Below the pieces are notes generated by a model. The model was not told where the DNA came from and did not search any database. It saw nothing but the letters and a program-made list of their open reading frames with translations. This document shows, piece by piece, positions 1-64,000 of a stretch of 64,000 nucleotides of DNA. This DNA comes from Trichocoleus desertorum NBK24 (GTDB taxonomy: Bacteria; Cyanobacteriota; Cyanobacteriia; FACHB-46). Position 1 is the first letter of the stretch, and every line of letters begins with the position of its first letter. The stretch spans positions 4,481,628 through 4,545,627 of the forward strand of contig NZ_CP116619.1 of the NCBI RefSeq assembly GCF_030409055.1. The letters run 5' to 3'. A program made the position numbers and the translations under genes.

Positions 1-78
1 GCCCAAACCAGCCTCGAAACCCAAGACGGTATTGTCGAGCTGCTAGTCGTGCAGATTCAGCACTTTATTAATGGGTAA
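1..78 (+). CDS. 3' end of an unidentified protein (truncated by window edge)
   Basis: Frame 1 is open from the first base to a TAA at 76-78 and encodes 25 residues ending in QIQHFING. The composition looks like real coding sequence (EL-LLVVQIQ pattern), and HIP1-bearing genes follow. Too little remains to name the family. The gene's start and most of its length lie outside the window. Confidence 0.55.
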   Translation, partial: AQTSLETQDGIVELLVVQIQHFING

Positions 79-80
79 TC

Positions 81-153
81 GGAAGGAGGAAGCATGAGGG
101 AGGAAAGGTGAGGAGAGAGGAGTGAGAAGTAAGGAGTCAGAAGGAAAGAGTGA
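81..153 (+). other. Polypurine tract in spacer
   Basis: The spacer after the truncated gene is almost entirely purine on the plus strand and consists of degenerate GAGGA/GAAG/GTGAG units. It has no open frame with coding character and lies just before the 81-bp dispersed repeat. It looks like a decayed simple-sequence spacer. Confidence 0.5.
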
Positions 154-196
154 ACAAGTAATAATTCAAGGCTCGAAACACTTACAGTGACGTTCG

Positions 197-277
197 TTTG
201 GAGGGGGTCTGGGGGACGCAACCGTCCCTCAGTGGGGGTTTGGGGGCGAGTGCCCCCAAGGTTCGGATTTCTCAAAG
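197..277. repeat. 81-bp dispersed double-hairpin repeat, copy 1
   Basis: This copy matches 23497-23577 with four substitutions in 81 bases and no gaps. It contains two tandem hairpins: GGGAC/GTCCC around 213-228, and TTGGGGGC/GCCCCCAA with a GAGT loop around 239-259. It sits between the truncated gene and the 3' end of nadA. There is no transposase and no clear target duplication; a non-autonomous or REP-like element is the likely class. Confidence 0.8.
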
Positions 278-295
278 AGGTTTAACTAAAGACCT

Positions 296-1267
296 TCAAC
301 TCATCTCCAACATCCGCTGAATTGGACGTAACGCCGCCACCCGCACATCCTCTGGTAGCGTAATCTCCGGCGATCGCTGCTTCATCGCCAAATACAACTT
401 CTCCAGCGTATTCAGCCGCATGTGAGGACACTCATTGCAGGCACAATTATTCATTGGCGGCGCAGGAATGAACCGCTTGTGGGGAGCTTGCTTCTCCATT
501 TGGTGAATAATCCCCGGTTCCGTCGCCACAATAAAAGCTTGGCGATCGCTTTGCTCTGTATACTTCAGCAACGCCGTCGTTGAGCCAATGTATTGGGCAT
601 GACGCAGCACCGCAGGCTCACATTCTGGATGAGCAATCACCTCTGCATCAGGATGCTCCATCTGCAACTGCACAATCTTCTTCTCAGAGAAAGTTTCGTG
701 CACCATGCAGCTTCCTTGCCACAACACCAAATCTCGCCCAGTTTGCTCCATGACATAGCAACCCAAGTTGCGATCGGGTGCAAAAATAATCGGTTGGTCT
801 TCCGGAATCTGCCGCACAATCTTGACTGCATTGGAGCTGGTGCAAATGATGTCACTCATCGCTTTAATCTCAGCGGTGCAGTTGATGTAAGACACCACCA
901 AATGATTTGGGTGAGCTGCTTTGAACTCGGCAAAAGCTTGGGGTGGGCAACTGTCAGCCAAGGAACAACCTGCGTCTAAGTCGGGCAGCAACACCAACTT
1001 ATTCGGGTTGAGAATTTTGGCAGTTTCCGCCATAAAGTGAACACCCGCAAACACAATCACATCGGCATCAGTTTGGGCGGCTTGTTGCGAAAGGCCCAGT
1101 GAATCCCCCAGATAGTCAGCGACATCCTGAATGTCTGGGTCTTGGTAGTAGTGAGCCAGAATAATCGCGTTCAGTTCTTGCTTCAGCGCTTGGATGGCTA
1201 CAAATAAGTCTTGAGGAAAAGCGGTGGATGGGTTGGAGCGTTGCTGAGGAAGGGCAGTGGTAAACAC
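296..1267 (-). CDS. nadA: Quinolinate synthase NadA
   Basis: NadA condenses iminoaspartate with dihydroxyacetone phosphate to quinolinate, the second step of de novo NAD synthesis, using an oxygen-sensitive [4Fe-4S] cluster. The 323-residue protein has the expected cysteines: [12 protein letters not shown] (near 101), WQGSCMVHE (187) and the C-terminal NNCACNECP (275-280). It also has the HYYQ substrate-loop motif near 41-42 and HPECEP. I chose the GTG at 1267, which gives an N-terminus MFTTALP like cyanobacterial homologues; a TTG at 1291 would add eight unlikely residues. The gene is monocistronic, and the next gene diverges from it. Confidence 0.95.
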
Positions 1268-1466
1268 AGTTGCAAGCCACCTAGAGTGCAAAGAAGTGTG
1301 AAGTAACTAATTGTACTTCAATTATAGTGTTTTTCACCAAAAGCCAGGTGTGGCAGTAGTGAGTTGATGCGGTAATTCTGCCCTAAAGTTCTGTTAAAAC
1401 GCCCAATGCTTGCCTATCCTGGAAAAGGGTTGTTTAGTCAGCCCCTAGCGACGAAAGGGAATAGGC

Positions 1467-2396
1467 ATGAGCAGTCAGAGCGATCGCAATCAAATCATCA
1501 AAATTGCTGTCATTGGTGATGTCCACGATGCTTGGGAAGCCGAAGATGGGCAAGCCCTGAAATATTTAGGCGTAGATTTAGCACTTTTTGTGGGCGACTT
1601 TGGCAACGAATCCGTGGACGTGGTACGCGCGATCGCTGCGGTTGATGTGCCCAAAGCGGCTGTCATGGGCAACCACGATGCTTGGTATAGTGCCTCCGAC
1701 TGGGGGAGAAAAAAGTGTCCTTACGATCGCACTAAAGAAGACTGGGTACAAGATCAGCTAGATTTGCTCGGTGAAACCCATGTCGGCTACAGCAAGCTTG
1801 ACTTTCCTGCTTTTAACTTAACCGTGGTGGGCAGTCGCCCGTTTAGCTGGGGCGGCTCCTCTTGGAAGAACGAACAGTTTTATCGCGATCGCTACGGAGT
1901 AAATAGTTTTCAAGAATCAACTGCCAAAATCTTAGAAGCAGTCCAAAGCTCAGCCTACGAAACGGTGATCTTTCTGGGTCATTGTGGCCCCACTGGACTC
2001 GGCGATCGCCCAGAAGACCCTTGTGGCCGCGATTGGATGCCCATTGGTGGAGATTACGGTGATCCTGACTTTGCTGCTGCGATCGCTCAAAGCCATCTCC
2101 TCGGCAAAGCGGTGCCCTTGGTCACGTTTGGACACATGCACCATAACCTCCGCCACACCAGAGAGTGTTTGAGAACTGCTGTGTATGAAGATGCGAAAGG
2201 GACTGTTTATCTCAACGCGGCCAATGTACCCCGGATTAAGCAGATAGAGGGCGATCGCCTACGCAATTTCTCTTTGGTTTCTCTGCAAGCGGGAGTGGTA
2301 GAGCAAGCGTCTTTGGTCTGGGTGAATCAGGACTTTGAGGTGGCTTCAGAACAACTGATGTACCGTAAAACCAATGCCGTAGCCGAAGCGGTGTAG
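1467..2396 (+). CDS. Calcineurin-like metallophosphoesterase (TIGR04168-type)
   Basis: A 309-residue cytosolic protein with the full set of metallophosphoesterase metal-binding motifs in order: GDVHD near 17, GDFGNE near 43, GNHDAW near 68, GHCGPTG near 172 and FGHMHH near 219. It matches the family conserved in cyanobacteria and plants and annotated as TIGR04168, whose substrate is not established to my knowledge. It starts at ATG after GAAAGGGAATAGGC, a usable ribosome site. It is divergent from nadA, with about 200 bases between. There is no signal peptide. Confidence 0.9.
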   Translation: MSSQSDRNQIIKIAVIGDVHDAWEAEDGQALKYLGVDLALFVGDFGNESVDVVRAIAAVDVPKAAVMGNHDAWYSASDWGRKKCPYDRTKEDWVQDQLDLLGETHVGYSKLDFPAFNLTVVGSRPFSWGGSSWKNEQFYRDRYGVNSFQESTAKILEAVQSSAYETVIFLGHCGPTGLGDRPEDPCGRDWMPIGGDYGDPDFAAAIAQSHLLGKAVPLVTFGHMHHNLRHTRECLRTAVYEDAKGTVYLNAANVPRIKQIEGDRLRNFSLVSLQAGVVEQASLVWVNQDFEVASEQLMYRKTNAVAEAV

Positions 2397-2502
2397 AAAA
2401 ATAGCAGATTGCAACAAAAATCTAACAGTTTGGGGCTGAACGAGTTAGAATATTCTTCGGTTTGGGTTTGTCTGAGTTGATTGACACCCTAAGCCAACAC
2501 CT

Positions 2503-2587
2503 GGAGAGGTGGCAGAGTGGTCGAATGCGCTCGACTTGAAATCGAGTGTCTCGAAAGAGACCGTGGGTTCGAATCCCACCCTCTCCG
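2503..2587 (+). tRNA. trnS-UGA: tRNA-Ser (anticodon UGA)
   Basis: An 85-nt cloverleaf. The acceptor stem GGAGAGG pairs with CCTCTCC and the discriminator is G2587. The anticodon stem CTCGA/TCGAG holds loop CTTGAAA, so the anticodon is TGA. The long variable arm (GTCTC-GAAA-GAGAC) is diagnostic of serine tRNAs, and the T arm contains GGTTCGAATCC. No CCA is encoded. An open frame running through it into the next gene is spurious at its 5' end. Confidence 0.97.
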
Positions 2588-2690
2588 TTTTAACCTACTT
2601 GCTCTAGAGATTCCAAACGCTCCTCAAAAGCGAACATGTGGAGTGGGTTTTAGTGAAACCGGAGGGAGGTTTCAGTCTAGGATCAAGAAC

Positions 2691-3545
2691 ATGAACTTTT
2701 TTCTAGGCTGTGCCGTTTGGGCTTACAAAGATTGGGTGGGTAACTTGTTCCCCCTGAAGAGTCGTCCTACCGACTTCCTGCAACTTTATAGTCGCCGCTT
2801 CACCACCGTCGAAGGCAACACCACGTTTTACTCGGTGCCTGATGCGGAAACGGTGGCACGATGGGCGGCAGAAACGCCTCCTGGCTTTGAGTTTTGTCTC
2901 AAGTTACCTCGCGACATTACCCATCAAGGTTTGCTAGCACCCCAAATTCCCGCAGCCCTTGGCTTTCTAGAACACATGCAAGGGTTGGGCGATCGCTTGG
3001 GGCCAATGTTTGTGCAGTTGCCACCCAGTTACAGTCCTGCTTGGCTGGATGACCTCACCGCTTTTCTCCAAGCTTGGCCGTGCGAAACCGCGCCTCTAGC
3101 TTTAGAAGTGCGCCACCTAGATTGGTTCAAATCTACTCATGCCACCAAACTCACCGAGCTTCTAGAAAACTTAGGGGTAGGACGAGTTTTGCTTGACACT
3201 CGCGCTGTTTACAATGGCCCTAATGATCCGCAGCTCAACTCCGAACGACGCAAACCTAAACTTCCTCTCCAACCCAGTGTGACCGCTCCGTTTAGTTTGG
3301 TTCGCTTCATCAACCATCCAGAGCGCGAAGTGAATCAGGAATATTGGACAGAGTGGGTTACGCATGTAGACCAATGGCTGCGTCAAGGTATTCGCGTTTA
3401 TTTCTTTATGCACTGCCCCCAAGAAGCGCGATCGCCCGGTTATGCCCGCGCCTTCCAACACCTACTCGAAAAACAAGGCGTACCCGTTCCTGCCTTACCG
3501 TGGGATAGCTTCGATCAATCTCCTGCTCAACTGAGCTTGTTCTAA
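2691..3545 (+). CDS. DUF72 family protein
   Basis: A 284-residue TIM-barrel-like protein of the DUF72 family, a conserved family of unproven function. The N-terminus FLGCAVWAYKDWVGNLFP matches the family's opening G-x-x-x-W strand. NTTFYSVP, FCLKLPRDITH, GPMFVQLPPSY, LEVRHLDWF and VYFFMHCPQEA follow in family order. The open frame extends upstream into the tRNA, so I set the start at ATG 2691; GGAGGGAGG lies about 20 bases upstream, somewhat far. The gene is cytosolic with no evident operon partner. Confidence 0.9.
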   Translation: MNFFLGCAVWAYKDWVGNLFPLKSRPTDFLQLYSRRFTTVEGNTTFYSVPDAETVARWAAETPPGFEFCLKLPRDITHQGLLAPQIPAALGFLEHMQGLGDRLGPMFVQLPPSYSPAWLDDLTAFLQAWPCETAPLALEVRHLDWFKSTHATKLTELLENLGVGRVLLDTRAVYNGPNDPQLNSERRKPKLPLQPSVTAPFSLVRFINHPEREVNQEYWTEWVTHVDQWLRQGIRVYFFMHCPQEARSPGYARAFQHLLEKQGVPVPALPWDSFDQSPAQLSLF

Positions 3546-3593
3546 GAACGATATTGATACAACTAGATGGACATAGAGCAATCAAACGTAGAA

Positions 3594-3674
3594 CCTAACC
3601 CCCTAACCCCCTTCCCTACAAGGGAAGGGGAAATCAAAAGCCCCTCTCCGCATCGGGGAGGGGTTGGGGAGGGG
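3594..3674. repeat. Double GC-rich hairpin repeat upstream of cobA-hemD
   Basis: Two adjacent hairpins: CCCCTTCCCT/AGGGAAGGGG (3608-3617 with 3621-3630, ACA loop), and CCCCTCTCCG/CGGGGAGGGG (3641-3650 with 3654-3663, one G-T mismatch). This C-run/G-run style is common in cyanobacterial spacers. Related hairpins occur at 19825-19849 and 23382-23409. Its 3' edge (GGGGAGGGG) supplies the only Shine-Dalgarno-like sequence before cobA-hemD. Confidence 0.7.
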
Positions 3675-3679
3675 TGACC

Positions 3680-5323
3680 ATGATTGAACAGGGAGGCAAG
3701 GTTTATCTAGTAGGCTCTGGGCCAGGAGAGGTGGCTTACCTGACGGTGCGCAGCTACCAACTGCTAACGCAAGCCGAGGTGCTGATTTACGATGCTTTGG
3801 CTGAGGGAGAGCTACTACAATTCGTTCCAGGGAGCTGTTTGAAACTGAATGTGGGCAAGCGGGGTGGGCAACCGAGTACACCGCAAGCCGAGATCGATCG
3901 CCTGTTGGTGGAGCATTGCCTCCAAGGTAAACAAGTGGTGCGATTGAAAAGTGGTGATCCGTTTATCTTTGGTCGCTCCACTTCAGAAATCCAGGCTTTG
4001 GTGGCAGCTGATTGTGCGTTTGCAGTGGTGCCAGGAATTTCTTCTGCGATCGCCGCTCCTTTATTTGCGGGCATTCCCCTCACTGATGTAACCTTGAGCC
4101 GTTGTTTTGCTGTCGCCACCGCTCACGACCTAGAAGCACTCAATTGGCCCGCTTTAGCTCAGATAGACACGCTGACCTTGCTAATGGGCGGTAGAAACTT
4201 AGCCGAGATTGTGGTGCGGTTGCAGCAACAGGGGCGATCGCCCGATACCCCGATCGCGATCGTGCAGTGGGCAGGACGACCCCAGCAGCAAGTTTGGGTG
4301 GGCACTTTGGAAAACATTGTGTCGCAGACAGTTGGGGTGTCTCTTTCGCCCTGTGTGATTACGATTGGTGAAGTTGTGCAACTGCGGGACTACCTGCGAT
4401 CGCCCCCAAACAGGCAGAATGATACACAGCCAAACCCTATAAACGGGTTGTTGTTGCATTCTCTGTTACCTACAACTGGAACCGTGGTTAGCACTCCTGA
4501 TCAAGCCCTAACAACCCCACTACCCCTCGCAGGTAAAACCGTTCTAGTGACTCGCTCTGTGGGTCAGTCGAGTGAGTTTTGCGATCGCTTGCAAGCCATT
4601 GGTGCCCAAGTGGTAGAAATGCCCGCTTTAGAAATTGGCCCGCCGTCTAGCTGGCAAGAATTGGATCAAGCGATCGACCAACTTCATAGCTTTGACTGGC
4701 TAGTCCTCACCTCAACCAACGCTGTGGATTACTTTTTTGAACGCTTAGCCGCTCAAAGCAAAGATGCACGAGCTTTGGCAGGCATCAAAGTTGCTGTGGT
4801 AGGACAAAAAACCGCTAGCAGTTTAGGGCAGCGTGGCCTTAAAGCAGACTTTATCCCACCCGATTTCGTTGCGGATTCCTTAGTCGCTCACTTTCCCGAA
4901 GCTAGCCTGCAAGGTGCAAAAATTCTATTTCCCAGAGTTGAGAGTGGAGGGCGAGAAGTGCTGGTAAAAGAGTTCACGGCTCAAGGTGCAGAAGTGGCAG
5001 AGGTAGCAGCCTACCAGTCAGGTTGCCCTGCCGCAATCGCCCCTGCTGCTCTCAATGCTTTACAACATGGCTCTGTGGATATCATTACCTTTGCTAGCTC
5101 CAAAACCGTGAAGCATTTCTGCCAGCTCGTTGAAGCTGCCTTGGGGCATTCCTTTCTGATTGACGAACTCCAGCGAGTTTGCATTGCTTCTATCGGCCCT
5201 CAGACCTCCAAAACCTGTCTAGAGCGTTTTGGGAGAGTCGAGGTCGAAGCGCAGGAATATACTCTGCCAGGGCTGACACAGGCGATCGCGCAATGGGTTA
5301 CATCACAAGGCACGAACGCCTAA
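3680..5323 (+). CDS. cobA-hemD: Fused uroporphyrinogen-III C-methyltransferase / uroporphyrinogen-III synthase
   Basis: A 547-residue bifunctional tetrapyrrole enzyme. Residues 1-245 form the SAM-dependent methyltransferase (CobA/SUMT): KVYLVGSGPG, VVRLKSGDPFIFGR and VVPGISSAIAAP match the family. This domain converts uroporphyrinogen III to precorrin-2 for sirohaem and cobalamin. After a Gln/Asn/Thr-rich linker (about 246-285), residues 290-545 form HemD (KTVLVTRSVGQ, DWLVLTSTNAV, VDIITFASSKTV), which cyclises hydroxymethylbilane to uroporphyrinogen III. ATG 3680 has GGAGGGG five bases upstream; a GTG six bases earlier is possible. It is a single gene with no partner in the window. Confidence 0.92.
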   Translation: MIEQGGKVYLVGSGPGEVAYLTVRSYQLLTQAEVLIYDALAEGELLQFVPGSCLKLNVGKRGGQPSTPQAEIDRLLVEHCLQGKQVVRLKSGDPFIFGRSTSEIQALVAADCAFAVVPGISSAIAAPLFAGIPLTDVTLSRCFAVATAHDLEALNWPALAQIDTLTLLMGGRNLAEIVVRLQQQGRSPDTPIAIVQWAGRPQQQVWVGTLENIVSQTVGVSLSPCVITIGEVVQLRDYLRSPPNRQNDTQPNPINGLLLHSLLPTTGTVVSTPDQALTTPLPLAGKTVLVTRSVGQSSEFCDRLQAIGAQVVEMPALEIGPPSSWQELDQAIDQLHSFDWLVLTSTNAVDYFFERLAAQSKDARALAGIKVAVVGQKTASSLGQRGLKADFIPPDFVADSLVAHFPEASLQGAKILFPRVESGGREVLVKEFTAQGAEVAEVAAYQSGCPAAIAPAALNALQHGSVDIITFASSKTVKHFCQLVEAALGHSFLIDELQRVCIASIGPQTSKTCLERFGRVEVEAQEYTLPGLTQAIAQWVTSQGTNA

Positions 5324-5341
5324 CAACTGAGATCGCGGCTG

Positions 5342-5368
5342 CAAAAATAAAGACCGCCTTCGCGGTCT
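5342..5368 (-). terminator. Rho-independent terminator, minus strand
   Basis: On the minus strand, AGACCGC-GAAG-GCGGTCT (5351-5368) is followed by a run read as TTTATTTTTGC. It lies about 95 bases past the stop of the minus-strand GH10-like gene and just after cobA-hemD, whose plus-strand transcript would see A residues instead of U. Confidence 0.6.
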
Positions 5369-5378
5369 AAAAAAGTGT

Positions 5379-5434
5379 TTGTAGCCTGCGGAGGCTGGCT
5401 TAGTTTTGATAGCCGCAGGCTTTAGCCTGCGGGA
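5379..5434. repeat. Cyanobacterial spacer repeat with two palindromes
   Basis: It contains AGCCTGCGGAGGCT (5-bp stem) and then a perfect 9-bp stem CCGCAGGCT/AGCCTGCGG (5413-5432) with a two-base loop. Both are built from the same AGCCTGCGG word, which suggests a repeat that folded from duplicated units. It lies in the convergent spacer between cobA-hemD and the GH10-like gene. Confidence 0.6.
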
Positions 5435-5460
5435 TTTGAATGGTGCTTTGGGCAGAAGGT

Positions 5461-7032
5461 TTACCGCAATTTGCAAGATTTGCGATCGCGATCGGATTGG
5501 GGGTCTTGCCAGGAGTAGGCAAAGTGGCTAACTGCATTAATTTGGGGAGCAGCTTGGCGAATCGCTTGCATCTGGAGTTCTAGAGGTGGACGGTTGCCAA
5601 GGGATTGCCCCCAAGCCCCTGCGATCGCTGGAGTAATTTTGGCACCTGGCGGAGCCATACTGACGACCCGCCGCACTAAAGAGACAATGCAGCTAGCGTT
5701 AGAGTTGCCACAAACGCCGTAAGACATTGGGTGCCACTCGATCGAGGTAGGAAAACGCTCCCACGGCTGCAAGCGAGAATCAAACCCTTGCCCAATCGTC
5801 TGGTTGCCGTCTGGGAAAAAGACCGCTCCCGCCGTCATGCCCTGCTGCTGCACTTGCGAGATGGCTAGATTCAGAAAGTCCACAATGCCTTGCAAGGCAT
5901 GAGCAACGCTTAGAAGCCACAACTCCTGTTGCAGCACAGGTTGACGTTGAGCGGCTGGCAATGCCTTGAGTAAGTTAGAGGGAGTTCGCCCTTGCCACAT
6001 CGGCTCTGCCTCTTGGGGATACAGCTTATCTGCTGCCGCCACATCTCCCGCCGTAATATATCCTCGGCCTAAAAACCGTCGAATTAGCTCCAAACCTTTG
6101 TTATTTAAGGCACGCTGATATAAAGCCTGCTGCGCCGAATCACCATAGATCCACAAATCATGAACCTTGCTCGCTACCGACGCTGCCCCTGTCCCTCTGG
6201 GATAGCGAATGTAGTCGAACAACACGCCATCCGGACGGCGACGTGCTACCGCCTGCACCATCTGGTAATAGTCTTGTTTTGCTTGAATACTATAGGGATC
6301 TACAAAACTCTCATCCGCAGTCACTTCCCCTACGTTCCCGTTAGGGTCAAAAACACTGCGGGAGGTTGTTGTGGTCTCACCTCTGCCATTGCGAGCGATC
6401 GCTTGTTGCCGATCGGGTCTTTGGGAGTAAGAATAGCCGAAGTTCATCGTGAACATCCAGGCATAGACTTTCAGCCCTCGCTCACGGCCTTTCTCGATCG
6501 CTTGGGCTAATAAATCAACTTTTTCAGAACCGGGTACTCGAACTACTGAAGGCCAAGCCGTAGGATTCTCCGCCATTGGTAGCAACACTTGACCGTTGTA
6601 GAAAACTTCTACATAGACTTGGTTGTAGCCCCGATTGATGATGCGATCCATCACGTTTTCGATCGCCCCTGGCTGCAAGTCGCAGGGGTAAAGGCGCAAC
6701 CAAATGGCTTGTGTTTGGGGCCAAGTACGGCTGCGGCACTGCTGCATTTGCGCCGCATGCTCACGAACTAAGGCTTTGTAGCGCTCTTTAGCTTTGTCTT
6801 CTCCTTTTATGGCTGCTTGACGAGCCGCTTCTTTTTGCGCGATCGCCTCGGCTGAAAGCTGGCAGGAGGCCGCTGCTTGAGCTTGAAGAGGTTGAATCCA
6901 GGCGGTTTGGCTGATGAGGCTGGTTGTCAAGGCAGCAGTAGCCACAAAACCGCGATAGTAAGACTTCCAAGAGGGAGGTTTGGGGGTTTGGCTCTGACGA
7001 CATACAGAGGGCAATAGTCGCGAAAATCTCAT
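5461..7032 (-). CDS. Secreted family-10-like glycosylhydrolase (GHL10)
   Basis: A 523-residue protein with a basic N-terminus and a hydrophobic segment (about 30-45) ending near LQAQA, so exported or membrane-tethered. The body matches the GH10-like hydrolase fold (DUF187/GHL10): AIWLRLYPCDLQPGAIENVM, QVYVEVFYNGQVLLP, RGLKVYAWMFTMNFGY, DGVLFDYIRYPRG and IEWHPMSYGVCG. The usual role is assigned only as cell-envelope glycan hydrolysis, and the substrate is unknown. I chose ATG 7032 because AAGGAG lies about 14 bases upstream; a GTG nine codons earlier also exists. Cysteines in the SCQL and CGNSNASC segments fit a periplasmic protein. Confidence 0.85.
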   Translation of the reverse strand: MRFSRLLPSVCRQSQTPKPPSWKSYYRGFVATAALTTSLISQTAWIQPLQAQAAASCQLSAEAIAQKEAARQAAIKGEDKAKERYKALVREHAAQMQQCRSRTWPQTQAIWLRLYPCDLQPGAIENVMDRIINRGYNQVYVEVFYNGQVLLPMAENPTAWPSVVRVPGSEKVDLLAQAIEKGRERGLKVYAWMFTMNFGYSYSQRPDRQQAIARNGRGETTTTSRSVFDPNGNVGEVTADESFVDPYSIQAKQDYYQMVQAVARRRPDGVLFDYIRYPRGTGAASVASKVHDLWIYGDSAQQALYQRALNNKGLELIRRFLGRGYITAGDVAAADKLYPQEAEPMWQGRTPSNLLKALPAAQRQPVLQQELWLLSVAHALQGIVDFLNLAISQVQQQGMTAGAVFFPDGNQTIGQGFDSRLQPWERFPTSIEWHPMSYGVCGNSNASCIVSLVRRVVSMAPPGAKITPAIAGAWGQSLGNRPPLELQMQAIRQAAPQINAVSHFAYSWQDPQSDRDRKSCKLR

Positions 7033-7523
7033 GGAAAGGTGAAATACTCCTTCGCACACACAAGAACAGGACTAGACAAAACTGGCTTGATGCAGCCTAC
7101 GGCAGTTCAAATCTTTCAAATCTTCAACCAATTCACTGATTGAAACAAAGTATTCCTATAAAGTTCCCTGTTCTAGGACAAAGTACAACCTAGGCTTGAG
7201 GCTAAGAGCCAGCCCATAGCGCATCAGCAGACATCTTAAACCATCCTGGTTCTGTGGGTTCATGAATCCACACCTTTAGGTGTATTCCTTCTAGTAGATT
7301 GGCTAATAGAGAATTACCCCAAACCTGCCTGCTCAGGCAAGCTTAGCGATCGCCCTAGCTTTGCTTATTCCGGCGTACGACTGCGGGCTGATTGGCAGGT
7401 CGCAACAGTCTCTCTTTGGCTTAGTGAACTTGCTGACTCAGTTCAGTAACCTAATAGGTAAATAACAAATATTTATCAAACACCGCATCGGATTGAGCCG
7501 ATTTTTAGCAAATGGAGACGACC
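7033..7523. other. Divergent spacer, no gene seen
   Basis: A 490-base spacer between two divergent genes. I see no convincing open frame or RNA gene. It contains the near-palindrome ACACCTTTAGGTGT at 7270-7283 and an A/T-rich stretch (7457-7480) that could carry the promoter of the downstream TPR gene, but no clean -35/-10 pair is visible. Confidence 0.4.
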
Positions 7524-8354
7524 ATGACTAGCAGTAGCATCCAGTCTTTCGACCAGTCCTTTGAGACGACTGATCTCACTACAACTCAGCCCACCTCAGA
7601 GCAAGTAGAAGGCCATACTTTAGCGGAGCAACTGGGAACTGATCCCGTCAAAACTACCGTTGCGGCTGTGAGTGCAGGCGTAGCAGGTGCAGCGCTCGGG
7701 CGGCTGTTTGCGGGTCGGGTCGGAGCTACAATTGGGGCTGTAGTTGGCACCCTTGCTGGGGCGACTATTAGCAATGATGACAGTCCGACTACCACTCAGG
7801 CCATTGAAGGAGCAGTGAACACTGTTAAGGATGCTTCTGAGCAAGTCAAGACTTCTGCCACTCGCCTTGCAGACTCTGCCCAGCAGGTGGTTCATTCCTC
7901 TCAAGTGAAGCTAGCCGATACGGCTCAGACCGCTAAACAGAAAGTTCAAGCCTCTCCAGCTGAGCTGAGCAGCGCTGCTAGGAAAGCCGCTGAGAACTTA
8001 CGCCAGCAGCAACTGCAACCTCAACAGGCAGGTAATGGCTCTCACCGCTTTAGTTTGGAGCAAAACTATGAACTGTCGGCTGAGATACATTATCAGATCG
8101 GTGTGGCTCTAGGCCGACAAGGAAAACTAGATAAGGCGATCGAGGAGTTTCAAGAAGCGCTTGATCTTGCTCCTGACTCTGCCGAAACTCATTACAACTT
8201 AGGTATTGCTTTTAGTAAGCAAGGCGATCTAGACCAAGGTTTAGAATACCTACAACAAGCCAATGAGCTGTGCTTAGCCCATGGCAATCCTAAAGGAGCC
8301 AAGCTGATCAAGCGAGCCATTAAGAGAATAGACCAGACTCTGGTGCTTGATTAG
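7524..8354 (+). CDS. Glycine-zipper / TPR protein
   Basis: A 276-residue protein with three parts. About 45-80 is a glycine-zipper hairpin (AGVAGAALGRLFAGRVGATI) that should insert in or associate with a membrane. About 85-165 is an amphipathic, Ala/Lys/Gln-rich helical stretch resembling LEA or apolipoprotein repeats. About 180-265 holds two TPR units (IHYQIGVALGRQGKLDKAIE, THYNLGIAFSKQGDLDQGLE). I chose the second ATG because GGAG lies six bases before it. The function is unknown; stress-linked membrane association is an inference from the LEA-like segment. Confidence 0.75.
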   Translation: MTSSSIQSFDQSFETTDLTTTQPTSEQVEGHTLAEQLGTDPVKTTVAAVSAGVAGAALGRLFAGRVGATIGAVVGTLAGATISNDDSPTTTQAIEGAVNTVKDASEQVKTSATRLADSAQQVVHSSQVKLADTAQTAKQKVQASPAELSSAARKAAENLRQQQLQPQQAGNGSHRFSLEQNYELSAEIHYQIGVALGRQGKLDKAIEEFQEALDLAPDSAETHYNLGIAFSKQGDLDQGLEYLQQANELCLAHGNPKGAKLIKRAIKRIDQTLVLD

Positions 8355-8456
8355 GTTTGTGGCTTGTGGGCGATCGCTTTAAAGGGCAAGCCTAAAAGCA
8401 AGTCTAGAAGCTAGGGGTCAAGAGCCAAGAGTCGTTAGGCATTGATGCAAAAATGT

Positions 8457-9740
8457 TTACTCAATTGCGCCTTGGCTCCTAAGGAAGCTAACTTCTCCCT
8501 GAAAACCAGATTTCTTGGCTAATTGGATAGGGGTATTGCCAGTTTGATCTCTAGCGTTAATTTCGGCCCCTGCGGCTAATAGCAGCTCAAAAGCTTTTCT
8601 TTTTTCGATGGCGGAGGCAGCAGCTAAATGGTGTAGGGGTGTCTTACCCTGGTCATCCTTAGCATTCACATCCGCGCCTTGGGCAAGCAGCAGTTTGATC
8701 TTGGCTCCTTTTGCATCTGGGAATTGGGCCGCGATCGCCAGAGGAGTCATGCCATCTTTGCGCTTGACCTGGACATCAGCTTCTCTTGCCAAAAGTAGCT
8801 TGAGAGTTTCTACATTGCTAGATCTAGCAGCCCAATGCACTAGCGTCATGCCGTAGCCATCTTGCAGATTGATATCTGTTCCTTGGCTGAGCAGCAGTTC
8901 TACCATAGCTGCGGGAGAGAACTCTACCGCTAAAGATAAGGGCGTTCTACCATCTTTGCGTTTAGCCATTGGATCAGCTCCCTGGCGTAGGAGTAGATTT
9001 GCCACATCGAGTCTCATTGTGGCGGCTGTGTGTAAGGGAGTGTTGCCGTCGTTCGCTTTGGCTCTAGCATCGGCACCATAGCCAAGTAGAAGCTTCACAG
9101 TTTCTGTATTTTGTACCCCTGCCGTGGCTGCATGTAATGGCGTGTTGCCATCGCGATCGCGGGCATTGGCTTTTGCACCTTTTTCCAGTAGCAGCTTGGC
9201 AATGTTTCTGGTTGTCGTATTTGCGGCAGCTACATGCAGGGGTGTGCTGTGGTTGAGATCTTTCGCGTTGATTTCTGCGCCTTTCTCGATGAGCAATTGG
9301 GCGATCGCCTGCGTTTTGGCTAGATGCAGGAGCATTTTACCCGACTCAAATTTATGATTAACATCTGCTCCTTTTGCGAGCAGTCTCTCTATTGTGAGAT
9401 CGCTGCTATAGAGAGATACAGCCTCATATAAGGCTTTGTACCAATCCAAGTTTGGCTGAGCCAATAATAGCTCTGCCGTCTCTCGATTAACACAGCCAAG
9501 CAAAGAGACTTGTCGCTGGGTGCTGCCCCGACCCAAGGTAGTCATGGCATTAGGATTACCACCACTCCTTAAATAACGCCTCATAGCGGCGGCATTTTGG
9601 CAAAGATTGGGATTGGGTTGAATACTGAGTTTGGCTAGAAGCGCCCACTGATAGGGATTCGGTACCGTAGCGGTAGCAGCAGTGAGGCCAAGGCTCGCGA
9701 TCGCCAGCCACCCTAGAGATCCTAAAAACTTATTTCTCAT
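8457..9740 (-). CDS. Secreted ankyrin-repeat protein
   Basis: A 427-residue protein with a signal peptide (MRNKFLGSLGWLAIASLG...TATA) followed by about nine ankyrin repeats from residue 85 to the end. Each repeat carries variants of G-TPLH-AA and LLL-GAD-N-(R/K)D, for example GNTPLHAATAG and GADVNAKDDQGKTPLHHLAA. Its role is probably protein binding in the periplasm, and its partner is unknown. ATG 9740 is preferred over a TTG one codon upstream. It has no operon partner. Confidence 0.9.
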   Translation of the reverse strand: MRNKFLGSLGWLAIASLGLTAATATVPNPYQWALLAKLSIQPNPNLCQNAAAMRRYLRSGGNPNAMTTLGRGSTQRQVSLLGCVNRETAELLLAQPNLDWYKALYEAVSLYSSDLTIERLLAKGADVNHKFESGKMLLHLAKTQAIAQLLIEKGAEINAKDLNHSTPLHVAAANTTTRNIAKLLLEKGAKANARDRDGNTPLHAATAGVQNTETVKLLLGYGADARAKANDGNTPLHTAATMRLDVANLLLRQGADPMAKRKDGRTPLSLAVEFSPAAMVELLLSQGTDINLQDGYGMTLVHWAARSSNVETLKLLLAREADVQVKRKDGMTPLAIAAQFPDAKGAKIKLLLAQGADVNAKDDQGKTPLHHLAAASAIEKRKAFELLLAAGAEINARDQTGNTPIQLAKKSGFQGEVSFLRSQGAIE

Positions 9741-9816
9741 CAACTGTATCTAGAGCTTGGCAAGTTACTTGCCCATTTGGATTTGCCCGCTCCTAGTTAA
9801 GACGAACCACGTTAAG

Positions 9817-9864
9817 GCACACCATTAGAGATGACGTTTGTAGGGGGCATCCCTAATGGTGTGC
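9817..9864. repeat. Long inverted repeat
   Basis: GCACACCATTA (9817-9827) pairs perfectly with TAATGGTGTGC (9854-9864). The inner bases (GATG/CATC) extend the stem with bulges. It lies between two same-strand genes without a U-run on either side, so a palindromic spacer element is more likely than a canonical terminator. Confidence 0.7.
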
Positions 9865-9896
9865 AGTGTCAATTTTAGACTCTGGTGGGAAAAGGC

Positions 9897-10091
9897 TTAA
9901 TAGCTGTCTTCACCTGGGACTGCGTCTGCACTAGACTCTGAAAAGTCTTGCTGCATAGAGCCTTCGCAGATGGCTTGCCACTGGCAAAAAAGTTCGTAGC
10001 CGTGCAAATCGGTATTGCGATAGCGCTGAATGGCTTGATCTAACTCTTGAGGAGTCCGGGGAACTGGAATCGTACAAGTAAGCTCAGGCAT
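9897..10091 (-). CDS. Small conserved-looking hypothetical protein
   Basis: 64 residues starting MPELTCTIPVPRTPQELDQA, with a helical middle (IQRYRNTDLHGYELFCQWQA) and an acidic tail. ATG 10091 has GAGG eight bases upstream, a good ribosome site, which supports a real gene. There is no membrane segment and I recognise no family. The tail GEDSY and the two cysteines are the only notable features. Confidence 0.6.
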   Translation of the reverse strand: MPELTCTIPVPRTPQELDQAIQRYRNTDLHGYELFCQWQAICEGSMQQDFSESSADAVPGEDSY

Positions 10092-10120
10092 AGTCAAAAC
10101 CTCGACTGACAGAACTAAAT

Positions 10121-10148
10121 ACTGTGGCTTAGAAACTGTGGCTTAGAA
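10121..10148. repeat. Perfect 14-bp tandem duplication
   Basis: ACTGTGGCTTAGAA occurs twice back to back (10121-10134 and 10135-10148) in the spacer upstream of the small minus-strand gene, with a third partial GGCTTAG-like context absent. The rest of the 330-base spacer (10098-10429) shows no gene; an A/T-rich patch near 10390-10415 may hold the promoter of the GDSL gene. Confidence 0.75.
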
Positions 10149-10429
10149 TCCGTAGCTGAAATCTGGAAGTTGAACGGTCTCTAACTCCAATGTAATGAAA
10201 TTAAGACGGAAATGGTATCTAAAGTTACAAATTTTAGGCTGTAGTTAGGGTAAAAGGCGAAAATAAAGTCTTGCGATCGCACCGGAGACTTCACTCTTCC
10301 TTAGCCCCGTTGTAACACTCTTGCCTGCAAGGCTGGTGAACTTCCCGTAAATTTATTCCAAAGATTGGGTGATCTTACGTAAAGGTTGCTACAAATAGTA
10401 TGAATAATACCTAGAACTATGGCAGCTTC

Positions 10430-11503
10430 ATGAAATCAGTATTGACAGGAATTGCTGGAGTGGCGATCGCGCTCGGTAGCTTCACTCTTGGTAGCCAACC
10501 TGGCACTGCGGCCACCTTGAGCTTCAATCAACTCTATTTTTTCGGTGATAGTCTCACTGATCCTGGTAACGCCTATAGAGCCTCAGGAGGTTTAGTTCCT
10601 CCTAGTCCTCCTTATGCCCAGCGATTTAGCAATGGCCCTGTTTGGGCGGAATACTTAGCAGGTCAATTGGGTCTTAGCCCTGTCCCTAGCACTCAGCTTT
10701 CGCCGCAAAACCCACCGCTGCAAGGAGCCAATTTTGCTTTTGGAGGTGCCACCTCAGGCACAGACAATACCGTATTTCCCCTTTTCCCAGGGCTGCAACA
10801 ACAAATTGCTCAGTTCCTGAGCTTACCGCTTCCTGCGAATCCAAACGCCCTTTTTGTACTCTGGGCAGGAGCCAATGACTACCTACCCACGCAAAGTGCT
10901 TTCCAGCCCTTCAACGACCCCAACCCTTCGGTTACCAACCTCACAACGGCAGTGACTGCCCTTGAAGGGGCTGGGGCGCGAAATATTTTAGTGCTGAACT
11001 TGCCAGATTTAGGTACTTTACCTTTAACCCGTACCACTTCCGATGCTCAGAGGCTGAATAACCTATCTCAAGCTCACAACAATCTTCTCTTTCAGGAAAT
11101 TGGAAATTTAGAGCGATCGCCTGGTTTTGATGCCAATATCATTCCGCTTGACGTCAATGCTTTGTTTCAACAAGTCATCAGTCAACCGTCACAGTTTGGC
11201 TTTACCAACGTCACCGACCCCTGCTTTAATCAACAACCCTTTAGCATCTGTAGTAATCCCAACGAGTATTTGTTTTGGGATACAGTTCATCCCACTACAG
11301 CCGCTCACCAGGCTATTAGCAATTTTGCCTTGACAGCGCTTCGCTCTAGTGATGAAGATCCCGCTTCTGTGCCCGAACCTACTGCTACTTTGGGCTTGCT
11401 AGCCTTAGCAGGTTTAGGAATTAGCCAAGTGAAACGGCGTCGCCTAATCAATAGGGCTGCTAATAAGGCTGAGGGGGCTGAAACGCATGCACATCTCGAA
11501 TAA
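10430..11503 (+). CDS. SGNH/GDSL hydrolase with PEP-CTERM anchor
   Basis: A 357-residue exported esterase or lipase-like enzyme. After a signal peptide (1-28), block I FFGDSLTDPGN holds the catalytic Ser41, block II is GANFAFGGATSG, block III is WAGANDY, and block V DTVHPTTAAH carries the Asp/His pair. The C-terminus VPEPTATLGLLALAGLG plus a KRRR cluster is a PEP-CTERM sorting signal, so the enzyme is probably processed at the membrane by an exosortase system that is not in this window. The last 44 bases overlap the convergent creatininase-family gene. The substrate is unknown. Confidence 0.9.
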   Translation: MKSVLTGIAGVAIALGSFTLGSQPGTAATLSFNQLYFFGDSLTDPGNAYRASGGLVPPSPPYAQRFSNGPVWAEYLAGQLGLSPVPSTQLSPQNPPLQGANFAFGGATSGTDNTVFPLFPGLQQQIAQFLSLPLPANPNALFVLWAGANDYLPTQSAFQPFNDPNPSVTNLTTAVTALEGAGARNILVLNLPDLGTLPLTRTTSDAQRLNNLSQAHNNLLFQEIGNLERSPGFDANIIPLDVNALFQQVISQPSQFGFTNVTDPCFNQQPFSICSNPNEYLFWDTVHPTTAAHQAISNFALTALRSSDEDPASVPEPTATLGLLALAGLGISQVKRRRLINRAANKAEGAETHAHLE

Positions 11504-12263
11504 CTTGCGCCCAACCTGCTGCTAGCGACTCTAGGAGGCGATTGCCCTTTTCGGCGGTGGCAGTCGTTGGATCACCAATTACGCCACTTTGGCTCATATC
11601 TCGCGTGGCCCAAGCAAAAGGTAGTTTGCCTTCCATGCTCAAGAGGCTATCTTCAGGTTGCTCTGGGGGATACTCGGCGATCGCCTGTTCCATCCGGATT
11701 TGCTTTGGCAAAATAGCCAGCATCAGGCTAGTTTCTGCATCTCCCGCATGAATGCCCCAAGCCAATTCTTTGGGGCTGAGGAGTTCTTTGGCAATGTGGG
11801 GTGCTTGCCAGGTAAACAAAGGAAAAATGCTGAAATCTTCGTACTTGACGTGCAAATCCCGCGCGGCAATTTCTAGCACTTGTGGCTGTCCACCGTGGGA
11901 ATTCATCAGCACCAACTTGCGGAATCCTGCTCTGTAGACGCTCTCAGCAATTTCGCTTAGAGTGGCTAGCAACGTTTGGGCACTGAGCGTAATTGTCCCC
12001 GGAAAGTGCCAGTGCTCGTTTGACTTGCCATAGTACAACGGCGGTAAGGCATAGGCAGGAATGCCAGTTTCTAGCTGATGCAAGGCTTTGCCCAAAACAG
12101 CCACCCCGATTGCAGCATCGACAATCAGCGGTAAATGTGGCCCATGTTGCTCGATCGCCCCCAGCGGCTGAACGAGCACTACATTGGCCTTATCTGGCAT
12201 GGCTTGAATTTCAGTCCAAGTGAGATAGGGAAAAAACCGCTCCGGGGGAATAAAGCTATGCAT
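11460..12263 (-). CDS. Creatininase family amidohydrolase
   Basis: A 267-residue cytosolic metal-dependent amidase of the creatininase/MftE-like family. The diagnostic GAIEQHGPHLPLIVDA (E38, H40, D49), NSHGGQ and GIHAGDAETSLML supply the metal ligands. Cyanobacterial members are often labelled creatinine amidohydrolase, but other members open cyclic amides in flavin, F420 and mycofactocin chemistry, so the substrate is open. It starts at ATG 12263. The 3' end overlaps the GDSL gene tail-to-tail by 44 bases. Confidence 0.9.
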   Translation of the reverse strand: MHSFIPPERFFPYLTWTEIQAMPDKANVVLVQPLGAIEQHGPHLPLIVDAAIGVAVLGKALHQLETGIPAYALPPLYYGKSNEHWHFPGTITLSAQTLLATLSEIAESVYRAGFRKLVLMNSHGGQPQVLEIAARDLHVKYEDFSIFPLFTWQAPHIAKELLSPKELAWGIHAGDAETSLMLAILPKQIRMEQAIAEYPPEQPEDSLLSMEGKLPFAWATRDMSQSGVIGDPTTATAEKGNRLLESLAAGWAQVIRDVHAFQPPQPY

Positions 12264-12658
12264 AAATAAAAGTCTTTGTTAAAAAATTATCCTGATCCAT
12301 TCAATACCGTAGTTCACCGATTGCTACAAGCTAATTCCTAGCCTCTCACGCTCTAGAACTTCATTCGGTTCAGTATAAGCACGAAGATTTCTTTCTAGCG
12401 ATCGCCCCAAACCTTGCTAGTTCAATCACAAGTTCAATCAGATGTGCTGGCTGCTTGGATTCATTTTGGCCTGAGTCTAAACCAGAGCATCGGCTTTTCA
12501 GCGATCGCAACACTGCTAATTGCCGCTAAATTCTCTGGTCAGAGACCCCATAGCCGTAGATTTACTGATTTGCTGGCTTCCCAGCCCAGGCATCTTAGGG
12601 AGGCTTGAGTTTTGGTTGCTCAAGTTCGGTGTGAAGTTGCTTTTAGGAAGGTTAGATT
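12264..12658. other. Spacer with HIP1 sites, no gene seen
   Basis: A 395-base divergent spacer containing two HIP1 octamers (near 12400 and 12501). Short open frames here lack family character and ribosome sites. No tRNA-like or terminator structure was found. It should carry promoters for the two flanking genes. Confidence 0.4.
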
Positions 12659-13264
12659 TTGCTAAAACAGTGGACAAGTTCGCGCTCCCTTACAGCCGTA
12701 ACTGCTCTGATCGTTAGAGGTTTGTTGGTGGGAGGGCTAGCTTTGCCAGTGGTGGTTCCGGCTGCTCAGGCAAGTACTTACGATTTCCAAGTAGAACCAG
12801 CCTCAACGCTCCCTGCTCAGGTGGTTGCTTTGCGCCGCGCCATTATTGGGCAAGAGAGTGGGGCTAATTTCCGCGCTGTGAACCGCCATTCTGGAGCATT
12901 GGGCTACGGTCAGGTCATGCCCGCTAATATCCCTAGTTGGACGAAAGAAGCCCTGGGGCACTCCATTAGCGCCTCCGAATTTCTCAACAGCCCTGAACTG
13001 CAACTACAAGTGATTGACTTCAAACTCAATCAATATTGGCAAGCCGCTTTGGTTGACAGCAACGGAGATGAAGCGATCGCCGTTCGTCGGGTGGCGTCTC
13101 ATTGGTACAGTGGCAAGCCTTACCGCTATAACTACACGACAGCCAGCTATTACGGGGGACATCGCTATCCCAGCGTTGCCGAGTATACGCTAGCCATTTT
13201 ACAGCGCTATGAACAACAGAAAGGCTTGTTAGGACTGACTCAACTGGGTTACGGCTCCTGGTAA
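12659..13264 (+). CDS. Lytic transglycosylase (SLT-like), secreted
   Basis: A 201-residue protein with a signal peptide ending near AQAST. The SLT signature follows: AIIGQESGANFRAVNRHSGA with catalytic Glu66, then GYGQVMPANIPSW and RVASHWYSGKP. It should cleave peptidoglycan glycan strands in the periplasm, forming 1,6-anhydro ends. The start is TTG 12659, with AGGAAGG about eight bases upstream; no in-frame ATG fits the signal peptide. Confidence 0.85.
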   Translation: MLKQWTSSRSLTAVTALIVRGLLVGGLALPVVVPAAQASTYDFQVEPASTLPAQVVALRRAIIGQESGANFRAVNRHSGALGYGQVMPANIPSWTKEALGHSISASEFLNSPELQLQVIDFKLNQYWQAALVDSNGDEAIAVRRVASHWYSGKPYRYNYTTASYYGGHRYPSVAEYTLAILQRYEQQKGLLGLTQLGYGSW

Positions 13265-13339
13265 TGATGATCAACTGAAGATCTTGCGAAAGCTTGCTGG
13301 AGCATAGGGCGACTGAATGCTGTCGCTAGAATAAGGCTG

Positions 13340-13386
13340 AAGGCGATCGCGGCGCTGCAAAGCAAAGGTTAGCGATCGCCTTTTAG
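13340..13386 (+). terminator. Terminator-like hairpin built from two HIP1 sites
   Basis: AAGGCGATCGC (13340-13350) and GCGATCGCCTT (13372-13382) form an 11-bp stem around a 21-base loop, followed by TTTTAG. It lies about 75 bases past the transglycosylase stop. The long loop weakens the call. The HIP1 octamer itself forms the core of both arms. Confidence 0.5.
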
Positions 13387-13452
13387 AAAACAGACAACCT
13401 GAAATGATGCAATCAGTCAGGTTAGTTCAGTTGATCAGCCAGAGGGAAGCAC

Positions 13453-14415
13453 ATGGGCAAGAAAAAGCACGTAGCCAAAAAGGCAGCGATAGAAGGTGAC
13501 GCTAATTCTGAGATGCGTCAGGCTAAGCAAGCCGCGAATCAGGCTACTGATGCGATTGCTGATGTCATGAGCCCAGAAGATAATGTCGCTGAGCGATCGC
13601 CCGCTCCCGATTATCCGCGCTATCGCGTTCACCTCAGTCAGCCCATTGTTCTGGCCGATCTAGATCCCAATCCGTCGAACGCTTACCCGACTAAGAAAGA
13701 CGCAGAACAAGAATTAGAAAAACAACGCCAACGGCTCCAAGAACTGCAAGCCCGTCTCTATGCGGAGCAAAAACAAAGCCTCTTGATCGTGTTGCAAGCG
13801 ATTGATACTGGAGGCAAAGATGGCACGATCAAGAATGTATTTCAGGGCGTGAACCCGCAGGGATGTCAGGTTTGGTCATTTAAGCAGCCTAGCGTCGAGG
13901 AACTGAATCACGACTTCCTCTGGAGATACCATCAACGTACTCCGGCGCGAGGCATGATCGCCATCTTTAACCGATCGCACTACGAAGATGTGCTGGTAAC
14001 CAGAGTGAAGCAATTGGTGCCAGAGCAGGTTTGGCGAGAGCGCTACCAGTTGATTAATGAGTTTGAGCATATGCTGGCGTTAAATCACATCATGGTGCTC
14101 AAGTTCTTTCTCAATATCTCCAAAGATGAGCAAAAGCAACGCCTTGAATCTCGCTTAGCGGAACCCAATAAGCGCTGGAAGTTCTCGGTGAACGATGTCA
14201 AAGAGCGTCTCCTTTGGGATGATTACCAATTGGCATTTCAAGATGCCCTCAATTCCTGCTCGACCGAATATGCACCTTGGTATGTGATTCCCGCTAATAA
14301 GAAGTGGTATCGCAACCTAGTGGTGGCCCGCACAATCGCAGATACTTTAGAATCCATGAACCCTCAATATCCTGCTGACGCCCCTGGGCTAGATGAGATT
14401 GTGATTCCCGATTGA
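13453..14415 (+). CDS. ppk2: Polyphosphate kinase 2 (PPK2) family protein
   Basis: A 320-residue kinase-like protein using polyphosphate to phosphorylate nucleotides. It has Walker A AIDTGGKDGTIKN, an RxxxE/Walker B-like IAIFNRSHYEDVLV and a lid segment PNKRWKFS. The length and single PPK2 domain fit class I (NDP) or class III (AMP/ADP) enzymes; the sequence alone does not settle which. The first 45 residues are a charged, low-complexity extension (KKKHVAKKA). AGGGAAG precedes ATG 13453. Confidence 0.92.
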   Translation: MGKKKHVAKKAAIEGDANSEMRQAKQAANQATDAIADVMSPEDNVAERSPAPDYPRYRVHLSQPIVLADLDPNPSNAYPTKKDAEQELEKQRQRLQELQARLYAEQKQSLLIVLQAIDTGGKDGTIKNVFQGVNPQGCQVWSFKQPSVEELNHDFLWRYHQRTPARGMIAIFNRSHYEDVLVTRVKQLVPEQVWRERYQLINEFEHMLALNHIMVLKFFLNISKDEQKQRLESRLAEPNKRWKFSVNDVKERLLWDDYQLAFQDALNSCSTEYAPWYVIPANKKWYRNLVVARTIADTLESMNPQYPADAPGLDEIVIPD

Positions 14416-14514
14416 GCGATCGCCTTAGACCAGCAAGCGCGAGATTCAGATGCCAGATCAGACAGCGTGAAATCCATAAAACGCTAGACCATCAAGTAGA
14501 TCAGCCGAGAGATC

Positions 14515-15858
14515 ATGCCTAGCCCCTTACCCCATCTCATTGATAAACCTGCTTGGTGGCAACTGCTCAATTGGATTGCCGACCCGATCCAATTTCAGCA
14601 GAAATACAGCCAGCAGTATGGTGATATGTTCACGATGCGGCTAGGCAGCTTGGGAACTCCGATAGTAGTGGGAAATCCCCAAGCCATTCAGGATATCTTT
14701 AATCAGGATGCCAAGTTTGATATTGGTCGAGCTAACGCGATCGCAGAACCGCTAATCGGGCGGAACTCTTTGATGTTGATGGATGGCGATCGTCACCGCC
14801 GCGAACGCAAGCTATTAATGCCGCCTTTTCATGGAGAAAGGCTTCAAACCTACGCCCAACAGATCTGTTTGATCACAGAACAGGTTGCTAGCCAATGGCA
14901 AGTTGGGCAAGTATTTATTGCTCGAAGGGCTATGCAGCGAGTTAGCCTAGAAATTGTTCTGCAAATCGTCTTTGGCTTAAGCGAAGGAGAACGCTACCAA
15001 CAACTCAAACCACTTCTTACTCAGTGGCTAGACATGACGGATTCTCCCCTCCGTTCTAGTATTCTATTCCTGAAATTCTTACAGAAAGATTGGGGAGGCT
15101 GGAGTCCTTGGGGCCAAATGCGACAGCGGCAACGCCAGGTGCATGATTTGTTGCAAGCAGAAATTACAGAGAGACGTACCCAAGGAGATACAGGTCGTAA
15201 AGATGTCCTGAGTTTGATGATGGCAGTACGGGATGAACAGGGGCAAGCCATGACCGACGAGGAGATCAGAGATGAACTCCTCACGATCTTGTTTGCAGGG
15301 CATGAAACGACGGCTACTACGCTAGCTTGGGCTTTCTATCAAGTTCATCGCAACCCACAGGTTCTAGAAAAACTGCTGCATGAATTGGATAGCAGGGGCG
15401 ATCGCTCCTCTCCAATGGAGTTGGCTCAGTTGCCTTACCTGAATGCAATTTGCCAGGAAGCCTTGCGGATGTATCCAGTTCTCCCAGTGATTTTCCCCCG
15501 CATTGCCAAATCACCTGTAAAAGTAGCAGGACAGGAGTTTGCTGCTGAAACTACTTTTATCCCCAGTATCTATCTCGTTCATTACCGAGAGGAGTTATAT
15601 CCGAATGCTCAGCAATTCCAGCCAGAGCGGTTTCTAGAGCGGCAATATTCTCCTTCTGAATATCTCCCCTTTGGAGGCGGCAGTCGGCGGTGCTTGGGAT
15701 ATGCTTTAGCGCAGCTAGAAATGAAGCTAGTTCTAGCCACGGTGCTCTCTCAATACCAACTGACTTTGGCAGAGGATGAACCTGTAAAACTACAGCGCCG
15801 TGGCTTCACCCTCGCTCCTAAAGGTGGGGTGCGAATGGTGACGGCTGGAAAGAGATGA
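14515..15858 (+). CDS. Cytochrome P450 (CYP110-like)
   Basis: A 447-residue soluble-looking P450. The I-helix is [14 protein letters not shown], the ExxR helix EALRMYPV, and the haem loop [10 protein letters not shown] provides the thiolate ligand Cys393. Sequence style and length match the cyanobacterial CYP110 family, members of which act on fatty acids or terpenes; the substrate here is not deducible. No partner ferredoxin or terpene synthase is adjacent. It starts at ATG 14515, about 100 bases after ppk2. Confidence 0.93.
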
Positions 15859-15976
15859 ATTAGGGATATTGGTTGAATCACTGCCAGTGAAGGTTTTAGA
15901 AGTTGCTTTAGGCGTGATTGTCAAACTTATGTATCTTGGGAAAAATTAGTTTGGTAGTGATCGAGCAGAACACTTC

Positions 15977-17185
15977 ATGGCAGATAAAGTTGCGATCTTC
16001 CTGGATGTTGAAAACTTATCAGGCTGGCTAAAAGCAGATGGAGGAGAAACTCTTTTAGAACGTGCTAACGAGTTAGGGCGTGTTCTGGTGCGTCGAGCTT
16101 ACGGAGATTTCAGTATTCAATCGGTAAGTGTACGCCAACCAGAGCTAAACTTGCTTGGATTTGAGTTTGTCCATGTTTATCATCCAGTAAAAGGTAAAAA
16201 CTCTGCTGACATCCAAATTGTTATTGATGTTATGGAGTATTTAGCCCGTATCCCCGATTTGGAGTGGGTTGTTCTTGCTACAGGAGATTCTGATTTTTCG
16301 CCTTTATTTAGACGTTTAAGAGAACTGGGTAAGTCTGTAGTGGGTGTTGGGCCGAGATCTGCGCTCAGTGAAGCTGTCAAAAAGTCTTGCAATCGTTTTA
16401 TTTACATTGACGAAGAATCTACATCTGGCAGGGAGTCCGGTTCCTTAAAAACGACTCAACTACGTGAAGATGCACTAGATTTACTAGAGCGTGTACTTAA
16501 TAAATTTCCAGATGGCGCTAGCCTTTCGACCTTGAAGAGTGAAATGTTTGAACTTGACTCAGCATTTGATGAGCAAAATCTAGGATTCTCTGGATTCATG
16601 AAATTCCTCCAGAGTGCTCCTGAAATGGTTACGGTATATCAAGTTAAACAAGCTTGGCACGCGAAAGCAATAGAAACGGGGAAAGGGCAAGGTGAAACTT
16701 CATTTGAAGATAACAAGAAAGAATCCACTCTAACAAAACCTACAACTGACCTTTATAGACGTTTTCTACGTAAAAGTGGTTGGCGCTCGTGTGAGTCATC
16801 TTTCTTATGGGATTCTTTAACTAAGCTTAAAATACATTTCCCGAAGGGCTTTACAAGAAGTAAAGAGTTTGAGTATTTAATTGAGGTATTTGGGCATAAC
16901 AGGACTCGTGGAGAGTTGCGAGCAGCTATTTATATTCTTTATAAAGCAGGCTTCGTATCTCAACAACAGCAAAAGCAGGACGATGAACCTATCTTAATGG
17001 CTTCTCTACCTGAATCTGAGCGGGTAATGTCAAAGAAGGTAGATGCTGTAATGACCCATCGACTGGTTCACGTTATTAACTTCAACGATGTACCTTTCAT
17101 TCCTGAACTTGTCGTTCCCCTGTTAAGTAACTCGTATACTAAGGAACAGTTTAAGGCTCTTATTGAAAACGCCCAAAGTTATTAG
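15977..17185 (+). CDS. NYN-domain RNase-like protein with LOTUS/OST-HTH domain
   Basis: A 402-residue protein. Residues 1-145 are an NYN (LabA/DUF88, PIN-like) nuclease domain: VAIFLDVENLSGW, NSADIQIVIDVMEYL and LATGDSDFSPLFRRL supply the acidic metal-binding residues. About 158-225 resembles a LOTUS/OST-HTH RNA-binding domain (DALDLLERVLNKFPDGASLS...). About 245-335 is a second helical, winged-helix-like stretch of unknown family. A role in RNA processing is likely. LabA, a circadian-output protein, is in the same superfamily, but orthology is not implied. The gene has no HIP1 site and is visibly more A/T-rich than its neighbours. Confidence 0.85.
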   Translation: MADKVAIFLDVENLSGWLKADGGETLLERANELGRVLVRRAYGDFSIQSVSVRQPELNLLGFEFVHVYHPVKGKNSADIQIVIDVMEYLARIPDLEWVVLATGDSDFSPLFRRLRELGKSVVGVGPRSALSEAVKKSCNRFIYIDEESTSGRESGSLKTTQLREDALDLLERVLNKFPDGASLSTLKSEMFELDSAFDEQNLGFSGFMKFLQSAPEMVTVYQVKQAWHAKAIETGKGQGETSFEDNKKESTLTKPTTDLYRRFLRKSGWRSCESSFLWDSLTKLKIHFPKGFTRSKEFEYLIEVFGHNRTRGELRAAIYILYKAGFVSQQQQKQDDEPILMASLPESERVMSKKVDAVMTHRLVHVINFNDVPFIPELVVPLLSNSYTKEQFKALIENAQSY

Positions 17186-17411
17186 AATACTAAGCAATCA
17201 AGTTAGGAAGTAATGGAAGTAAAACAATTCTGTTACAACGGACTGTAGAAAGCCATTAGTATTAAGTTCAAGGCTTGTGACAGCCGTTGACCAGAACCGC
17301 TATACCGCTTAGCTCTTTGTAAGGACATTGCCGACAGCCATCTGTCAGTATTCAAAGTTAGTGCAGCGTGATGCGACAAAACCTTTTACTCGGTGAGTGC
17401 CCTTTAGGGAT

Positions 17412-17738
17412 TCACACTCTAATGAGGTTTAGTCCCATCGCCAACAGGCTCACTAACCCAACCAAGCCGAGCGCTCGACGGAAGTAGTTAACCCCCTCAA
17501 AGATTTCCTGCCATGCCCAGGTAAATAAAGAACCGAACGCTACTAAACTGGATGCTTCTCGGATTTCGCCGCTTGGAAGAACGAATTGAAGGAAGGCTGC
17601 TGTTAACCCAACCAGAATCGGTAGATTGGGCATTTGAGCAATTACGATGTTGCCTTCACTATCTCGAAAAGTGCGATCGAATAATGTGGTTTCCTGAGTC
17701 TGAAATTTATCTAGATCGCGGTTTAATTGAGATGACAT
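17412..17738 (-). CDS. Small membrane protein, unknown function
   Basis: A 108-residue protein from ATG 17738 (MSSQLNRDLDKF). After a soluble N-terminal 35 residues come hydrophobic segments: PNLPILVGLTAAFLQFVLP, an amphipathic part with FGSLFTWAWQEIFEGVNYFR, and LGLVGLVSLLAMGLNLI. Two to three membrane helices are likely. I do not recognise a named family. A longer TTG-initiated form (127 aa) is possible but its extension looks non-native. Confidence 0.65.
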   Translation of the reverse strand: MSSQLNRDLDKFQTQETTLFDRTFRDSEGNIVIAQMPNLPILVGLTAAFLQFVLPSGEIREASSLVAFGSLFTWAWQEIFEGVNYFRRALGLVGLVSLLAMGLNLIRV

Positions 17739-18105
17739 CTGCTTGCCTGAAATACAACTGAAAATTAATGTTAATGCTGTCCTGCATAGCAGCACCTATA
17801 CCGAGCGTTAGATTAACTGGACTCGTATGCAGCTTTAGTGATTGTCAGTAGGCGATCGCCCTCACGCTTGTCTTGCCGTTTCTACCCCTTGATTTACCTG
17901 GGTAACTGGGGTCAGGGGCGATCGCGAACTCGGCTGACTCAACATCTTGTGTCTGAGCGGATTTGTGTGAAATAAATTTTTCCTCAAAGAAAAAAAAGAA
18001 AGTGAATTAGGAACTCAAGTCTTTGGGTGGAAGTTTTGTTAAAAAATACTTCACAACCCTTGTAAAATGTCTTTTATTACCAGATAAGTATTTGTTCTTA
18101 TCCAC
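17739..18105. other. Promoter-containing spacer before ndhD2
   Basis: A spacer of about 370 bases with two HIP1 octamers, a long A-rich run near 17985-18000 and an A/T-rich segment ending at the ndhD start. TTCACA (18050-18055) and TTTATT (18073-18078) are 17 bases apart and could be a weak promoter. No gene was found. Confidence 0.35.
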
Positions 18106-19812
18106 ATGATGCTAGATCGATTTCCTTGGCTCACCGCGATCGTTCTACTGCCACTCGTTGCCGCCATGTTCATCCCGCTGCTGCCCGACAAAGGCGGCAA
18201 GTCGGTGCGTTGGTATGCCCTGGGTGTCGGATTTATAGACTTTGCTTTGATGTGCTACACCTTTTGGACGCATTACGATCCGGGCAGTGCGACCTTCCAA
18301 ATCGTGGAAAAATTTGCCTGGATGCCGCAGTTAGGTCTCAACTGGGCAGTTTCGGTTGATGGCTTGTCCGCCCCGCTCGTGTTGTTGGCTGGGCTAGTGA
18401 CAACGCTCTCAATTTTTGCCGCTTGGCGAGTCGATCGCAGACCGCGATTATTCTACGGCTTAATGTTGGTTCTCTATGCCGCCCAAGTCGGCGTATTTGT
18501 GGCCCAAGATCTGCTGCTGTTCTTCATCATGTGGGAGATCGAGCTGGTCCCGGTCTACTTGCTCGTTTGCATCTGGGGTGGGCAGAACCGCCGCTATGCT
18601 GCAACCAAATTCTTGATGTATACGGCGATCGCGTCCATCTTCATTTTGGTGGCGGCGATGGCAATGGCATTCTATGGTGACACCACCACCTTCGATATTG
18701 CCGAACTGCACCTGAAAGAATTTCCACTGGCGCTTGAGCTGTTGCTGTATGCAGGGTTGCTGGTCGCCTTTGGAGTCAAGCTGGCGATCGTACCTTTCCA
18801 CACCTGGCTACCCGATGCTCATGGCGAAGCTTCCTCTCCAGTGTCAATGGTGCTGGCAGGAGTGCTATTGAAAATGGGCGGCTATGGCTTAATTCGCCTA
18901 AACCTCGAACTTTTGCCCCATGCTCACATCTATTTCGCTCCAGTTCTAGCAATTCTGGGAGTTATCAACATTGTCTATGGCGCGTTGAACTCCTTTGCCC
19001 AGACCAACATGAAGCGTCGCCTTGCCTATTCGTCGATTTCTCACATGGGATTCGTTTTGTTAGGCATTGCCTCGTTTACTGATTTGGGCGTAAGTGGGGC
19101 GCTATTGCAGATGATTTCCCACGGGCTGATCGCGTCGGTGCTGTTCTTCCTGGCAGGAGTCACCTACGATCGCACTCACACCATGATGATGAATCAGATG
19201 GGTGGGATTGGACAGGCGTTACCTAAAGTATTCGCCTTATTCACGATCGCGGCGTTGGCATCCTTGGCACTACCCGGAATGAGTGGTTTTGCTAGCGAGA
19301 TCGCAGTCTTCATGGGCATCACCACTAGCGATGTTTATAGCTCTAACTTCCGCACAGCAACCGTGTTTCTCTCGGCAGTGGGACTCATCCTCACCCCTGT
19401 TTATCTGCTCTCAATGTTGAGACAGGTATTCTACGGGCCAAGCTCAGAGCTGATGTGCGACATTTTGCCTTCTTGTGACTTGGATGACGTTGAGCTGAAG
19501 AATCAGGGCAATGATGAACCCGCCTGCTTTGGCACCAACTGCGACTTACCTGTAGAAGCCACGTTTGAGGATGCGAATCCCCGTGAGGTGTTCATTGCAG
19601 CCTGTTTCATCGCACTGATTGTCGGAATTGGGTTCTACCCCAAAATGGCGATGCAGATGTATGACGTGAAAACGGTCGCGGTGAATGCTCAGTTGCGCGA
19701 GTCCTATCGTCAGGCTGCCCAAGCCAACCCTCAGATCTACGCCAAGGGCTTCTGGAACTCAACGACTATTTCAGAATCTCAAGCACCACCGCTGTTGGGT
19801 CTGGTCAAGTAG
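18106..19812 (+). CDS. ndhD: NAD(P)H-quinone oxidoreductase subunit 4, NdhD2-type
   Basis: A 568-residue, roughly 14-helix proton-pumping subunit of NDH-1 in the thylakoid membrane, carrying electrons from ferredoxin towards plastoquinone. Family marks include [43 protein letters not shown] and [12 protein letters not shown]. It is a paralogue of the gene at 36952-38571 but has a roughly 30-residue cysteine-containing loop (C451, C457, C474, C479) before the last helix that the paralogue lacks. It stands alone without ndhF, which suits an alternative NdhD of the NdhD2 class. Two adjacent ATGs are possible starts. Confidence 0.92.
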
Positions 19813-19824
19813 TCCTATCTAGCT

Positions 19825-19849
19825 CCCCTTCCCTTTGAGGGAGGGGGCT
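19825..19849. repeat. GC-rich hairpin in convergent spacer
   Basis: CCCCTTCCCT and AGGGAGGGG flank TTG, forming a bulged hairpin between the converging ndhD2 and FAD-oxidoreductase genes. It shares the C-run/G-run layout of the repeat at 3594-3674. There is no U-run, so it is at best a weak bidirectional terminator. Confidence 0.5.
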
Positions 19850-19869
19850 GGGGGTTAGTGCGATCGCCC

Positions 19870-21225
19870 TTAGCGCTCTAGCCAAGCCCGCATCTTGCCG
19901 GGATTGAGCAAGCCATAGGGATCGACCATTTCCTTAAACTTCAATTGCTCTACGTTAATCGTCTTCATGCCGCCATCTTCCAAGATGTAAGTGTGGGGAT
20001 TGAAGATAAAGGCTCCTTGGGCTTCGTGGTAGGCAATGATCTCATTCAGGCGGGCTTCTGTGGTGTAGCGCACCAACTGGAGTGCCGCAGGACGAGCGAC
20101 ACTTCCGACCCGGAAGAATTCTAGGTGCATGATCAACTCATCGGCAAAGTGATGATAGATGTGCTCTACCAACTTGAGGTTTTTGTCGTCCGGAAAAAGA
20201 GTTTGTAGATAGGTGAGAGAAGGATCAACACTGCGGGCATGGAGCGTGGTGTGATTCCAAGAAAACTCACCCAAGGGGATACCATGACTGGCTTCCTGAG
20301 CAGTTTTTTGGTAGCAAACAGTGCCACCATACTCTTTGATTAAATCTGCGAGAGGCTCTAGGCAAGATTCCGCCACCATCAGCAATGCACAGTGAGAGCC
20401 TTCTGGGATGAAGGAGCGAAGTGCGGCGAAATAGGTTGGAATCGGCCAAGCGTGGATGCTAATTAGTTTCTTGATGATACCATCGGAGTCTGCCAAAGTT
20501 TGCCCAAAGTGAGCCGCAGTCATAAAGTCAGGAAAGCCGACGATGCACTCAGCCCAAGGATAGGCAGGGCCAAGGGGAATCTCCAATTCGGTGATAATGC
20601 CATTCACCCCATAGGCATGGTTTACCTTTTGCACCTCATCACCGCGTAGCTCGATTACACGGGGTTGATCTTCCATCGTTACCACCCGCACGGCCAAGAG
20701 ATTGCCGCGATCGCGCAGTTGCCCGTAGGTAATCGAGCCAATGCCGCCGCTGCCTCCCGCAATAAATCCACCAATGGTAGCGGTGCGATAAGTGGAAGGA
20801 GCCATACGAATCTCCCAGCCGATTTCTCGCGTTTTCTTGTCGAGATTGGCGAGCTTCACCCCTGGCTCGACACAGGCTAATCCCGGTTTGACCCAACGAA
20901 TGGCTTGCATGGGGCTCAAATCCAGAATCACGCCGCCATTGAGGGGAACACACTGGCCATAGTTACCCGTGCCTGCTCCCCGTACCGTCAGGGGAACTCG
21001 AAACTTGACGCAGGCTGCGGCCACACGCAACACATCTGCTTCACTCGCAGCCCGCACGACCAAATCGCCTTTCTTGCCAGCTAGTTGTGGCTGAAGCACC
21101 GGACTGAAGTTGTAGTAATCCTGGGACAGCTTGGCGACCTGGGTAGGGTCCGTGATGATTTCTAACCCTGCCAGTTCCGCAATTAGAACATCGAGGTTCA
21201 TTGTGTTGACAGGGGTCGTGGTCAT
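19870..21225 (-). CDS. FAD-binding (VAO/PCMH-type) oxidoreductase
   Basis: A 451-residue flavoprotein of the vanillyl-alcohol-oxidase/GlcD superfamily. The FAD-binding half has VPLTVRGAGTGNYGQ, VEPGVKLANLDK, MAPSTYRTATIGGFIAGGSG and ITELEIPLG. The C-terminal NPGKMRAW matches the D-lactate/glycolate dehydrogenase-type ending. The electron acceptor and substrate are unknown. ATG 21225 overlaps the TGA of the upstream amidohydrolase (TGATG), so the two are translationally coupled. It is the last gene of a five-gene transport operon, where it probably oxidises the imported compound or its deamination product. Confidence 0.85.
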   Translation of the reverse strand: MTTTPVNTMNLDVLIAELAGLEIITDPTQVAKLSQDYYNFSPVLQPQLAGKKGDLVVRAASEADVLRVAAACVKFRVPLTVRGAGTGNYGQCVPLNGGVILDLSPMQAIRWVKPGLACVEPGVKLANLDKKTREIGWEIRMAPSTYRTATIGGFIAGGSGGIGSITYGQLRDRGNLLAVRVVTMEDQPRVIELRGDEVQKVNHAYGVNGIITELEIPLGPAYPWAECIVGFPDFMTAAHFGQTLADSDGIIKKLISIHAWPIPTYFAALRSFIPEGSHCALLMVAESCLEPLADLIKEYGGTVCYQKTAQEASHGIPLGEFSWNHTTLHARSVDPSLTYLQTLFPDDKNLKLVEHIYHHFADELIMHLEFFRVGSVARPAALQLVRYTTEARLNEIIAYHEAQGAFIFNPHTYILEDGGMKTINVEQLKFKEMVDPYGLLNPGKMRAWLER

Positions 21226-22559
21226 CAGCCAATCTCCGTAAAGCCGCACAGATGATCTAATTCAGCATAATCGGGTAGGGTGGTGTCAATAGCTCGGCCC
21301 GATCGCAAAACAACCCGATCGTGCTGCGATCGCGACAGCAACTCACTAAAAGTGCGGCCTTTAAACAAAATTAAATCAGCGGGTAGACCCACGCCGATGC
21401 GCCCGACCTGAGGCAATTGCATCAAATCAGCGGGAGTTGTGGCGATCGCCTGCGGCCAGTCACCATAGGGACGATCCAAGTGGGCAATCTTGGTTGAGAG
21501 TGTAAAGACTTCCAGACAATCATGGTCGCCAAAGCCATGAAAGGGGTCACGGCAGTTGTCACTGGCGATCGCCACTGGGATGCCTTGTTGCCGTAATTCA
21601 TGCAGCAAAGTTACCCCCCGCCAGCGAGGAGTCCGTTGAGGTACACGGTCTTGCAGGTACAGATTGCACAGCGGCAAACTGACAATGCCAATCTGCGCTT
21701 GCTGCACCAAATTTAACGTCTCCGCCACTTCTGCTGAGCTTTGCACTGCCAAACTACAGCAGTGCCCACAGACGATCTGCCCCGCAAACTCGTGACGTAG
21801 GGCTGCTGCCGCTACTTGCCTCAGCGTTTTGCTGGCTGGGTCGTCAGTTTCGTCTGTATGGAAATCTAAATTCAGCCCTCGCTCTTGGGCCAAAACAAAC
21901 ACGCGATCTAGTTGAGCATCCAGTTCTGGATGTACAGGGGCAAACCCGCCCAGAACGCCTCCTAGTTCCGCCATTTTATCGGCCAAGGCTTCTCCTTCGG
22001 GTGTGAGAAACATTTCCAAAGGAGCGAGGCAAACGGCTTGCAGGGTCAGGCGATCGCGCCACTCCTGCTGGAGCAACCGAAACGCCTCAAAACTCCGATC
22101 AGCAAACTCCCCAATCGCATCAATATGAGTCCGGATGGCTCGCGTGCCGTGGGCATAGCTGCACTTGAGACCAAACTCCATGCGCCGATACACATCTTCC
22201 AGGTTCCAATGTTGAGCCGCATCCTTCTCAACGGTGGTTAAGGCACTGGCAAACGTACCATCTGGATTCGTCGCCCGCTCCCAAATATGTCCTTTATCCA
22301 GATGGGTGTGAATGTCCACAAAGCAGGGCCAAACCTGACCTCCTCGGAGCTCTAAAGAGGGTAGCGGAGATAATTCCGGGTCTATGTGCCGCGATCGCGC
22401 CAGTTGAATCGATCGCACCAGCCCAGCCCGAATTTCCAGATCGACCAATGCCAAACCATCAACATTCTGCTGAGCCGCAATCTCAGGGCGATCGCCTGCG
22501 AGCAAACAAACCGGAACATGGGCATTGAGGAGCCAGTAATGATCAGAAGTGGGCAACAT
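21225..22559 (-). CDS. Cytosine-deaminase-like amidohydrolase
   Basis: A 444-residue metal-dependent hydrolase of the CodA/ATZ-TRZ type. Metal ligands appear as DIHTHLDKG, DFHTDE, CGHCCSLA and ASDNCRDPF, the order seen in cytosine deaminase. It should deaminate cytosine or a related ring. The context (NMT1-type importer, coupled FAD oxidoreductase) suggests salvage or catabolism of an imported pyrimidine-like compound. ATG 22559 gives MLPTSDHYWLLNAHVPVC; an upstream TTG at 22571 is less likely. The gap to the permease stop is 15 bases. Confidence 0.85.
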   Translation of the reverse strand: MLPTSDHYWLLNAHVPVCLLAGDRPEIAAQQNVDGLALVDLEIRAGLVRSIQLARSRHIDPELSPLPSLELRGGQVWPCFVDIHTHLDKGHIWERATNPDGTFASALTTVEKDAAQHWNLEDVYRRMEFGLKCSYAHGTRAIRTHIDAIGEFADRSFEAFRLLQQEWRDRLTLQAVCLAPLEMFLTPEGEALADKMAELGGVLGGFAPVHPELDAQLDRVFVLAQERGLNLDFHTDETDDPASKTLRQVAAAALRHEFAGQIVCGHCCSLAVQSSAEVAETLNLVQQAQIGIVSLPLCNLYLQDRVPQRTPRWRGVTLLHELRQQGIPVAIASDNCRDPFHGFGDHDCLEVFTLSTKIAHLDRPYGDWPQAIATTPADLMQLPQVGRIGVGLPADLILFKGRTFSELLSRSQHDRVVLRSGRAIDTTLPDYAELDHLCGFTEIG

Positions 22560-22574
22560 GCAAGCATTCAAGAG

Positions 22575-23375
22575 TTAATTCTCACGTTTTATCGCACTTT
22601 CATGCCAGTGGCGCAGTAAGAAATCAGACAACAGCGTCAGTACCACAAAGATCACCACCCCTAAACCAGTGGTCATCAGCAGCGCCGCAAACATCCGAGG
22701 AATTTGCAAGTTATAGCTCGCCATCAAGATTTGATAGGCAATTCCCGCCCGTGCCCCACCTGTTCCCGCCACAAACTCAGCCACCACCGCCCCAATTAAC
22801 GCCAGTCCCCCACTAATCCGCAAACCGCCCAAAAAATAGGGCAGCGCACTCGGCAAACGCAGATACCACAAAGTCTGCCAGCGAGAAGCGCGGTAAAGCT
22901 GAAACAGATTCAATAGATTATGGTCCGCACTGTTTAACCCCAGGGTCGTATTGGCAATGATGGGAAACAACGCCACCATCCAAGCACAAACCACCAACGC
23001 CGCAAACGTGTTATTCCGCAACCACACAATAATCAACGGCGCGATCGCCACAATCGGCGTCGTCTGCAATAGCACCGCATAAGGGAACAAACTCCGCTCA
23101 ATCCACTTACTCTGAGCAAACAAAACCGCGATCGCCACCCCAGAAACCACCGCCGCCAGAAAAGCCACCAGCGTAATTTGCAGCGTCACCAACAGCGCCG
23201 GAAATAACTCCGACCAATCCCGAACCAGCGTCCGCAACACCAACAGCGGCCCAGGCAACAGATAAGGTGGTATCCCCGTCACCCGCACAAAGATATCCCA
23301 TCCGAAGAGAGCGATGACCGCGATCGCCAGCGGAGGCAGAATATCAACACTCAATAGCACTTTCAATCTCTGCAC
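22575..23375 (-). CDS. ABC transporter permease (SsuC/ThiX-type)
   Basis: A 266-residue inner-membrane permease with about six helices and the coupling-helix motif AHQL-class EAA region (LFQLYRASRWQTLWYLRLPSALPYFLGGLRIS). This is the family of nitrate/taurine/HMP-precursor importers. The start appears to be GTG 23375; the run AGGGGGG lying immediately upstream belongs to a spacer repeat and is the only Shine-Dalgarno-like sequence. It forms the importer with the ATPase (23613-24488) and binding protein (24573-25625), separated from the ATPase by 237 repeat-filled bases. Confidence 0.9.
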   Translation of the reverse strand: MQRLKVLLSVDILPPLAIAVIALFGWDIFVRVTGIPPYLLPGPLLVLRTLVRDWSELFPALLVTLQITLVAFLAAVVSGVAIAVLFAQSKWIERSLFPYAVLLQTTPIVAIAPLIIVWLRNNTFAALVVCAWMVALFPIIANTTLGLNSADHNLLNLFQLYRASRWQTLWYLRLPSALPYFLGGLRISGGLALIGAVVAEFVAGTGGARAGIAYQILMASYNLQIPRMFAALLMTTGLGVVIFVVLTLLSDFLLRHWHESAIKREN

Positions 23376-23381
23376 TATGCC

Positions 23382-23409
23382 CCCCTAGCCCCCCAATTCT
23401 GGGGGAACT
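23382..23409. repeat. C-run/G-run hairpin repeat
   Basis: CCCCCA-ATTC-TGGGGG preceded by CCCCCCTAGC, a common cyanobacterial spacer word. It lies directly before the permease GTG on the minus strand, so its complementary G-run acts as the candidate ribosome-binding site. Confidence 0.55.
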
Positions 23410-23496
23410 TGACCTATCTATTTCCTAAACTGAAAGACTTAGGAGACCAACTCACAGATTCTTAGACACAGCTAAACTTGAGTTCACAGAATACCT

Positions 23497-23577
23497 TTTG
23501 GAGGGGGTCTGGGGGACGCAACCGTCCCTCAGCGGGGGTTTGGGGGCGAGTGCCCCCAAGGCTCGGATTCCCCAAAG
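23497..23577. repeat. 81-bp dispersed double-hairpin repeat, copy 2
   Basis: Ungapped match to 197-277 in the same orientation, differing at four positions (23532, 23562, 23570 and 23572), all C here versus T in copy 1. It sits inside the transport operon between the ATPase and permease genes. The hairpins are intact, so it may affect differential expression of the two halves of the operon. Confidence 0.8.
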
Positions 23578-23612
23578 TCATATCTCCCAACCACAAATCT
23601 CAAAAACATAGA

Positions 23613-24488
23613 TTAAAGCCCAATCCCCCCAGATAAAGCCCCTGAAACCTCCCGACAATACTCATTAAACAGCGATGACAAACGAAACCCCTCCGAACGC
23701 GGATAAGGAGCCGCAACCTCCACCTCCGCCACCACTCGACCCGGACGCGCCGCCATCACCACCACCCGATTCGATAGATACACCGCCTCATAGATGTTGT
23801 GCGTCACAAACACCACCGTCCAGCGCTTCTGACCCCACAAGCTCAACAAATCACTATTGAGTTGGCTCCGCGTCATCTCATCCAACGCCCCAAACGGTTC
23901 ATCCATCAGCAAAATATCAGGCTGCGTCACCAACGCCCGCGCGATCGAAACCCGCATCTTCATTCCCCCCGACAACTCACGGGGATATGCTTGCTCAAAC
24001 CCTTCCAACCCCACCAACGCGATCGCCTCAGCCACCACCGCCCTAGCCGCCAATCTCGACATCCCTGCCAACTGCAACGGTAACCGCACATTCTCTAGCA
24101 CCGTCGCCCAAGGCATCAATGCCGCTTCCTGAAACACAAAAGCCAACTTCGGCCCAACCTTAGCAGTTGATGAACGCTGCCAAAACTTTCTCGCTGCCTT
24201 CGCCTCAGCCCGCACCGCACCCCAGGCAATTTCCCCAGAACTCGCCGCCCCCAGCCCCGCCATAATTCGCAGCGCCGTACTTTTGCCACATCCCGAAGGC
24301 CCCACCAAACTAATGAACTCAGACTCCGCAATCTTTAAGTTCATGTCCTGCAAGGCGATCGTGCCATTTGAGTAGACCTTGCTCACTTGATGCAGGGCGA
24401 TCGCACAGGAATTTTGAACCAAACCAGGCTCAGACGAGTCGTGCTGGTAGCAGGATTCAGGGCAGTCCTGCGCTGGAGACGTTTCCAT
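23613..24488 (-). CDS. ABC transporter ATP-binding protein (SsuB/ThiZ/TauB-type)
   Basis: A roughly 291-residue ATPase: Walker A GPSGCGKST, Q-loop FVFQEAALMPW, signature LSGGMKMRVSIARAL, Walker B ILLMDEPFGALD and H-loop THNIYEA. It energises import by the permease and binding protein of this operon. Two ATGs are near: 24497 has AAGGAG only one base upstream, while 24488 has it at ten, so I chose 24488. An insertion of about 20 residues (AEAKAARKFWQRSS) sits between Walker A and the Q-loop. The first 30 residues are a Cys/Ser-rich extension. Confidence 0.9.
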   Translation of the reverse strand: METSPAQDCPESCYQHDSSEPGLVQNSCAIALHQVSKVYSNGTIALQDMNLKIAESEFISLVGPSGCGKSTALRIMAGLGAASSGEIAWGAVRAEAKAARKFWQRSSTAKVGPKLAFVFQEAALMPWATVLENVRLPLQLAGMSRLAARAVVAEAIALVGLEGFEQAYPRELSGGMKMRVSIARALVTQPDILLMDEPFGALDEMTRSQLNSDLLSLWGQKRWTVVFVTHNIYEAVYLSNRVVVMAARPGRVVAEVEVAAPYPRSEGFRLSSLFNEYCREVSGALSGGIGL

Positions 24489-24572
24489 TCCCGGCATGCT
24501 CCTTACAATATGACCACAGTCTTAAAGGTATATTGGCAAATGTAACCCATTGTAGAAGGAGATACAGACCCG

Positions 24573-25625
24573 CTAAGCTTTGTAAGCTTGGACGCCCTTA
24601 TTGATGAACTTTAAGGTGTAAGCCTCTTTGTAGTTGGTGTCAGGTTGAAACACGCCAGCCTTCACCATGCCGTCAAAAAATACCTTCCAGCGATCGTCCG
24701 TCATCGCCCCAATTCCCAACTTCTCCGCATCACCAGAGACCACAATGCCATACTGCTTCATCTTCTCCAGGCTGTAAGCCAGCTGATCATCCGTCATTTC
24801 AGGATTGGCTTTCTTAATCAGCTCGTTGCCTAGTGCAGGATCTTGAAAATAGCTATACCAGCCTTTGATCGAAGCATCCACAAATCGTTGCACCAAGTCA
24901 GGCTGTTTTTCTACCAAGTCTTTGCGTGTCTCAATCGTTGTGGAGTAAGGGTCATAGCCGTAATCTGCCAACAAAATCAACACTGGCTCAAAGCCGCCTT
25001 GCTGCTTAACTTTGAACGGTTCAGAGCTGAGATATCCTTGTTGCACCAAAGTCTTATCTGCCAAGAAAGGCCCGACATTAAAGTTGTAAGGACGCTTTTG
25101 GTCATCAGTGAAGCCATACTTAGATTTCAAAAAGGGCCAAAAGGTTGTATTGGCTGCCGCAGAAATCAGAATTGGAGAGCCTTTGATTTTCTCTAAAGAG
25201 TCACGCCCTGTACCCGGATGAGCCAGCAGAACTTGGGGATCTTTCTGGAAGATAGAGGCCACTGTTACTTTAGGGATGCCCTCCGCGATCGCTTTAATCG
25301 CATCTGATCCATATCCCATAAAAAAGTCCACTGCCCCTCCCATCAGTAGCTGAGTCCCATTAACCTGCGGTCCCCCCATCTGAATCGTGACATCCAAACC
25401 ATGCGCTTGGTAAATACCCGCCGCTACTGCTTGATAAAACCCCCCATGCTCAGCTTGGGCATACCAATTAGTCCCATAGTTGACTTTATCGAGCTGGTCA
25501 CTCCCAGTCGTTGCCGAACCCCCAGAAGAGGATGGCTGAGTGTTATTGGCACAAGCAGCCACAATACTGCTTCCTAGCGCCAGTGCGCCATAGTGCATAA
25601 ATTTGCGGCGGTTCAGTTGCCTCAT
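24573..25625 (-). CDS. NMT1/THI5-type ABC substrate-binding lipoprotein
   Basis: A 350-residue binding protein with a twin-arginine motif (NRRKFM, R6-R7), a hydrophobic stretch and lipobox VAAC (Cys25), so exported folded by Tat and lipid-anchored. A Ser/Gly/Thr linker leads to the NMT1/THI5-like fold: VNYGTNWYAQAEHGGFYQAV, GIYQAHGLDVTIQMGGPQ and the domain close. Relatives bind thiamine-precursor pyrimidines, taurine, nitrate or riboflavin. The downstream deaminase favours a nitrogen heterocycle here. It is the first gene of the five-gene operon; ATG 25625 has AGGG seven bases upstream. Confidence 0.88.
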   Translation of the reverse strand: MRQLNRRKFMHYGALALGSSIVAACANNTQPSSSGGSATTGSDQLDKVNYGTNWYAQAEHGGFYQAVAAGIYQAHGLDVTIQMGGPQVNGTQLLMGGAVDFFMGYGSDAIKAIAEGIPKVTVASIFQKDPQVLLAHPGTGRDSLEKIKGSPILISAAANTTFWPFLKSKYGFTDDQKRPYNFNVGPFLADKTLVQQGYLSSEPFKVKQQGGFEPVLILLADYGYDPYSTTIETRKDLVEKQPDLVQRFVDASIKGWYSYFQDPALGNELIKKANPEMTDDQLAYSLEKMKQYGIVVSGDAEKLGIGAMTDDRWKVFFDGMVKAGVFQPDTNYKEAYTLKFINKGVQAYKA

Positions 25626-25713
25626 AATCACCCTACCTTCTACTGGAAACTACGAATCAAGCTTGACCCCTGAGGAGATCAATATTTTCTTGCTTAAAGA
25701 CTGGCTCCGTTGG

Positions 25714-26490
25714 TTAGAAGCTGCTGTAACTTTGCCAAGCTTGCCAAAAAATGTAGAGCGATAGCACGCCTAGAAATCCGCGAAAAATCAAGCTAACGAT
25801 CGCATCTGACAGTTTTGGCAGAAAACGAGTACTGATTTGCGCTCCCAGCAGCCCGCCCATCCCTAAGAGCAAGCCTTCCGTTAGCAACACATTGCCCGCT
25901 AAGGTATGCCCAATGCAAGCCGAAATTGCGGTAATCACAATCACTCCTAGGCTAGTCTGGATGGCTGTTTTGATGTTTTCCCCTAACAACAAGATTTGCA
26001 AAGGCACCATAATTACGCCACCTCCTACCCCAAACAATCCCGCCAAAATCCCAGCGGCTCCGCCTGTTCCCAAACGGGCCATCACGGGGTTGATCTGAGT
26101 ATGCGTTGCATTGCCGCCCGCAGCCACCAGCCGCTTTCGCAAATCAACCAAATAAATGTTGAGCAATAACAAGAACCCAAAGGCAGCTAGCAAGACATAG
26201 GGGGGAATGCGACTCGCCAAGTACACGCCAATCTGAGCCGTTGCTAAAGCGGGAAAGCCTAGGTAAAGCACTTGCTTGGCGTTGAAATACCCCATCCGCC
26301 AATTCTGAAGAGTGCCAGAAATGGACGTAATTAGAATGGCTAAGCTGCTCGTCGCCACTGCTTGCACGGGGCTATATCCTAAAGCCACCAGCAACGGCAC
26401 CAAAACGGTACCACCTCCAATTCCCAGAAGTCCGGCTAGAATCCCGGAGAACAGACCACCGACTGCAAGAACTAACCCATTCGCTGGCAT
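25714..26490 (-). CDS. TSUP (TauE/SafE) sulfite/sulfonate exporter-type permease
   Basis: A 258-residue membrane protein with eight or so helices and the internal duplication of the TSUP family: GLLGIGGGTVLVPLLVALG near the N-terminus, and GLFGVGGGVIMVPLQILLLG at about 145-165. The family exports or imports sulfur-containing anions, and the substrate here is unknown. It is 88 bases upstream of, and co-directional with, the NMT1-type operon, so it may belong to the same transcript; that would hint at a sulfur-containing ligand. Confidence 0.9.
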   Translation of the reverse strand: MPANGLVLAVGGLFSGILAGLLGIGGGTVLVPLLVALGYSPVQAVATSSLAILITSISGTLQNWRMGYFNAKQVLYLGFPALATAQIGVYLASRIPPYVLLAAFGFLLLLNIYLVDLRKRLVAAGGNATHTQINPVMARLGTGGAAGILAGLFGVGGGVIMVPLQILLLGENIKTAIQTSLGVIVITAISACIGHTLAGNVLLTEGLLLGMGGLLGAQISTRFLPKLSDAIVSLIFRGFLGVLSLYIFWQAWQSYSSF

Positions 26491-26982
26491 GCGATCGCCA
26501 CTTATTGTTCACTAATCTTAAAATGCATCATAAGACTGATTGAAGTTGCATCTGCTCTAACAGAACCTTTCAACGGCAACCATTAGAATAAATCTGAGTT
26601 AATTTATAGCCCAGTTTCTACCATTAGACAGATGCTTTTAACTTATTTTCTTGAGTGGCTGTTGTTTTTGCCTTTATTACAAAATAAAATCTGAATGAGT
26701 GATACTGTAAGTTTTTAATTTCATCGTTTTAGGCCAGTTAAATCTAATAAATTTTTTCTTGAAGGGTTCTGTGGGCAAGGCTTGATGACTCAGTTCGCGA
26801 TCGCGCCAAGAATACGTTGCCGTTATTTTTGTTAACTTACTTAAACTTATTTTTAATTTATTCTCATATATTCAAACCTTTATTTATTCACTTCTGAAAT
26901 CGCGATATCACTAGGATGTAGGACACGCAATTACAGTACCTATATTTTTAAGTTCAACTTTTATTAAAGCGCTCCATAATTC
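26491..26982. other. A/T-rich divergent spacer, no gene seen
   Basis: A 492-base A/T-rich spacer between the TSUP gene and the carbohydrate importer, with one HIP1-like site (near 26800) and TATATTTTT at 26941-26949 as a possible -10 region. No coding character or tRNA fold was found. It should hold the control region of the sugar operon. Confidence 0.4.
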
Positions 26983-28293
26983 ATGCCATCCCAGAAACTC
27001 TTTAGCAAACTGAAAGTTTTTTTTCACAAAGTTCGGCGATCGCGTTTCCTAGCTTTATGGATTGCTGGCTTCGTTCTGACCTTGTGCGTGGTAGTGCCTG
27101 CGCTCTCTCAGCAGCCCGTTACCCTGAACTTTTTGATTGGGGCACCAGAGCGACCCACATGGGAACCGATCATTCGAGACTTTGAGGCCACGCATCCAGG
27201 GATTCGGCTTAACTTTGTGGAAGGCCCCAACGCCACCAACGCCGTTGAGGATTTGTACACTTCTTCCTTTCTGCTAGGCAGCTCTCCCTATGACTTGGTG
27301 TACATGGATATTGTCTGGGTGCCCAAGTTTGCGGCGGCTGGTTGGCTGACGGATTTGTCCGATAAAGTCTCTGCGGCTGACTTGACAGACTTCCTAGAAG
27401 GAGATGTGGCGGGAGGACGCTATCAAGGCGGGCTGTACCGAATGCCTGTGCGATCGGATGCGGGCATGCTCTACTACCGTAAAGATTTGCTAGACGCAGC
27501 AGGTCTCAAGCCACCTGAAACCTTTACGGAATTGATGCAAGTCTCCCAAACGCTGCAAAAGAGCAAAGCGGTACCCTGGGGCTACGTATGGCAGGGTCGT
27601 CAGTATGAAGGAGCGGCTGCCATGTTCGTGGAAGTTCTGGCAGGTTCTGGTGGCTTCTGGATTGACCCTCAGACCAAAGCAGTTGGGTTGGATCGCCCAG
27701 AGTCAGTTCAGGCGGTACAATTTTTGCTCGACACCATTCAAACAGGTATCTCTCCCCCCGGAGTCGTCACTTACCAAGAGGAAGAGGCTCGGCGCTTGTT
27801 TCAAAGTGGGGCCGCAGCCTTTGTCCGTAACTGGCCTTACGCCTGGCCTCTAGCCAATGCTGAAGATTCGCCCATCCGAGGCAAGATTGCCATTAAACCA
27901 ATGGTTCACGCTCCAGGTCAAGAGAGTGCTGCTTGTCAAGGAGGTTGGGGCTGGGGAATTGCCAAGACCACCCGACATCCTAAAGAAGCCTGGGAAGCGG
28001 TGCAATATCTCACCAGCTTGGAAACCCAACGTAAAGTAACGCTGAGTACAGGCTATTTACCCTCTCGGCGATCGCTCTACAACGACCCCGAAATTGTTCG
28101 CACCTACGACTTTTTTCCAGCCATGTTGAACGTGCTAGAGAACGCAGCTTTGCGGCCTCCGATCGCTCAGTATGCTCAGGCATCCGATGTTTTGCAGCGC
28201 TATTTAAGTGCAGCTCTGACCGGGCAAATGACCCCACAACGAGCTATGACTGCTGCTGCTAACGAAACCCGCCGATTGCTAGGAACCGCTTGA
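26983..28293 (+). CDS. Carbohydrate ABC transporter substrate-binding protein
   Basis: A 436-residue family-1 solute-binding protein with a long, basic, uncleaved-looking signal segment (about 20-43, ending ALSQQ). The mature region has LNFLIGAPERPTWEPIIRDF, SPYDLVYMDIVWVPKFAAAGW, LYRMPVRSDAGMLYYRKDLL and CQGGWGWGIAKTTRHPKEAW, typical of MalE/ThuE-like binders of disaccharides or glucosylglycerol. There is no clear lipobox. It is the first gene of a four-gene operon (22 bases to the next). The ligand class, oligosaccharide or compatible solute, is an inference. Confidence 0.9.
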   Translation: MPSQKLFSKLKVFFHKVRRSRFLALWIAGFVLTLCVVVPALSQQPVTLNFLIGAPERPTWEPIIRDFEATHPGIRLNFVEGPNATNAVEDLYTSSFLLGSSPYDLVYMDIVWVPKFAAAGWLTDLSDKVSAADLTDFLEGDVAGGRYQGGLYRMPVRSDAGMLYYRKDLLDAAGLKPPETFTELMQVSQTLQKSKAVPWGYVWQGRQYEGAAAMFVEVLAGSGGFWIDPQTKAVGLDRPESVQAVQFLLDTIQTGISPPGVVTYQEEEARRLFQSGAAAFVRNWPYAWPLANAEDSPIRGKIAIKPMVHAPGQESAACQGGWGWGIAKTTRHPKEAWEAVQYLTSLETQRKVTLSTGYLPSRRSLYNDPEIVRTYDFFPAMLNVLENAALRPPIAQYAQASDVLQRYLSAALTGQMTPQRAMTAAANETRRLLGTA

Positions 28294-28314
28294 GCCGTAG
28301 GAGCAGAACTTCTA

Positions 28315-29229
28315 ATGACCACAGATACAATTCGTCAAAGAGAGCAGAGAACAGGCTGGATTCTAGTTACCCCGGCGCTTCTGTTGCTGCTGCTCGTATT
28401 TGCTTATCCCATCGGTCGGGCCTTTTGGGAAAGCTTTTTTACTAAAAACCTGGGTAGTGAACTTCAGCCTGTGTTTTCTGGGGTGGAAAACTATACCCGG
28501 ATGGCGTTGGATGGCCGCTTCTGGCAGAGCCTCCGCAACACCACCATATTTACGGTTGCCTCGGTTGTCTTGGAACTGTTGATTGGGATGGGGATTGCTT
28601 TGGTCTTAAACCAGGCTTTCCGGGGTCGAGGGATTGTGCGCACGATCGCGATTCTCCCTTGGGCTTTACCCACCGCCTTGATCGCCCTCGCTTGGACTTG
28701 GATTTTCAACGACCAGTACGGCGTGGTGAATGACATTTTGCAACGGCTTGGGTTGATTGAAACTGGGATTAACTGGTTAGGCGACCCCACCCTCGCCATG
28801 ATTGCGGTCATCATTGCAGACGTTTGGAAAACGACTCCTTTCATCAGCATTCTGTTGTTAGCTGGATTGCAATCTATTTCTAGTGATCTGTATGAAGCTC
28901 ATGCCCTGGATGGCGCTAGCGCTTGGCAAAGCTTCCGACAAATCACACTGCCGCTGTTGATGCCCCAAATTCTGATTGCGGGGCTGTTTCGCTTTGCCCA
29001 ATCCTTTGGCATCTTCGACCTGATTGCCGTGATGACCGGAGGTGGCCCTGGAGGGGCGACAGAAACCGTTTCGCTCTATGTCTACTCCACTGTTATGCGC
29101 TATCTAGACTTTGGCTATGGAGCAGCCCTAGTCGTTGTCACCTTCTTACTGTTGGTGTTGGCAGTCGCGATCGCCAACTTCTTACTCAGCAAACTCAGAG
29201 CCAGAGCGGCAGGAGTAGAAACCCGATGA
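28315..29229 (+). CDS. Sugar ABC transporter permease 1 (MalF/UgpA-type)
   Basis: A 304-residue, six-helix permease. The coupling motif EAHALDGASAWQSFRQITLPLL and the FAQSFGIFDLIAVMTGGGP loop are characteristic of the MalF/UgpA/SugA subfamily. It pairs with the next gene to form the channel. The stop overlaps the next start (ATGA at 29226-29229), indicating coupled translation. GGAGC lies upstream of ATG 28315. Confidence 0.93.
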   Translation: MTTDTIRQREQRTGWILVTPALLLLLLVFAYPIGRAFWESFFTKNLGSELQPVFSGVENYTRMALDGRFWQSLRNTTIFTVASVVLELLIGMGIALVLNQAFRGRGIVRTIAILPWALPTALIALAWTWIFNDQYGVVNDILQRLGLIETGINWLGDPTLAMIAVIIADVWKTTPFISILLLAGLQSISSDLYEAHALDGASAWQSFRQITLPLLMPQILIAGLFRFAQSFGIFDLIAVMTGGGPGGATETVSLYVYSTVMRYLDFGYGAALVVVTFLLLVLAVAIANFLLSKLRARAAGVETR

Positions 29230-30128
29230 CAACCCTTGATCGGCCCCCAGGCTCTCAATCAGATGAAATAGCTGTCGCTCAGCAGCCACCGAAGCCTGGT
29301 TTTTCCTGGCAACGTCTAGGACTACCGATCGCCGCAGTCCTGATTGCGGTGTTCTGCTTGGCTCCCATCCTCTGGCAGTTGCTTACTTCAATCAAAGTCA
29401 ACACCGACATTTCAGCGGTGCCTACGGTTTATTTTCCCACCCGCTTCACCCTGAATCACTACACAGAGCTGTTCACACGCCGCCCCTTCCTGCAATATGT
29501 CCTTAACAGCTTCCTGGTCTCTATCCTCTCAACGCTTTTAGCACTGGGTTTAGGAGCACCCGCTGCCTACGCCTTAGCCCGAATGCGGATTCCTGGTGAG
29601 AAGGCAGTGCTCGCCGGAGTTCTCATTGTGACGCTGTTTCCCTACATCTTGTTGTTTTTAGGGCTGTTGGAAGTTGTGCGATCGCTAGGCTTGGGCAACA
29701 ACTACCTATCTTTGATCATTCCCTACACCGCCATTAACCTGCCACTGACCATTCTGGTGATGCGGAGCTTCTTTCAACAGCTACCCCGTGACCTGGAAGA
29801 TGCCGCCAAAGTAGACGGCTTCAACACCTGGCAAATGCTGACGCAGATTGTTTTGCCCATGACCTTGCCCGCTCTTGTCACCACTGGCATCCTCACCTTT
29901 ATTTCCGCCTGGAATGAGTTTATCTTTGCCCTCACCTTCATCACCCGTGAGGACATGAAAACCATCCCTGTTGCCGCAGCCCAACTCGGTGGTGCCTCCA
30001 TCTTTGAAATTCCCTACGGCCCGATCGCCGCAGCTACCGTCCTCGGCACCTTACCGCTCGTCATCCTAGTGCTGTTATTCCAACGCAAAATTGTCCAAGG
30101 ACTCACTGCGGGAGCGGTGAAAGGATAA
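29226..30128 (+). CDS. Sugar ABC transporter permease 2 (MalG/UgpE-type)
   Basis: A 300-residue, six-helix permease with EDAAKVDGFNTWQMLTQIV as the coupling helix and ISAWNEFIFALTFIT as the MalG signature. A frame open further upstream is an artefact of the overlapping first permease; ATG 29226 in the ATGA overlap gives a normal length and a short cytosolic N-terminus. It ends in GAVKG, as MalG-type permeases do. The ATPase gene follows after 13 bases. Confidence 0.93.
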   Translation: MTTLDRPPGSQSDEIAVAQQPPKPGFSWQRLGLPIAAVLIAVFCLAPILWQLLTSIKVNTDISAVPTVYFPTRFTLNHYTELFTRRPFLQYVLNSFLVSILSTLLALGLGAPAAYALARMRIPGEKAVLAGVLIVTLFPYILLFLGLLEVVRSLGLGNNYLSLIIPYTAINLPLTILVMRSFFQQLPRDLEDAAKVDGFNTWQMLTQIVLPMTLPALVTTGILTFISAWNEFIFALTFITREDMKTIPVAAAQLGGASIFEIPYGPIAAATVLGTLPLVILVLLFQRKIVQGLTAGAVKG

Positions 30129-30141
30129 ATCTAAAATCGCT

Positions 30142-31221
30142 ATGGCTAAACTCGAATTACAAAACCTAAATAAAACCTATACCCCTAAAGTTGTTCCGGT
30201 TAAGGATGTCAGCTTGAGTGTGGAGGAAGGTGAATTTCTGACCCTACTAGGGCCATCGGGTTGTGGGAAATCCACGATCCTGCGGTTGATTGCGGGTCTA
30301 GAAGCTCCGACACGAGGCAATATTTCCATTGGGGGTCGAGATGTCAGTCGTATGAGTCCCGGCGATCGCAACATTGCAATGGTGTTCCAAAGTTACGCCC
30401 TCTATCCGCACCTGACGGTCTACGACAACATTGCCTCTGGCCTAAAACTCCGAGGCAAGCTCTCCGGTGAGGAAATTCGCCAACGGATTAGTGAGGTGTC
30501 TCATGTGCTGGGATTGGATGAGCTGATGAGCCGTAAACCGGGGCAGCTCTCTGGAGGACAGCGGCAACGGGTAGCAGTCGCGCGAGCTTTAGTCCGACGA
30601 CCAGATGTGTTTTTATTGGATGAACCGTTGAGTAACTTAGATGCTTTGCTTCGAGAGCATGTGCGAGCTGAACTGAAGCAACTCTTTGAATCTCAAAATA
30701 CTCCGGTTGTCTACGTAACTCACGACCAAACAGAAGCTATGACGCTTTCGACCAAGGTGGCAGTACTTTCTAACGGTTCTGTTCAACAGCTGGCGGCTCC
30801 TCATCGCATCTACACCCATCCTGCTAATCAATTTGTGGCGGGGTTTGTCGGTAGCCCTCAGATGAACTTGCTGACACTACCTTGTCAAGGTAATCACGCT
30901 TTGTTGGGAGATGCCAAGATTCCTTTGCCACCAGGCATGACTAGCCCGAAACAAGTTGTGTTGGGTATCCGACCCGAACATGTGGCGTTAGCCCACACTG
31001 AGACTCTCCCAGCAACAGTACAGGGCAAGCTATTTTTAGTAGAGAACCTGGGAATGCAGAACTTAATTAGTGTTCAGGTGCCGCATCAGCAATCTCAAAT
31101 TAGGTTGCGATCGCTATTGCCCACAGATCAAAAGTGGGACGGTGATGCTGTGACGCTGGCTCTGCCCTTGGATACCATCCACTGGTTTGATGTAGAAACA
31201 GGCGATCGCCTCAACCCCTAA
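30142..31221 (+). CDS. Sugar ABC transporter ATPase (MalK/UgpC-type)
   Basis: A 359-residue ATPase with Walker A GPSGCGKST, Q-loop MVFQSYALYPHLTV, signature LSGGQRQRVAVARAL, Walker B VFLLDEPLSNLD and H-loop YVTHDQTEAMTL. From about 240 on comes a MalK-type regulatory/TOBE region (QVVLGIRPEHV, VENLGMQNLISV). It powers the importer encoded just upstream. MalK-type subunits sometimes serve several importers. The following gene is convergent, so the operon ends here. Confidence 0.94.
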   Translation: MAKLELQNLNKTYTPKVVPVKDVSLSVEEGEFLTLLGPSGCGKSTILRLIAGLEAPTRGNISIGGRDVSRMSPGDRNIAMVFQSYALYPHLTVYDNIASGLKLRGKLSGEEIRQRISEVSHVLGLDELMSRKPGQLSGGQRQRVAVARALVRRPDVFLLDEPLSNLDALLREHVRAELKQLFESQNTPVVYVTHDQTEAMTLSTKVAVLSNGSVQQLAAPHRIYTHPANQFVAGFVGSPQMNLLTLPCQGNHALLGDAKIPLPPGMTSPKQVVLGIRPEHVALAHTETLPATVQGKLFLVENLGMQNLISVQVPHQQSQIRLRSLLPTDQKWDGDAVTLALPLDTIHWFDVETGDRLNP

Positions 31222-31242
31222 ATTCGCAAACTTAATTTAGGT

Positions 31243-32109
31243 TTAGACAGGCTCCAAAATCCAGTAATAGCCTTCATAAATTACCTTAAAACCAGCCTCT
31301 CGAAAAATCTGTTGATTGATTTCTTGATTTTCGGGTGAGGCAGGTAATAGGGGCACACTGGTATATAGCAATCCTTGGGGCGAAATTGCTTTTCTGAAGT
31401 TACGGAAGAAGTGGGTGATTTCCTTAGGTGAACTGTAGGTATAGAGAAAATCGGAACGGCTAAACAGGTGCAAGCAAGCGATGACATCAAATTTTTCTTC
31501 GGCAGATGGCAACCAATCGCCGATCTCCGAGAATTCCATGACTTTGTGCTTGTAGGAAAGCGGGTGCGAGTATTCCTGTTTGTTGTGTGGTCTGGGTTCA
31601 ATTCCAGTGACTTGTGCCCCTAGAATTTGCAGAATTTCGGCGGCGATCGGTGGGTGATCGTTGTAGAAATGCACTAGCAAGTCTTCACCATCTGGAGAAG
31701 GTGCATAAGAGGAAAGAGCACCACAGCCAATATCTAAAACTTTGAATCCGTATAGGGGGCTAGTGTTCATGTGGTCAAAATTGCCACATAATGTCCCCGC
31801 TAAAAATAGAATATGAGGATTCAAAATATGGTCTTTTAAATCAATTTTGAATCCTCTGAAACTAGGGTTGCTCCTCATCATCTGAATGATGATTTGCTTG
31901 CCGAAACTATTCAAGTTATGGATCTTTGGATATTCATCAATCTGGACATCGAAGTGATCTTTGATACCAAGCTTTGTGTGGAGTAAATCCCGTGACAAAG
32001 CCTCAATCTTAGCGGCTTCGGTAACTATTAACTTAACGGGGGGTAATATCCTGCGGTTAAGGATTTTTGAACTTCCACTTGCTTGTCTTTTAGAAGCATC
32101 AAAAGACAT
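31243..32109 (-). CDS. SAM-dependent methyltransferase, class I
   Basis: A 288-residue protein. The SAM-binding motif I KVLDIGCGALSSYAP is near 125, motif II is AQVTGIEPR, and FDVIACLHLFSRSDF is the motif IV region. The N-terminal 110 residues are helical and unlike a named family. The substrate is unknown. The gene has no HIP1 site and is A/T-richer than the importer operon it faces, from which it is separated by only 21 bases (convergent). Confidence 0.8.
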   Translation of the reverse strand: MSFDASKRQASGSSKILNRRILPPVKLIVTEAAKIEALSRDLLHTKLGIKDHFDVQIDEYPKIHNLNSFGKQIIIQMMRSNPSFRGFKIDLKDHILNPHILFLAGTLCGNFDHMNTSPLYGFKVLDIGCGALSSYAPSPDGEDLLVHFYNDHPPIAAEILQILGAQVTGIEPRPHNKQEYSHPLSYKHKVMEFSEIGDWLPSAEEKFDVIACLHLFSRSDFLYTYSSPKEITHFFRNFRKAISPQGLLYTSVPLLPASPENQEINQQIFREAGFKVIYEGYYWILEPV

Positions 32110-32226
32110 AAGATTCAGCCTAGATGTTGATGAATAAATCCATATGGATCATATCTGACTAAATCCAATTCTTGCCTGTATTAAGTTATTTGGCAAAGTT
32201 CAGAGTAATCTTCATTTGTCAGTGAT

Positions 32227-32427
32227 TTAGTTCACTACTTTAAGCAAGCCTCGATGTAGCAATTCATAAACTTGCTTGAGTAAATTCTCTTCTTGAGTGG
32301 TAAGAGCCGATTAATAGGAAGCAGCCATCAGCAAGCGTTGGTCGAGGCGGCTAATGCGGCGGGAAGCAAGGATGTTGGCAACGATTTGTTCGAGGGTGGC
32401 TTGGGGAGTAGCAAGTTCAACTGTCAT
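32227..32427 (-). pseudogene. Small cyanobacterial gene interrupted by an in-frame TAA
   Basis: Reading from ATG 32427, the frame gives MTVELATPQATLEQIVANIL, then a basic helical stretch ending RISRLDQRLLMAASY, then TAA (32310-32312). The same frame continues SALTTQEENLLKQVYELL and HRGLLKVVN to a second TAA at 32227. The whole reads as a 66-residue protein of a style I know from cyanobacterial small hypothetical proteins (ISR-DQ-LLM ... L--EE---I-RV---L--G-L-VV). The family ending being in frame implies a single nonsense change, stop readthrough or a sequencing error. Confidence 0.6.
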
Positions 32428-32590
32428 CTGTGTGGGGGGAACATCAACATATTTAATATCGGTGATCTCTCGGTTGCCACGGGTGATGTGCAATCAGTCG
32501 GCATGTGACAATTTGAGGCAGTGTCGGTGATTTAGATTACGAATCTGAGCGATCGCCTACCAGAACCCCTTGTCTGTAAAGCTTTCTGGT

Positions 32591-32827
32591 TCATTCCGTC
32601 TCTCCACTTTTGACTGCACAAGGGCTAGATTCAGGCTCTAAACTACTTAAATTTGAGGCGATGACATCAAACATAATGGTGTAGGCGGCTGTGGGCAAAA
32701 TTCGCTGCAAGATTTGCAGATGGGCTTCTGCTTCACTCCGTCGCCGAAATCGCGCTACGGTGATCGATCGCGCCTGAGGCAAACACCGGATGATGCACCA
32801 AGGCTGCAACTGGTCTTTGTAAGCCAT
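32591..32827 (-). CDS. Small conserved cyanobacterial-type hypothetical protein
   Basis: 78 residues: MAYKDQLQPWCIIRCLPQAR then ITVARFRRRSEAEAHLQILQ, resembling a family of small cyanobacterial proteins with W-CI-R-LP and ARFRRRN/SEAEAH motifs. AAGGAG lies five bases before ATG 32827, an excellent ribosome site. It is soluble and basic in the N-terminal half and acidic at the C-terminus. Function unknown. Confidence 0.75.
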   Translation of the reverse strand: MAYKDQLQPWCIIRCLPQARSITVARFRRRSEAEAHLQILQRILPTAAYTIMFDVIASNLSSLEPESSPCAVKSGETE

Positions 32828-33048
32828 AGAAACTCCTTACGATCGCCTGTTTCGCGATCGCGCTTGAGGATGATATGAGCAGGCCATTGGCTCAACGCAG
32901 CCTGAACTGTCGCCAATTAACAAAGTTTTTGGCGATCGCTGGTGAGAAATGCCTACAAGTAGCGATATTGATGAGACACTTGGAAAGAAGCAAGGAACGG
33001 GCAGCTAAGCCTTTTGGATTCCCTACTTGCTTAAGGTGTTCATTCTAT

Positions 33049-33100
33049 CTAAATCGATTTAGGGTTATTTGTCAAACCATTTTATATAAATCGATTTAGG
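33049..33100 (+). promoter_or_regulatory. Paired palindromic operator upstream of XRE regulator
   Basis: Two copies of the perfect palindrome TAAATCGATTTA (33050-33061 and 33087-33098), sharing AAATCGATTTAGG as a direct repeat with 37 bases between centres. They lie 20-70 bases upstream of the small HTH gene, and TATATA at 33083-33088 lies between them. This layout fits dimer binding and autoregulation by the XRE protein. Confidence 0.65.
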
Positions 33101-33119
33101 CTTAGTGTCCTAGGTCAAA

Positions 33120-33347
33120 ATGGCGGAAGAGCAGGAATCTACGTTGGTGAGGCTAAGGAAAAGCCACGATTTGACTCAAAAGCAAATTGCTGATGCTCTA
33201 GGGGTAACTGTACAAACCGTTAGTAATTGGGAAGTCGGTAGAGCAGAACCCAAGCTAACAATCCGCCAATTTAAGGCTCTCCTGAAGGTGCTGCAATGTT
33301 CAGCGGAAGAGTTGCCAGATAACTTAGGGCCAGCAGAGCGCTCGTAA
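33120..33347 (+). CDS. XRE-family helix-turn-helix regulator
   Basis: A 75-residue protein that is almost all HTH_3: LVRLRKSHDLTQKQIADALG is the first helices and turn, and VTVQTVSNWEVGRAEPKLT the recognition helix and cap. It is small, single-domain, cytosolic DNA-binding protein, similar to chromosomal XRE regulators common in cyanobacteria. A pair of perfect palindromes sits in its promoter region. It is convergent with the TerB/partner gene pair 58 bases away. A target beyond itself is not evident. Confidence 0.88.
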   Translation: MAEEQESTLVRLRKSHDLTQKQIADALGVTVQTVSNWEVGRAEPKLTIRQFKALLKVLQCSAEELPDNLGPAERS

Positions 33348-33405
33348 CTTATGATTCAGCTTTAGAGGTGGGAGGTTGGTGTTGGGAGGCGAGCAATATC
33401 TTTAC

Positions 33406-34863
33406 CTAAGCAAGGCTGCCTAGAGTAATTATCTGAGATTCAGTTTGGGCAACAATGCCAAGAAGTCTATCGCTATTTTGCAGTAGCTCATCCCATCCCG
33501 CATCGTTGATTCGCTGCATGTGTTCCAACCGCAGCCGATGCTCGTCAAACATCCAATACTTGATGCTGGGAATGAGATACCGAATGAGAGCCATCCACTC
33601 AGCCTGATTGATTGCTAAGGGATTTCCCTGCATTAGCGCAATTTTGCCAGCATTTCCTAGCGTGGCAATGCTATGAGCAGCTAGCAGCATTGACCGATAT
33701 TTTGGATGAGAAGCAAGATCAAACTTCACTTCCCCATGCTCTGAGTAATGTCTGAGCATGATGTAAGCACGAAGAACAATTTCAACGACTGCGGGTGTTA
33801 ATCCAGAAACCAGAAAATGCCGGAAGTCATACCCGTTCAAGTACATCCATCTGGCAACCTCACCAACAGTTCGTTGATTTTCTCCAAAGCTACCTAGATT
33901 AATTCCTTGAACAAGAGTCATAAATGGGGCAGGCAAACCCATCGGTGTCGCGACATCAGAAATTAGATGGCCTATGTGCTTTAAAACTGCTTTGATTAAA
34001 CCAATAGATTGATGAGCGGGAACTGTTTGGCATACCCACGAATGAGTTTGAGTGATTTTGTCATAGGAAAATCCCGTAATTGTTCCCCTCAAAATATCGA
34101 GCACGCCAAAGACAAAGCCAAGAACTGGATCATGCCCCAAAGACTGGAATCGATGGGACTTTGGGTTCATACCACCAATCAAATCCTGGTTATCATAAGG
34201 TACTTTACAGATATCTGAGAGATTCTGCGCCCACTGAGCAAACCAATCATCTGATCTCGTTGTGTCGTATTTCTTTAGCCAAGCTGTCAAAGAATTACCG
34301 ACTTGTCCAGCATATTCGCCAGTCTTAATTGTCTGAGGAATGCCTACCAGAAAGTAGTCAGTTAGGGCCGCAAGAATTCCACTAGCACCAACAAACATGT
34401 AGTCCCATTTATCCCACTTAAATTGAGCATCATAGGATTCATCTTGCAACCTCTTTAAGTCTGCTTGCGTGAGGAAAGCTTCATAGGGTGCTAGAGGGTC
34501 AAGCCCACTCCGAAGTGAATAAACTTGGCAATTTCTAACAAAGCTGTCCCAGTCTCGAAACTCAATTTTTGTAAGTTCAGTCTTAATCAGGGCACGACGT
34601 TTGTTATAGAGTTGAAGAATTTCCTCCGCACGAAAATCGCTAAAGTCCTCTTCTTCAAACAAATCAACAGATACTTCTAGCTCAGCCATTATTTGGTCAA
34701 GCTCTCGGATCTGTTCTGCAAGACTATCAACGTCGCGAAAGCTTGTCTCTACATTGGCTAGTGTCGTCTCGATTTCTGATACTGCTTGATCACAATTCTG
34801 CAAGATGCGGTTTTGAGTTTGAAGTACAGCTCTTAGCTCAACAACAAGTTTATCTGAAAGCAT
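33406..34863 (-). CDS. Unknown protein coupled to TerB-domain gene
   Basis: A 485-residue protein I cannot assign. Residues 5-100 are predicted coiled coil (heptad-rich, LQTQNRILQNCDQAVSEIE). The middle has a hydrophobic segment MFVGASGILAALTDYFLVGI. Next come two His/Asp-containing blocks, HRFQSLGHDPVLGFVFGVLD (about 237-256) and KHIGHLISDVATPMGLP (about 295-311), faintly recalling the H...D pattern of YdjM-like membrane hydrolases. ATG 34863 follows the upstream stop by one base (TAGGATG) with GGAG nine bases upstream, so the two proteins are made together. No HIP1 sites. Confidence 0.75.
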   Translation of the reverse strand: MLSDKLVVELRAVLQTQNRILQNCDQAVSEIETTLANVETSFRDVDSLAEQIRELDQIMAELEVSVDLFEEEDFSDFRAEEILQLYNKRRALIKTELTKIEFRDWDSFVRNCQVYSLRSGLDPLAPYEAFLTQADLKRLQDESYDAQFKWDKWDYMFVGASGILAALTDYFLVGIPQTIKTGEYAGQVGNSLTAWLKKYDTTRSDDWFAQWAQNLSDICKVPYDNQDLIGGMNPKSHRFQSLGHDPVLGFVFGVLDILRGTITGFSYDKITQTHSWVCQTVPAHQSIGLIKAVLKHIGHLISDVATPMGLPAPFMTLVQGINLGSFGENQRTVGEVARWMYLNGYDFRHFLVSGLTPAVVEIVLRAYIMLRHYSEHGEVKFDLASHPKYRSMLLAAHSIATLGNAGKIALMQGNPLAINQAEWMALIRYLIPSIKYWMFDEHRLRLEHMQRINDAGWDELLQNSDRLLGIVAQTESQIITLGSLA

Positions 34864-34864
34864 C

Positions 34865-36094
34865 CTAAGCTTCTCCAGAAGCCTGCTTTCGTTTGGCAAC
34901 TAGCTGTTGTAGGTACTTCAATCTTTCACTAAGAACCTGAATTGCTTCTCTGCTTGCATCTGCACTATCAGCTTTAGATTGGAGGTTAGAAGCTTTCTCC
35001 TGAAGAGCCATAATTCGCTCTACCAATCCATTAATTGCACCTTGAAGATTCTCAATAACAAGTTGAGCCTGACGTTCTCTTTTTTCCATGTCTTCTTGCT
35101 TAGCTTTGTTACCTCCTACGTCGAGCAAGCTTGAGACTCCCATGAAAATACCTGCACCAACTAAGACGGCCACACCGATTCCAGGTACCATGCCTAATCC
35201 CAAACCGAGAGCAGCTAAACCCGATGTAATTCCGGCGGCACTAAGCCCCATTACTGAACCAGAGAAGTAAACAGCAGCAATTGGAATTCCAACAGCAGAG
35301 AGACTTGCAGCAGCACCTTTTACAGCATCAGATGCTTGGTTGTCGTCTAGCCCACGAGCACGAATAGCTCTAATTTTCTGGATGAATGTCTTGATAGCTT
35401 CAAGCTGCTCATTTGTAATCCAGAGTTCTGATTGAGCTAATTTAATTGCTCTTGCTTCATTAGGATCAAGAACATCATCGGCCCAAGCTGTGTCTACAAG
35501 ATTCACCATCAAACCAAAGCGAAGATTATCATCAGCCTCAGCTAATTGGCTAAGAGTTTCCCAGAGAGGCGGTGGCTCAATAATGTAAGACTGAACTTGC
35601 CGCTTTCCTACTTCAGACATGCCTTCTAAATCCATCATGCCGAAGATCAAATCCATCTCATCTTTATCAAACGAGCCATCAGCAGCAGCGATCGCAAACA
35701 ACGCTCCATAAAAGGCAATGCGATCGCTCTCGGCAACTTGAGACAAATCTAACGGTTTATTTATGGAATCTTGAGAGCTATTGTTAGTAGTGTCTGAAAT
35801 TACCTGACTCGCTTGTGCAGCATTTTTGCTAATTGTTTCTCCAGCTTTCATGGCTGCTTCTGCTACTGTTTGACTGACTTTCTGTGCTGTAGCATTATTT
35901 GTGGCGACTCCAGCCTTAGTTATCGTTTCTGCAACGTTTTGGCTCGTTTTGGATGCAGCATCACTAACAGTTGTTCCAATTTCTGATGCCTTTTCTGCGG
36001 CTACTTTTCCCACCTGCTGAGCTTTGTTATTAACAGTTTCACTAACTTCCGACACTTTTTGGGTGATCGACTTCCAAAAGGGTGATTCTTGCAC
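34865..36094 (-). CDS. TerB-like domain protein with LEA-like and glycine-rich membrane segments
   Basis: A 409-residue protein in four parts. 10-105: amphipathic Ala/Lys/Thr/Ser repeats of LEA or apolipoprotein type. 115-240: a TerB-like helical bundle (AFYGALFAIAAADGSFDKDE, then NLVDTAWADDVLDPNEA), with acidic residues placed as in tellurite-resistance TerB. 262-325: a very hydrophobic Gly/Ala hairpin (MGLSAAGITSGLAALGLGLG). 335-405: a coiled coil. The start is either GTG 36094 (AAAGGA six bases upstream, chosen) or GTG 36160. It is the first gene of the pair; a membrane-associated stress or defence role is only an inference. Confidence 0.75.
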   Translation of the reverse strand: MQESPFWKSITQKVSEVSETVNNKAQQVGKVAAEKASEIGTTVSDAASKTSQNVAETITKAGVATNNATAQKVSQTVAEAAMKAGETISKNAAQASQVISDTTNNSSQDSINKPLDLSQVAESDRIAFYGALFAIAAADGSFDKDEMDLIFGMMDLEGMSEVGKRQVQSYIIEPPPLWETLSQLAEADDNLRFGLMVNLVDTAWADDVLDPNEARAIKLAQSELWITNEQLEAIKTFIQKIRAIRARGLDDNQASDAVKGAAASLSAVGIPIAAVYFSGSVMGLSAAGITSGLAALGLGLGMVPGIGVAVLVGAGIFMGVSSLLDVGGNKAKQEDMEKRERQAQLVIENLQGAINGLVERIMALQEKASNLQSKADSADASREAIQVLSERLKYLQQLVAKRKQASGEA

Positions 36095-36226
36095 GTTAAT
36101 TCCTTTAAAGATTTCTTGATCCCAAGCTATAGATGTTGAGCTTACTCGCTGTCCAGACACCTTGATTCACTTCAGAAGTTCTAACTGTCTAGAGCCTTCA
36201 CGGGAGGAAATTTGGATAACTATCAC

Positions 36227-36805
36227 TCAACTGAAATTATTCCCTTGTCCCAACAGTTTCTCTACAGCCAAACTAACATCTGTGATCGCCTGCACCGTTA
36301 ACATTTGCCCTCGCTGCAACTGTTGCACCTGAGCATAACCACTCAAACTCGGTTCCCGATAAACCGCGATCGCGTTCTGGTTCAAATCCACCAGCCACAC
36401 TTCCCGCACTCCACTCTTGGCATAAAGCGGGATCTTGATCTCCCGGTCAAACTCAACTGTGGTATCCGCCACTTCCACTAGCAACAAAATATCCTGTGGT
36501 TGGGGATGGCCCGCTTCGTAAAAGTCTGGACGAGGTTGCAATAATGCTACATCTGGTTGAGGTTCCGAGCGATCGCTTAACTCCACGGGATTTTGAGCCG
36601 CTACAATCACGCGATCTCCTAGCCGCTCAGAAAACAGACGCACTAAACGATTCACACAAGCAGCATGACGGCGACCAATCGGTGACATTTCAATAATCTC
36701 TCCCTCAATCAGCTCTACTCGGTCATCTTCAGCCAGAATGCCTGCCTCAACCATTTGGTGATACTGGGTCACCGTAAACTGCCGCCGGAGTAACTGAACC
36801 GCCAT
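36227..36805 (-). CDS. Uma2 family (DUF820) endonuclease-like protein
   Basis: A 192-residue PD-(D/E)XK-fold protein expanded in cyanobacteria. Marks are FTVTQYHQMVEAGIL, DDRVELIEGEIIEMSPIG, the QPDVALL strand (catalytic Asp), ILLLVEVADTTVEFDRE (E-x-x as active-site acid) and YAKSGVREVWLVDL. Nuclease activity is predicted from the fold, and the biological role is unknown. It starts at ATG 36805 and stands alone. Confidence 0.9.
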   Translation of the reverse strand: MAVQLLRRQFTVTQYHQMVEAGILAEDDRVELIEGEIIEMSPIGRRHAACVNRLVRLFSERLGDRVIVAAQNPVELSDRSEPQPDVALLQPRPDFYEAGHPQPQDILLLVEVADTTVEFDREIKIPLYAKSGVREVWLVDLNQNAIAVYREPSLSGYAQVQQLQRGQMLTVQAITDVSLAVEKLLGQGNNFS

Positions 36806-36881
36806 CGCTGCTTCACCTCATGCAATTCAGGTCATGCTCCCATTATGCTGAACGGAGCTAGCAAGACACGCGATCGCCCAA

Positions 36882-36910
36882 CAAAAAACCCCAGCGGAGA
36901 GCTGAGGTTT
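36882..36910 (-). terminator. Rho-independent terminator of ndhF-ndhD1
   Basis: On the minus strand, AACCTCAGC-TCTCC-GCTGGGGTT (one G-T pair) is followed by TTTTG. It begins 42 bases past the ndhD1 stop, the right place and orientation to end the ndhF-ndhD1 transcript. Confidence 0.8.
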
Positions 36911-36951
36911 AGCGAAAGTTTGAACTGATGACTTAGAAGATTAGCGAAGAG

Positions 36952-38571
36952 TTAGCGATCGCCAATCGTCGGAGCTTGGAGCGATTGCGCTTTGATCCCC
37001 AACGGCAAGAAAGAAGGTAGCGTCGAAGCTGTCGTTGATTGCGGTCTTTGAGCCACCGTAAACACAGAATCACGCAAGCGAGCCGTGAGTTGAGCGGTCT
37101 TGGAGTCGTAAACCTGCGTCAATAGCTTCGGATAGAAGCCAATCCCGATGATGGGGATCAGCAAGCAAGCCACGATGAACACTTCACGCGGTTCCGCATC
37201 AATCAAAGCTTCGTGAGACGTGAGTTCCTTGTTTTCTGGCCCGTAGAAGATCTCCCGCAGCATCGAGAGCAGGTAAATCGGAGTTAGGATTACACCGATC
37301 GCCGCCAGGAAGACAATGATCACCTTAAAGGTAGAGCTGTAAGCATCACTGGTCGAGAACCCAACAAACACCATCAACTCAGCTACGAATCCACTCATCC
37401 CAGGCAAAGCCAAGGAAGCCAGGGAGCAAGCAGTAAACATCGAGAAGATTTTGGGCATTTGTTGGCCTACCCCACCCATCTCATCCAAAATTAGCGTATG
37501 GGTGCGATCGTAGGTAGCCCCCACCAGGAAGAAGAGGCTGGCTCCAATTAGACCGTGGGAGACCATTTGAAGCACGGCTCCACTCATGCCCAGCTCTGTG
37601 AAGGAACCAATCCCGATCAGCACGAAGCCCATGTGTGAAATCGAGGAATAGGCAATCTTTCGCTTTAGGTTACGCTGAGCAAAAGAGGTGAGCGCCGCGT
37701 AAATAATGTTCACCACCCCTAACACCACCAGAATCGGGGCGAAGTAGGCGTGAGCATCGGGCAGCATTTCGGCATTCATCCGAATCAAGGCATAACCGCC
37801 CATCTTCAGCAGAATTCCCGCCAGCAACATATGGACTGGAGCCGTCGCTTCACCGTGGGCATCGGGTAGCCAAGTGTGCAGTGGGAATATCGGCAACTTC
37901 ACTGCGTAAGCAATCAGAAACGCGCCATACAGCCATAATTGCAAGTTGACGGGCAAGTGTTTATCCATTAGCGATCGCATGTCAAAGGTGACCGTATCGC
38001 CATAGAAGGCCATCGCCAACGCTGCCACCAAAATGAACAGCGATCCCCCAGCCGTATACAAGATAAACTTAGTCGCGGCATAGAGGCGTTTTTTGCCACC
38101 CCAAATCGCTAGGAGTAAGTAAACCGGGATCAGCTCCAACTCCCACACCAGGAAGAACAGCAGCATATCTTGCACGGCAAACACCGCAATCTGACCGCCA
38201 TACATCGCCAGCAGCAGGAAGTAAAACAGTTTTGGCTTCAGGGTGACAGGCCAAGCTGCTAAGGTTGCCAGTGTGGTAATAAAGCCTGTCAGCAGAATTA
38301 GCGGCATGGAGAGGCCATCAGCCCCCACAGACCATTTCAGGTCAAGCTGTGGTACCCAAGAATAACTCTCCACCAGTTGTAAGCCTGGGTTGGAGAAGTC
38401 GTATTGCGTATAAAAAGCGTAAACCAATAGGGCAAAATCGAGCAGCCCCACGATTAGGGCATACCAGCGGACAGTGCGACCATCCTTATCTGGAATGATG
38501 GGCAAAAGCAAAGCTGCCGCGATCGGAAACAAAATGCTCGTACTGAGCCAAGGAAAATGTGTCAAATCCAT
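36952..38571 (-). CDS. ndhD: NAD(P)H-quinone oxidoreductase subunit 4, NdhD1-type
   Basis: A 539-residue antenna-like proton-pumping subunit of NDH-1 in the thylakoid membrane, with the same core motifs as the paralogue at 18106 ([45 protein letters not shown]). It lacks the cysteine loop. Pairing directly with ndhF upstream marks it as NdhD1 of the respiratory/cyclic-flow NDH-1L form. ATG 38571 is 74 bases after ndhF, and a terminator follows the gene. Confidence 0.95.
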
Positions 38572-38645
38572 AACAGCTTCAAATCACAATCAATCAAAAC
38601 TCAGTTTTAAACCGCAAAGGGCGGGATAGACCCGCCCCTGTCACT

Positions 38646-40730
38646 TTAGGTAATGCCAGAGAGAATTACCAAGCCCAACACTGCCCCAAATACAATCAAG
38701 GCGTAGAACTGCGCTCGACCATTCTCTAAATATTTCAGACCTTCGCCTGTAATTAGGGTAACGAATCCAGCTAGGTTCACAACTCCGTCTACAATCCGCA
38801 CGTCTACTTCTAACACTTGACGAGCCAGCCGACGACTTCCTTGGATGAAGACCGCATCGTAGATTTCGTCAAAGTACCACTTGTTTTTGGAGAGTTTGTA
38901 GAGAGAAGGAATTTTGGCTGCGATCGCGCCTGGGTCAATCTGGTGACGCAGGTACATCAGCGAAGCCAACGTGATTCCAATCAGAGAAACACCGACGGAA
39001 CCGCCCGCCAACACCAGAAACTCATTCAGGTTGAAAGCTTCTGCCGCCTCCATCACCTCATGCGCCGCTTCTGTGGGTGGGTGAATGAACGCTTCAAAGT
39101 AGTTGTTGAAGGGAGTTCCAACCAAGCCAATCAGCATGGAAGGCACCGCCAAAACCAACAGCGGCAGTGTCATCGAGAACGGTGACTCATGGGGAGAGTT
39201 ACTATGCTCATGATCGTGCCCGCTATCCACTTCATGATCCTCAGCTTCTCCTAAGGTCAGCTCTTGAGGGTTCATCGCCCCAGGGCCAAACGCTAAACCA
39301 CGAGCTTGGAGCGTTTCAATTCGGATTTTCTGGAGAATGTCAGAATCTGTACCCCGAAATGGGCCTTCGAAGGTGGAGAAGTACATGCGGAACATGTAGA
39401 AGGCAGTGATCCCAGCCGTTAGCCAGCCGACAGCCCACAAAGCAGGGTTAGCCGCAAAAGCAGCTCCCAAAATTTCATCCTTAGACCAAAAACCCGCGAA
39501 GGGTGGAATTCCAGAGATGGCTAGGGTGCCGATCAGAAAAGTTAAACCTGTAATTGGCATATACTTTCGCAGACCACCCATCAGGCGCATGTCCTGGGCA
39601 TAAGCTGGATCGTGGCCTACCACACCTTCCATGCCATGAATCACAGAGCCAGAACCTAAGAACAACATCGCCTTAAAGTAGGCGTGTGTCATCAGGTGAA
39701 AGAGACCTGCGGTGTAAGCACCTGCCCCCATTGCCATCACCATGTAACCCAACTGGGACATGGTGGAGTAGGCTAAGCCTTTTTTAATATCGTTTTGGGT
39801 AATCGCGATCGTCGCCCCTAGAAAAGCTGTAAAGGCTCCCGTCCAGGCAATCACATCCATGACCAGAGGAATGCCTTCGAACACTGGAAACATCCGTGCA
39901 ATCAGGAAAACCCCAGCTGCCACCATTGTCGCCGCGTGAATTAGGGCGGAAATAGGAGTTGGGCCTTCCATCGCATCGGGCAACCAGACATGCAGCGGGA
40001 ATTGAGCCGATTTGGCAACTGGGCCTAAGAACACTAAAACCGCAAATAAGGCAGCGAGACCTGCACTCAAAGATCCAGAAGCAGTGAGTTCTTGCAGGCG
40101 ATCGCCAATCACATCGAACTCAAAGCTATTGGTGGCCCAAAATAGCCCTAAAATCCCCAACAGCAAACCAAAGTCACCAACTCGGTTCGTAACAAAGGCT
40201 TTTTGGCAAGCATCAGCGGCAGCCTTACGGTCAAACCAGAAACCAATGAGCAGGTAGGAGCACATCCCCACCAGTTCCCAGAAGATGTAGACCTGCACTA
40301 AGTTCGGGCTAATGACCAGACCCAACATAGAGGAGCTGAACAAACTCAGGTAGGCGTAGAAGCGCACATATCCTGGGTCATGGGCCATGTAGCCGTCGGT
40401 GTAAATCATGACTAAAAAGGCAACCGTCGTCACAATGACCAGCATCAGTGACGTTAAGTGGTCGATGGTGTAACCCATCGCTAGCTGGAAATTACCAGCT
40501 GCGGCCCAATCAATCATTTGGGTATAAGTTTCATGTCCTTGTAGCTGACTCCACAGCAACGCAAAGGAGAGCACCATTGCTGCTCCAATCAGCGACACGA
40601 TGAAAATTGCACTCACTCGTCGTAGGTGAGCTGTGGTTTGGCTAAAAGAGATTAGCCCTAGGCCCACTATCATCGCGCCTAGCAGTGGTAGCACTGGAAT
40701 CAGCCAGGCATACTGATATATCGGTTCCAT
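38646..40730 (-). CDS. ndhF: NAD(P)H-quinone oxidoreductase subunit 5, NdhF1-type
   Basis: A 694-residue NuoL/NdhF subunit with about 15-16 helices and the long lateral C-terminal helix. Marks are FWELVGMCSYLLIGFWF, KSAQFPLHVWLPDAMEGPTP, STMSQLGYMVMAMGAGAY and GIPPFAGFWSKDEIL. A His/Asp/Glu-rich loop (EDHEVDSGHDHEHSNSPHES) sits before the last third. It is the first gene of ndhF-ndhD1. I chose ATG 40730; a GTG one codon upstream is possible. Confidence 0.95.
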   Translation of the reverse strand: MEPIYQYAWLIPVLPLLGAMIVGLGLISFSQTTAHLRRVSAIFIVSLIGAAMVLSFALLWSQLQGHETYTQMIDWAAAGNFQLAMGYTIDHLTSLMLVIVTTVAFLVMIYTDGYMAHDPGYVRFYAYLSLFSSSMLGLVISPNLVQVYIFWELVGMCSYLLIGFWFDRKAAADACQKAFVTNRVGDFGLLLGILGLFWATNSFEFDVIGDRLQELTASGSLSAGLAALFAVLVFLGPVAKSAQFPLHVWLPDAMEGPTPISALIHAATMVAAGVFLIARMFPVFEGIPLVMDVIAWTGAFTAFLGATIAITQNDIKKGLAYSTMSQLGYMVMAMGAGAYTAGLFHLMTHAYFKAMLFLGSGSVIHGMEGVVGHDPAYAQDMRLMGGLRKYMPITGLTFLIGTLAISGIPPFAGFWSKDEILGAAFAANPALWAVGWLTAGITAFYMFRMYFSTFEGPFRGTDSDILQKIRIETLQARGLAFGPGAMNPQELTLGEAEDHEVDSGHDHEHSNSPHESPFSMTLPLLVLAVPSMLIGLVGTPFNNYFEAFIHPPTEAAHEVMEAAEAFNLNEFLVLAGGSVGVSLIGITLASLMYLRHQIDPGAIAAKIPSLYKLSKNKWYFDEIYDAVFIQGSRRLARQVLEVDVRIVDGVVNLAGFVTLITGEGLKYLENGRAQFYALIVFGAVLGLVILSGIT

Positions 40731-41199
40731 CACTCGCGCCTACTTTAGTTTTTCTACCTACTCTATGTTGGCAAAGCCCTTAACATTCTGGCATACACTT
40801 GCGACGGAGACTGTCAAGTAGAAATCAACGTCTTTAGCTTGAAGCAGGACTTCGCGAGGAATCAACAGTAGAGGGTTCCGCTTCCATCTACGGTCTCAAA
40901 GGCGAAACAGTCAAGGTGTATGTCAGTATTCCCAGTTTTTACCTGACCATAAATTTCCCCAATTCAAGCATGCTGAACGGAGTTTGGTACCAAAATTTAG
41001 TTTGAAAAAACAATTAAGCCGAGTCGTTGGGTTGCTATAGCGTTCACAAATGGTTTGTAAACCAGGGGGTGGGGCAACACCCCACGTAGGAGTAGAAGCC
41101 CTGCACCCCGTTCAAGAATCAAAAAGGATTGCTATATACCTACTTTGTTAAGAGTTTGCCAAGGGCAGTGCAAATGAAAGCTGTCTCAAAAATTTGTTC
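40731..41199. other. Spacer with G-run hairpin, no gene seen
   Basis: A 469-base spacer upstream of ndhF and downstream of the thioredoxin gene. It contains GTGGGG-CAACA-CCCCAC (41069-41085), a spacer hairpin repeat of the type common in cyanobacteria. Otherwise there is no open frame, tRNA or U-run terminator. The ndhF promoter should lie in 40740-40850. Confidence 0.45.
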
Positions 41200-41559
41200 T
41201 TATGAAGAAGTGGGGAGTTTTCTAGCAGAAAGCGTCCGGCTAGTCGCAATTTTCTCTAAAGCAATTCGTAGATCATCCCGTCCATGAAAACTATCGATCC
41301 GATGGAGAACTTTGCCGCCTTCAATCCACAGCAAGGTGGGTAGGGTGGTGAGTCGGTAAGTGCTAGCAAGTTTTAAGCTTTCGTCTGCATTTACACCCAC
41401 CAGCTTGACTTGCTCACCCCATTCAGTTTGAAAGCGGCTGAGCAAAGGATTAATCATGCGACAGAGACCGCACCAAGGAGCCCAAAAATTTACTAAAACG
41501 GGAGTTGAAGATTCTAAAACTTCTTGTTTAAAAGTCCGCTCATTCACAGACAATTGCAT
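41200..41559 (-). CDS. Thioredoxin with WCGLC active site
   Basis: A 119-residue thioredoxin-fold protein. The redox motif is FWAPWCGLCRMINP, with Leu where classical thioredoxins have Pro; the cis-Pro loop is TTLPTLLWI. The fold order and length are otherwise normal, with a short basic tail (TSRTLSARKLPTSS). Cyanobacterial TrxC-type proteins likewise deviate from WCGPC. The altered dipeptide should shift the redox potential. It is 41 bases after, and co-directional with, the NnrU-family gene, so the two may be co-transcribed. Confidence 0.9.
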   Translation of the reverse strand: MQLSVNERTFKQEVLESSTPVLVNFWAPWCGLCRMINPLLSRFQTEWGEQVKLVGVNADESLKLASTYRLTTLPTLLWIEGGKVLHRIDSFHGRDDLRIALEKIATSRTLSARKLPTSS

Positions 41560-41600
41560 GATCCCTCAGGGTTTGTTATTTGATCTTATTTGGGATCATG

Positions 41601-42314
41601 CTACCAGCCTACGCTCCCTGTCGCACGCATTAAAAGTGGATGTGCCCACCAAAAAAGTAAAACAAATCCAGCTACTCCTATGTAAGCAGGACGGGCAAAC
41701 TCCTGCCAGTTAAGGGTTTGGTCGCCTCGCCAGACAGCTAAAAAGGGAATAATAGAAGTGCGCGATCTTAGGGTTTCAAAAGATTCGCCATACCGAGCTT
41801 GTAAGCGGCGATCGCCATGCCATACAGCAAAGAGATGATGTGCCATCAGCCCAACCGAGGTCAGCAGTGTAAAGGTAGTGCCTAGCCAAAGTGTGTGAGC
41901 GATACACCAAATCAACTGGCCGACCATCTGGGGGTGGCGGGTAATCCGAATGATCCCGCTTTCAAACAGATGGACTTGGGGCTTTTGAATCGCTGCAACT
42001 TCTAACAAATTAAATGTGGCTGGGTAGAGAAACAAAAAGGAAATGGCAGAGAGAATCCAGACCGTTTCCTTAACTCCACGGATGCTCTGCACCTGCCAAA
42101 GCTGTAAACCGTCGTAGCGATGATTGAAGAAGTAAATAATCAGCACTGAGGCGAAGGGCAAACTCACCAGCGCAAATAAAATTCGATAGAGGCGAGGGCC
42201 AATCAATTTCTCGCCACGGGATCGCAGTGCTGCTAGACCGCTGTGAGCGATCGCAAATCCCAAGAGCAGCCCCAGCATAATCCAGTGGCTAGGAGTCAAC
42301 CAATCGTAAGACAT
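41601..42314 (-). CDS. NnrU / zeta-carotene isomerase (Z-ISO) family membrane protein
   Basis: A 237-residue, six- to seven-helix membrane protein. The family signature RITRHPQMVGQLIWCIAHTL includes the conserved His residues that ligate haem in plant Z-ISO; HHLFAVWHGDRRLQARYG is the second conserved block. Plant Z-ISO isomerises the 15-cis bond of zeta-carotene. Bacterial NnrU relatives are linked to denitrification genes. Cyanobacterial function is less settled, so I give only the family. It precedes the thioredoxin gene. Confidence 0.85.
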   Translation of the reverse strand: MSYDWLTPSHWIMLGLLLGFAIAHSGLAALRSRGEKLIGPRLYRILFALVSLPFASVLIIYFFNHRYDGLQLWQVQSIRGVKETVWILSAISFLFLYPATFNLLEVAAIQKPQVHLFESGIIRITRHPQMVGQLIWCIAHTLWLGTTFTLLTSVGLMAHHLFAVWHGDRRLQARYGESFETLRSRTSIIPFLAVWRGDQTLNWQEFARPAYIGVAGFVLLFWWAHPLLMRATGSVGW

Positions 42315-42399
42315 TCTAGAGTTAGAGAGAGCAAATCTAAACGTACCAGGTTATAGGGTATCGTTTTTTGCCGACGACCTCATCCTCAAGCCCTGTGCT

Positions 42400-44406
42400 C
42401 TAAAACATCATATCTAGATCAAATTCTCGCAAGTCAAGGGTGTGAATGTGCCCTTGGTGAGTTGCTTGCTGCCAAGTAGCTAGGAGAACTCCATAGTTAT
42501 TAAAAGAAGCGATCGCCGTAGCCACCGTGGGTGAGTGAACAGTGGGTGAGTGAGGGGAATTAGCAATGGGAGCGGCAATCTGACCGACTTGCTGCCCTAC
42601 TTCATCTAACAAAACGATTTGCCCTTGCTGATCGGCCAAAATATAGCCCCAAGGCGTAGCCGTAAAAAAGGTTGGCTCTATACTCACCCGGATGCGGCGT
42701 ACTCGCAGCGGCTTTAGATCAATCAGTACCATTGAGTGAGTACAACCTGCTTCTTTACCTAAGATGCGGTAGGGAATCGCACTGAGAACCACCGAATCAA
42801 CCGCGAGAGGCAGCAACCAAGAGCCTAAACGCTGGCCTCGCCGGGTAAAGCCTGCAATCAAGGTGCCAGTGCTCAACTCATCTGAAAAACCATCACTCAG
42901 CAGCTTAGTACTACTAGAAAGTACGCCAGCCGCCATGCTATCCGTAGAATTATTGCCCCAAGTGGAAATGGCTGCGATATGCCTGGAGTCCAAAGCTAGG
43001 ATGAGACAAGGGCCAGCAGTTGGATACTCAATGGTTGCTTGAGGCGCAAATTCCGGTTCTTGTTGGCTCAGTTGACGATGCCAGACTGTAATTTTTGCGG
43101 TTGTTTCAATCTGACGAGTCGCGGTTGCCAGCCAATGGCCTTGCGGTTCTACAGTCGCCACAAAGTCAGACTCAAGTGGTACTAAACATTGAGTCAATAG
43201 CCGTCCATCACTGCTAGCTGCGGGAATTGATTTTTCTAGTGGCAGTAAATAAATCGAACGAGAGGCGATCGCAAAACAACCTTGAGGACGTGCCACCAAA
43301 GCGTGAATGGCTTCTGGGATAGCTACTGCGCCTACCAGTTGCTTCTGAATAGACAGAGGTGAAGTAGTTGTAGAAATTAGCTGATCTGTAATAATCTCCC
43401 CATTGCAGGAGCTAGAAGTGCTGCGATAGAGCCACTGACCCGCTTCTGAAGCAATCACGGAGATATCAGACATCGGGGCAATTAAAGGCTCTTGCTCTAA
43501 GCTATGAAAAGCGCAGGGAGGTACTAAGGCTTCTGGAACTGGCCGCAGGGGCAATCGTACCGACTCTAGTAACTGGGAACTCAGCGCTGCTACCGCAGTT
43601 TGGGTCGCGCTCAACATTTCCGCAGCCGACTGAAAGCGACGAGCGGGCAGTTTTTGTAGTGCGCTCAGCAAGAGTTGACTAATTTCGGCTGGGACGACCT
43701 CTGGAATGGTGACAGGTGAATTGAGGTGAGCCGACATTAGCTCTACAGGCGAACCCGAAAAGGGCCGATAACCTAGGATTAACTCAAAGAACAAGATGCC
43801 CACAGCGTAGAGGTCAGAAGAAGGGAAATACTGACCATAAAAGCGTTCGGGGGCCATATAGGCAGGCGAACCCGTATTACCTGCCTCCGGGCCTAGCTCT
43901 TGACTTAAGCGAGCAATGCCAAAATCTGAAATCCGCGCCGTCCAACCACTCGATTGAGTATTCAGTAAAACGTTTTCTGGCTTGATGTCACAATGCACAA
44001 TGTTGCGCTGATGGGCATGAGCTAAGCCTGCCAGGATATCTAGCACCAATTTTAAACCTTGAGCCAAGGTGATACACGCTGAACCTTCCATCAGGTTGCG
44101 TAGCGTGCCCCCCTCGCAGTAGTCCATGACCAAGTAGCGACTTCTGCGACCATGCTCTAGAGCGTGACAGGTCACGATATTGGCATGCTGCAAGCTCAGC
44201 AAGAAGCGCAATTCCCGGAGAAATTTATGAGTGGGAAAGCGTTGATGATCTAATTCTTTGAGGGCAACTAGACGGCCAGTTTTACGATGACTTGCACAAA
44301 ACACACGACCAAATTGCCCCTGACCCACAAGTCCGAGTAACCGATACTTAGAGCGTTTCAGTGGTTGGGAGGCCAGTGGATCAGGACGAACTAACCGATT
44401 TGACAC
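42400..44406 (-). CDS. Ser/Thr protein kinase with C-terminal beta-propeller-like region
   Basis: A 668-residue protein. Residues 20-280 are a Hanks-type kinase: GQGQFG, VALKEL (Lys50), Glu65, HCDIKPENVLL (HCD in place of HRD), DFG 161-163 and PAYMAPERF. From about 300 on come repeated short beta-strand units (for example GHWLATATRQ, GYILADQQGQIVLLDEVGQQ) suggesting a propeller sensor. It ends the V4R/ferredoxin cluster, the position held by spkG (slr0152) in Synechocystis. HSPTVHSPTV is a small internal repeat. The start is GTG 44406, 14 bases after the V4R gene. Confidence 0.85.
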   Translation of the reverse strand: MSNRLVRPDPLASQPLKRSKYRLLGLVGQGQFGRVFCASHRKTGRLVALKELDHQRFPTHKFLRELRFLLSLQHANIVTCHALEHGRRSRYLVMDYCEGGTLRNLMEGSACITLAQGLKLVLDILAGLAHAHQRNIVHCDIKPENVLLNTQSSGWTARISDFGIARLSQELGPEAGNTGSPAYMAPERFYGQYFPSSDLYAVGILFFELILGYRPFSGSPVELMSAHLNSPVTIPEVVPAEISQLLLSALQKLPARRFQSAAEMLSATQTAVAALSSQLLESVRLPLRPVPEALVPPCAFHSLEQEPLIAPMSDISVIASEAGQWLYRSTSSSCNGEIITDQLISTTTSPLSIQKQLVGAVAIPEAIHALVARPQGCFAIASRSIYLLPLEKSIPAASSDGRLLTQCLVPLESDFVATVEPQGHWLATATRQIETTAKITVWHRQLSQQEPEFAPQATIEYPTAGPCLILALDSRHIAAISTWGNNSTDSMAAGVLSSSTKLLSDGFSDELSTGTLIAGFTRRGQRLGSWLLPLAVDSVVLSAIPYRILGKEAGCTHSMVLIDLKPLRVRRIRVSIEPTFFTATPWGYILADQQGQIVLLDEVGQQVGQIAAPIANSPHSPTVHSPTVATAIASFNNYGVLLATWQQATHQGHIHTLDLREFDLDMMF

Positions 44407-44420
44407 AAGTTAAGCCAAGG

Positions 44421-45077
44421 TTAGGCGCAAAGTTTTTGCATGATGGTTTCGTGGTCTACCTGATTCTCTACCATAACTTCTACAGGTTCCAGTCGTTTGG
44501 CTAAACCCAAGAGAAAGCGATTGCGATCGGCACCCATTGATTCGCAGCTCGTTTGCACGCAGTAAAGATCTTTATTGGTTAGTTGACTAAAGAAGGAGCT
44601 GAGAATTCCAGCTTCTAAGAAGCAGACCGGACGATTGAGTTTTGGCGCGTGCTGGGCAAAGGGAGAATTCACGATCTCTACTACTAAAAATCCTCGGTTT
44701 TGGTGGGATTGATCCAAGTCAATTTTGCCCCAACCGTGAGTTAGCCAACATTGTTGTAGAGATTGCAAAAATTCGACCATTGCCATGTCTGCTAGAGCAG
44801 TGCCGTAATAGTCGTTTAGCTCTTCACAAAAGCGAGCATAAAAGTTTTTACCCCACCAGCGGCCACAGTTCATCAGAACCAAGCGAGTGGCTTGACCTGT
44901 TTCTTTATCTAGACCTGCGTAAATGCCTTGAATTAGAGTTTCAGGCAAGGCCAATAAGCGATCGCCCCGACGGTTTTCTAGCAGGCCCAATTCTAGGTCG
45001 CCCTGAACATAGGCATCAGTTGCAAAATAATTGCCGGGAATACGATTATCAATCAGTAGATCAGCAACAGAAATCAT
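44421..45077 (-). CDS. V4R-domain protein 2 (PSII-assembly cluster)
   Basis: A 218-residue protein ending in a V4R (4-vinyl-reductase-like) domain: RPVCFLEAGILSSFFSQLTN, then YCVQTSCESMGADRNRFLLG. V4R domains bind small hydrophobic or tetrapyrrole ligands. In Synechocystis two V4R proteins (Slr0144 and Slr0147) lie in the operon needed for efficient PSII assembly. This one lies next to the kinase, as Slr0147-type does near the operon end. The N-terminal 100 residues are alpha/beta of unknown fold. ATG 45077. Confidence 0.8.
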   Translation of the reverse strand: MISVADLLIDNRIPGNYFATDAYVQGDLELGLLENRRGDRLLALPETLIQGIYAGLDKETGQATRLVLMNCGRWWGKNFYARFCEELNDYYGTALADMAMVEFLQSLQQCWLTHGWGKIDLDQSHQNRGFLVVEIVNSPFAQHAPKLNRPVCFLEAGILSSFFSQLTNKDLYCVQTSCESMGADRNRFLLGLAKRLEPVEVMVENQVDHETIMQKLCA

Positions 45078-45168
45078 AAAAACTGCTCTAAGGATAATTC
45101 AGTTACTAATGGTCAGAAGCTTGTGAAAGTTGGAGAGAATCGCGATCGCTTCGGTCTATCTCGCAACT

Positions 45169-45639
45169 TTAAGCTTTAACTTGGTTCAGTAGCGTACTTT
45201 GAGCTAACGCGAGGGGTGGCTTCAGCAAGCTCAACTGCTGGGGACTGAGGACTTGGCTTAAACGCTGATTGAGGAGCCGATACAGCGCCATGTCAACCGT
45301 TTGCGAGTTATAGGCTTGAACGGTGCGAGTCAGCCAACTCAACAGGCGATTCTGCACGAAAGAATTATCATTGAGCAACATCGACATGGCACAGTAACGC
45401 AGCATTAACAGAGCATGCTTAATGCTTCGCTCTAGCGTCTCTGTGTTTTCTTGCGGCATAGCTGCTTGTAACTGATTCGCCACCTGTTGCATTAAGTCCA
45501 ATTCCTGATCCCGCAATTGCCGATAGGTTTCTAGTCTTTGTGGCAAAGAGTCCACATACTGGCTTAAGACACCGAGTTCTTCAGGTTTTAAGTAACGACT
45601 CTCAGCCTCATCGAAAAGCGATTCAATTTGTTGGTGCAT
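45169..45639 (-). CDS. Phycobiliprotein-fold-like protein without bilin cysteine (1)
   Basis: A 156-residue all-helical protein, paralogous to 47198-47680. The block MLRYCAMSMLLNDNSFVQNR lines up without gaps against the allophycocyanin segment YLRLVTYGIVAGD, followed by RLLSWLTRTVQAYNSQTVDM in the E/F-helix position. The residue aligned with the chromophore-binding Cys is Ser, and the R-D pair is K-H, so it cannot attach bilin there. I infer a phycobilisome-like fold with another job in the V4R cluster. The alignment was made by eye. Confidence 0.65.
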   Translation of the reverse strand: MHQQIESLFDEAESRYLKPEELGVLSQYVDSLPQRLETYRQLRDQELDLMQQVANQLQAAMPQENTETLERSIKHALLMLRYCAMSMLLNDNSFVQNRLLSWLTRTVQAYNSQTVDMALYRLLNQRLSQVLSPQQLSLLKPPLALAQSTLLNQVKA

Positions 45640-45727
45640 AGTTACAGGCCAGATTTAGAGAGAAGTTGCGAAACGGCGCTAACAAAGGGGTGAACTAGGA
45701 GTGGCAAGCTAAGCTAACAGCGGCAAG

Positions 45728-46048
45728 CTAGAAAAGGCTAGAGAAGTCATCTAGGGTCAAGTCGTTTGCCACTGACACAGGTTGCGACGTGGAAGCTGAA
45801 ACCACTACAGGAGCTGCTGCCGCCACGCCTTCCCAGTTTATGGCCCCAAAGAATTGATTCACACTGAGAGTCAGGCTCAAAGGCGTGTTGCTTCCCTGTA
45901 GAGCTTGAAGTTTCAGCTCTTGTACTTCAGGTGAGTGATCTTCCCAATTAAACCCTGTAAAAAAGGTTTGAACTGATGACTGTAACCAGCTCTGAGCTTC
46001 AGTTTTAGGTTTAGTGCCATTGGGTGGAGCAGCAGTTATGGCAGTCAT
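45728..46048 (-). CDS. Small NWE-motif protein (V4R cluster)
   Basis: 106 residues with a low-complexity N-terminus and two related short motifs, QTFFTGFNWEDHSPEV and NQFFGAINWEGVAA, plus LTLDDFSSLF at the very end, which looks like a third degenerate FF element. The repeated FF-x-x-(F/I)NWE motif could be a docking peptide for a partner in the cluster. ATG overlaps the upstream V4R stop (ATGA), so it is translationally coupled to it. I know no named family. Confidence 0.7.
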   Translation of the reverse strand: MTAITAAPPNGTKPKTEAQSWLQSSVQTFFTGFNWEDHSPEVQELKLQALQGSNTPLSLTLSVNQFFGAINWEGVAAAAPVVVSASTSQPVSVANDLTLDDFSSLF

Positions 46049-46728
46049 CCCAATCTATCTCCTAAACGTAGACGCTTCTCAATATCTCGTGCGGTCGCGC
46101 CTTCATTGAGCCAGAAGGCAGCGGCATCAATTCGATCTTGCCCGCCCAACAGGAACTTGCAGTAGGTTTCGCCCATTGAGTAGCACTGAATTTCGATGCA
46201 GCTCAGTTGCTTTTTTACCATCTCGGTAAAGAAGCCCGCAAACAAGCCTGCGTACAAGTAGCAAACTGGCTTACCCACGTCTCCTAAGGAACGAGCTACG
46301 GCTGAGTCAAACAGGTTGATGAACATGAATCCCTGCTTGCGATCGCCCAAGTCTACTTCCCAACGCCCCCAGCCCTGAGAGGTAAAGGGCCACCACCAAG
46401 TTTCTAGGAGGAACAATAAATTAGTTTGGCGCATATTGCGTTCAAACTCTTTTTCAAACCATTTTTCAAAGAAGAAAGAGTCTTTCTGCCCCCATTCACA
46501 GCCAATGGTGTACATGATGGCAGCAGAAGCATCACCGACTTCTTCTTCGAGACCTTCGACTAAGCCAATGATAAAGTCTTCACTGGTCAGGACATTTTGG
46601 CTACCGTTCCAATCGACAATCGTGCCGCGATCAGGATCGAACTGAAAGAAATCTTTGAAGCCGTAGTGATTATGCTTCTTAGCAATCTTGTTTTTAAGGG
46701 CTTGGGAGCTGTTAGCTGCGATCACCAT
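46045..46728 (-). CDS. V4R-domain protein 1 (PSII-assembly cluster)
   Basis: A 227-residue protein whose C-terminal half is a V4R domain: GKPVCYLYAGLFAGFFTEMV, then SCIEIQCYSMGETYCKFLLG. It corresponds in neighbourhood to Synechocystis Slr0144. Trp-rich LLETWWWPFTSQGWGRWEVD in the middle is striking and may contact chlorophyll or lipid. It is the first gene of the second half of the cluster, and a 469-base spacer upstream should hold its promoter. It overlaps the next gene by four bases. Confidence 0.82.
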   Translation of the reverse strand: MVIAANSSQALKNKIAKKHNHYGFKDFFQFDPDRGTIVDWNGSQNVLTSEDFIIGLVEGLEEEVGDASAAIMYTIGCEWGQKDSFFFEKWFEKEFERNMRQTNLLFLLETWWWPFTSQGWGRWEVDLGDRKQGFMFINLFDSAVARSLGDVGKPVCYLYAGLFAGFFTEMVKKQLSCIEIQCYSMGETYCKFLLGGQDRIDAAAFWLNEGATARDIEKRLRLGDRLG

Positions 46729-47197
46729 AGGATGCTCTTGACAAACTGCAAATGGACTGAAATGGAAACAAACGTAAAAGTTTTAATTTGCTCTCTCGAT
46801 CAGCTCACTGACACGCAAAAATGGCTAGAGCAATGCGGCAGGCTGATATTCAACAAAACTGCGTTCCTATTTTAAGGGGTTGGGAAACTAGAGGCTGTCG
46901 GGTCTTTACAATGCTTAGCCTGTCGGTTTTACCTACAGTCAGCTTGCATCTGAAATGGTCTGAAATGGTTGGCGCAAATTCCAGCTTCCCCTAATGATTC
47001 AATATTCCCTAAATGTTATGGATCTAACAGCTACAAAGCTAACTGCTGTTAGTAGAGCCTTAAAGAAAGTAGAGCATTCAGGAAATTAAACTTGGTTGAA
47101 AAAATTGAAATTTTACGATTTGTTTTATTAGTCTTCTATGCCTTATAGAATCTTAACGGTTTTCAGCTATTTACTGTCTAACGGTCTAACCGTCTAA
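46729..47197. other. A/T-rich spacer splitting the V4R cluster
   Basis: A 469-base spacer with no convincing gene. It is A/T-rich from 47020 to 47160. It should contain the promoter of the V4R-kinase half on the minus strand. At the 47176-47198 end lies a three-fold GTCTAAC repeat. No tRNA or U-run terminator was found. Confidence 0.4.
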
Positions 47198-47198
47198 C
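47176..47198. repeat. Three GTCTAAC units at 8-bp spacing
   Basis: GTCTAAC occurs at 47176, 47184 and 47192, and the central units also form the inverted repeat ACGGT-CTA-ACCGT (47181-47193). It touches the stop codon of the phycobiliprotein-like gene. It could be a regulator-binding site or a small hairpin at the transcript end. Confidence 0.6.
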
Positions 47199-47680
47199 TA
47201 AGAATTTGGTGCTCCTCCTAGTAGAGCGCGATTTAACTCTAGGATGGGGCAAAACAAACGGGCTTCTGGAGGAGTTAAGTGTTGCTGCACTACATCTTGC
47301 ATGATTCGGTAGGTGACATCACAACTTCGTTGGGCTCCAAATGCTTTCATCACCGTTTGCATCCAGTACAGCAGGCGATCGCGCAACCAATCGGCATCAT
47401 TGAGCAGCATCGCGATCGCGGAATAGCGCAAGACTCGGATGGTATCTCGCCGCCATTTTCCGGTCACATCTTCAGCGCCATTCTGCAACAAAGTTGGGTC
47501 GAGCGATCGCATCTTAGCTTGCACTTGCTGAACAATGGTGGCCTCAGCCACTTGGAGTCTGGCATAAGCACTCAGTCGTAGATTAAAGGACTGGAGATAG
47601 TCACTCATGAACTGTAACTCCTCATCCGTGGCATAGCGCCCATCCGCGACTTGGCTCAAATACTTGATTTGACTCAGCAT
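47198..47680 (-). CDS. Phycobiliprotein-fold-like protein without bilin cysteine (2)
   Basis: A 160-residue helical protein, paralogous to 45169-45639 (shared VLRY-A-AMLLND---RLLYW). Aligned by eye to allophycocyanin, WRRDTIRVLRYSAIAMLLND covers the chromophore helix: Trp replaces the bilin Cys, but the R-D pair that normally contacts the bilin is kept. In position it corresponds to the Slr0149-type gene after the ferredoxin. It lies 14 bases after the ferredoxin gene and ends the first half-cluster. Confidence 0.65.
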   Translation of the reverse strand: MLSQIKYLSQVADGRYATDEELQFMSDYLQSFNLRLSAYARLQVAEATIVQQVQAKMRSLDPTLLQNGAEDVTGKWRRDTIRVLRYSAIAMLLNDADWLRDRLLYWMQTVMKAFGAQRSCDVTYRIMQDVVQQHLTPPEARLFCPILELNRALLGGAPNS

Positions 47681-47694
47681 GTAGTTAATTACTC

Positions 47695-48177
47695 TTAAAC
47701 ATCAGTGGTATGGGGAAAGTATTCCCCGACTTTGAAACTCGTGTCTTCCAATTGCTTCAACATCGAACGAGTAATCAATTTTCCAACTTCAACCAGCACT
47801 TGCCCGGTAATTGGGTGGAGTAAATCTTGCTCGGCGCGCCGCCCAATTAACGCCTCAATATCTTGTAGCGAATTAATATACATACCAGGCGGTAGTTCTA
47901 CCACCACACCATTGCCCAAAACTCGCGATTGGCACGCAAGGCGCGAGTTGGGTTTGCAGGTAGTAATGATTTCTAAAGTCCGTTGTTCCCGACGGTTCAT
48001 GGGGGAGAGGGAGTCCATCCCCTGACTCACATAAACGTGACAGGTGGCACACATGCCACGACCACCACACTCTTTGAGTACGTCTAAGTCTTTGTTAATC
48101 AGAATTGAGAGCAGACTACCGTTGGTTTCAACAGAGGTTTGTTGAGCGATCGGTTCTAGTCTGACAATTTTGGCCAT
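47695..48177 (-). CDS. [2Fe-2S] ferredoxin with C-terminal extension
   Basis: A 160-residue electron carrier. The cluster ligands are Cys37, Cys43, Cys46 and Cys82 (ECGGRGMCATCHVYV, RLACQS): C-x5-C-x2-C spacing as in adrenodoxin-type, not plant-type, ferredoxins. About 65 residues beyond the ferredoxin fold (YINSLQDIEALIGRRAEQDL onward) form a helical extension that may be the docking part. It corresponds to Slr0148 of the PSII-assembly operon. I chose ATG 48177; a longer upstream frame is artefactual because it runs into the preceding gene. Confidence 0.88.
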   Translation of the reverse strand: MAKIVRLEPIAQQTSVETNGSLLSILINKDLDVLKECGGRGMCATCHVYVSQGMDSLSPMNRREQRTLEIITTCKPNSRLACQSRVLGNGVVVELPPGMYINSLQDIEALIGRRAEQDLLHPITGQVLVEVGKLITRSMLKQLEDTSFKVGEYFPHTTDV

Positions 48178-48206
48178 ATTTTTAACACCGAATGCTGTAG
48201 AAAAAC

Positions 48207-49202
48207 TTATGGAGATTGCTGTAATAAGATTTGTTTTTGGCGATCGCTGAGGGCTCTTTGTTCCACGATGGTCGGGAAATCCCGAATGACTTGCGAGCAC
48301 CGCTTGATAAAGGCCATCACCCATTGCTGAATCCACTGTTGCTGCTCAGCCGTAATGAGTTGGTTGGTGCCCTGAGCTAACGGACTTGAGAAGTTGAGGT
48401 GAGCAGAGCGGTCAACCTGGAAGTTGTGCAACCAGTCAAGATCGGGGCGGCTCGATTTCCAATAGTTAGTGATCACTGCCGTACCCAGATACTGAGTTGT
48501 GAAGTGGCTGAGGTGGTTGAGCGTTGCTAGCAGTTCTTTGAGATCCACCGAAGCATTCACTTCTGATGGCGGTGACGGCGTGGGCTTGGGTTCAGGCGGG
48601 GCCGCTGTTGGTGGTGATTCTACTTTGACAGCAGGGTTTGCTGGAGATGGAGTAGGAGAGATCTGCGCTCCATTGGGGGTGGCGGTTGGCTCCGCATCGG
48701 AGGTTGGGGGGTTGGTAAGAGCAGACGAACCACTCCTAAAGGCATGAGAGCCTGTCGCTAAGGTAGAGTCGAGGGTGCTAGTGGGATTGCCGTCTATCCG
48801 CTGCTTCCAGTAATTTTGCCCTGATATTGTGACATCACTGGCTAATAGTCGGAAGGTCGCGATCGCTGTGGTGATGTCTTCTTGCAAAGCGGCTTTGAGT
48901 TGAACGATCGCTTCTGAGTAGTCGGCATAAACTAATTGCGCCCGTGCTAAAACGAGCAAGATAATGCCGTGATCGAGTTTATAAATGTAAACTTGGTGCC
49001 CCGTGAATTGAAACACAAACGATTCAAATCCATCTGGGGTCGTTTCAACGACTTGCCGAATTCCTTGAGCCAGTGCTTCTTTTTGTTGAAAGTTCAACGT
49101 TTGATCGACACCGCAAAAGTAAGGGCGCGATCGCCCATCCATTAGGGCAACACCCGCAATTCCTGGTAAATTCAGAAAGTCCCGGACAACCTCCCGCTTC
49201 AT
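48207..49202 (-). CDS. Roadblock/LC7-like protein with proline-rich linker
   Basis: A 331-residue protein in three parts. 1-110 looks like a roadblock/LC7 domain (FLNLPGIAGVALMDGRSRPY, QVYIYKLDHGIILLVLARA), a fold used as a platform for small GTPases or kinases. 140-220 is a Pro/Thr/Ser-rich linker. 220-331 is helical, ending in LSDRQKQILLQ. It leads the V4R/ferredoxin cluster with a 29-base gap to the ferredoxin. It is divergent from rbcR. The link to PSII assembly is from context only. Confidence 0.7.
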   Translation of the reverse strand: MKREVVRDFLNLPGIAGVALMDGRSRPYFCGVDQTLNFQQKEALAQGIRQVVETTPDGFESFVFQFTGHQVYIYKLDHGIILLVLARAQLVYADYSEAIVQLKAALQEDITTAIATFRLLASDVTISGQNYWKQRIDGNPTSTLDSTLATGSHAFRSGSSALTNPPTSDAEPTATPNGAQISPTPSPANPAVKVESPPTAAPPEPKPTPSPPSEVNASVDLKELLATLNHLSHFTTQYLGTAVITNYWKSSRPDLDWLHNFQVDRSAHLNFSSPLAQGTNQLITAEQQQWIQQWVMAFIKRCSQVIRDFPTIVEQRALSDRQKQILLQQSP

Positions 49203-49449
49203 AGGTGCTCTAAACGCTAAGTTTCATTTATTTTCGATTTCGCTGCAATGGATTCGGTTCAATTTATGCCACAAAGTAGTGTGGGGAGGAAATTTGGTTT
49301 TTGATTGCCTAACTAGCATCATCCTAGAATCCATACAATACATGCACCCACTATCCCAAATTTCACATTTCCCTAAATTCTGTAAATTCTGTTAATTTCT
49401 GTTCATTGACTTGGTGCTACTAGGCTCCTTTTTCGCAGGTTTAGCCGTT

Positions 49450-50457
49450 ATGTCTGACCTTCCTTTTACCTTGGATCAACTCCGTATTCTCAAAGCGATC
49501 GCCGCTGAGGGAAGCTTTAAGCGGGCCGCTGACAGTTTATATGTCTCCCAACCTGCTGTCAGTTTGCAAGTACAGAATCTAGAGCGGCAACTCGACGTGC
49601 CGTTGTTCGATCGCGGTGGCCGTCGGGCGCAATTGACTGAAGCAGGTCACCTACTCCTCAGTTATGGGGAAAAGATCTTAACTCTATGTCAAGAAACCTG
49701 TCGCGCGATCGAAGATCTGCAAAATCTCCAAGGTGGCACCCTAATTATTGGAGCGAGTCAGACAACCGGAACCTACCTACTTCCCCGGATGATTGGTCTG
49801 TTTCGGCAGCAGTATCCTGATGTCTCGGTGCAGTTGCACGTTCACTCCACCCGTCGTACGTCCTGGAGTGTAGCAAATGGGCAAATCGACCTAGCGATCA
49901 TTGGTGGCGAGGTTCCTCCCGAACTACAGGACTCATTAGAGATTATTCCCTACGCTGAAGATGAACTCGCACTCATCTTACCTGTGTTTCATCCTTTTGC
50001 TAGGGTTAGCACGATTCAAAAAGAAGACCTTTATAAACTGCAATTTATTGCGCTGGACTCGCAGTCCACCATTCGTAAGGTAATCGATCAAGTTCTAACT
50101 CGATGCGGAATTGAAACTCGTCGCCTCAAGATCGAGATGGAGCTGAATTCTATTGAAGCAATCAAAAATGCGGTGCAGTCGGGCTTAGGCGCTGCCTTCG
50201 TCTCTGTTTCTGCCATTGAGAAGGAGCTGCAAATGGGAGTCTTGCACCGGGCCAGAATTGATGAAGTGGTGGTGCAGCGGATGCTCTCTGTGATTCTCAA
50301 TCCCAATCGTTACCGCTCGAAAGCTGCTGAAGCGTTTCTAAATGAGGTTTTGCCTCGCTTCAGCAATCCGACTCAGGCGATGAAGCAGCATGATAGTGAA
50401 TTACTAGAATCACCCGCTTTGACAGCTGTGGTTCCTAGCTCTAGCGGTATGGACTAG
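49450..50457 (+). CDS. rbcR: LysR-type regulator RbcR (Ycf30-type)
   Basis: A 335-residue LysR regulator. The winged HTH spans [20 protein letters not shown] and [20 protein letters not shown]; the effector domain has [20 protein letters not shown] and [13 protein letters not shown]. It matches the RbcR/Ycf30 group that activates RuBisCO operon transcription in cyanobacteria and plastids and senses carbon-fixation metabolites. ATG 49450 opens [11 protein letters not shown] as in that group; an earlier TTG-initiated form is unlikely. It is divergent from the roadblock-like gene, with about 250 bases of spacer. Confidence 0.9.
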
Positions 50458-50488
50458 CCCAATTGCCATCACCTGACTGACTAAGCTC

Positions 50489-51913
50489 ATGGATCTTTAC
50501 TGCACCCGTCCAGGCTGTCCCAGACCGCAAAACTCATGTCCCGATCTAGATAACACTCAAATCTTAAAAACAGTGGCGCAGAAATATTGCACCACCTGTG
50601 GCATGTCCTTAATTTTAATTGGTCGCTACTTGCCCCTAAAGCTGTTGGGTAAAGGTGGCTTTGGGGCCGCATTCCTGGCCCGCGATCGCTATACTCCAGC
50701 GATGCGGCAATGTGTGGTAAAGCAATTTCAACCTTCTGGCGATCTCAATCCTGAGCAGATAGAAGTTGCTAAAAATCTGTTTGAGCGTGAAGCAGAAGTT
50801 TTAGAACAACTGGGCAATAACCACCCCCAAATTCCTGACTTATTTGCGTTTTTCTCTTTGACGGTGCCGAGCCGCACTGCGAACAAGCAAGACGAGTTTT
50901 TCTACTTGGTGCAGGAGTTTATTGACGGCCAAACCATGGAGGAGGAGCTAGCTCAAAAAGGACAGCTCTCTCCAGATGAGGTGGCGGAAGTTTTGGTTGA
51001 AGTGCTGAAGATTTTGCGGTTTGTGCATGACAACCATTCGATTCATCGCGACATTAAACCCTCTAACATCATGCGGCACCGAAATGGCCGCATTTACTTG
51101 CTAGATTTTGGTGCAGTTAAAAAGGCCGCAGGCGCTGCTGCAAAAACATCGACAGGGATCTACTCCACTGGATATGCTCCACCCGAACAAACTTCTGGTG
51201 GCCAGGTCTACCCTGCTACAGACTTATACGCCCTTGCTGTCACTTGCCTTCATCTACTCACTGGAAAAGAACCCGCCGAGCTCTTGGATTCCTATAGTAA
51301 TTCTTGGAATTGGCGATCGCAGGTAACAGTAAGCGATCGCTTGGCTGCGGTTTTAGATCGGATGCTTTTATCGGCACCTAGTCAGCGCTTTCAGTCTGTG
51401 GCCGAAGTCACAGCAGCGCTAGCGCCCAAGCCTACTCCATCTGTTTCCCCGCCCCTTTCTGTTTCGCCCGCTGCTTCGGTAACTCCCCCTCCGCCTGTCC
51501 CAGTTCTGCCTCCGCCTGTTCCCGTTCCTGTCACTCCACCTGCCCCTCCTGCTGTAGTTCGTCCGCAATTCTCCACCCTAGAGCTAATTGGTGGTGCGGC
51601 GTTTACAGGATTTGAGGGCGGGCTGATTGCGATCGCCTTAACGAGCCTCTTGCAACCGATCTGGCTGGGAGCGGGTGTTTCGCTCTTGGTCCTGAGTGCT
51701 TTAGTGTTGGCTCAGGCTCGTCGGGTGATTGAAAAGGTGGATCTGGTGATTATTACCGGAATCACGTTAGGGCTAATGTATCTGCTTAGAGGTTTCTGGA
51801 GTCTCGCTTTTGTCCCTAATGTTTTGATTGTGGCAACTTTTGCGGGACTGATTGCGATCGCTGTGGCTGTTCTATTTCGTCTGGTTTACACCCTATTGTC
51901 TCGTTTTCTGTAG
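50489..51913 (+). CDS. Ser/Thr protein kinase with zinc ribbon and C-terminal membrane domain (SpkB-type)
   Basis: A 474-residue protein. An N-terminal cysteine motif (C5, C10, C17, C34, C37; YCTRPGCPRPQ...YCTTCG) is like that of SpkB. Kinase at 45-310: GKGGFGAAF, VVKQF (Lys78), IHRDIKPSN (186-188) and LLDFGAVK (206-208). About 313-362 is a Pro/Val-rich linker. About 365-474 has three to four membrane helices. It starts a three-gene run with two anchored binding proteins (9 and 6 bases apart), implying an extracytoplasmic sensing role. ATG 50489, 31 bases after rbcR. Confidence 0.9.
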   Translation: MDLYCTRPGCPRPQNSCPDLDNTQILKTVAQKYCTTCGMSLILIGRYLPLKLLGKGGFGAAFLARDRYTPAMRQCVVKQFQPSGDLNPEQIEVAKNLFEREAEVLEQLGNNHPQIPDLFAFFSLTVPSRTANKQDEFFYLVQEFIDGQTMEEELAQKGQLSPDEVAEVLVEVLKILRFVHDNHSIHRDIKPSNIMRHRNGRIYLLDFGAVKKAAGAAAKTSTGIYSTGYAPPEQTSGGQVYPATDLYALAVTCLHLLTGKEPAELLDSYSNSWNWRSQVTVSDRLAAVLDRMLLSAPSQRFQSVAEVTAALAPKPTPSVSPPLSVSPAASVTPPPPVPVLPPPVPVPVTPPAPPAVVRPQFSTLELIGGAAFTGFEGGLIAIALTSLLQPIWLGAGVSLLVLSALVLAQARRVIEKVDLVIITGITLGLMYLLRGFWSLAFVPNVLIVATFAGLIAIAVAVLFRLVYTLLSRFL

Positions 51914-51922
51914 GCAGGATTC

Positions 51923-52999
51923 ATGGCTCAGAAAAATGAAACGGCTACGCTCGTCTTGGCGCTTTTAATTACTCTGGGGCTGGTGGGTGGAGGGACTCTA
52001 TGGCTGATGAAGCGCTCTGGTTCTTCCCTGGGCGGATTGCTCCAGCCAACGCCGCAAAATAGTTCTAACTCGCGGAGCAACTTGCCACCTGCCGTTGCTA
52101 GCCAACCAGGGTCTCAGTTGCAAGGGTTTGCAGATGTCAAAGATGTTCCTTCAGGAGCTTTTAAGTATGGTGGTAGCACTTCTTGGGCTCCGTTGCGCTT
52201 AACCGTTGACTCCGCAGTTCAGGCAGCCAAACCAGAATTTCAATTGCGCTACATAGGGCCTGACTCAGGTTCGGCTAGTTCTGGCAGTGGGATTCGGATG
52301 CTGATCAACGATCGCTTAGCTTTTGCTCAGTCTTCTCGACCCATTTTAGAGTCAGAGTCGAGTAAGGCAGCGCAACAAGGGAAAGAACTCAAACAGATTC
52401 CAGTGGCGATCGATGGAATTGCTGTTGCGGTTAATCCGGGGCTGAATTTGCCAGGATTGACATTGGCACAACTGAAAGCCATTTACACAGGCCAAATTAC
52501 GAACTGGAATCAAGTGGGAGGGCCTGATCTTAGGATTACACCTTACACCCGTCCTACAAATTCTGGCGGTACAGTTGAACTCTTTTTAGAAGATGTGTTG
52601 GAAGGGCAAACGTTTGGCCCTACTGTAGAATTTGTGGCGACCACCACACAAGCGATTCGCAAGTTGGCAGAAGATCCGGGTGGAGTTTACTTTGCTTCAG
52701 CGCCTGAAGTCGTGCCCCAATGTACGATTAAGCCTTTGCCTCTATCTCAGCAAGGCAGTACTTTTGTCGCTCCCTACCAAGAGCCGTTAGTTGCTCCCTC
52801 TCAATGTCCTGCTCAGCGAAATCGGCTGAACACGGACGAGTTTCAGCAAGGACAGTATCCTTTAATACGAAATTTGTACGTGGTGATTCAACAAAATGGT
52901 CAAGCTGAGGAGCAAGCAGGCGAAGCTTACGCTAATTTTTTGTTGACAGAAGAAGGCCAGACTTTAATTGCTAAAGCAGGTTTTGTCAGAATTCGTTGA
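51923..52999 (+). CDS. Membrane-anchored PstS-like substrate-binding protein
   Basis: A 358-residue protein. It opens KNETATLVLALLITLGLVGG (TM anchor, no lipobox), then a Ser/Gln linker, then a PstS/SphX-type phosphate-binding fold (YGGSTSWAPLRL, RLAFAQSSRP, IDGIAVAVNPGL, LKAIYTGQITNWNQVGG, YTRPTNSGGTVELF). No ABC permease or ATPase is nearby; instead it sits between a Ser/Thr kinase and a second anchored binding protein. A sensor role is therefore more likely than transport. Its N-terminal anchor is paralogous to that of the next gene. Confidence 0.8.
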   Translation: MAQKNETATLVLALLITLGLVGGGTLWLMKRSGSSLGGLLQPTPQNSSNSRSNLPPAVASQPGSQLQGFADVKDVPSGAFKYGGSTSWAPLRLTVDSAVQAAKPEFQLRYIGPDSGSASSGSGIRMLINDRLAFAQSSRPILESESSKAAQQGKELKQIPVAIDGIAVAVNPGLNLPGLTLAQLKAIYTGQITNWNQVGGPDLRITPYTRPTNSGGTVELFLEDVLEGQTFGPTVEFVATTTQAIRKLAEDPGGVYFASAPEVVPQCTIKPLPLSQQGSTFVAPYQEPLVAPSQCPAQRNRLNTDEFQQGQYPLIRNLYVVIQQNGQAEEQAGEAYANFLLTEEGQTLIAKAGFVRIR

Positions 53000-53005
53000 G
53001 CCGCT

Positions 53006-54448
53006 ATGTCTCCTAAAAATGAAACGACCGTTCTTGCCGTCTCGTTGCTAATTACCCTAGGTCTTCTGGGTGCTGGTGCTTGGTGGCTGACGCATCGCAC
53101 ACCTGGTTCGGGGATTGGGACTTTGTTGGGTTCTCCAGGTGACGGGGTTGCTAATCCTGATCCGTCTGTCCCAGGGGCAGCGCAAATTAGCTTCGGTGAA
53201 CAATCTCTAACGGGTGGGACGCTTAGCTCTAGCAAGCAACAAGGCATGAAAGCCTTAGCTCAGGAAAGCTATGACCAAGCCGTTGCTAATTTTACGGCAG
53301 CTTTACAAGAGCAGCGCAATGACCCAGAGACTTTGATTTTTCTCAATAATGCTCGGATTGGTCAGCGAAAAAGTTATGCGATCGCGGTTGTGGCACCCGT
53401 TAAGACTGACTTGAACGGAGCATTGGAACTTTTTCGGGGGGTGGCTCAAGCCCAAAGCGAAATCAATCAGGCTGGAGGCATTAATGGTGCTTTCCTCAGA
53501 GTGGCGATCGCTAATGATGATAACGATCCAGATACCGCTAAACGACTCGCTGCTACCTTGGTTGAAAACCAGCAAATCTTAGGTGTGGTCGGTCATTACT
53601 CTAGTGATGTGACCTTAGCCACTAAGCCAGTGTATGCAGATGGAGAGCTAGTGGCAATTTCTCCGGTCAGTACTTCGGTGGAGCTATCAGCTTCAGGAGG
53701 CCAGCCAGCAGGTTCCCCCCACTATGTTTTCCGCACTGTTCCCAGCGATTATGTAGCGGCTAGAGCCTTAGCTGACTACATGCTGACGAAGTTGCAGAAG
53801 CAAAATGCTGTGGTTTTCTTCAACTCGCAAAGCAATTACAGTAAATCGCTGAAGTCCGAATTTGTCAGTTCAGTTCTGACAAGGGGTGGGCAAGTGGTAG
53901 CTGAATTTGATTTGTCTGACCCCAGCTTTAGTGCTGCTAAGAGCATTGAGCAAGCGCTGAAGCAAAATGCTGAAGTGTTGATGTTGGCAGCGAACACGAG
54001 TAGTTTAGACAGGGCTTTGCAAGTGGTGCAACTCAATCGCCAACGCCTGAGTCTTTTAGGCGGCGACGATGTTTACACACCCAAAACTTTAGAAATAGGC
54101 GGTGATGCTGCGGTTGGCATGGTCTTATCTGTGCCCTGGCATATTGATGGCGATCCCACGGCTAAATTTCCTAGCCAATCTCGACAACTGTGGGGCGGAG
54201 ATGTCAACTGGCGAACCGCTCTCGCTTATGATGCGACTCAAGCACTTATCGCAGGTTTGCAGCGCAATTCTACTCGCGCAGGTGTTCAGCAAACTCTATC
54301 TAGCTCAGATTTTTCAACCACGGGTGCGTCTGGAACCATCCGCTTTTTGCCATCCGGCGATCGCAACGCTTCTGTCCAATTGGTGAGGGTTGTACCAGGA
54401 CAGCGATCGGGAACTGGATACGATTTTGTGCCCGTACCATTACAATAA
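53006..54448 (+). CDS. Membrane-anchored LivJ-like substrate-binding protein
   Basis: A 480-residue protein. Its first 35 residues (KNETTVLAVSLLITLGLLGA) duplicate the anchor of the preceding gene. About 75-115 is one TPR-like hairpin (ALAQESYDQAVANFTAALQE). About 122-480 is a type-1 periplasmic-binding (LivJ/amide) fold: YAIAVVAPVKTDLNG, INQAGGINGAFLRVAIANDD, VVGHYSSDVTLATKPVYADG. No transporter genes accompany it. It is the last gene of the kinase run, six bases after the PstS-like gene. Confidence 0.8.
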   Translation: MSPKNETTVLAVSLLITLGLLGAGAWWLTHRTPGSGIGTLLGSPGDGVANPDPSVPGAAQISFGEQSLTGGTLSSSKQQGMKALAQESYDQAVANFTAALQEQRNDPETLIFLNNARIGQRKSYAIAVVAPVKTDLNGALELFRGVAQAQSEINQAGGINGAFLRVAIANDDNDPDTAKRLAATLVENQQILGVVGHYSSDVTLATKPVYADGELVAISPVSTSVELSASGGQPAGSPHYVFRTVPSDYVAARALADYMLTKLQKQNAVVFFNSQSNYSKSLKSEFVSSVLTRGGQVVAEFDLSDPSFSAAKSIEQALKQNAEVLMLAANTSSLDRALQVVQLNRQRLSLLGGDDVYTPKTLEIGGDAAVGMVLSVPWHIDGDPTAKFPSQSRQLWGGDVNWRTALAYDATQALIAGLQRNSTRAGVQQTLSSSDFSTTGASGTIRFLPSGDRNASVQLVRVVPGQRSGTGYDFVPVPLQ

Positions 54449-54628
54449 TTTTCCTTAGAGCAATTCGTTAATTGGGTTTTTGGCTATAACTTAATAAAGA
54501 CAACTGGGCTTTTACTGATATTTTTTGATTGCAAATAAACTACTCTTGTTGGCAGCAGGTCTTTAAAGTTAGAAAACAAAATTCACTTTTTGATAATTAA
54601 CTTAGTGAAGGACGTTAGATATTCTTGA

Positions 54629-57600
54629 ATGAATTACGTTCGGTTGCCAGGTCAAGTTGCAATTTGCTTGACTTGGTCAAGCTTAAATCTTCTCTTTCAG
54701 CATTTGCAAACTGATCTAAAAGAGCAAAGTTGGTTACGGGCTTTTCTCTTTTTTGGGGAGAACTCAGAACTTTGCTTGCATCTACAGCAATCTTGGTATG
54801 AAGCTGCGCAAAAAACACGTTTTTCTACTGATGTTCTTGACCGTTCTTTCCCTAATATTAAAACCAGTTGTTCTGATGCCAAGGTGGCTTTAAGCCTACC
54901 TTTTGTTTCTCTGCCAGATGTTGAAGCGGGTCTTTTAATATTAAGCTCAAAATTCAATCTTTGTTTGCAGCTCCAAACAAGTTTTGGTTCTCAGTTCGAT
55001 CATCAATCTAATTTAGACCCGGATTCAGGTATCTGGGAAGTTAGCTTGATTTTTGATGGTCAAGCGATCGCCGATTTCCTAAAAGTTCCTGTCATTGCTA
55101 CAGCAATTCCTCATTGCTCCGAATTAACTGCCGCAGACTTTCATCATCAGCCTCAAATGCTACGGCGCTTTTGGCTGCAACTTCTTCAGCTCATGCCTAA
55201 CTATAGGCAGCAAAACGCGAAGACAGTTTTAACTACGGCACCTGTTGCACCCACTTCATCTACGATTGCTAGCACATCTTCCTCCATTCCCTCTCCTGAC
55301 GCTGCGCTAGCTTTCTCATCAGAGTTTTCTCCAGATTTCTCTCAGTTCTGTAAATCCGCCTCGTTGCCAATGGATAGCCTAAATCAGTTACTGCAACATG
55401 CACCCATTGGTATCCTCTACGAAAGTCTAGATGGCGGTATCTTAAGGGCCAATACTGCTTTTTGCCGTTTGATTGGCTATAGCGAAACTGAACTGCGGCG
55501 CTTAGATTACTGCGCTATTACTTATGCTCCCGATCTGGCTTTAGAACTCAGGTTGCTACAGCAAATCATTCAAGGACAACAACGAGAAATTACCCTAAAA
55601 AAGCGATTTCTCTCCCAGGATGGCTCCATTATTTGGACTGAAGTAAAACTGGTCCTAGTTGGCGAACTGGAAGCTGAAGACAGCTATGTTCTGATTTTTG
55701 TTACAGATCTCAGCGATCGCCAGAAGGTAGCGGTAGAAATTCAACAGCGACGAGAGCGCGAAGCTTTGCTGAGTAAAATTTCAGCTCAAATTCGGACAAC
55801 TTTTGATTTTTCAGCCATCTTGCAGTTAGCTGTATCGCAACTACGAGAGGCACTAGATACAGATCGGGTCTTAGCTTATCAATTACTGCCCGACCAGAGT
55901 GGTACCTGTATTGCCGAGTCGGTCAACTTGCCCTATCCGCAGATGTTAGGGCAGAATTTTCCAGCCGAGTGTATTCCTCCTCCTCACTTAGAGTCTTATC
56001 GGCTTGGCAAGCTCTGGTGTGTTGCCAATGTTGAGCAAGAATCTTTGGCAGACTGTCACCAAGCTATGTTGAAGCAGGTGCACACCCGCAGCATGGTTGC
56101 CGTCTCCATTCAACACATTCAAGAGGCATTAGATCCCCAAAAGCGCAGTTTATGGGGTTTGCTGGTTGTCCACCACTGTCGAGCCCCTAGAAATTGGACT
56201 GCCGACGAGCAACAACTCATCCAGGCCGTTGCCGACCAAGTTGCGATCGCTTTAGAGCAAGCCAATCTTTTGCAACAGTTGCAAGCCTATGCCCAAGAAT
56301 TAGAAGGTCGGGTCAACCAGCGCACCCGTTCCTTAGAGCGATCGCTACAGTTTGAGCAACTGATTCGCAACCTCACAGAAACTCTCCGTAAAGGCTTAGA
56401 TGAAGATCAAGTGCTGCAAGCTGCGGTCGAGGGTCTAGTAGAAACTTTAGCGGTTGACGGATGTTATGCCAGTCTGTTTCACTCACAACAGCAAGTCTTA
56501 GAAGTACGCTCCGAGTACTGCCAACCTTCCTTTGCCCAGTCCTTAGTTGGTCAATCTTTTAGCATTCAAAGTTGGCCTTCCGAGTGTCGCCAAAAACTTT
56601 TAGCAGGTGACGTTTGTACACATGAAGTCACTTTAGCGGCACTCCCAGATCTACCCTTACCTGTACCGCTCTGGAGCGATCGCCCTAGCCCAGATCAGTT
56701 AGACACCAATGCCACCGTGATTGCCCAACTGATTAGCCCCATCCTCGACGACCAAGGTTTGATTGGAGCTTTGTGTGTTTACCATACTCAATCTCGCCTC
56801 TTTGAGCCAGCGGAGATCAAACTGATCGAGCAAGTCGCCAATCAGTGCGCGATCGCCCTACGCCAAGCCTACTTATATCGACAAGAACATCAGCAACGAG
56901 CCAGCGCCGAACATTTCCGCTTGTTTCTAGAGAAATCAATTGACATCTTTGTGGAGTATGACCAAGCGCAACGCTACATCGCCATTAACTCTGCGGGGCT
57001 CGAACTCTTGGGATATCCCCTCCCCGAAATCTTGGGTAAAACGAACCAAGAGTTACTAGGCTCCTCCGCCCAAGAGCTGGATCACCTCATTCATCAAGCC
57101 TTCAAAACTGGAGAACCTGTTTTTGTCGATCACGAATTATCCCTGCCTTCTGGCTCCAGATTGTTTGAAACCATTTACACGCCAATCACCGATCCAGCAG
57201 GGATTGTTCAACGAGTAGTGGGAGTTTGTCGAGACATCACTGAATTTCGTAGGCAGTGGCAGCTCTTAGAAACCCAAAACCATCAACTGACCGAAACGAC
57301 TCGCCTCAAAGAAGAATTCATTGCTACCACCAGCCATGAGCTACGAACCCCTCTGACCGCAATCTTAGGCTTCTCCAACGTTTTGCTACAAGAATTTTTC
57401 GGTCAGGTGAATCCTAAGCAAAAAGATTACATCGAGCGCATTCATACTAGCGGTCAGCACTTACTGGATCTGATCAATGACATTTTAGATTTGTCACGCT
57501 TAGAAGCCGATCGCCTAGAACTCGAACTCCAGCACATTTTCATCAACGATATTTGTGAAAGTGCCATTAGTTTCATTCAAGAGCAAGCCGAGAACCAAAA

Positions 57601-58003
57601 CCTGCACGTAGAAATGGAGATTGAGCCAGAACTGGAATACATCGTGGCTGATCCCAGGCGGTTGAAACAAATGCTACTTAACTTAATGACTAATGCTGTG
57701 AAATTCACACCCACCGGAGCAGTGGGCCTGAAAGTTTACCGCTCTTGCCAGCAGCGATCCGACAATATTCCAGATACCATTAACTTCTTGATCTGGGATA
57801 CAGGCATTGGCATTGCTGAAGCAGACCAAGCTCTACTCTTTATGCCCTTCTCCCAAATTGACAGCTCTTTGTCTCGGCAGCATCAGGGTACGGGTTTAGG
57901 TCTTGTCATTACCCGTAAGTTGGCAGAACTCCACGGCGGTTCAATCACCTTAGAGTCGGCCTGTGGGAAAGGTTCACGTTTTATTTTGTCCTTACCGCTG
58001 TAA
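54629..58003 (+). CDS. Hybrid-sensing histidine kinase (PAS-GAF-GAF-PAS-HisKA-HATPase)
   Basis: An 1124-residue cytosolic kinase. An uncharacterised N-terminal region (1-190) is followed by a Ser/Thr/Pro linker, PAS (250-365), GAF1 (380-545), a coiled linker, GAF2 (580-750), PAS (762-875), HisKA with His903 in TSHELRTPLT, and HATPase with DTGIGIAE 1057-1064 and GTGLGL 1087-1092. GAF1 resembles cyanobacteriochromes: Cys476-His477 (LADCHQAML) and Cys448 at the DXCF-like position (PAEC), with LWGLLVVHHCRAPRNW. No receiver domain is fused and no response regulator is adjacent. Confidence 0.88.
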   Translation: MNYVRLPGQVAICLTWSSLNLLFQHLQTDLKEQSWLRAFLFFGENSELCLHLQQSWYEAAQKTRFSTDVLDRSFPNIKTSCSDAKVALSLPFVSLPDVEAGLLILSSKFNLCLQLQTSFGSQFDHQSNLDPDSGIWEVSLIFDGQAIADFLKVPVIATAIPHCSELTAADFHHQPQMLRRFWLQLLQLMPNYRQQNAKTVLTTAPVAPTSSTIASTSSSIPSPDAALAFSSEFSPDFSQFCKSASLPMDSLNQLLQHAPIGILYESLDGGILRANTAFCRLIGYSETELRRLDYCAITYAPDLALELRLLQQIIQGQQREITLKKRFLSQDGSIIWTEVKLVLVGELEAEDSYVLIFVTDLSDRQKVAVEIQQRREREALLSKISAQIRTTFDFSAILQLAVSQLREALDTDRVLAYQLLPDQSGTCIAESVNLPYPQMLGQNFPAECIPPPHLESYRLGKLWCVANVEQESLADCHQAMLKQVHTRSMVAVSIQHIQEALDPQKRSLWGLLVVHHCRAPRNWTADEQQLIQAVADQVAIALEQANLLQQLQAYAQELEGRVNQRTRSLERSLQFEQLIRNLTETLRKGLDEDQVLQAAVEGLVETLAVDGCYASLFHSQQQVLEVRSEYCQPSFAQSLVGQSFSIQSWPSECRQKLLAGDVCTHEVTLAALPDLPLPVPLWSDRPSPDQLDTNATVIAQLISPILDDQGLIGALCVYHTQSRLFEPAEIKLIEQVANQCAIALRQAYLYRQEHQQRASAEHFRLFLEKSIDIFVEYDQAQRYIAINSAGLELLGYPLPEILGKTNQELLGSSAQELDHLIHQAFKTGEPVFVDHELSLPSGSRLFETIYTPITDPAGIVQRVVGVCRDITEFRRQWQLLETQNHQLTETTRLKEEFIATTSHELRTPLTAILGFSNVLLQEFFGQVNPKQKDYIERIHTSGQHLLDLINDILDLSRLEADRLELELQHIFINDICESAISFIQEQAENQNLHVEMEIEPELEYIVADPRRLKQMLLNLMTNAVKFTPTGAVGLKVYRSCQQRSDNIPDTINFLIWDTGIGIAEADQALLFMPFSQIDSSLSRQHQGTGLGLVITRKLAELHGGSITLESACGKGSRFILSLPL

Positions 58004-58055
58004 CAGCCCTCTCAGTTACTGTTGGGCTGGAGCTATGCAACCCTGCAGCACCCGC

Positions 58056-58099
58056 TGTAGAGCGAGCCTGCGCGGGCAAAACGCAGACTCTGCTTTACA
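58056..58099. repeat. Long imperfect hairpin between convergent genes
   Basis: TGTAGAGCGAG (58056-58066) folds on CTCTGCTTTACA (58088-58099) with G-U pairs, with an inner CTGCG/CGCAG stem. It lies between the histidine kinase and the Crp-type gene, which converge. Without U-runs it is a structured spacer element, possibly a weak bidirectional terminator. Confidence 0.5.
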
Positions 58100-58114
58100 A
58101 GCCAAGCAACGATT

Positions 58115-58798
58115 TTAACGATTTGCTAGAGAATCGGCAGGCAGACACAACAAGTTATCGCCCTGATTGTAAATCAATCCTTTTTGGCGCAGCTTACCCA
58201 TCAAGCGTGTCACTGTGACACGAGTGGAACCGATCGCGCTACCAATTTGGGCATGGGTGAGAGACCAAGGCAGAAAATAACCGTTCTCGCAAGGTTCCCC
58301 AAATTCTTCGATTAATAAGGTGAGGAATCCTAATAAACGATCGATGGTGCGACGCTGCCCTAGAGTACTCAACCACAGTAGTTTGCGCTGGTGCTGGTAG
58401 CGGAAGGCATCTAGCACTTCGCGGCGAAAATGGGGCCAATTGTCCAGGTCATGCCAGTACATCCAAACCACAGAAGTTTGGTCTACGTGAGCATAACTTT
58501 GTAGGGTAAAGGGAGACTGAGCCACAATTTCAAAGGGTTGTCCTGCACCTACAAAGCCTAAGAAAGCTTCTTCAGGGCTAATGCGAGGCAAGCGTGAATT
58601 GCTAGTCGCACTGACTTGGGCGCTGCCGACTAATCGGACAGAACCTTTCTGCACAAGATACAGTAAGCCAGGGCGAGCTGGAATCTTTTCATCTTTGCTG
58701 AAGACACGACAGCGGTAGTGCTCCTGAGACCAATCTAAGATGCGCTGCCAGGTTAGGAAAGGCCGAGATGCTTCTGAAGGTGAGGATACTGAGTACAT
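58115..58798 (-). CDS. Crp/Fnr-family transcriptional regulator
   Basis: A 227-residue protein with an N-terminal cyclic-nucleotide-binding-like barrel (LLYLVQKGSVRLVG, EEAFLGFVGAGQPF) and a C-terminal HTH (SLTHAQIGSAIGSTRVTVTR, then LMGKLRQKGLIYN). The HTH is very close to that of NtcA, but the sensory half differs and lacks the arginine pattern of cAMP-binding Crp, so I do not call it NtcA. Its upstream spacer has a cluster of GTAC words and the palindrome GTGTAAACAC. Confidence 0.85.
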   Translation of the reverse strand: MYSVSSPSEASRPFLTWQRILDWSQEHYRCRVFSKDEKIPARPGLLYLVQKGSVRLVGSAQVSATSNSRLPRISPEEAFLGFVGAGQPFEIVAQSPFTLQSYAHVDQTSVVWMYWHDLDNWPHFRREVLDAFRYQHQRKLLWLSTLGQRRTIDRLLGFLTLLIEEFGEPCENGYFLPWSLTHAQIGSAIGSTRVTVTRLMGKLRQKGLIYNQGDNLLCLPADSLANR

Positions 58799-58948
58799 AA
58801 AACCAGGCTTTTAGAAACTAAACAAAATAGATCTAAGACGGCAAGCTTACAAAGGGGGCACGGATTGTTAAGCTCAACTCGACTCCTCAGGTCAGGGCAA
58901 TTTGATACCGCTAGCTTAGCTCTAGCTTTTTCCAATGTCTCCATACCC

Positions 58949-58993
58949 GTACTAAAAATCGTACATAAAGTACATAGAAAGGTGTGTAAACAC
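58949..58993. promoter_or_regulatory. GTAC cluster and GTGTAAACAC palindrome in divergent promoter region
   Basis: GTAC occurs at 58949, 58961 and 58970, spaced 12 and 9 bases apart, and GTGTAAACAC lies at 58984-58993. All sit between the divergent Crp/Fnr-type and DALR genes. Spacings do not match the NtcA consensus GTA-N8-TAC, so another or degenerate site is meant. Confidence 0.45.
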
Positions 58994-59101
58994 GGAGGAA
59001 GCTAAATGGGCTAGACTTTCATTATTTTTGAAAGTTCCAGTAGTTTTTGGCCCGTTCGCCCAAAGTGAGCAAGGTTGAACCTGGTTATCCTCGTACCATA
59101 C

Positions 59102-60145
59102 ATGAGTAAGAGTTTACCGATCGTTACCTACCCTGCGCTGCAATTATTGTTACTGAGGTGGTTACAAGAGGTAATCTGCCTACGGAGTGATGTTTTCTCT
59201 CTTGATTGCTTGTCAACACCCCTAAAGATAGAAGCAGGATTGTTACCTGTAGGGGAGATGAATACACCGATTTCTCTGCAACGAGTAAAAGGGACGCTGC
59301 CAGTTTTGTATAGGTCTGCGATCGCCTTGCAACTCGCTAAGCCTTGCCGTCAGCCAGGGCTAAAACTTGCAGACGCGATCGCTGAGAGTTTTTCTCAAGG
59401 GGCGATCGCTCAAAAGGTATTAGATTCTTCAGGGTTAGGAATCAATTCCTTGATTCTCCGAAATTTTACGGTAAAAGTAGAGCCACCGGGTTGGCTATCC
59501 TTTGAACTTGCTACCTCTGGTTTAGCGGCTTGGTTGCAGTGCTTAACCCAAGCCTACGTGCCCTTACCAGAACCGGAGTACGATTTAGTTTCTCTAGGCC
59601 TCACGCTAGATTCCATGCCAGAGCGTGCATTGCCGAACTCATCAGATTTCTCTGGGGGTCAGGTTTTTGACTTATTTACAGTTCAGTATGCGCACGCTCG
59701 CTGTGCTGCTTTGCTACGCTTAGCGGGAAGGCAAAGTGAGCTGACTGAAGATTTGACCAACACGGGCCAGAATTCACCGAGTGCGATCGCTCTGCAACCG
59801 ATTCCTTGGCTGAGTGCTACAGGTGAGCTGCGCTTAACTCACGCTACCGAACAAAGTTTAATTTTTGTCTTGATAGATACAGTAGATGAATTGCTTGATC
59901 TAGTCACCAGTGCAGCGATCGCTCAATCACCGCCTTTAGGGTGGCAAGCCAGGGTGGAGAGATTAGCCTCAGCTTTGGCGCAGGCATTCCTCAGTTTCTA
60001 TGACGCTTGTCGGTTTTGGGGGGAGGTACAGCAACGAGATCCAGCTTTAGTGCAAGCTCGGCTTGGTTTAGTATTGGCTACTCAACTTATGCTACAGGGA
60101 ATACTGCGTGATTTTTTAGGTCTCATAGCACCTGCCGAGCTGTAG
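59102..60145 (+). CDS. Stand-alone DALR anticodon-binding-domain protein
   Basis: A 347-residue protein. The C-terminal half matches the DALR helical domain of arginyl-tRNA synthetase: VFDLFTVQYAHARCAALLRL is the family's YAHAR signature, and QAFLSFYDACRF ... LLG-I matches the end. There is no catalytic HIGH/KMSKS domain, so it cannot charge tRNA by itself. About 85-125 (AIAESFSQGAIAQKVLDSS) resembles the ArgRS additional domain region. It may bind tRNA in trans. I chose ATG 59102; a TTG nine codons upstream is possible. Confidence 0.8.
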   Translation: MSKSLPIVTYPALQLLLLRWLQEVICLRSDVFSLDCLSTPLKIEAGLLPVGEMNTPISLQRVKGTLPVLYRSAIALQLAKPCRQPGLKLADAIAESFSQGAIAQKVLDSSGLGINSLILRNFTVKVEPPGWLSFELATSGLAAWLQCLTQAYVPLPEPEYDLVSLGLTLDSMPERALPNSSDFSGGQVFDLFTVQYAHARCAALLRLAGRQSELTEDLTNTGQNSPSAIALQPIPWLSATGELRLTHATEQSLIFVLIDTVDELLDLVTSAAIAQSPPLGWQARVERLASALAQAFLSFYDACRFWGEVQQRDPALVQARLGLVLATQLMLQGILRDFLGLIAPAEL

Positions 60146-60283
60146 AAATCAGCCCCTGCTGGGAGGAAGGAGTTTGGTCGCAACCCATGAAGCAAAACGA
60201 TCACAACTCTGTATTCTTTATCACAGAATTTCTATACTGGGGCTACCTTAGGTCATATCTTATGAAATTTATTTGAAGAAGGG

Positions 60284-60312
60284 GTGACAAAGCTGTGTCA
60301 GTCAGTTATATT
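60284..60312 (+). promoter_or_regulatory. Sigma70-type promoter for candidate sRNA
   Basis: GTGACA (60284-60289) and TATATT (60307-60312) are separated by exactly 17 bases, a five-of-six and near-consensus pair. It points at a start near 60319 and at a hairpin-terminated transcript rather than at a protein gene, since the next gene is on the opposite strand. Confidence 0.6.
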
Positions 60313-60318
60313 AATTCT

Positions 60319-60390
60319 TGTGTGAGGAGCGAACCAGTCAGGGCACCGAGACGAAACACGGCCAGTCGTCGGTGCCCTTTCTGACTTTTA
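60319..60390 (+). ncRNA. Candidate small RNA (about 60-70 nt)
   Basis: Downstream of the promoter at 60284-60312, a transcript from about 60319 would have a short unpaired 5' part (GTGTGAGGAGCGAACCAGTC), then a long hairpin AGGGCACCGA/TCGGTGCCCT (60340-60349 with 60369-60378), closed by a smaller GAC/GTC loop holding GAAACACGG, and then TTTCTGACTTTT. No open frame fits. The GAAACA loop recalls the Yfr2-type cyanobacterial RNA, but I cannot confirm membership. Alternatively it only terminates the upstream DALR gene. Confidence 0.5.
60340..60390 (+). terminator. Strong hairpin terminator
   Basis: A ten-base GC-rich stem (AGGGCACCGA/TCGGTGCCCT), extended outward by GTC/GAC pairs, is followed by TTT and TTTT. 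It could end both the candidate sRNA and the DALR-gene transcript. Confidence 0.7.
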
Positions 60391-60428
60391 AACCAAAATC
60401 ACCTAAGCCAGCCTTCTTTAAACCCGGA

Positions 60429-61301
60429 TTACAGCACAAACTCTTCGATCGCAGCGGCGGCTCCATCCAACTCTACGCTGGGAGCAACCCAATCAGCGAT
60501 CGCTTTTACGTCATTGGGTGCATCTCCCATCGCTACACCAATTCCAGCGTATTCAAGCATTTCTACATCATTAAAGTTGTCGCCCACGGTCATGACATTC
60601 TCGGCCTGGAGTCCCAGGATTTCTTCGGCCAAGTGCTTTACCGCGACTCCTTTATTTACTAAAGGATTAGTGGCTTCAAAGAAAGTGGCGACAGATTTGG
60701 TCAAGTAGAGTTCGGCGGGAGTGTAACGCTGGCGCAGACCCCCAAATAATCGTTCAATTACGTCTGTGTCATCGCTTAGGGCCAATACCTTGGTAGGTTC
60801 ATCGCTCAGGGCGTGGCGTAAGTCTCCCACCACAATCGGCTCCACTTCCGATCGCTCTGCATAGATTTTGGTTTCTGGTGTCAGTTCTCGAACGTAGAGC
60901 TGATCGTTGATATAGAAATGCACTGACAACAGCGATCGCAATTCTGGCTGCTCGAAATAATCTAACAAGCGATGAGCCGCTTCCTTGGACACAGGCCAAT
61001 GGCGATGAACTTGTTGAGTCACAACATCTTTAATCAAAGCTCCTTGATAGGCCAGTAGAGGCAGGTCGGAGCCAACAGCTTGATGAAAGCGTACCGCCGA
61101 GCAAAACATTCGACCTGTGGCGATCGCAACCTTCACACCTTTGGCTTGAGCGGCCCGAATCGCTTGTTTAACAGGTTCACGAACTTGATTTGAGGTTCCG
61201 GCGATCGTGCCATCAATATCCAAAACCAGTAACTGAATGTCCTTGGGCGTAACCTCTGTAGACTTTGCCGAAGTGGGTTGAGTCGCGGTAGATTCCTGCA
61301 T
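60429..61301 (-). CDS. Cof-type HAD-IIB phosphatase
   Basis: A 290-residue hydrolase. Motif I LLVLDIDGTIAG holds the nucleophilic Asp; the motif II region is VAIATGRMF; motif III/IV is KGVAVKHLAEE with VGDNFNDVEMLEYAG. Cap type C2B puts it in the Cof family, which dephosphorylates sugar and nucleotide phosphates; the substrate is unknown. ATG 61301 has GAGGAGG about six bases upstream, one of the best ribosome sites in the window, so the longer frame is rejected. It is divergent from chrA, with 188 bases between. Confidence 0.9.
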   Translation of the reverse strand: MQESTATQPTSAKSTEVTPKDIQLLVLDIDGTIAGTSNQVREPVKQAIRAAQAKGVKVAIATGRMFCSAVRFHQAVGSDLPLLAYQGALIKDVVTQQVHRHWPVSKEAAHRLLDYFEQPELRSLLSVHFYINDQLYVRELTPETKIYAERSEVEPIVVGDLRHALSDEPTKVLALSDDTDVIERLFGGLRQRYTPAELYLTKSVATFFEATNPLVNKGVAVKHLAEEILGLQAENVMTVGDNFNDVEMLEYAGIGVAMGDAPNDVKAIADWVAPSVELDGAAAAIEEFVL

Positions 61302-61489
61302 CGTGACCTCCTCAGGTGCTAGCTGGTAAGAGTTGGGCTGCTGTGCCAATTTTCATCCCCAGCGTATCAGGCTCAGCCAATCTTGCTCTAGGTGGCATCG
61401 GAAAGCACTATCGAGTCCCAGACGGTCGCAAATGCAGCGCTTACTCTGGCACAATCCTTTCAAACTATCATCACAGCAGGAGAGTTGCA

Positions 61490-62731
61490 GTGGCGCAGGA
61501 ACCTGAGGAACTTCAGGGACAGACAGCAGCAAGCGATCGCGTTCTGACCCGCAAACAACAGCAACAGCGATTAACGGAACTCGCACTGGTATTTTTGCGT
61601 TTGGGGGCGATCGCGTTTGGGGGGCCTGCGGCTCACATCGCCATGATGGATCAAGAGGTCGTGAGCCGCCGTCAGTGGATGAGCCGAGAGAAATTGCTCG
61701 ATTTGCTGGGGGTGACAAACTTGATTCCAGGCCCCAATTCGACCGAGCTAGCGATTCACATCGGCTACGAACGAGCAGGATGGCGCGGCTTGTGGGTGGC
61801 GGGAGGTTGCTTTATTCTGCCTGCAATGCTGATCGTTTGGGCGTTAGCTGCTATGTATGTTCGCTATCAAACGGTTCCTCAGGTCGCTTGGCTGCTCTAT
61901 GGCATTAAACCTGTGATCATTGCCATTGTGGTTCAGGCGCTATTGAATCTGGGCCAGAAGGCAGCCAAAGATGTGCCTACGATCGTCGCAGGTGTCGGTG
62001 CGATCGCCGCCTACTTGGCTGGTTTTAACGAAATTTTGGTGCTGATTTTGCTAGGTATCGCAGTGATGCTGGTGAAAAATTGGCCTCTTAAAGGACAAAG
62101 TACTGGGGCCTTTTTATTTCCGCTTCCAAAAATTTTGGCCCAGATCGGTACCCCTACAGCAGCCGTTACTTCTATCTCATCAGCATCAATCCCATCGGTG
62201 AATTGGGTCAGCGTCTTTCTATTCTTTCTCAAGATTGGCTCTGTGCTTTACGGCAGTGGTTATGTATTGCTGGCATTTCTGCAAAGGGATTTGGTTGAGC
62301 GTCACCAGTGGTTGACCTCTCAGCAACTTTTAGATGCCATTGCCATTGGTCAGATTACACCGGGGCCAGTGTTCACTACGGCTACGTTCATTGGCTATCT
62401 GCTGGCAGGAAATTCTGGGGCGATCGCTGGAACTATCGGCATTTTCTTACCCGCTTTCGTGCTGGTGTGGGTTATTAATCCTTGGGTACCTAAGTTGAGG
62501 CAATCCCTCTGGGCCAGTGGATTTCTGGATGGGGTGAATGCGGCGTCGCTGGGATTGATGGCGGGAGTGACCTATACCTTAGGACGAGCCGCACTGATGG
62601 ATTGGTTGACCGTGATTGTGGCAATTTTGAGTGCGATCGCGCTGTACCGCTTCAAACTCAACGCTGCCTGGTTGGTACTAGGAGGAGGGGCGATCGGATT
62701 TGTCTCCCAGCAATTGGGCTTTCTCCAGTGA
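61490..62731 (+). CDS. chrA: Chromate transporter (CHR family, fused two-domain)
   Basis: A 413-residue membrane protein with the duplicated CHR domain: FLRLGAIAFGGPAAHIAMMD and TNLIPGPNSTELAIHIGY in the first half, FFLKIGSVLYGSGYVLLAFL and IGQITPGPVFTTATFIGYL in the second. It is an efflux carrier for chromate (or sulfate) across the plasma membrane. The start is GTG 61490 (MAQEPEE), with AGGAG seven bases upstream. It precedes a CDF efflux gene by 93 bases, so the two may form a metal-resistance pair. Confidence 0.92.
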   Translation: MAQEPEELQGQTAASDRVLTRKQQQQRLTELALVFLRLGAIAFGGPAAHIAMMDQEVVSRRQWMSREKLLDLLGVTNLIPGPNSTELAIHIGYERAGWRGLWVAGGCFILPAMLIVWALAAMYVRYQTVPQVAWLLYGIKPVIIAIVVQALLNLGQKAAKDVPTIVAGVGAIAAYLAGFNEILVLILLGIAVMLVKNWPLKGQSTGAFLFPLPKILAQIGTPTAAVTSISSASIPSVNWVSVFLFFLKIGSVLYGSGYVLLAFLQRDLVERHQWLTSQQLLDAIAIGQITPGPVFTTATFIGYLLAGNSGAIAGTIGIFLPAFVLVWVINPWVPKLRQSLWASGFLDGVNAASLGLMAGVTYTLGRAALMDWLTVIVAILSAIALYRFKLNAAWLVLGGGAIGFVSQQLGFLQ

Positions 62732-62742
62732 GCAATACTGAT

Positions 62743-62774
62743 GAGAAATACTGAGACTGAGAGATACTGAGACC
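62743..62774. repeat. Imperfect 16-bp tandem duplication
   Basis: GAGAAATACTGAGACT is followed directly by GAGAGATACTGAGACC (14 of 16 identical), and AATACTGA also occurs just upstream. It lies between chrA and the CDF gene. Slippage is a likely origin. Confidence 0.6.
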
Positions 62775-62824
62775 GACGGAGATGGAATTTATGCAACTGA
62801 GTAGAATCATTCACTGATGGATCA

Positions 62825-63793
62825 ATGAATTGTGATAGCCTTTGGGCTATGGCTGAGGCATACAGTCGCCGTCGGGCGATCCATCAAGTTTTATTGGCTA
62901 CTCTTTGGTTGACACTGCTAATTTTTGCAGTGAAGGTTTGGGCTGGCTGGGCAGCTAAATCTCTCAGTCTGCTAGCGGAATCGGTACATACCTTAATCGA
63001 TGGGTTTAGTACGCTTCTCAGCATCTTAGCGGTCACTTCGCCCTATCGCACCACGGGGCGGGAAGTGTGGGGGCATAGTCGCTTAGAATCTGGCGGTGCC
63101 CTCTTACTTGTAGCTCTGCTAGGATTTTCGAGCCTCAACTTGCTTGGTGCAGCCTTGCAGCAATTAGAAGCTTCGACTCGCAACGGTGCTTTGCCCTTTT
63201 CGGTCAGCATGAATCTGCCACTGATCCAGCTCTTAGGGGTTGCGATCGCCATTGGTATTTGTTTAGCTTTTTTCGAGCGCTATGAAGCGAGAGTCCTCGA
63301 AAGTGTGGCTCTACGACTCAATGCTAACCATATTTTGCAAGATGCTTGGCTGAGCGTTGTCGTCTTGATTGGCCTCGTGGGAGTTTGGCGCGGCTACGTT
63401 TGGCTCGATCCGTTACTGGCGATCGCGATGGTCTTTGCTGCCATCCAGAGTTGTTGGCGAGTGCTGAACTGGCAGCTACCTCTCTTAGTGCGGCAAGTGG
63501 CGATCGCCCCGGAAATTTTGGCGCAACTGGCACGGCAAGTTGAAGGGGTAACTCACTGCTACCGGATTGAGTCCCGTGGGATTGTCGGTCGGCAGGTATT
63601 TGTCGAAATGTACTTAGTGTTGCACCCCGAATTTACAGGAGCTGCCCGCGTCATTGCCGAACGAGTGGAGGGCGCGATTCGGGAACGCTATGGCCCCGTA
63701 CAAACCATTATTCATATAGACACGGATCAATCGTCGGCAGAAAATTCCCACAACTCACTCGGAACCAATCACACCCACGACAAACCCAGGTAA
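62825..63793 (+). CDS. Cation diffusion facilitator (CDF) family transporter
   Basis: A 322-residue, six-helix metal/proton antiporter. AESVHTLIDGFSTLLSILAV in helix II and LNANHILQDAWLSVVVLI in helix V each place an HxxxD metal pair (ESVHTLID and NHILQD); Glu/Val replace the usual Asp/Ser before the first His. A cytosolic ferredoxin-like C-terminal domain (VFVEMYLVLHPEF) follows, and the tail ends NHTHDKPR. Zn, Fe or Mn export is possible. An ATG eight codons downstream is a second start candidate. Confidence 0.9.
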   Translation: MNCDSLWAMAEAYSRRRAIHQVLLATLWLTLLIFAVKVWAGWAAKSLSLLAESVHTLIDGFSTLLSILAVTSPYRTTGREVWGHSRLESGGALLLVALLGFSSLNLLGAALQQLEASTRNGALPFSVSMNLPLIQLLGVAIAIGICLAFFERYEARVLESVALRLNANHILQDAWLSVVVLIGLVGVWRGYVWLDPLLAIAMVFAAIQSCWRVLNWQLPLLVRQVAIAPEILAQLARQVEGVTHCYRIESRGIVGRQVFVEMYLVLHPEFTGAARVIAERVEGAIRERYGPVQTIIHIDTDQSSAENSHNSLGTNHTHDKPR

Positions 63794-63838
63794 AGACTAG
63801 CTCAGGTAAGAACTAGGTAAGGAGCGGAACTCGCTAGA

Positions 63839-64000
63839 ATGGGATCTATGGCTCAATCTACTTCTGCTCCTGTGTCTACTCACAATTCCCTACCAGAAAA
63901 GCACCCCAAGGTGATTTTGGTTGATGGTCACTCTTTAGCCTTTCGCTCGTATTTTGCCTTTGCTAAAGGGCGGGATGGGGGTCTACGCACCTCCACTGGC
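63839..64000 (+). CDS. polA: DNA polymerase I, N-terminal fragment (cut by window edge)
   Basis: 54 codons open to the end of the window. VILVDGHSLAFRSYFAFAKG and RDGGLRTSTG are the start of the 5'-3' exonuclease domain of cyanobacterial PolA, which removes primers and fills gaps in replication and repair. AAGGAG lies 14 bases before ATG 63839; ATG 63848 is an alternative start. The polymerase domain lies outside the window. Confidence 0.85.
   Translation, partial: MGSMAQSTSAPVSTHNSLPEKHPKVILVDGHSLAFRSYFAFAKGRDGGLRTSTG

Follow-up and report, generated by a model that had tools for sequence, protein, structure and literature searches.

A SpkF-type kinase operon with two membrane-anchored binding proteins in Trichocoleus desertorum NBK24, and its probable role in nutrient sensing

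The window (the whole stretch of 64,000 nucleotides that was analysed) contains three open reading frames arranged in tandem on the + strand, coding for a Ser/Thr protein kinase and for two membrane-anchored binding proteins, here called SBP1 and SBP2. An earlier note on this DNA had placed a kinase, a PstS-like and a LivJ-like protein in this order, with gaps of 9 nt (kinase to SBP1) and 6 nt (SBP1 to SBP2); its coordinates are exact and the Pfam domains agree. A LysR-family gene that is conserved at many related loci precedes the kinase by 31 nt, and is perhaps co-transcribed with the operon. Scans of the locus for promoters and terminators gave signals no higher than those in shuffled sequences. 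The features are as follows.

49411–50457, + strand: LysR-family regulator, upstream neighbour of the kinase
50489–51913, + strand: predicted SpkF-type Ser/Thr protein kinase, 474 aa (Pfam Pkinase; NCBIfam; alignment)
50501–50599, + strand: 4-Cys motif of the kinase (C5, C10, C34, C37)
50636–51394, + strand: protein kinase domain, residues 50–302 (Pfam)
51584–51877, + strand: four-segment membrane tail of the kinase, residues 366–463 (from hydrophobicity; basis of profile A5)
51923–52999, + strand: SBP1, membrane-anchored PstS-like binding protein, 358 aa (Pfam PBP_like_2)
51923–52012, + strand: shared N-terminal anchor of SBP1 (MAQKNET...)
52160–52954, + strand: PBP_like_2 domain of SBP1, with the conserved Cys pair C267/C295
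53006–54448, + strand: SBP2, membrane-anchored LivJ-like binding protein, 480 aa (Pfam Peripla_BP_6)
53006–53095, + strand: shared N-terminal anchor of SBP2 (MSPKNET...)
53234–53353, + strand: TPR-like helical segment of SBP2, ahead of the binding domain (by eye)
53435–54391, + strand: Peripla_BP_6 domain of SBP2, residues 144–462 (Pfam)

The kinase consists of a 4-Cys prefix, the kinase domain, a Pro-rich linker and four C-terminal hydrophobic helices; a zinc ribbon and C-terminal membrane helices had already been recognized in the earlier note. Its N-terminus scores above the cut-off of NF045510 ('4-Cys prefix'), and the four cysteines are invariant in an alignment of seven homologues. The 4-Cys motif is widespread, with seven examples in the NBK24 genome, but the membrane tail is found on this kinase only. 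An AlphaFold model built from a 7-row alignment (pLDDT 53) is too poor for judging the membrane bundle. The kinase had been labelled as SpkB-type. SpkB (slr1697) resembles it in having a Cys-rich N-terminus ahead of the kinase domain, but bears C-terminal pentapeptide repeats (PMC2176072); as Pfam finds no such repeats in the 474-aa protein, which has membrane helices instead, this label is rejected. The order of kinase domain and transmembrane segments is that of SpkF (slr1225) of Synechocystis PCC 6803, placed in class cbSTKI-TM by Zhang et al. 2007 (PMC2176072), and the kinase of the window is assigned to this type on sequence grounds, SpkF having been compared through a published slr1225 peptide and its phosphosites. 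In a Synechocystis-like genus, the SpkF linker peptide is matched at 74% identity over 31 aa by a tail-bearing homologue of 495 aa, which also has Thr24 and Thr27, two SpkF sites at which phosphorylation increases upon nitrogen starvation (PMC4379935). A difference is that the kinase gene is not adjacent to binding-protein genes in the sampled Synechocystis-like genomes. For SpkF, the literature searched describes no input, be it a ligand or a sensor partner.

SBP1 and SBP2 can be aligned with each other in their N-terminal part only (56% identity over 41 residues, E 6e-7), and M1, K4, N5, L10 and T17 are invariant among 17 anchors from several genomes. This bears out the duplicated anchor that had been proposed for the two proteins, as does inspection by eye the proposed lack of a lipobox, since neither protein has a lipobox cysteine. 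The flanking charges (net 0 on the N-side, about +1 on the C-side) leave the orientation of the anchor undecided. Concerted evolution of the two anchors was considered and dropped, as identity within loci (0.60) is not clearly different from that between loci (0.54; ten rows, one of which, SBP1 of L101, is in the wrong frame).

The binding domain of SBP1 has the fold and most of the motifs of PstS and Sll0540 phosphate-binding proteins, and its best match among solved structures is Sll0540 (PDB 9l8j). Its score against NCBIfam ptsS_2 is 141.4 bits, below the cut-off of 206.6. The PstS motifs GST and SSR are retained, whereas the phosphate-contacting SGT is changed to GGT in all SBP1 homologues aligned (A3); because an invariant Gly replaces the contact Ser, the ligand of SBP1 is uncertain. 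Further differences from PstS and Sll0540 are the absence of a nearby Pst permease and the conserved Cys pair, which 21 of 23 sequences retain, whether the domain is fused or free (of the exceptions, one outlier has neither cysteine, and one has two with one of them shifted). This is the pattern that an extracytoplasmic disulfide would produce. The AlphaFold model of SBP1 (8-row alignment, pLDDT 38) is too poor for a check of the disulfide.

SBP2 likewise falls short of the curated family, with 82.2 bits against PRK15404 (cut-off 477). Its residues S200, T223 and D354 are invariant in eight homologues, and correspond to the ligand contacts S79, T102 and E226 of LivJ (with Glu changed to Asp). 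The amino-acid contact positions of LivJ and LivK are thus kept in the binding domain, while SBP2 differs from these proteins in having a transmembrane anchor and a TPR-like segment in front, and no LivHMGF genes nearby. Pfam gives no TPR match in SBP2; in a fused homologue (L058), TPR matches precede the binding domain. The invariance of the LivJ-type positions, together with the retention of GST and SSR in SBP1, speaks against the idea that both proteins have lost ligand binding, and are substrates of the kinase or its envelope partners, for example scaffolds. The Gly in the phosphate site and a phosphorylatable residue in the conserved N-terminal KNE(T) would suit such a role, but given the conserved contact positions it is considered quite improbable.

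The earlier note had also stated that no ABC permease or ATPase is found nearby, and this holds. The closest ABC permease genes of the window (28579–30101), with an ATPase at 30142–31221, lie about 19 kb upstream of the operon, about 45 kb separate the operon from the first PF00528 permease downstream, and no ABC transporter gene was detected at 16 related loci (E 1e-5). With no permease or ATPase alongside, and with both binding proteins below the curated PstS and Liv cut-offs, the operon does not have the makeup of a Pst or Liv importer. Binding proteins often lack a permease gene of their own and make use of a shared one, both folds are classic for transporter binding proteins, and many other ABC permeases are encoded elsewhere in the NBK24 genome. 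SBP1 and SBP2 might accordingly feed phosphate and amino acids to remote permeases, with the kinase merely regulating transport. This is unlikely, in view of the transmembrane anchors in place of a lipobox, the lack of transporter genes in the vicinity here and at the related loci, the linkage to a single kinase family in 51 genomes (see below), and the occurrence of the same domains on kinases, caspases and CHAT proteases, which indicates use as sensors.

These fusions are the strongest evidence for a sensing role. A protein of 781 aa in NBK24 itself (L046) joins a kinase and a membrane segment to a LivJ-type domain, as do three further proteins (L057, L063 and L065), and a PstS-type domain is joined to a kinase in the same manner in L073. 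In both types the binding domain lies C-terminal to the kinase domain and one membrane helix; since the kinase domain must be cytoplasmic, the single helix places the fused binding domain outside. PstS-type domains are also fused to caspases and CHAT proteases (L066, L070, L071 and L074), which shows that kinases are not the only enzymes to which such domains are attached.

In a survey of 386 genomes of the phylum, the kinase tail (profile A5) gave 94 hits in 91 genomes, and the anchor was found in 92 genomes; 84 of the 386 have both, a co-occurrence that is confounded by shared descent. The anchor occurs without the kinase tail in 8 genomes and the tail without the anchor in 7, so the anchor, which might serve to recruit binding proteins, does not belong to this kinase alone. 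In 51 of the 91 kinase-tail genomes, SBP1 and/or SBP2 lie within 6 kb of the kinase, in every case downstream and on the same strand, with a gap of at most 100 nt in 33. These cases span 14 families and 36 genera. The gene orders behind the kinase vary (S1, S2, S1-S2, S2-S1, S1-S2-S1 and others), so that the shared feature is a kinase followed by a binding protein. In the remaining 40 genomes, none of the listed binding-protein genes comes within 6 kb of the kinase, but most of these genomes encode one at another place; the 40 include every genome sampled from f6, the family to which the Synechocystis-like genus belongs. Separation of the kinase from the binding proteins in related genomes had been named in advance as an outcome that would speak against a joint function, and the result is divided: 40 genomes show it, and linkage is held in the other 51. 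Neighbours of the LysR and Crp types are conserved at related loci as well, and the whole region is thus stable. Shared descent of a neighbourhood between these two genes, with no functional connection, would also accommodate the 40 broken linkages. It is nonetheless very improbable, as the copy number and order of the binding proteins vary while their position behind the kinase is constant, as linkage with mostly short gaps persists over 14 families, and as kinases and binding domains occur fused.

Overall, the three genes probably encode a nutrient-sensing Ser/Thr kinase complex with two inputs and without transport, similar to GlnH-GlnX-PknG. The ligand-sensing complex proposed in the earlier note is thereby favoured over a transporter by linkage, fusions and the lack of nearby transporter genes, while its SpkB type is given up, the anchor is not exclusive to this kinase, and the 40 unlinked genomes count against it. 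The kinase would be cytoplasmic and, judging from hydrophobicity, held in the membrane by its four helices, and the two single-pass proteins would expose their PstS-like and LivJ-like domains outside the membrane, as suggested by the fusions, the fold and the conserved Cys pair. The anchors or linkers could then relay binding or release of a ligand to the membrane helices of the kinase, altering its activity with nothing being transported. An amino acid or a molecule resembling an amide is the probable ligand on the LivJ-like side, and a phosphate-related oxyanion on the PstS-like side; signals from two nutrients could in this way converge on a single kinase.

In Mycobacterium and Corynebacterium, GlnH-GlnX-PknG senses extracellular amino acids, with kinase and binding protein in one operon that lacks an ABC transporter (PMC9769921, PMC6069109, PMC8546545), as is the case here. 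Four transmembrane segments form the relay in GlnX (PMC9769921), and the four predicted in the kinase tail would do so here; the rubredoxin of mycobacterial PknG has a Cys-rich counterpart in the 4-Cys motif. The systems differ in that PknG is a soluble protein and includes a TPR domain, whereas the kinase of the window carries hydrophobic helices and gives no TPR hit in Pfam; that the four-helix GlnX is a separate protein, of which the operon has no equivalent gene; and that the binding protein there is a lipoprotein, GlnH, with a single fold, in contrast to two folds on transmembrane anchors. The literature searched, with most subscription papers outside its scope, yielded no description of a cyanobacterial kinase with binding-protein partners.

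A broader and more tentative view is that cyanobacteria possess a general kit of extracellular PstS-like and LivJ-like sensors, some of them joined in one chain with a kinase, caspase or CHAT protease and others acting as separate, anchored subunits for SpkF, which might then be a dual receptor of phosphate-type and amino-acid-type ligands. The signals that activate bacterial Ser/Thr kinases are a long-standing open question. If the proposed complex is real, it would give a widespread cyanobacterial kinase family a concrete input in the form of two binding proteins, and could be tested in Synechocystis PCC 6803, for which spk mutants and phosphoproteomes exist. It would also suggest that kinases, and caspase and CHAT proteases as well, have repeatedly acquired their sensors from among transporter-type binding domains.

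The operon consists of three open reading frames, assigned as follows by Pfam/NCBIfam:

50489-51913, + strand: Ser/Thr kinase (474 aa), a protein kinase with a four-Cys prefix
51923-52999, + strand: SBP1 (358 aa), PstS-like, PBP_like_2
53006-54448, + strand: SBP2 (480 aa), LivJ-like, Peripla_BP_6

The earlier note had described these ORFs, an anchor duplicated on both binding proteins and a lack of nearby ABC permease or ATPase genes; all three observations stand, the coordinates and the gaps (9 nt for kinase/SBP1, 6 nt for SBP1/SBP2) exactly. Both binding proteins score well under the curated transporter cut-offs. They do not resemble each other overall, but an N-terminal stretch of 41 residues aligns at 56% identity, with the consensus MxQKNET..L...L..T..L...G.WW present in 17 anchors. 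Behind the kinase domain come a Pro-rich linker and a tail of four hydrophobic segments. The anchor is a plausible candidate for recruiting both sensors to the kinase.

In the window's genome, the closest ABC permease and ATPase genes (window 28579-31221, ATPase MalK-like) lie ∼19 kb upstream, and the next PF00528 permease in the downstream direction is ∼45 kb off. With the ABC proteins of this genome as BLAST queries, no ABC genes were detected in 16 related loci; locus L059 gave one match, which was its LivJ-like protein. Isolated ABC ATPases are encoded close to a small number of unlinked anchored or fused genes (L046, L052, L055, L098), so the absence of transporter genes is firmest for kinase-linked loci.

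Similar clusters occur in other cyanobacterial records (L003-L009, L016). Profiles for the tail (A5), SBP1 (A3), SBP2 (A2) and anchor (A4) were searched against 386 genomes of the phylum, and the tail gave 94 matches in 91 genomes. SBP1 and/or SBP2 lies ≤6 kb from the tail kinase in at least 51 of these 91 (36 genera, 14 families), downstream and on the same strand in 51/51; these are raw counts that include shared descent, and the linkage counts are lower bounds, with few candidates scored per genome and many draft assemblies. Taking the profile match, not the stop codon, as the starting point, the nearest gap is ≤100 nt in 33 of the 51. Binding-gene order and copy number vary among the matches listed (13 S1, 10 S2, 9 S1-S2, 7 S2-S1, 5 S1-S1, others; S1 and S2 being SBP1 and SBP2). 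Tail and anchor occur together in 84 of the 386 genomes, the tail alone in 7 and the anchor alone in 8, relatives sharing descent being included. Among the matches listed, 40 kinase genomes have no linked binding protein, including all sampled members of f6, the family holding the Synechocystis-like genus. Nostoc loci L010-L014 carry a kinase lacking the four-Cys motif, then an SBP1-like protein whose N-terminal anchor differs. Anchored proteins with no adjoining kinase (L018, L021, L075, L093-L097, L102) are in several cases PstS-like, including a shorter Sll0540-like group.

The operon is flanked by a LysR-type gene (window 49411-50457, upstream) and a Crp-type gene (58115-58798, downstream), as it is in many related loci, where they make up 10 and 11, respectively, of 87 neighbours scanned in 15 loci. 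Between SBP2 and the Crp-like gene lies a large PAS/GAF hybrid histidine kinase gene (54629-58003), which may be an insertion, since most of the related loci examined have the Crp-like gene immediately after the binding proteins. At L003:2504-6742, the SBP2 gene is shortened to 275 aa; behind it stands an unrelated ORF of 1045 aa, which may likewise be an insertion. A second Ser/Thr kinase is encoded ∼6 kb upstream of the operon (42400-44406, - strand).

SBP2 homologues with long open frames are fusions. Two are in the window's own genome: L046:3371-5716 (781 aa; a kinase joined through one hydrophobic helix to a LivJ-type domain) and L047:9822-12230 (G000:C1 about 5287821-5290229; 802 aa), which joins a CHAT protease domain to a LivJ-type domain that may be cytoplasmic, as no hydrophobic helix was detected between the two. 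In other genomes, the LivJ-type domain stands behind kinases (L057, L063, L065), AAA ATPases (L057, L058) and a STAND-caspase (L049). SBP1 homologues are fused likewise, with PstS-type domains joined to a kinase through a transmembrane segment (L073), to caspases (L070, L071) and to CHAT domains (L066, L074). The binding domains are thus not restricted to kinases, and the CHAT, caspase and STAND fusions (L066, L070, L071, L074, L049) are possible nutrient-gated proteases. The strongest evidence for the separate SBP1 and SBP2 acting with the kinase is that both binding folds of the operon serve elsewhere as C-terminal kinase modules.

In the kinase fusions the binding domain should be extracytoplasmic, because a cytoplasmic kinase domain precedes the single helix; the charges flanking the anchor give no indication of orientation. 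A Cys pair is common to PstS-type domains, free or fused (C267 and C295 in SBP1), with both lost in one of 23 sequences and two kept, one shifted, in another. This suggests a putative disulfide, as might be expected of a domain outside the cytoplasm.

LivJ residues S79, T102 and E226, which contact the amino-acid head group, correspond to invariant S200, T223 and D354 in SBP2. SBP1 retains most PstS motifs; the Ser of the SGT motif, present in Sll0540, is Gly in 8/8 A3 members, making an oxyanion other than phosphate a possible ligand.

The kinase had been labelled SpkB-type. SpkB has pentapeptide repeats, whereas SpkF (slr1225) is grouped with kinases that carry transmembrane segments after the kinase domain (PMC2176072). 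The slr1225 phosphopeptide covers residues 324-355, and SpkF is phosphorylated at Thr 24 and 27 (PMC4379935). In genome G076, whose genus is labelled Synechocystis-like solely from this peptide match, the peptide is 74% identical over 31 residues to a 495-aa kinase whose open frame also holds the A5 tail match and which has Thr at 24 and 27. By sequence, the window kinase is therefore SpkF-type, the comparison with slr1225 covering phosphopeptide 324-355 and Thr 24/27. G076 also has anchored LivJ-type and shorter PstS-like proteins, unlinked to the kinase.

The nearest known system, GlnH-GlnX-PknG, has the same logic but another construction: here the kinase itself carries the relay and neither binding protein is a lipoprotein, which places the operon outside that system. 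Open-access papers yielded no account of such an arrangement in cyanobacteria, a silence that weakly suggests it is new for the group. The observed anatomy, linkage, fusions and conserved residues indicate that the operon probably encodes a two-input nutrient-sensing SpkF-type kinase complex, for which topology, ligands and signal transfer are predictions. SpkF phosphorylation rises on nitrogen starvation (PMC4379935), which is compatible with nutrient sensing but no proof of it.
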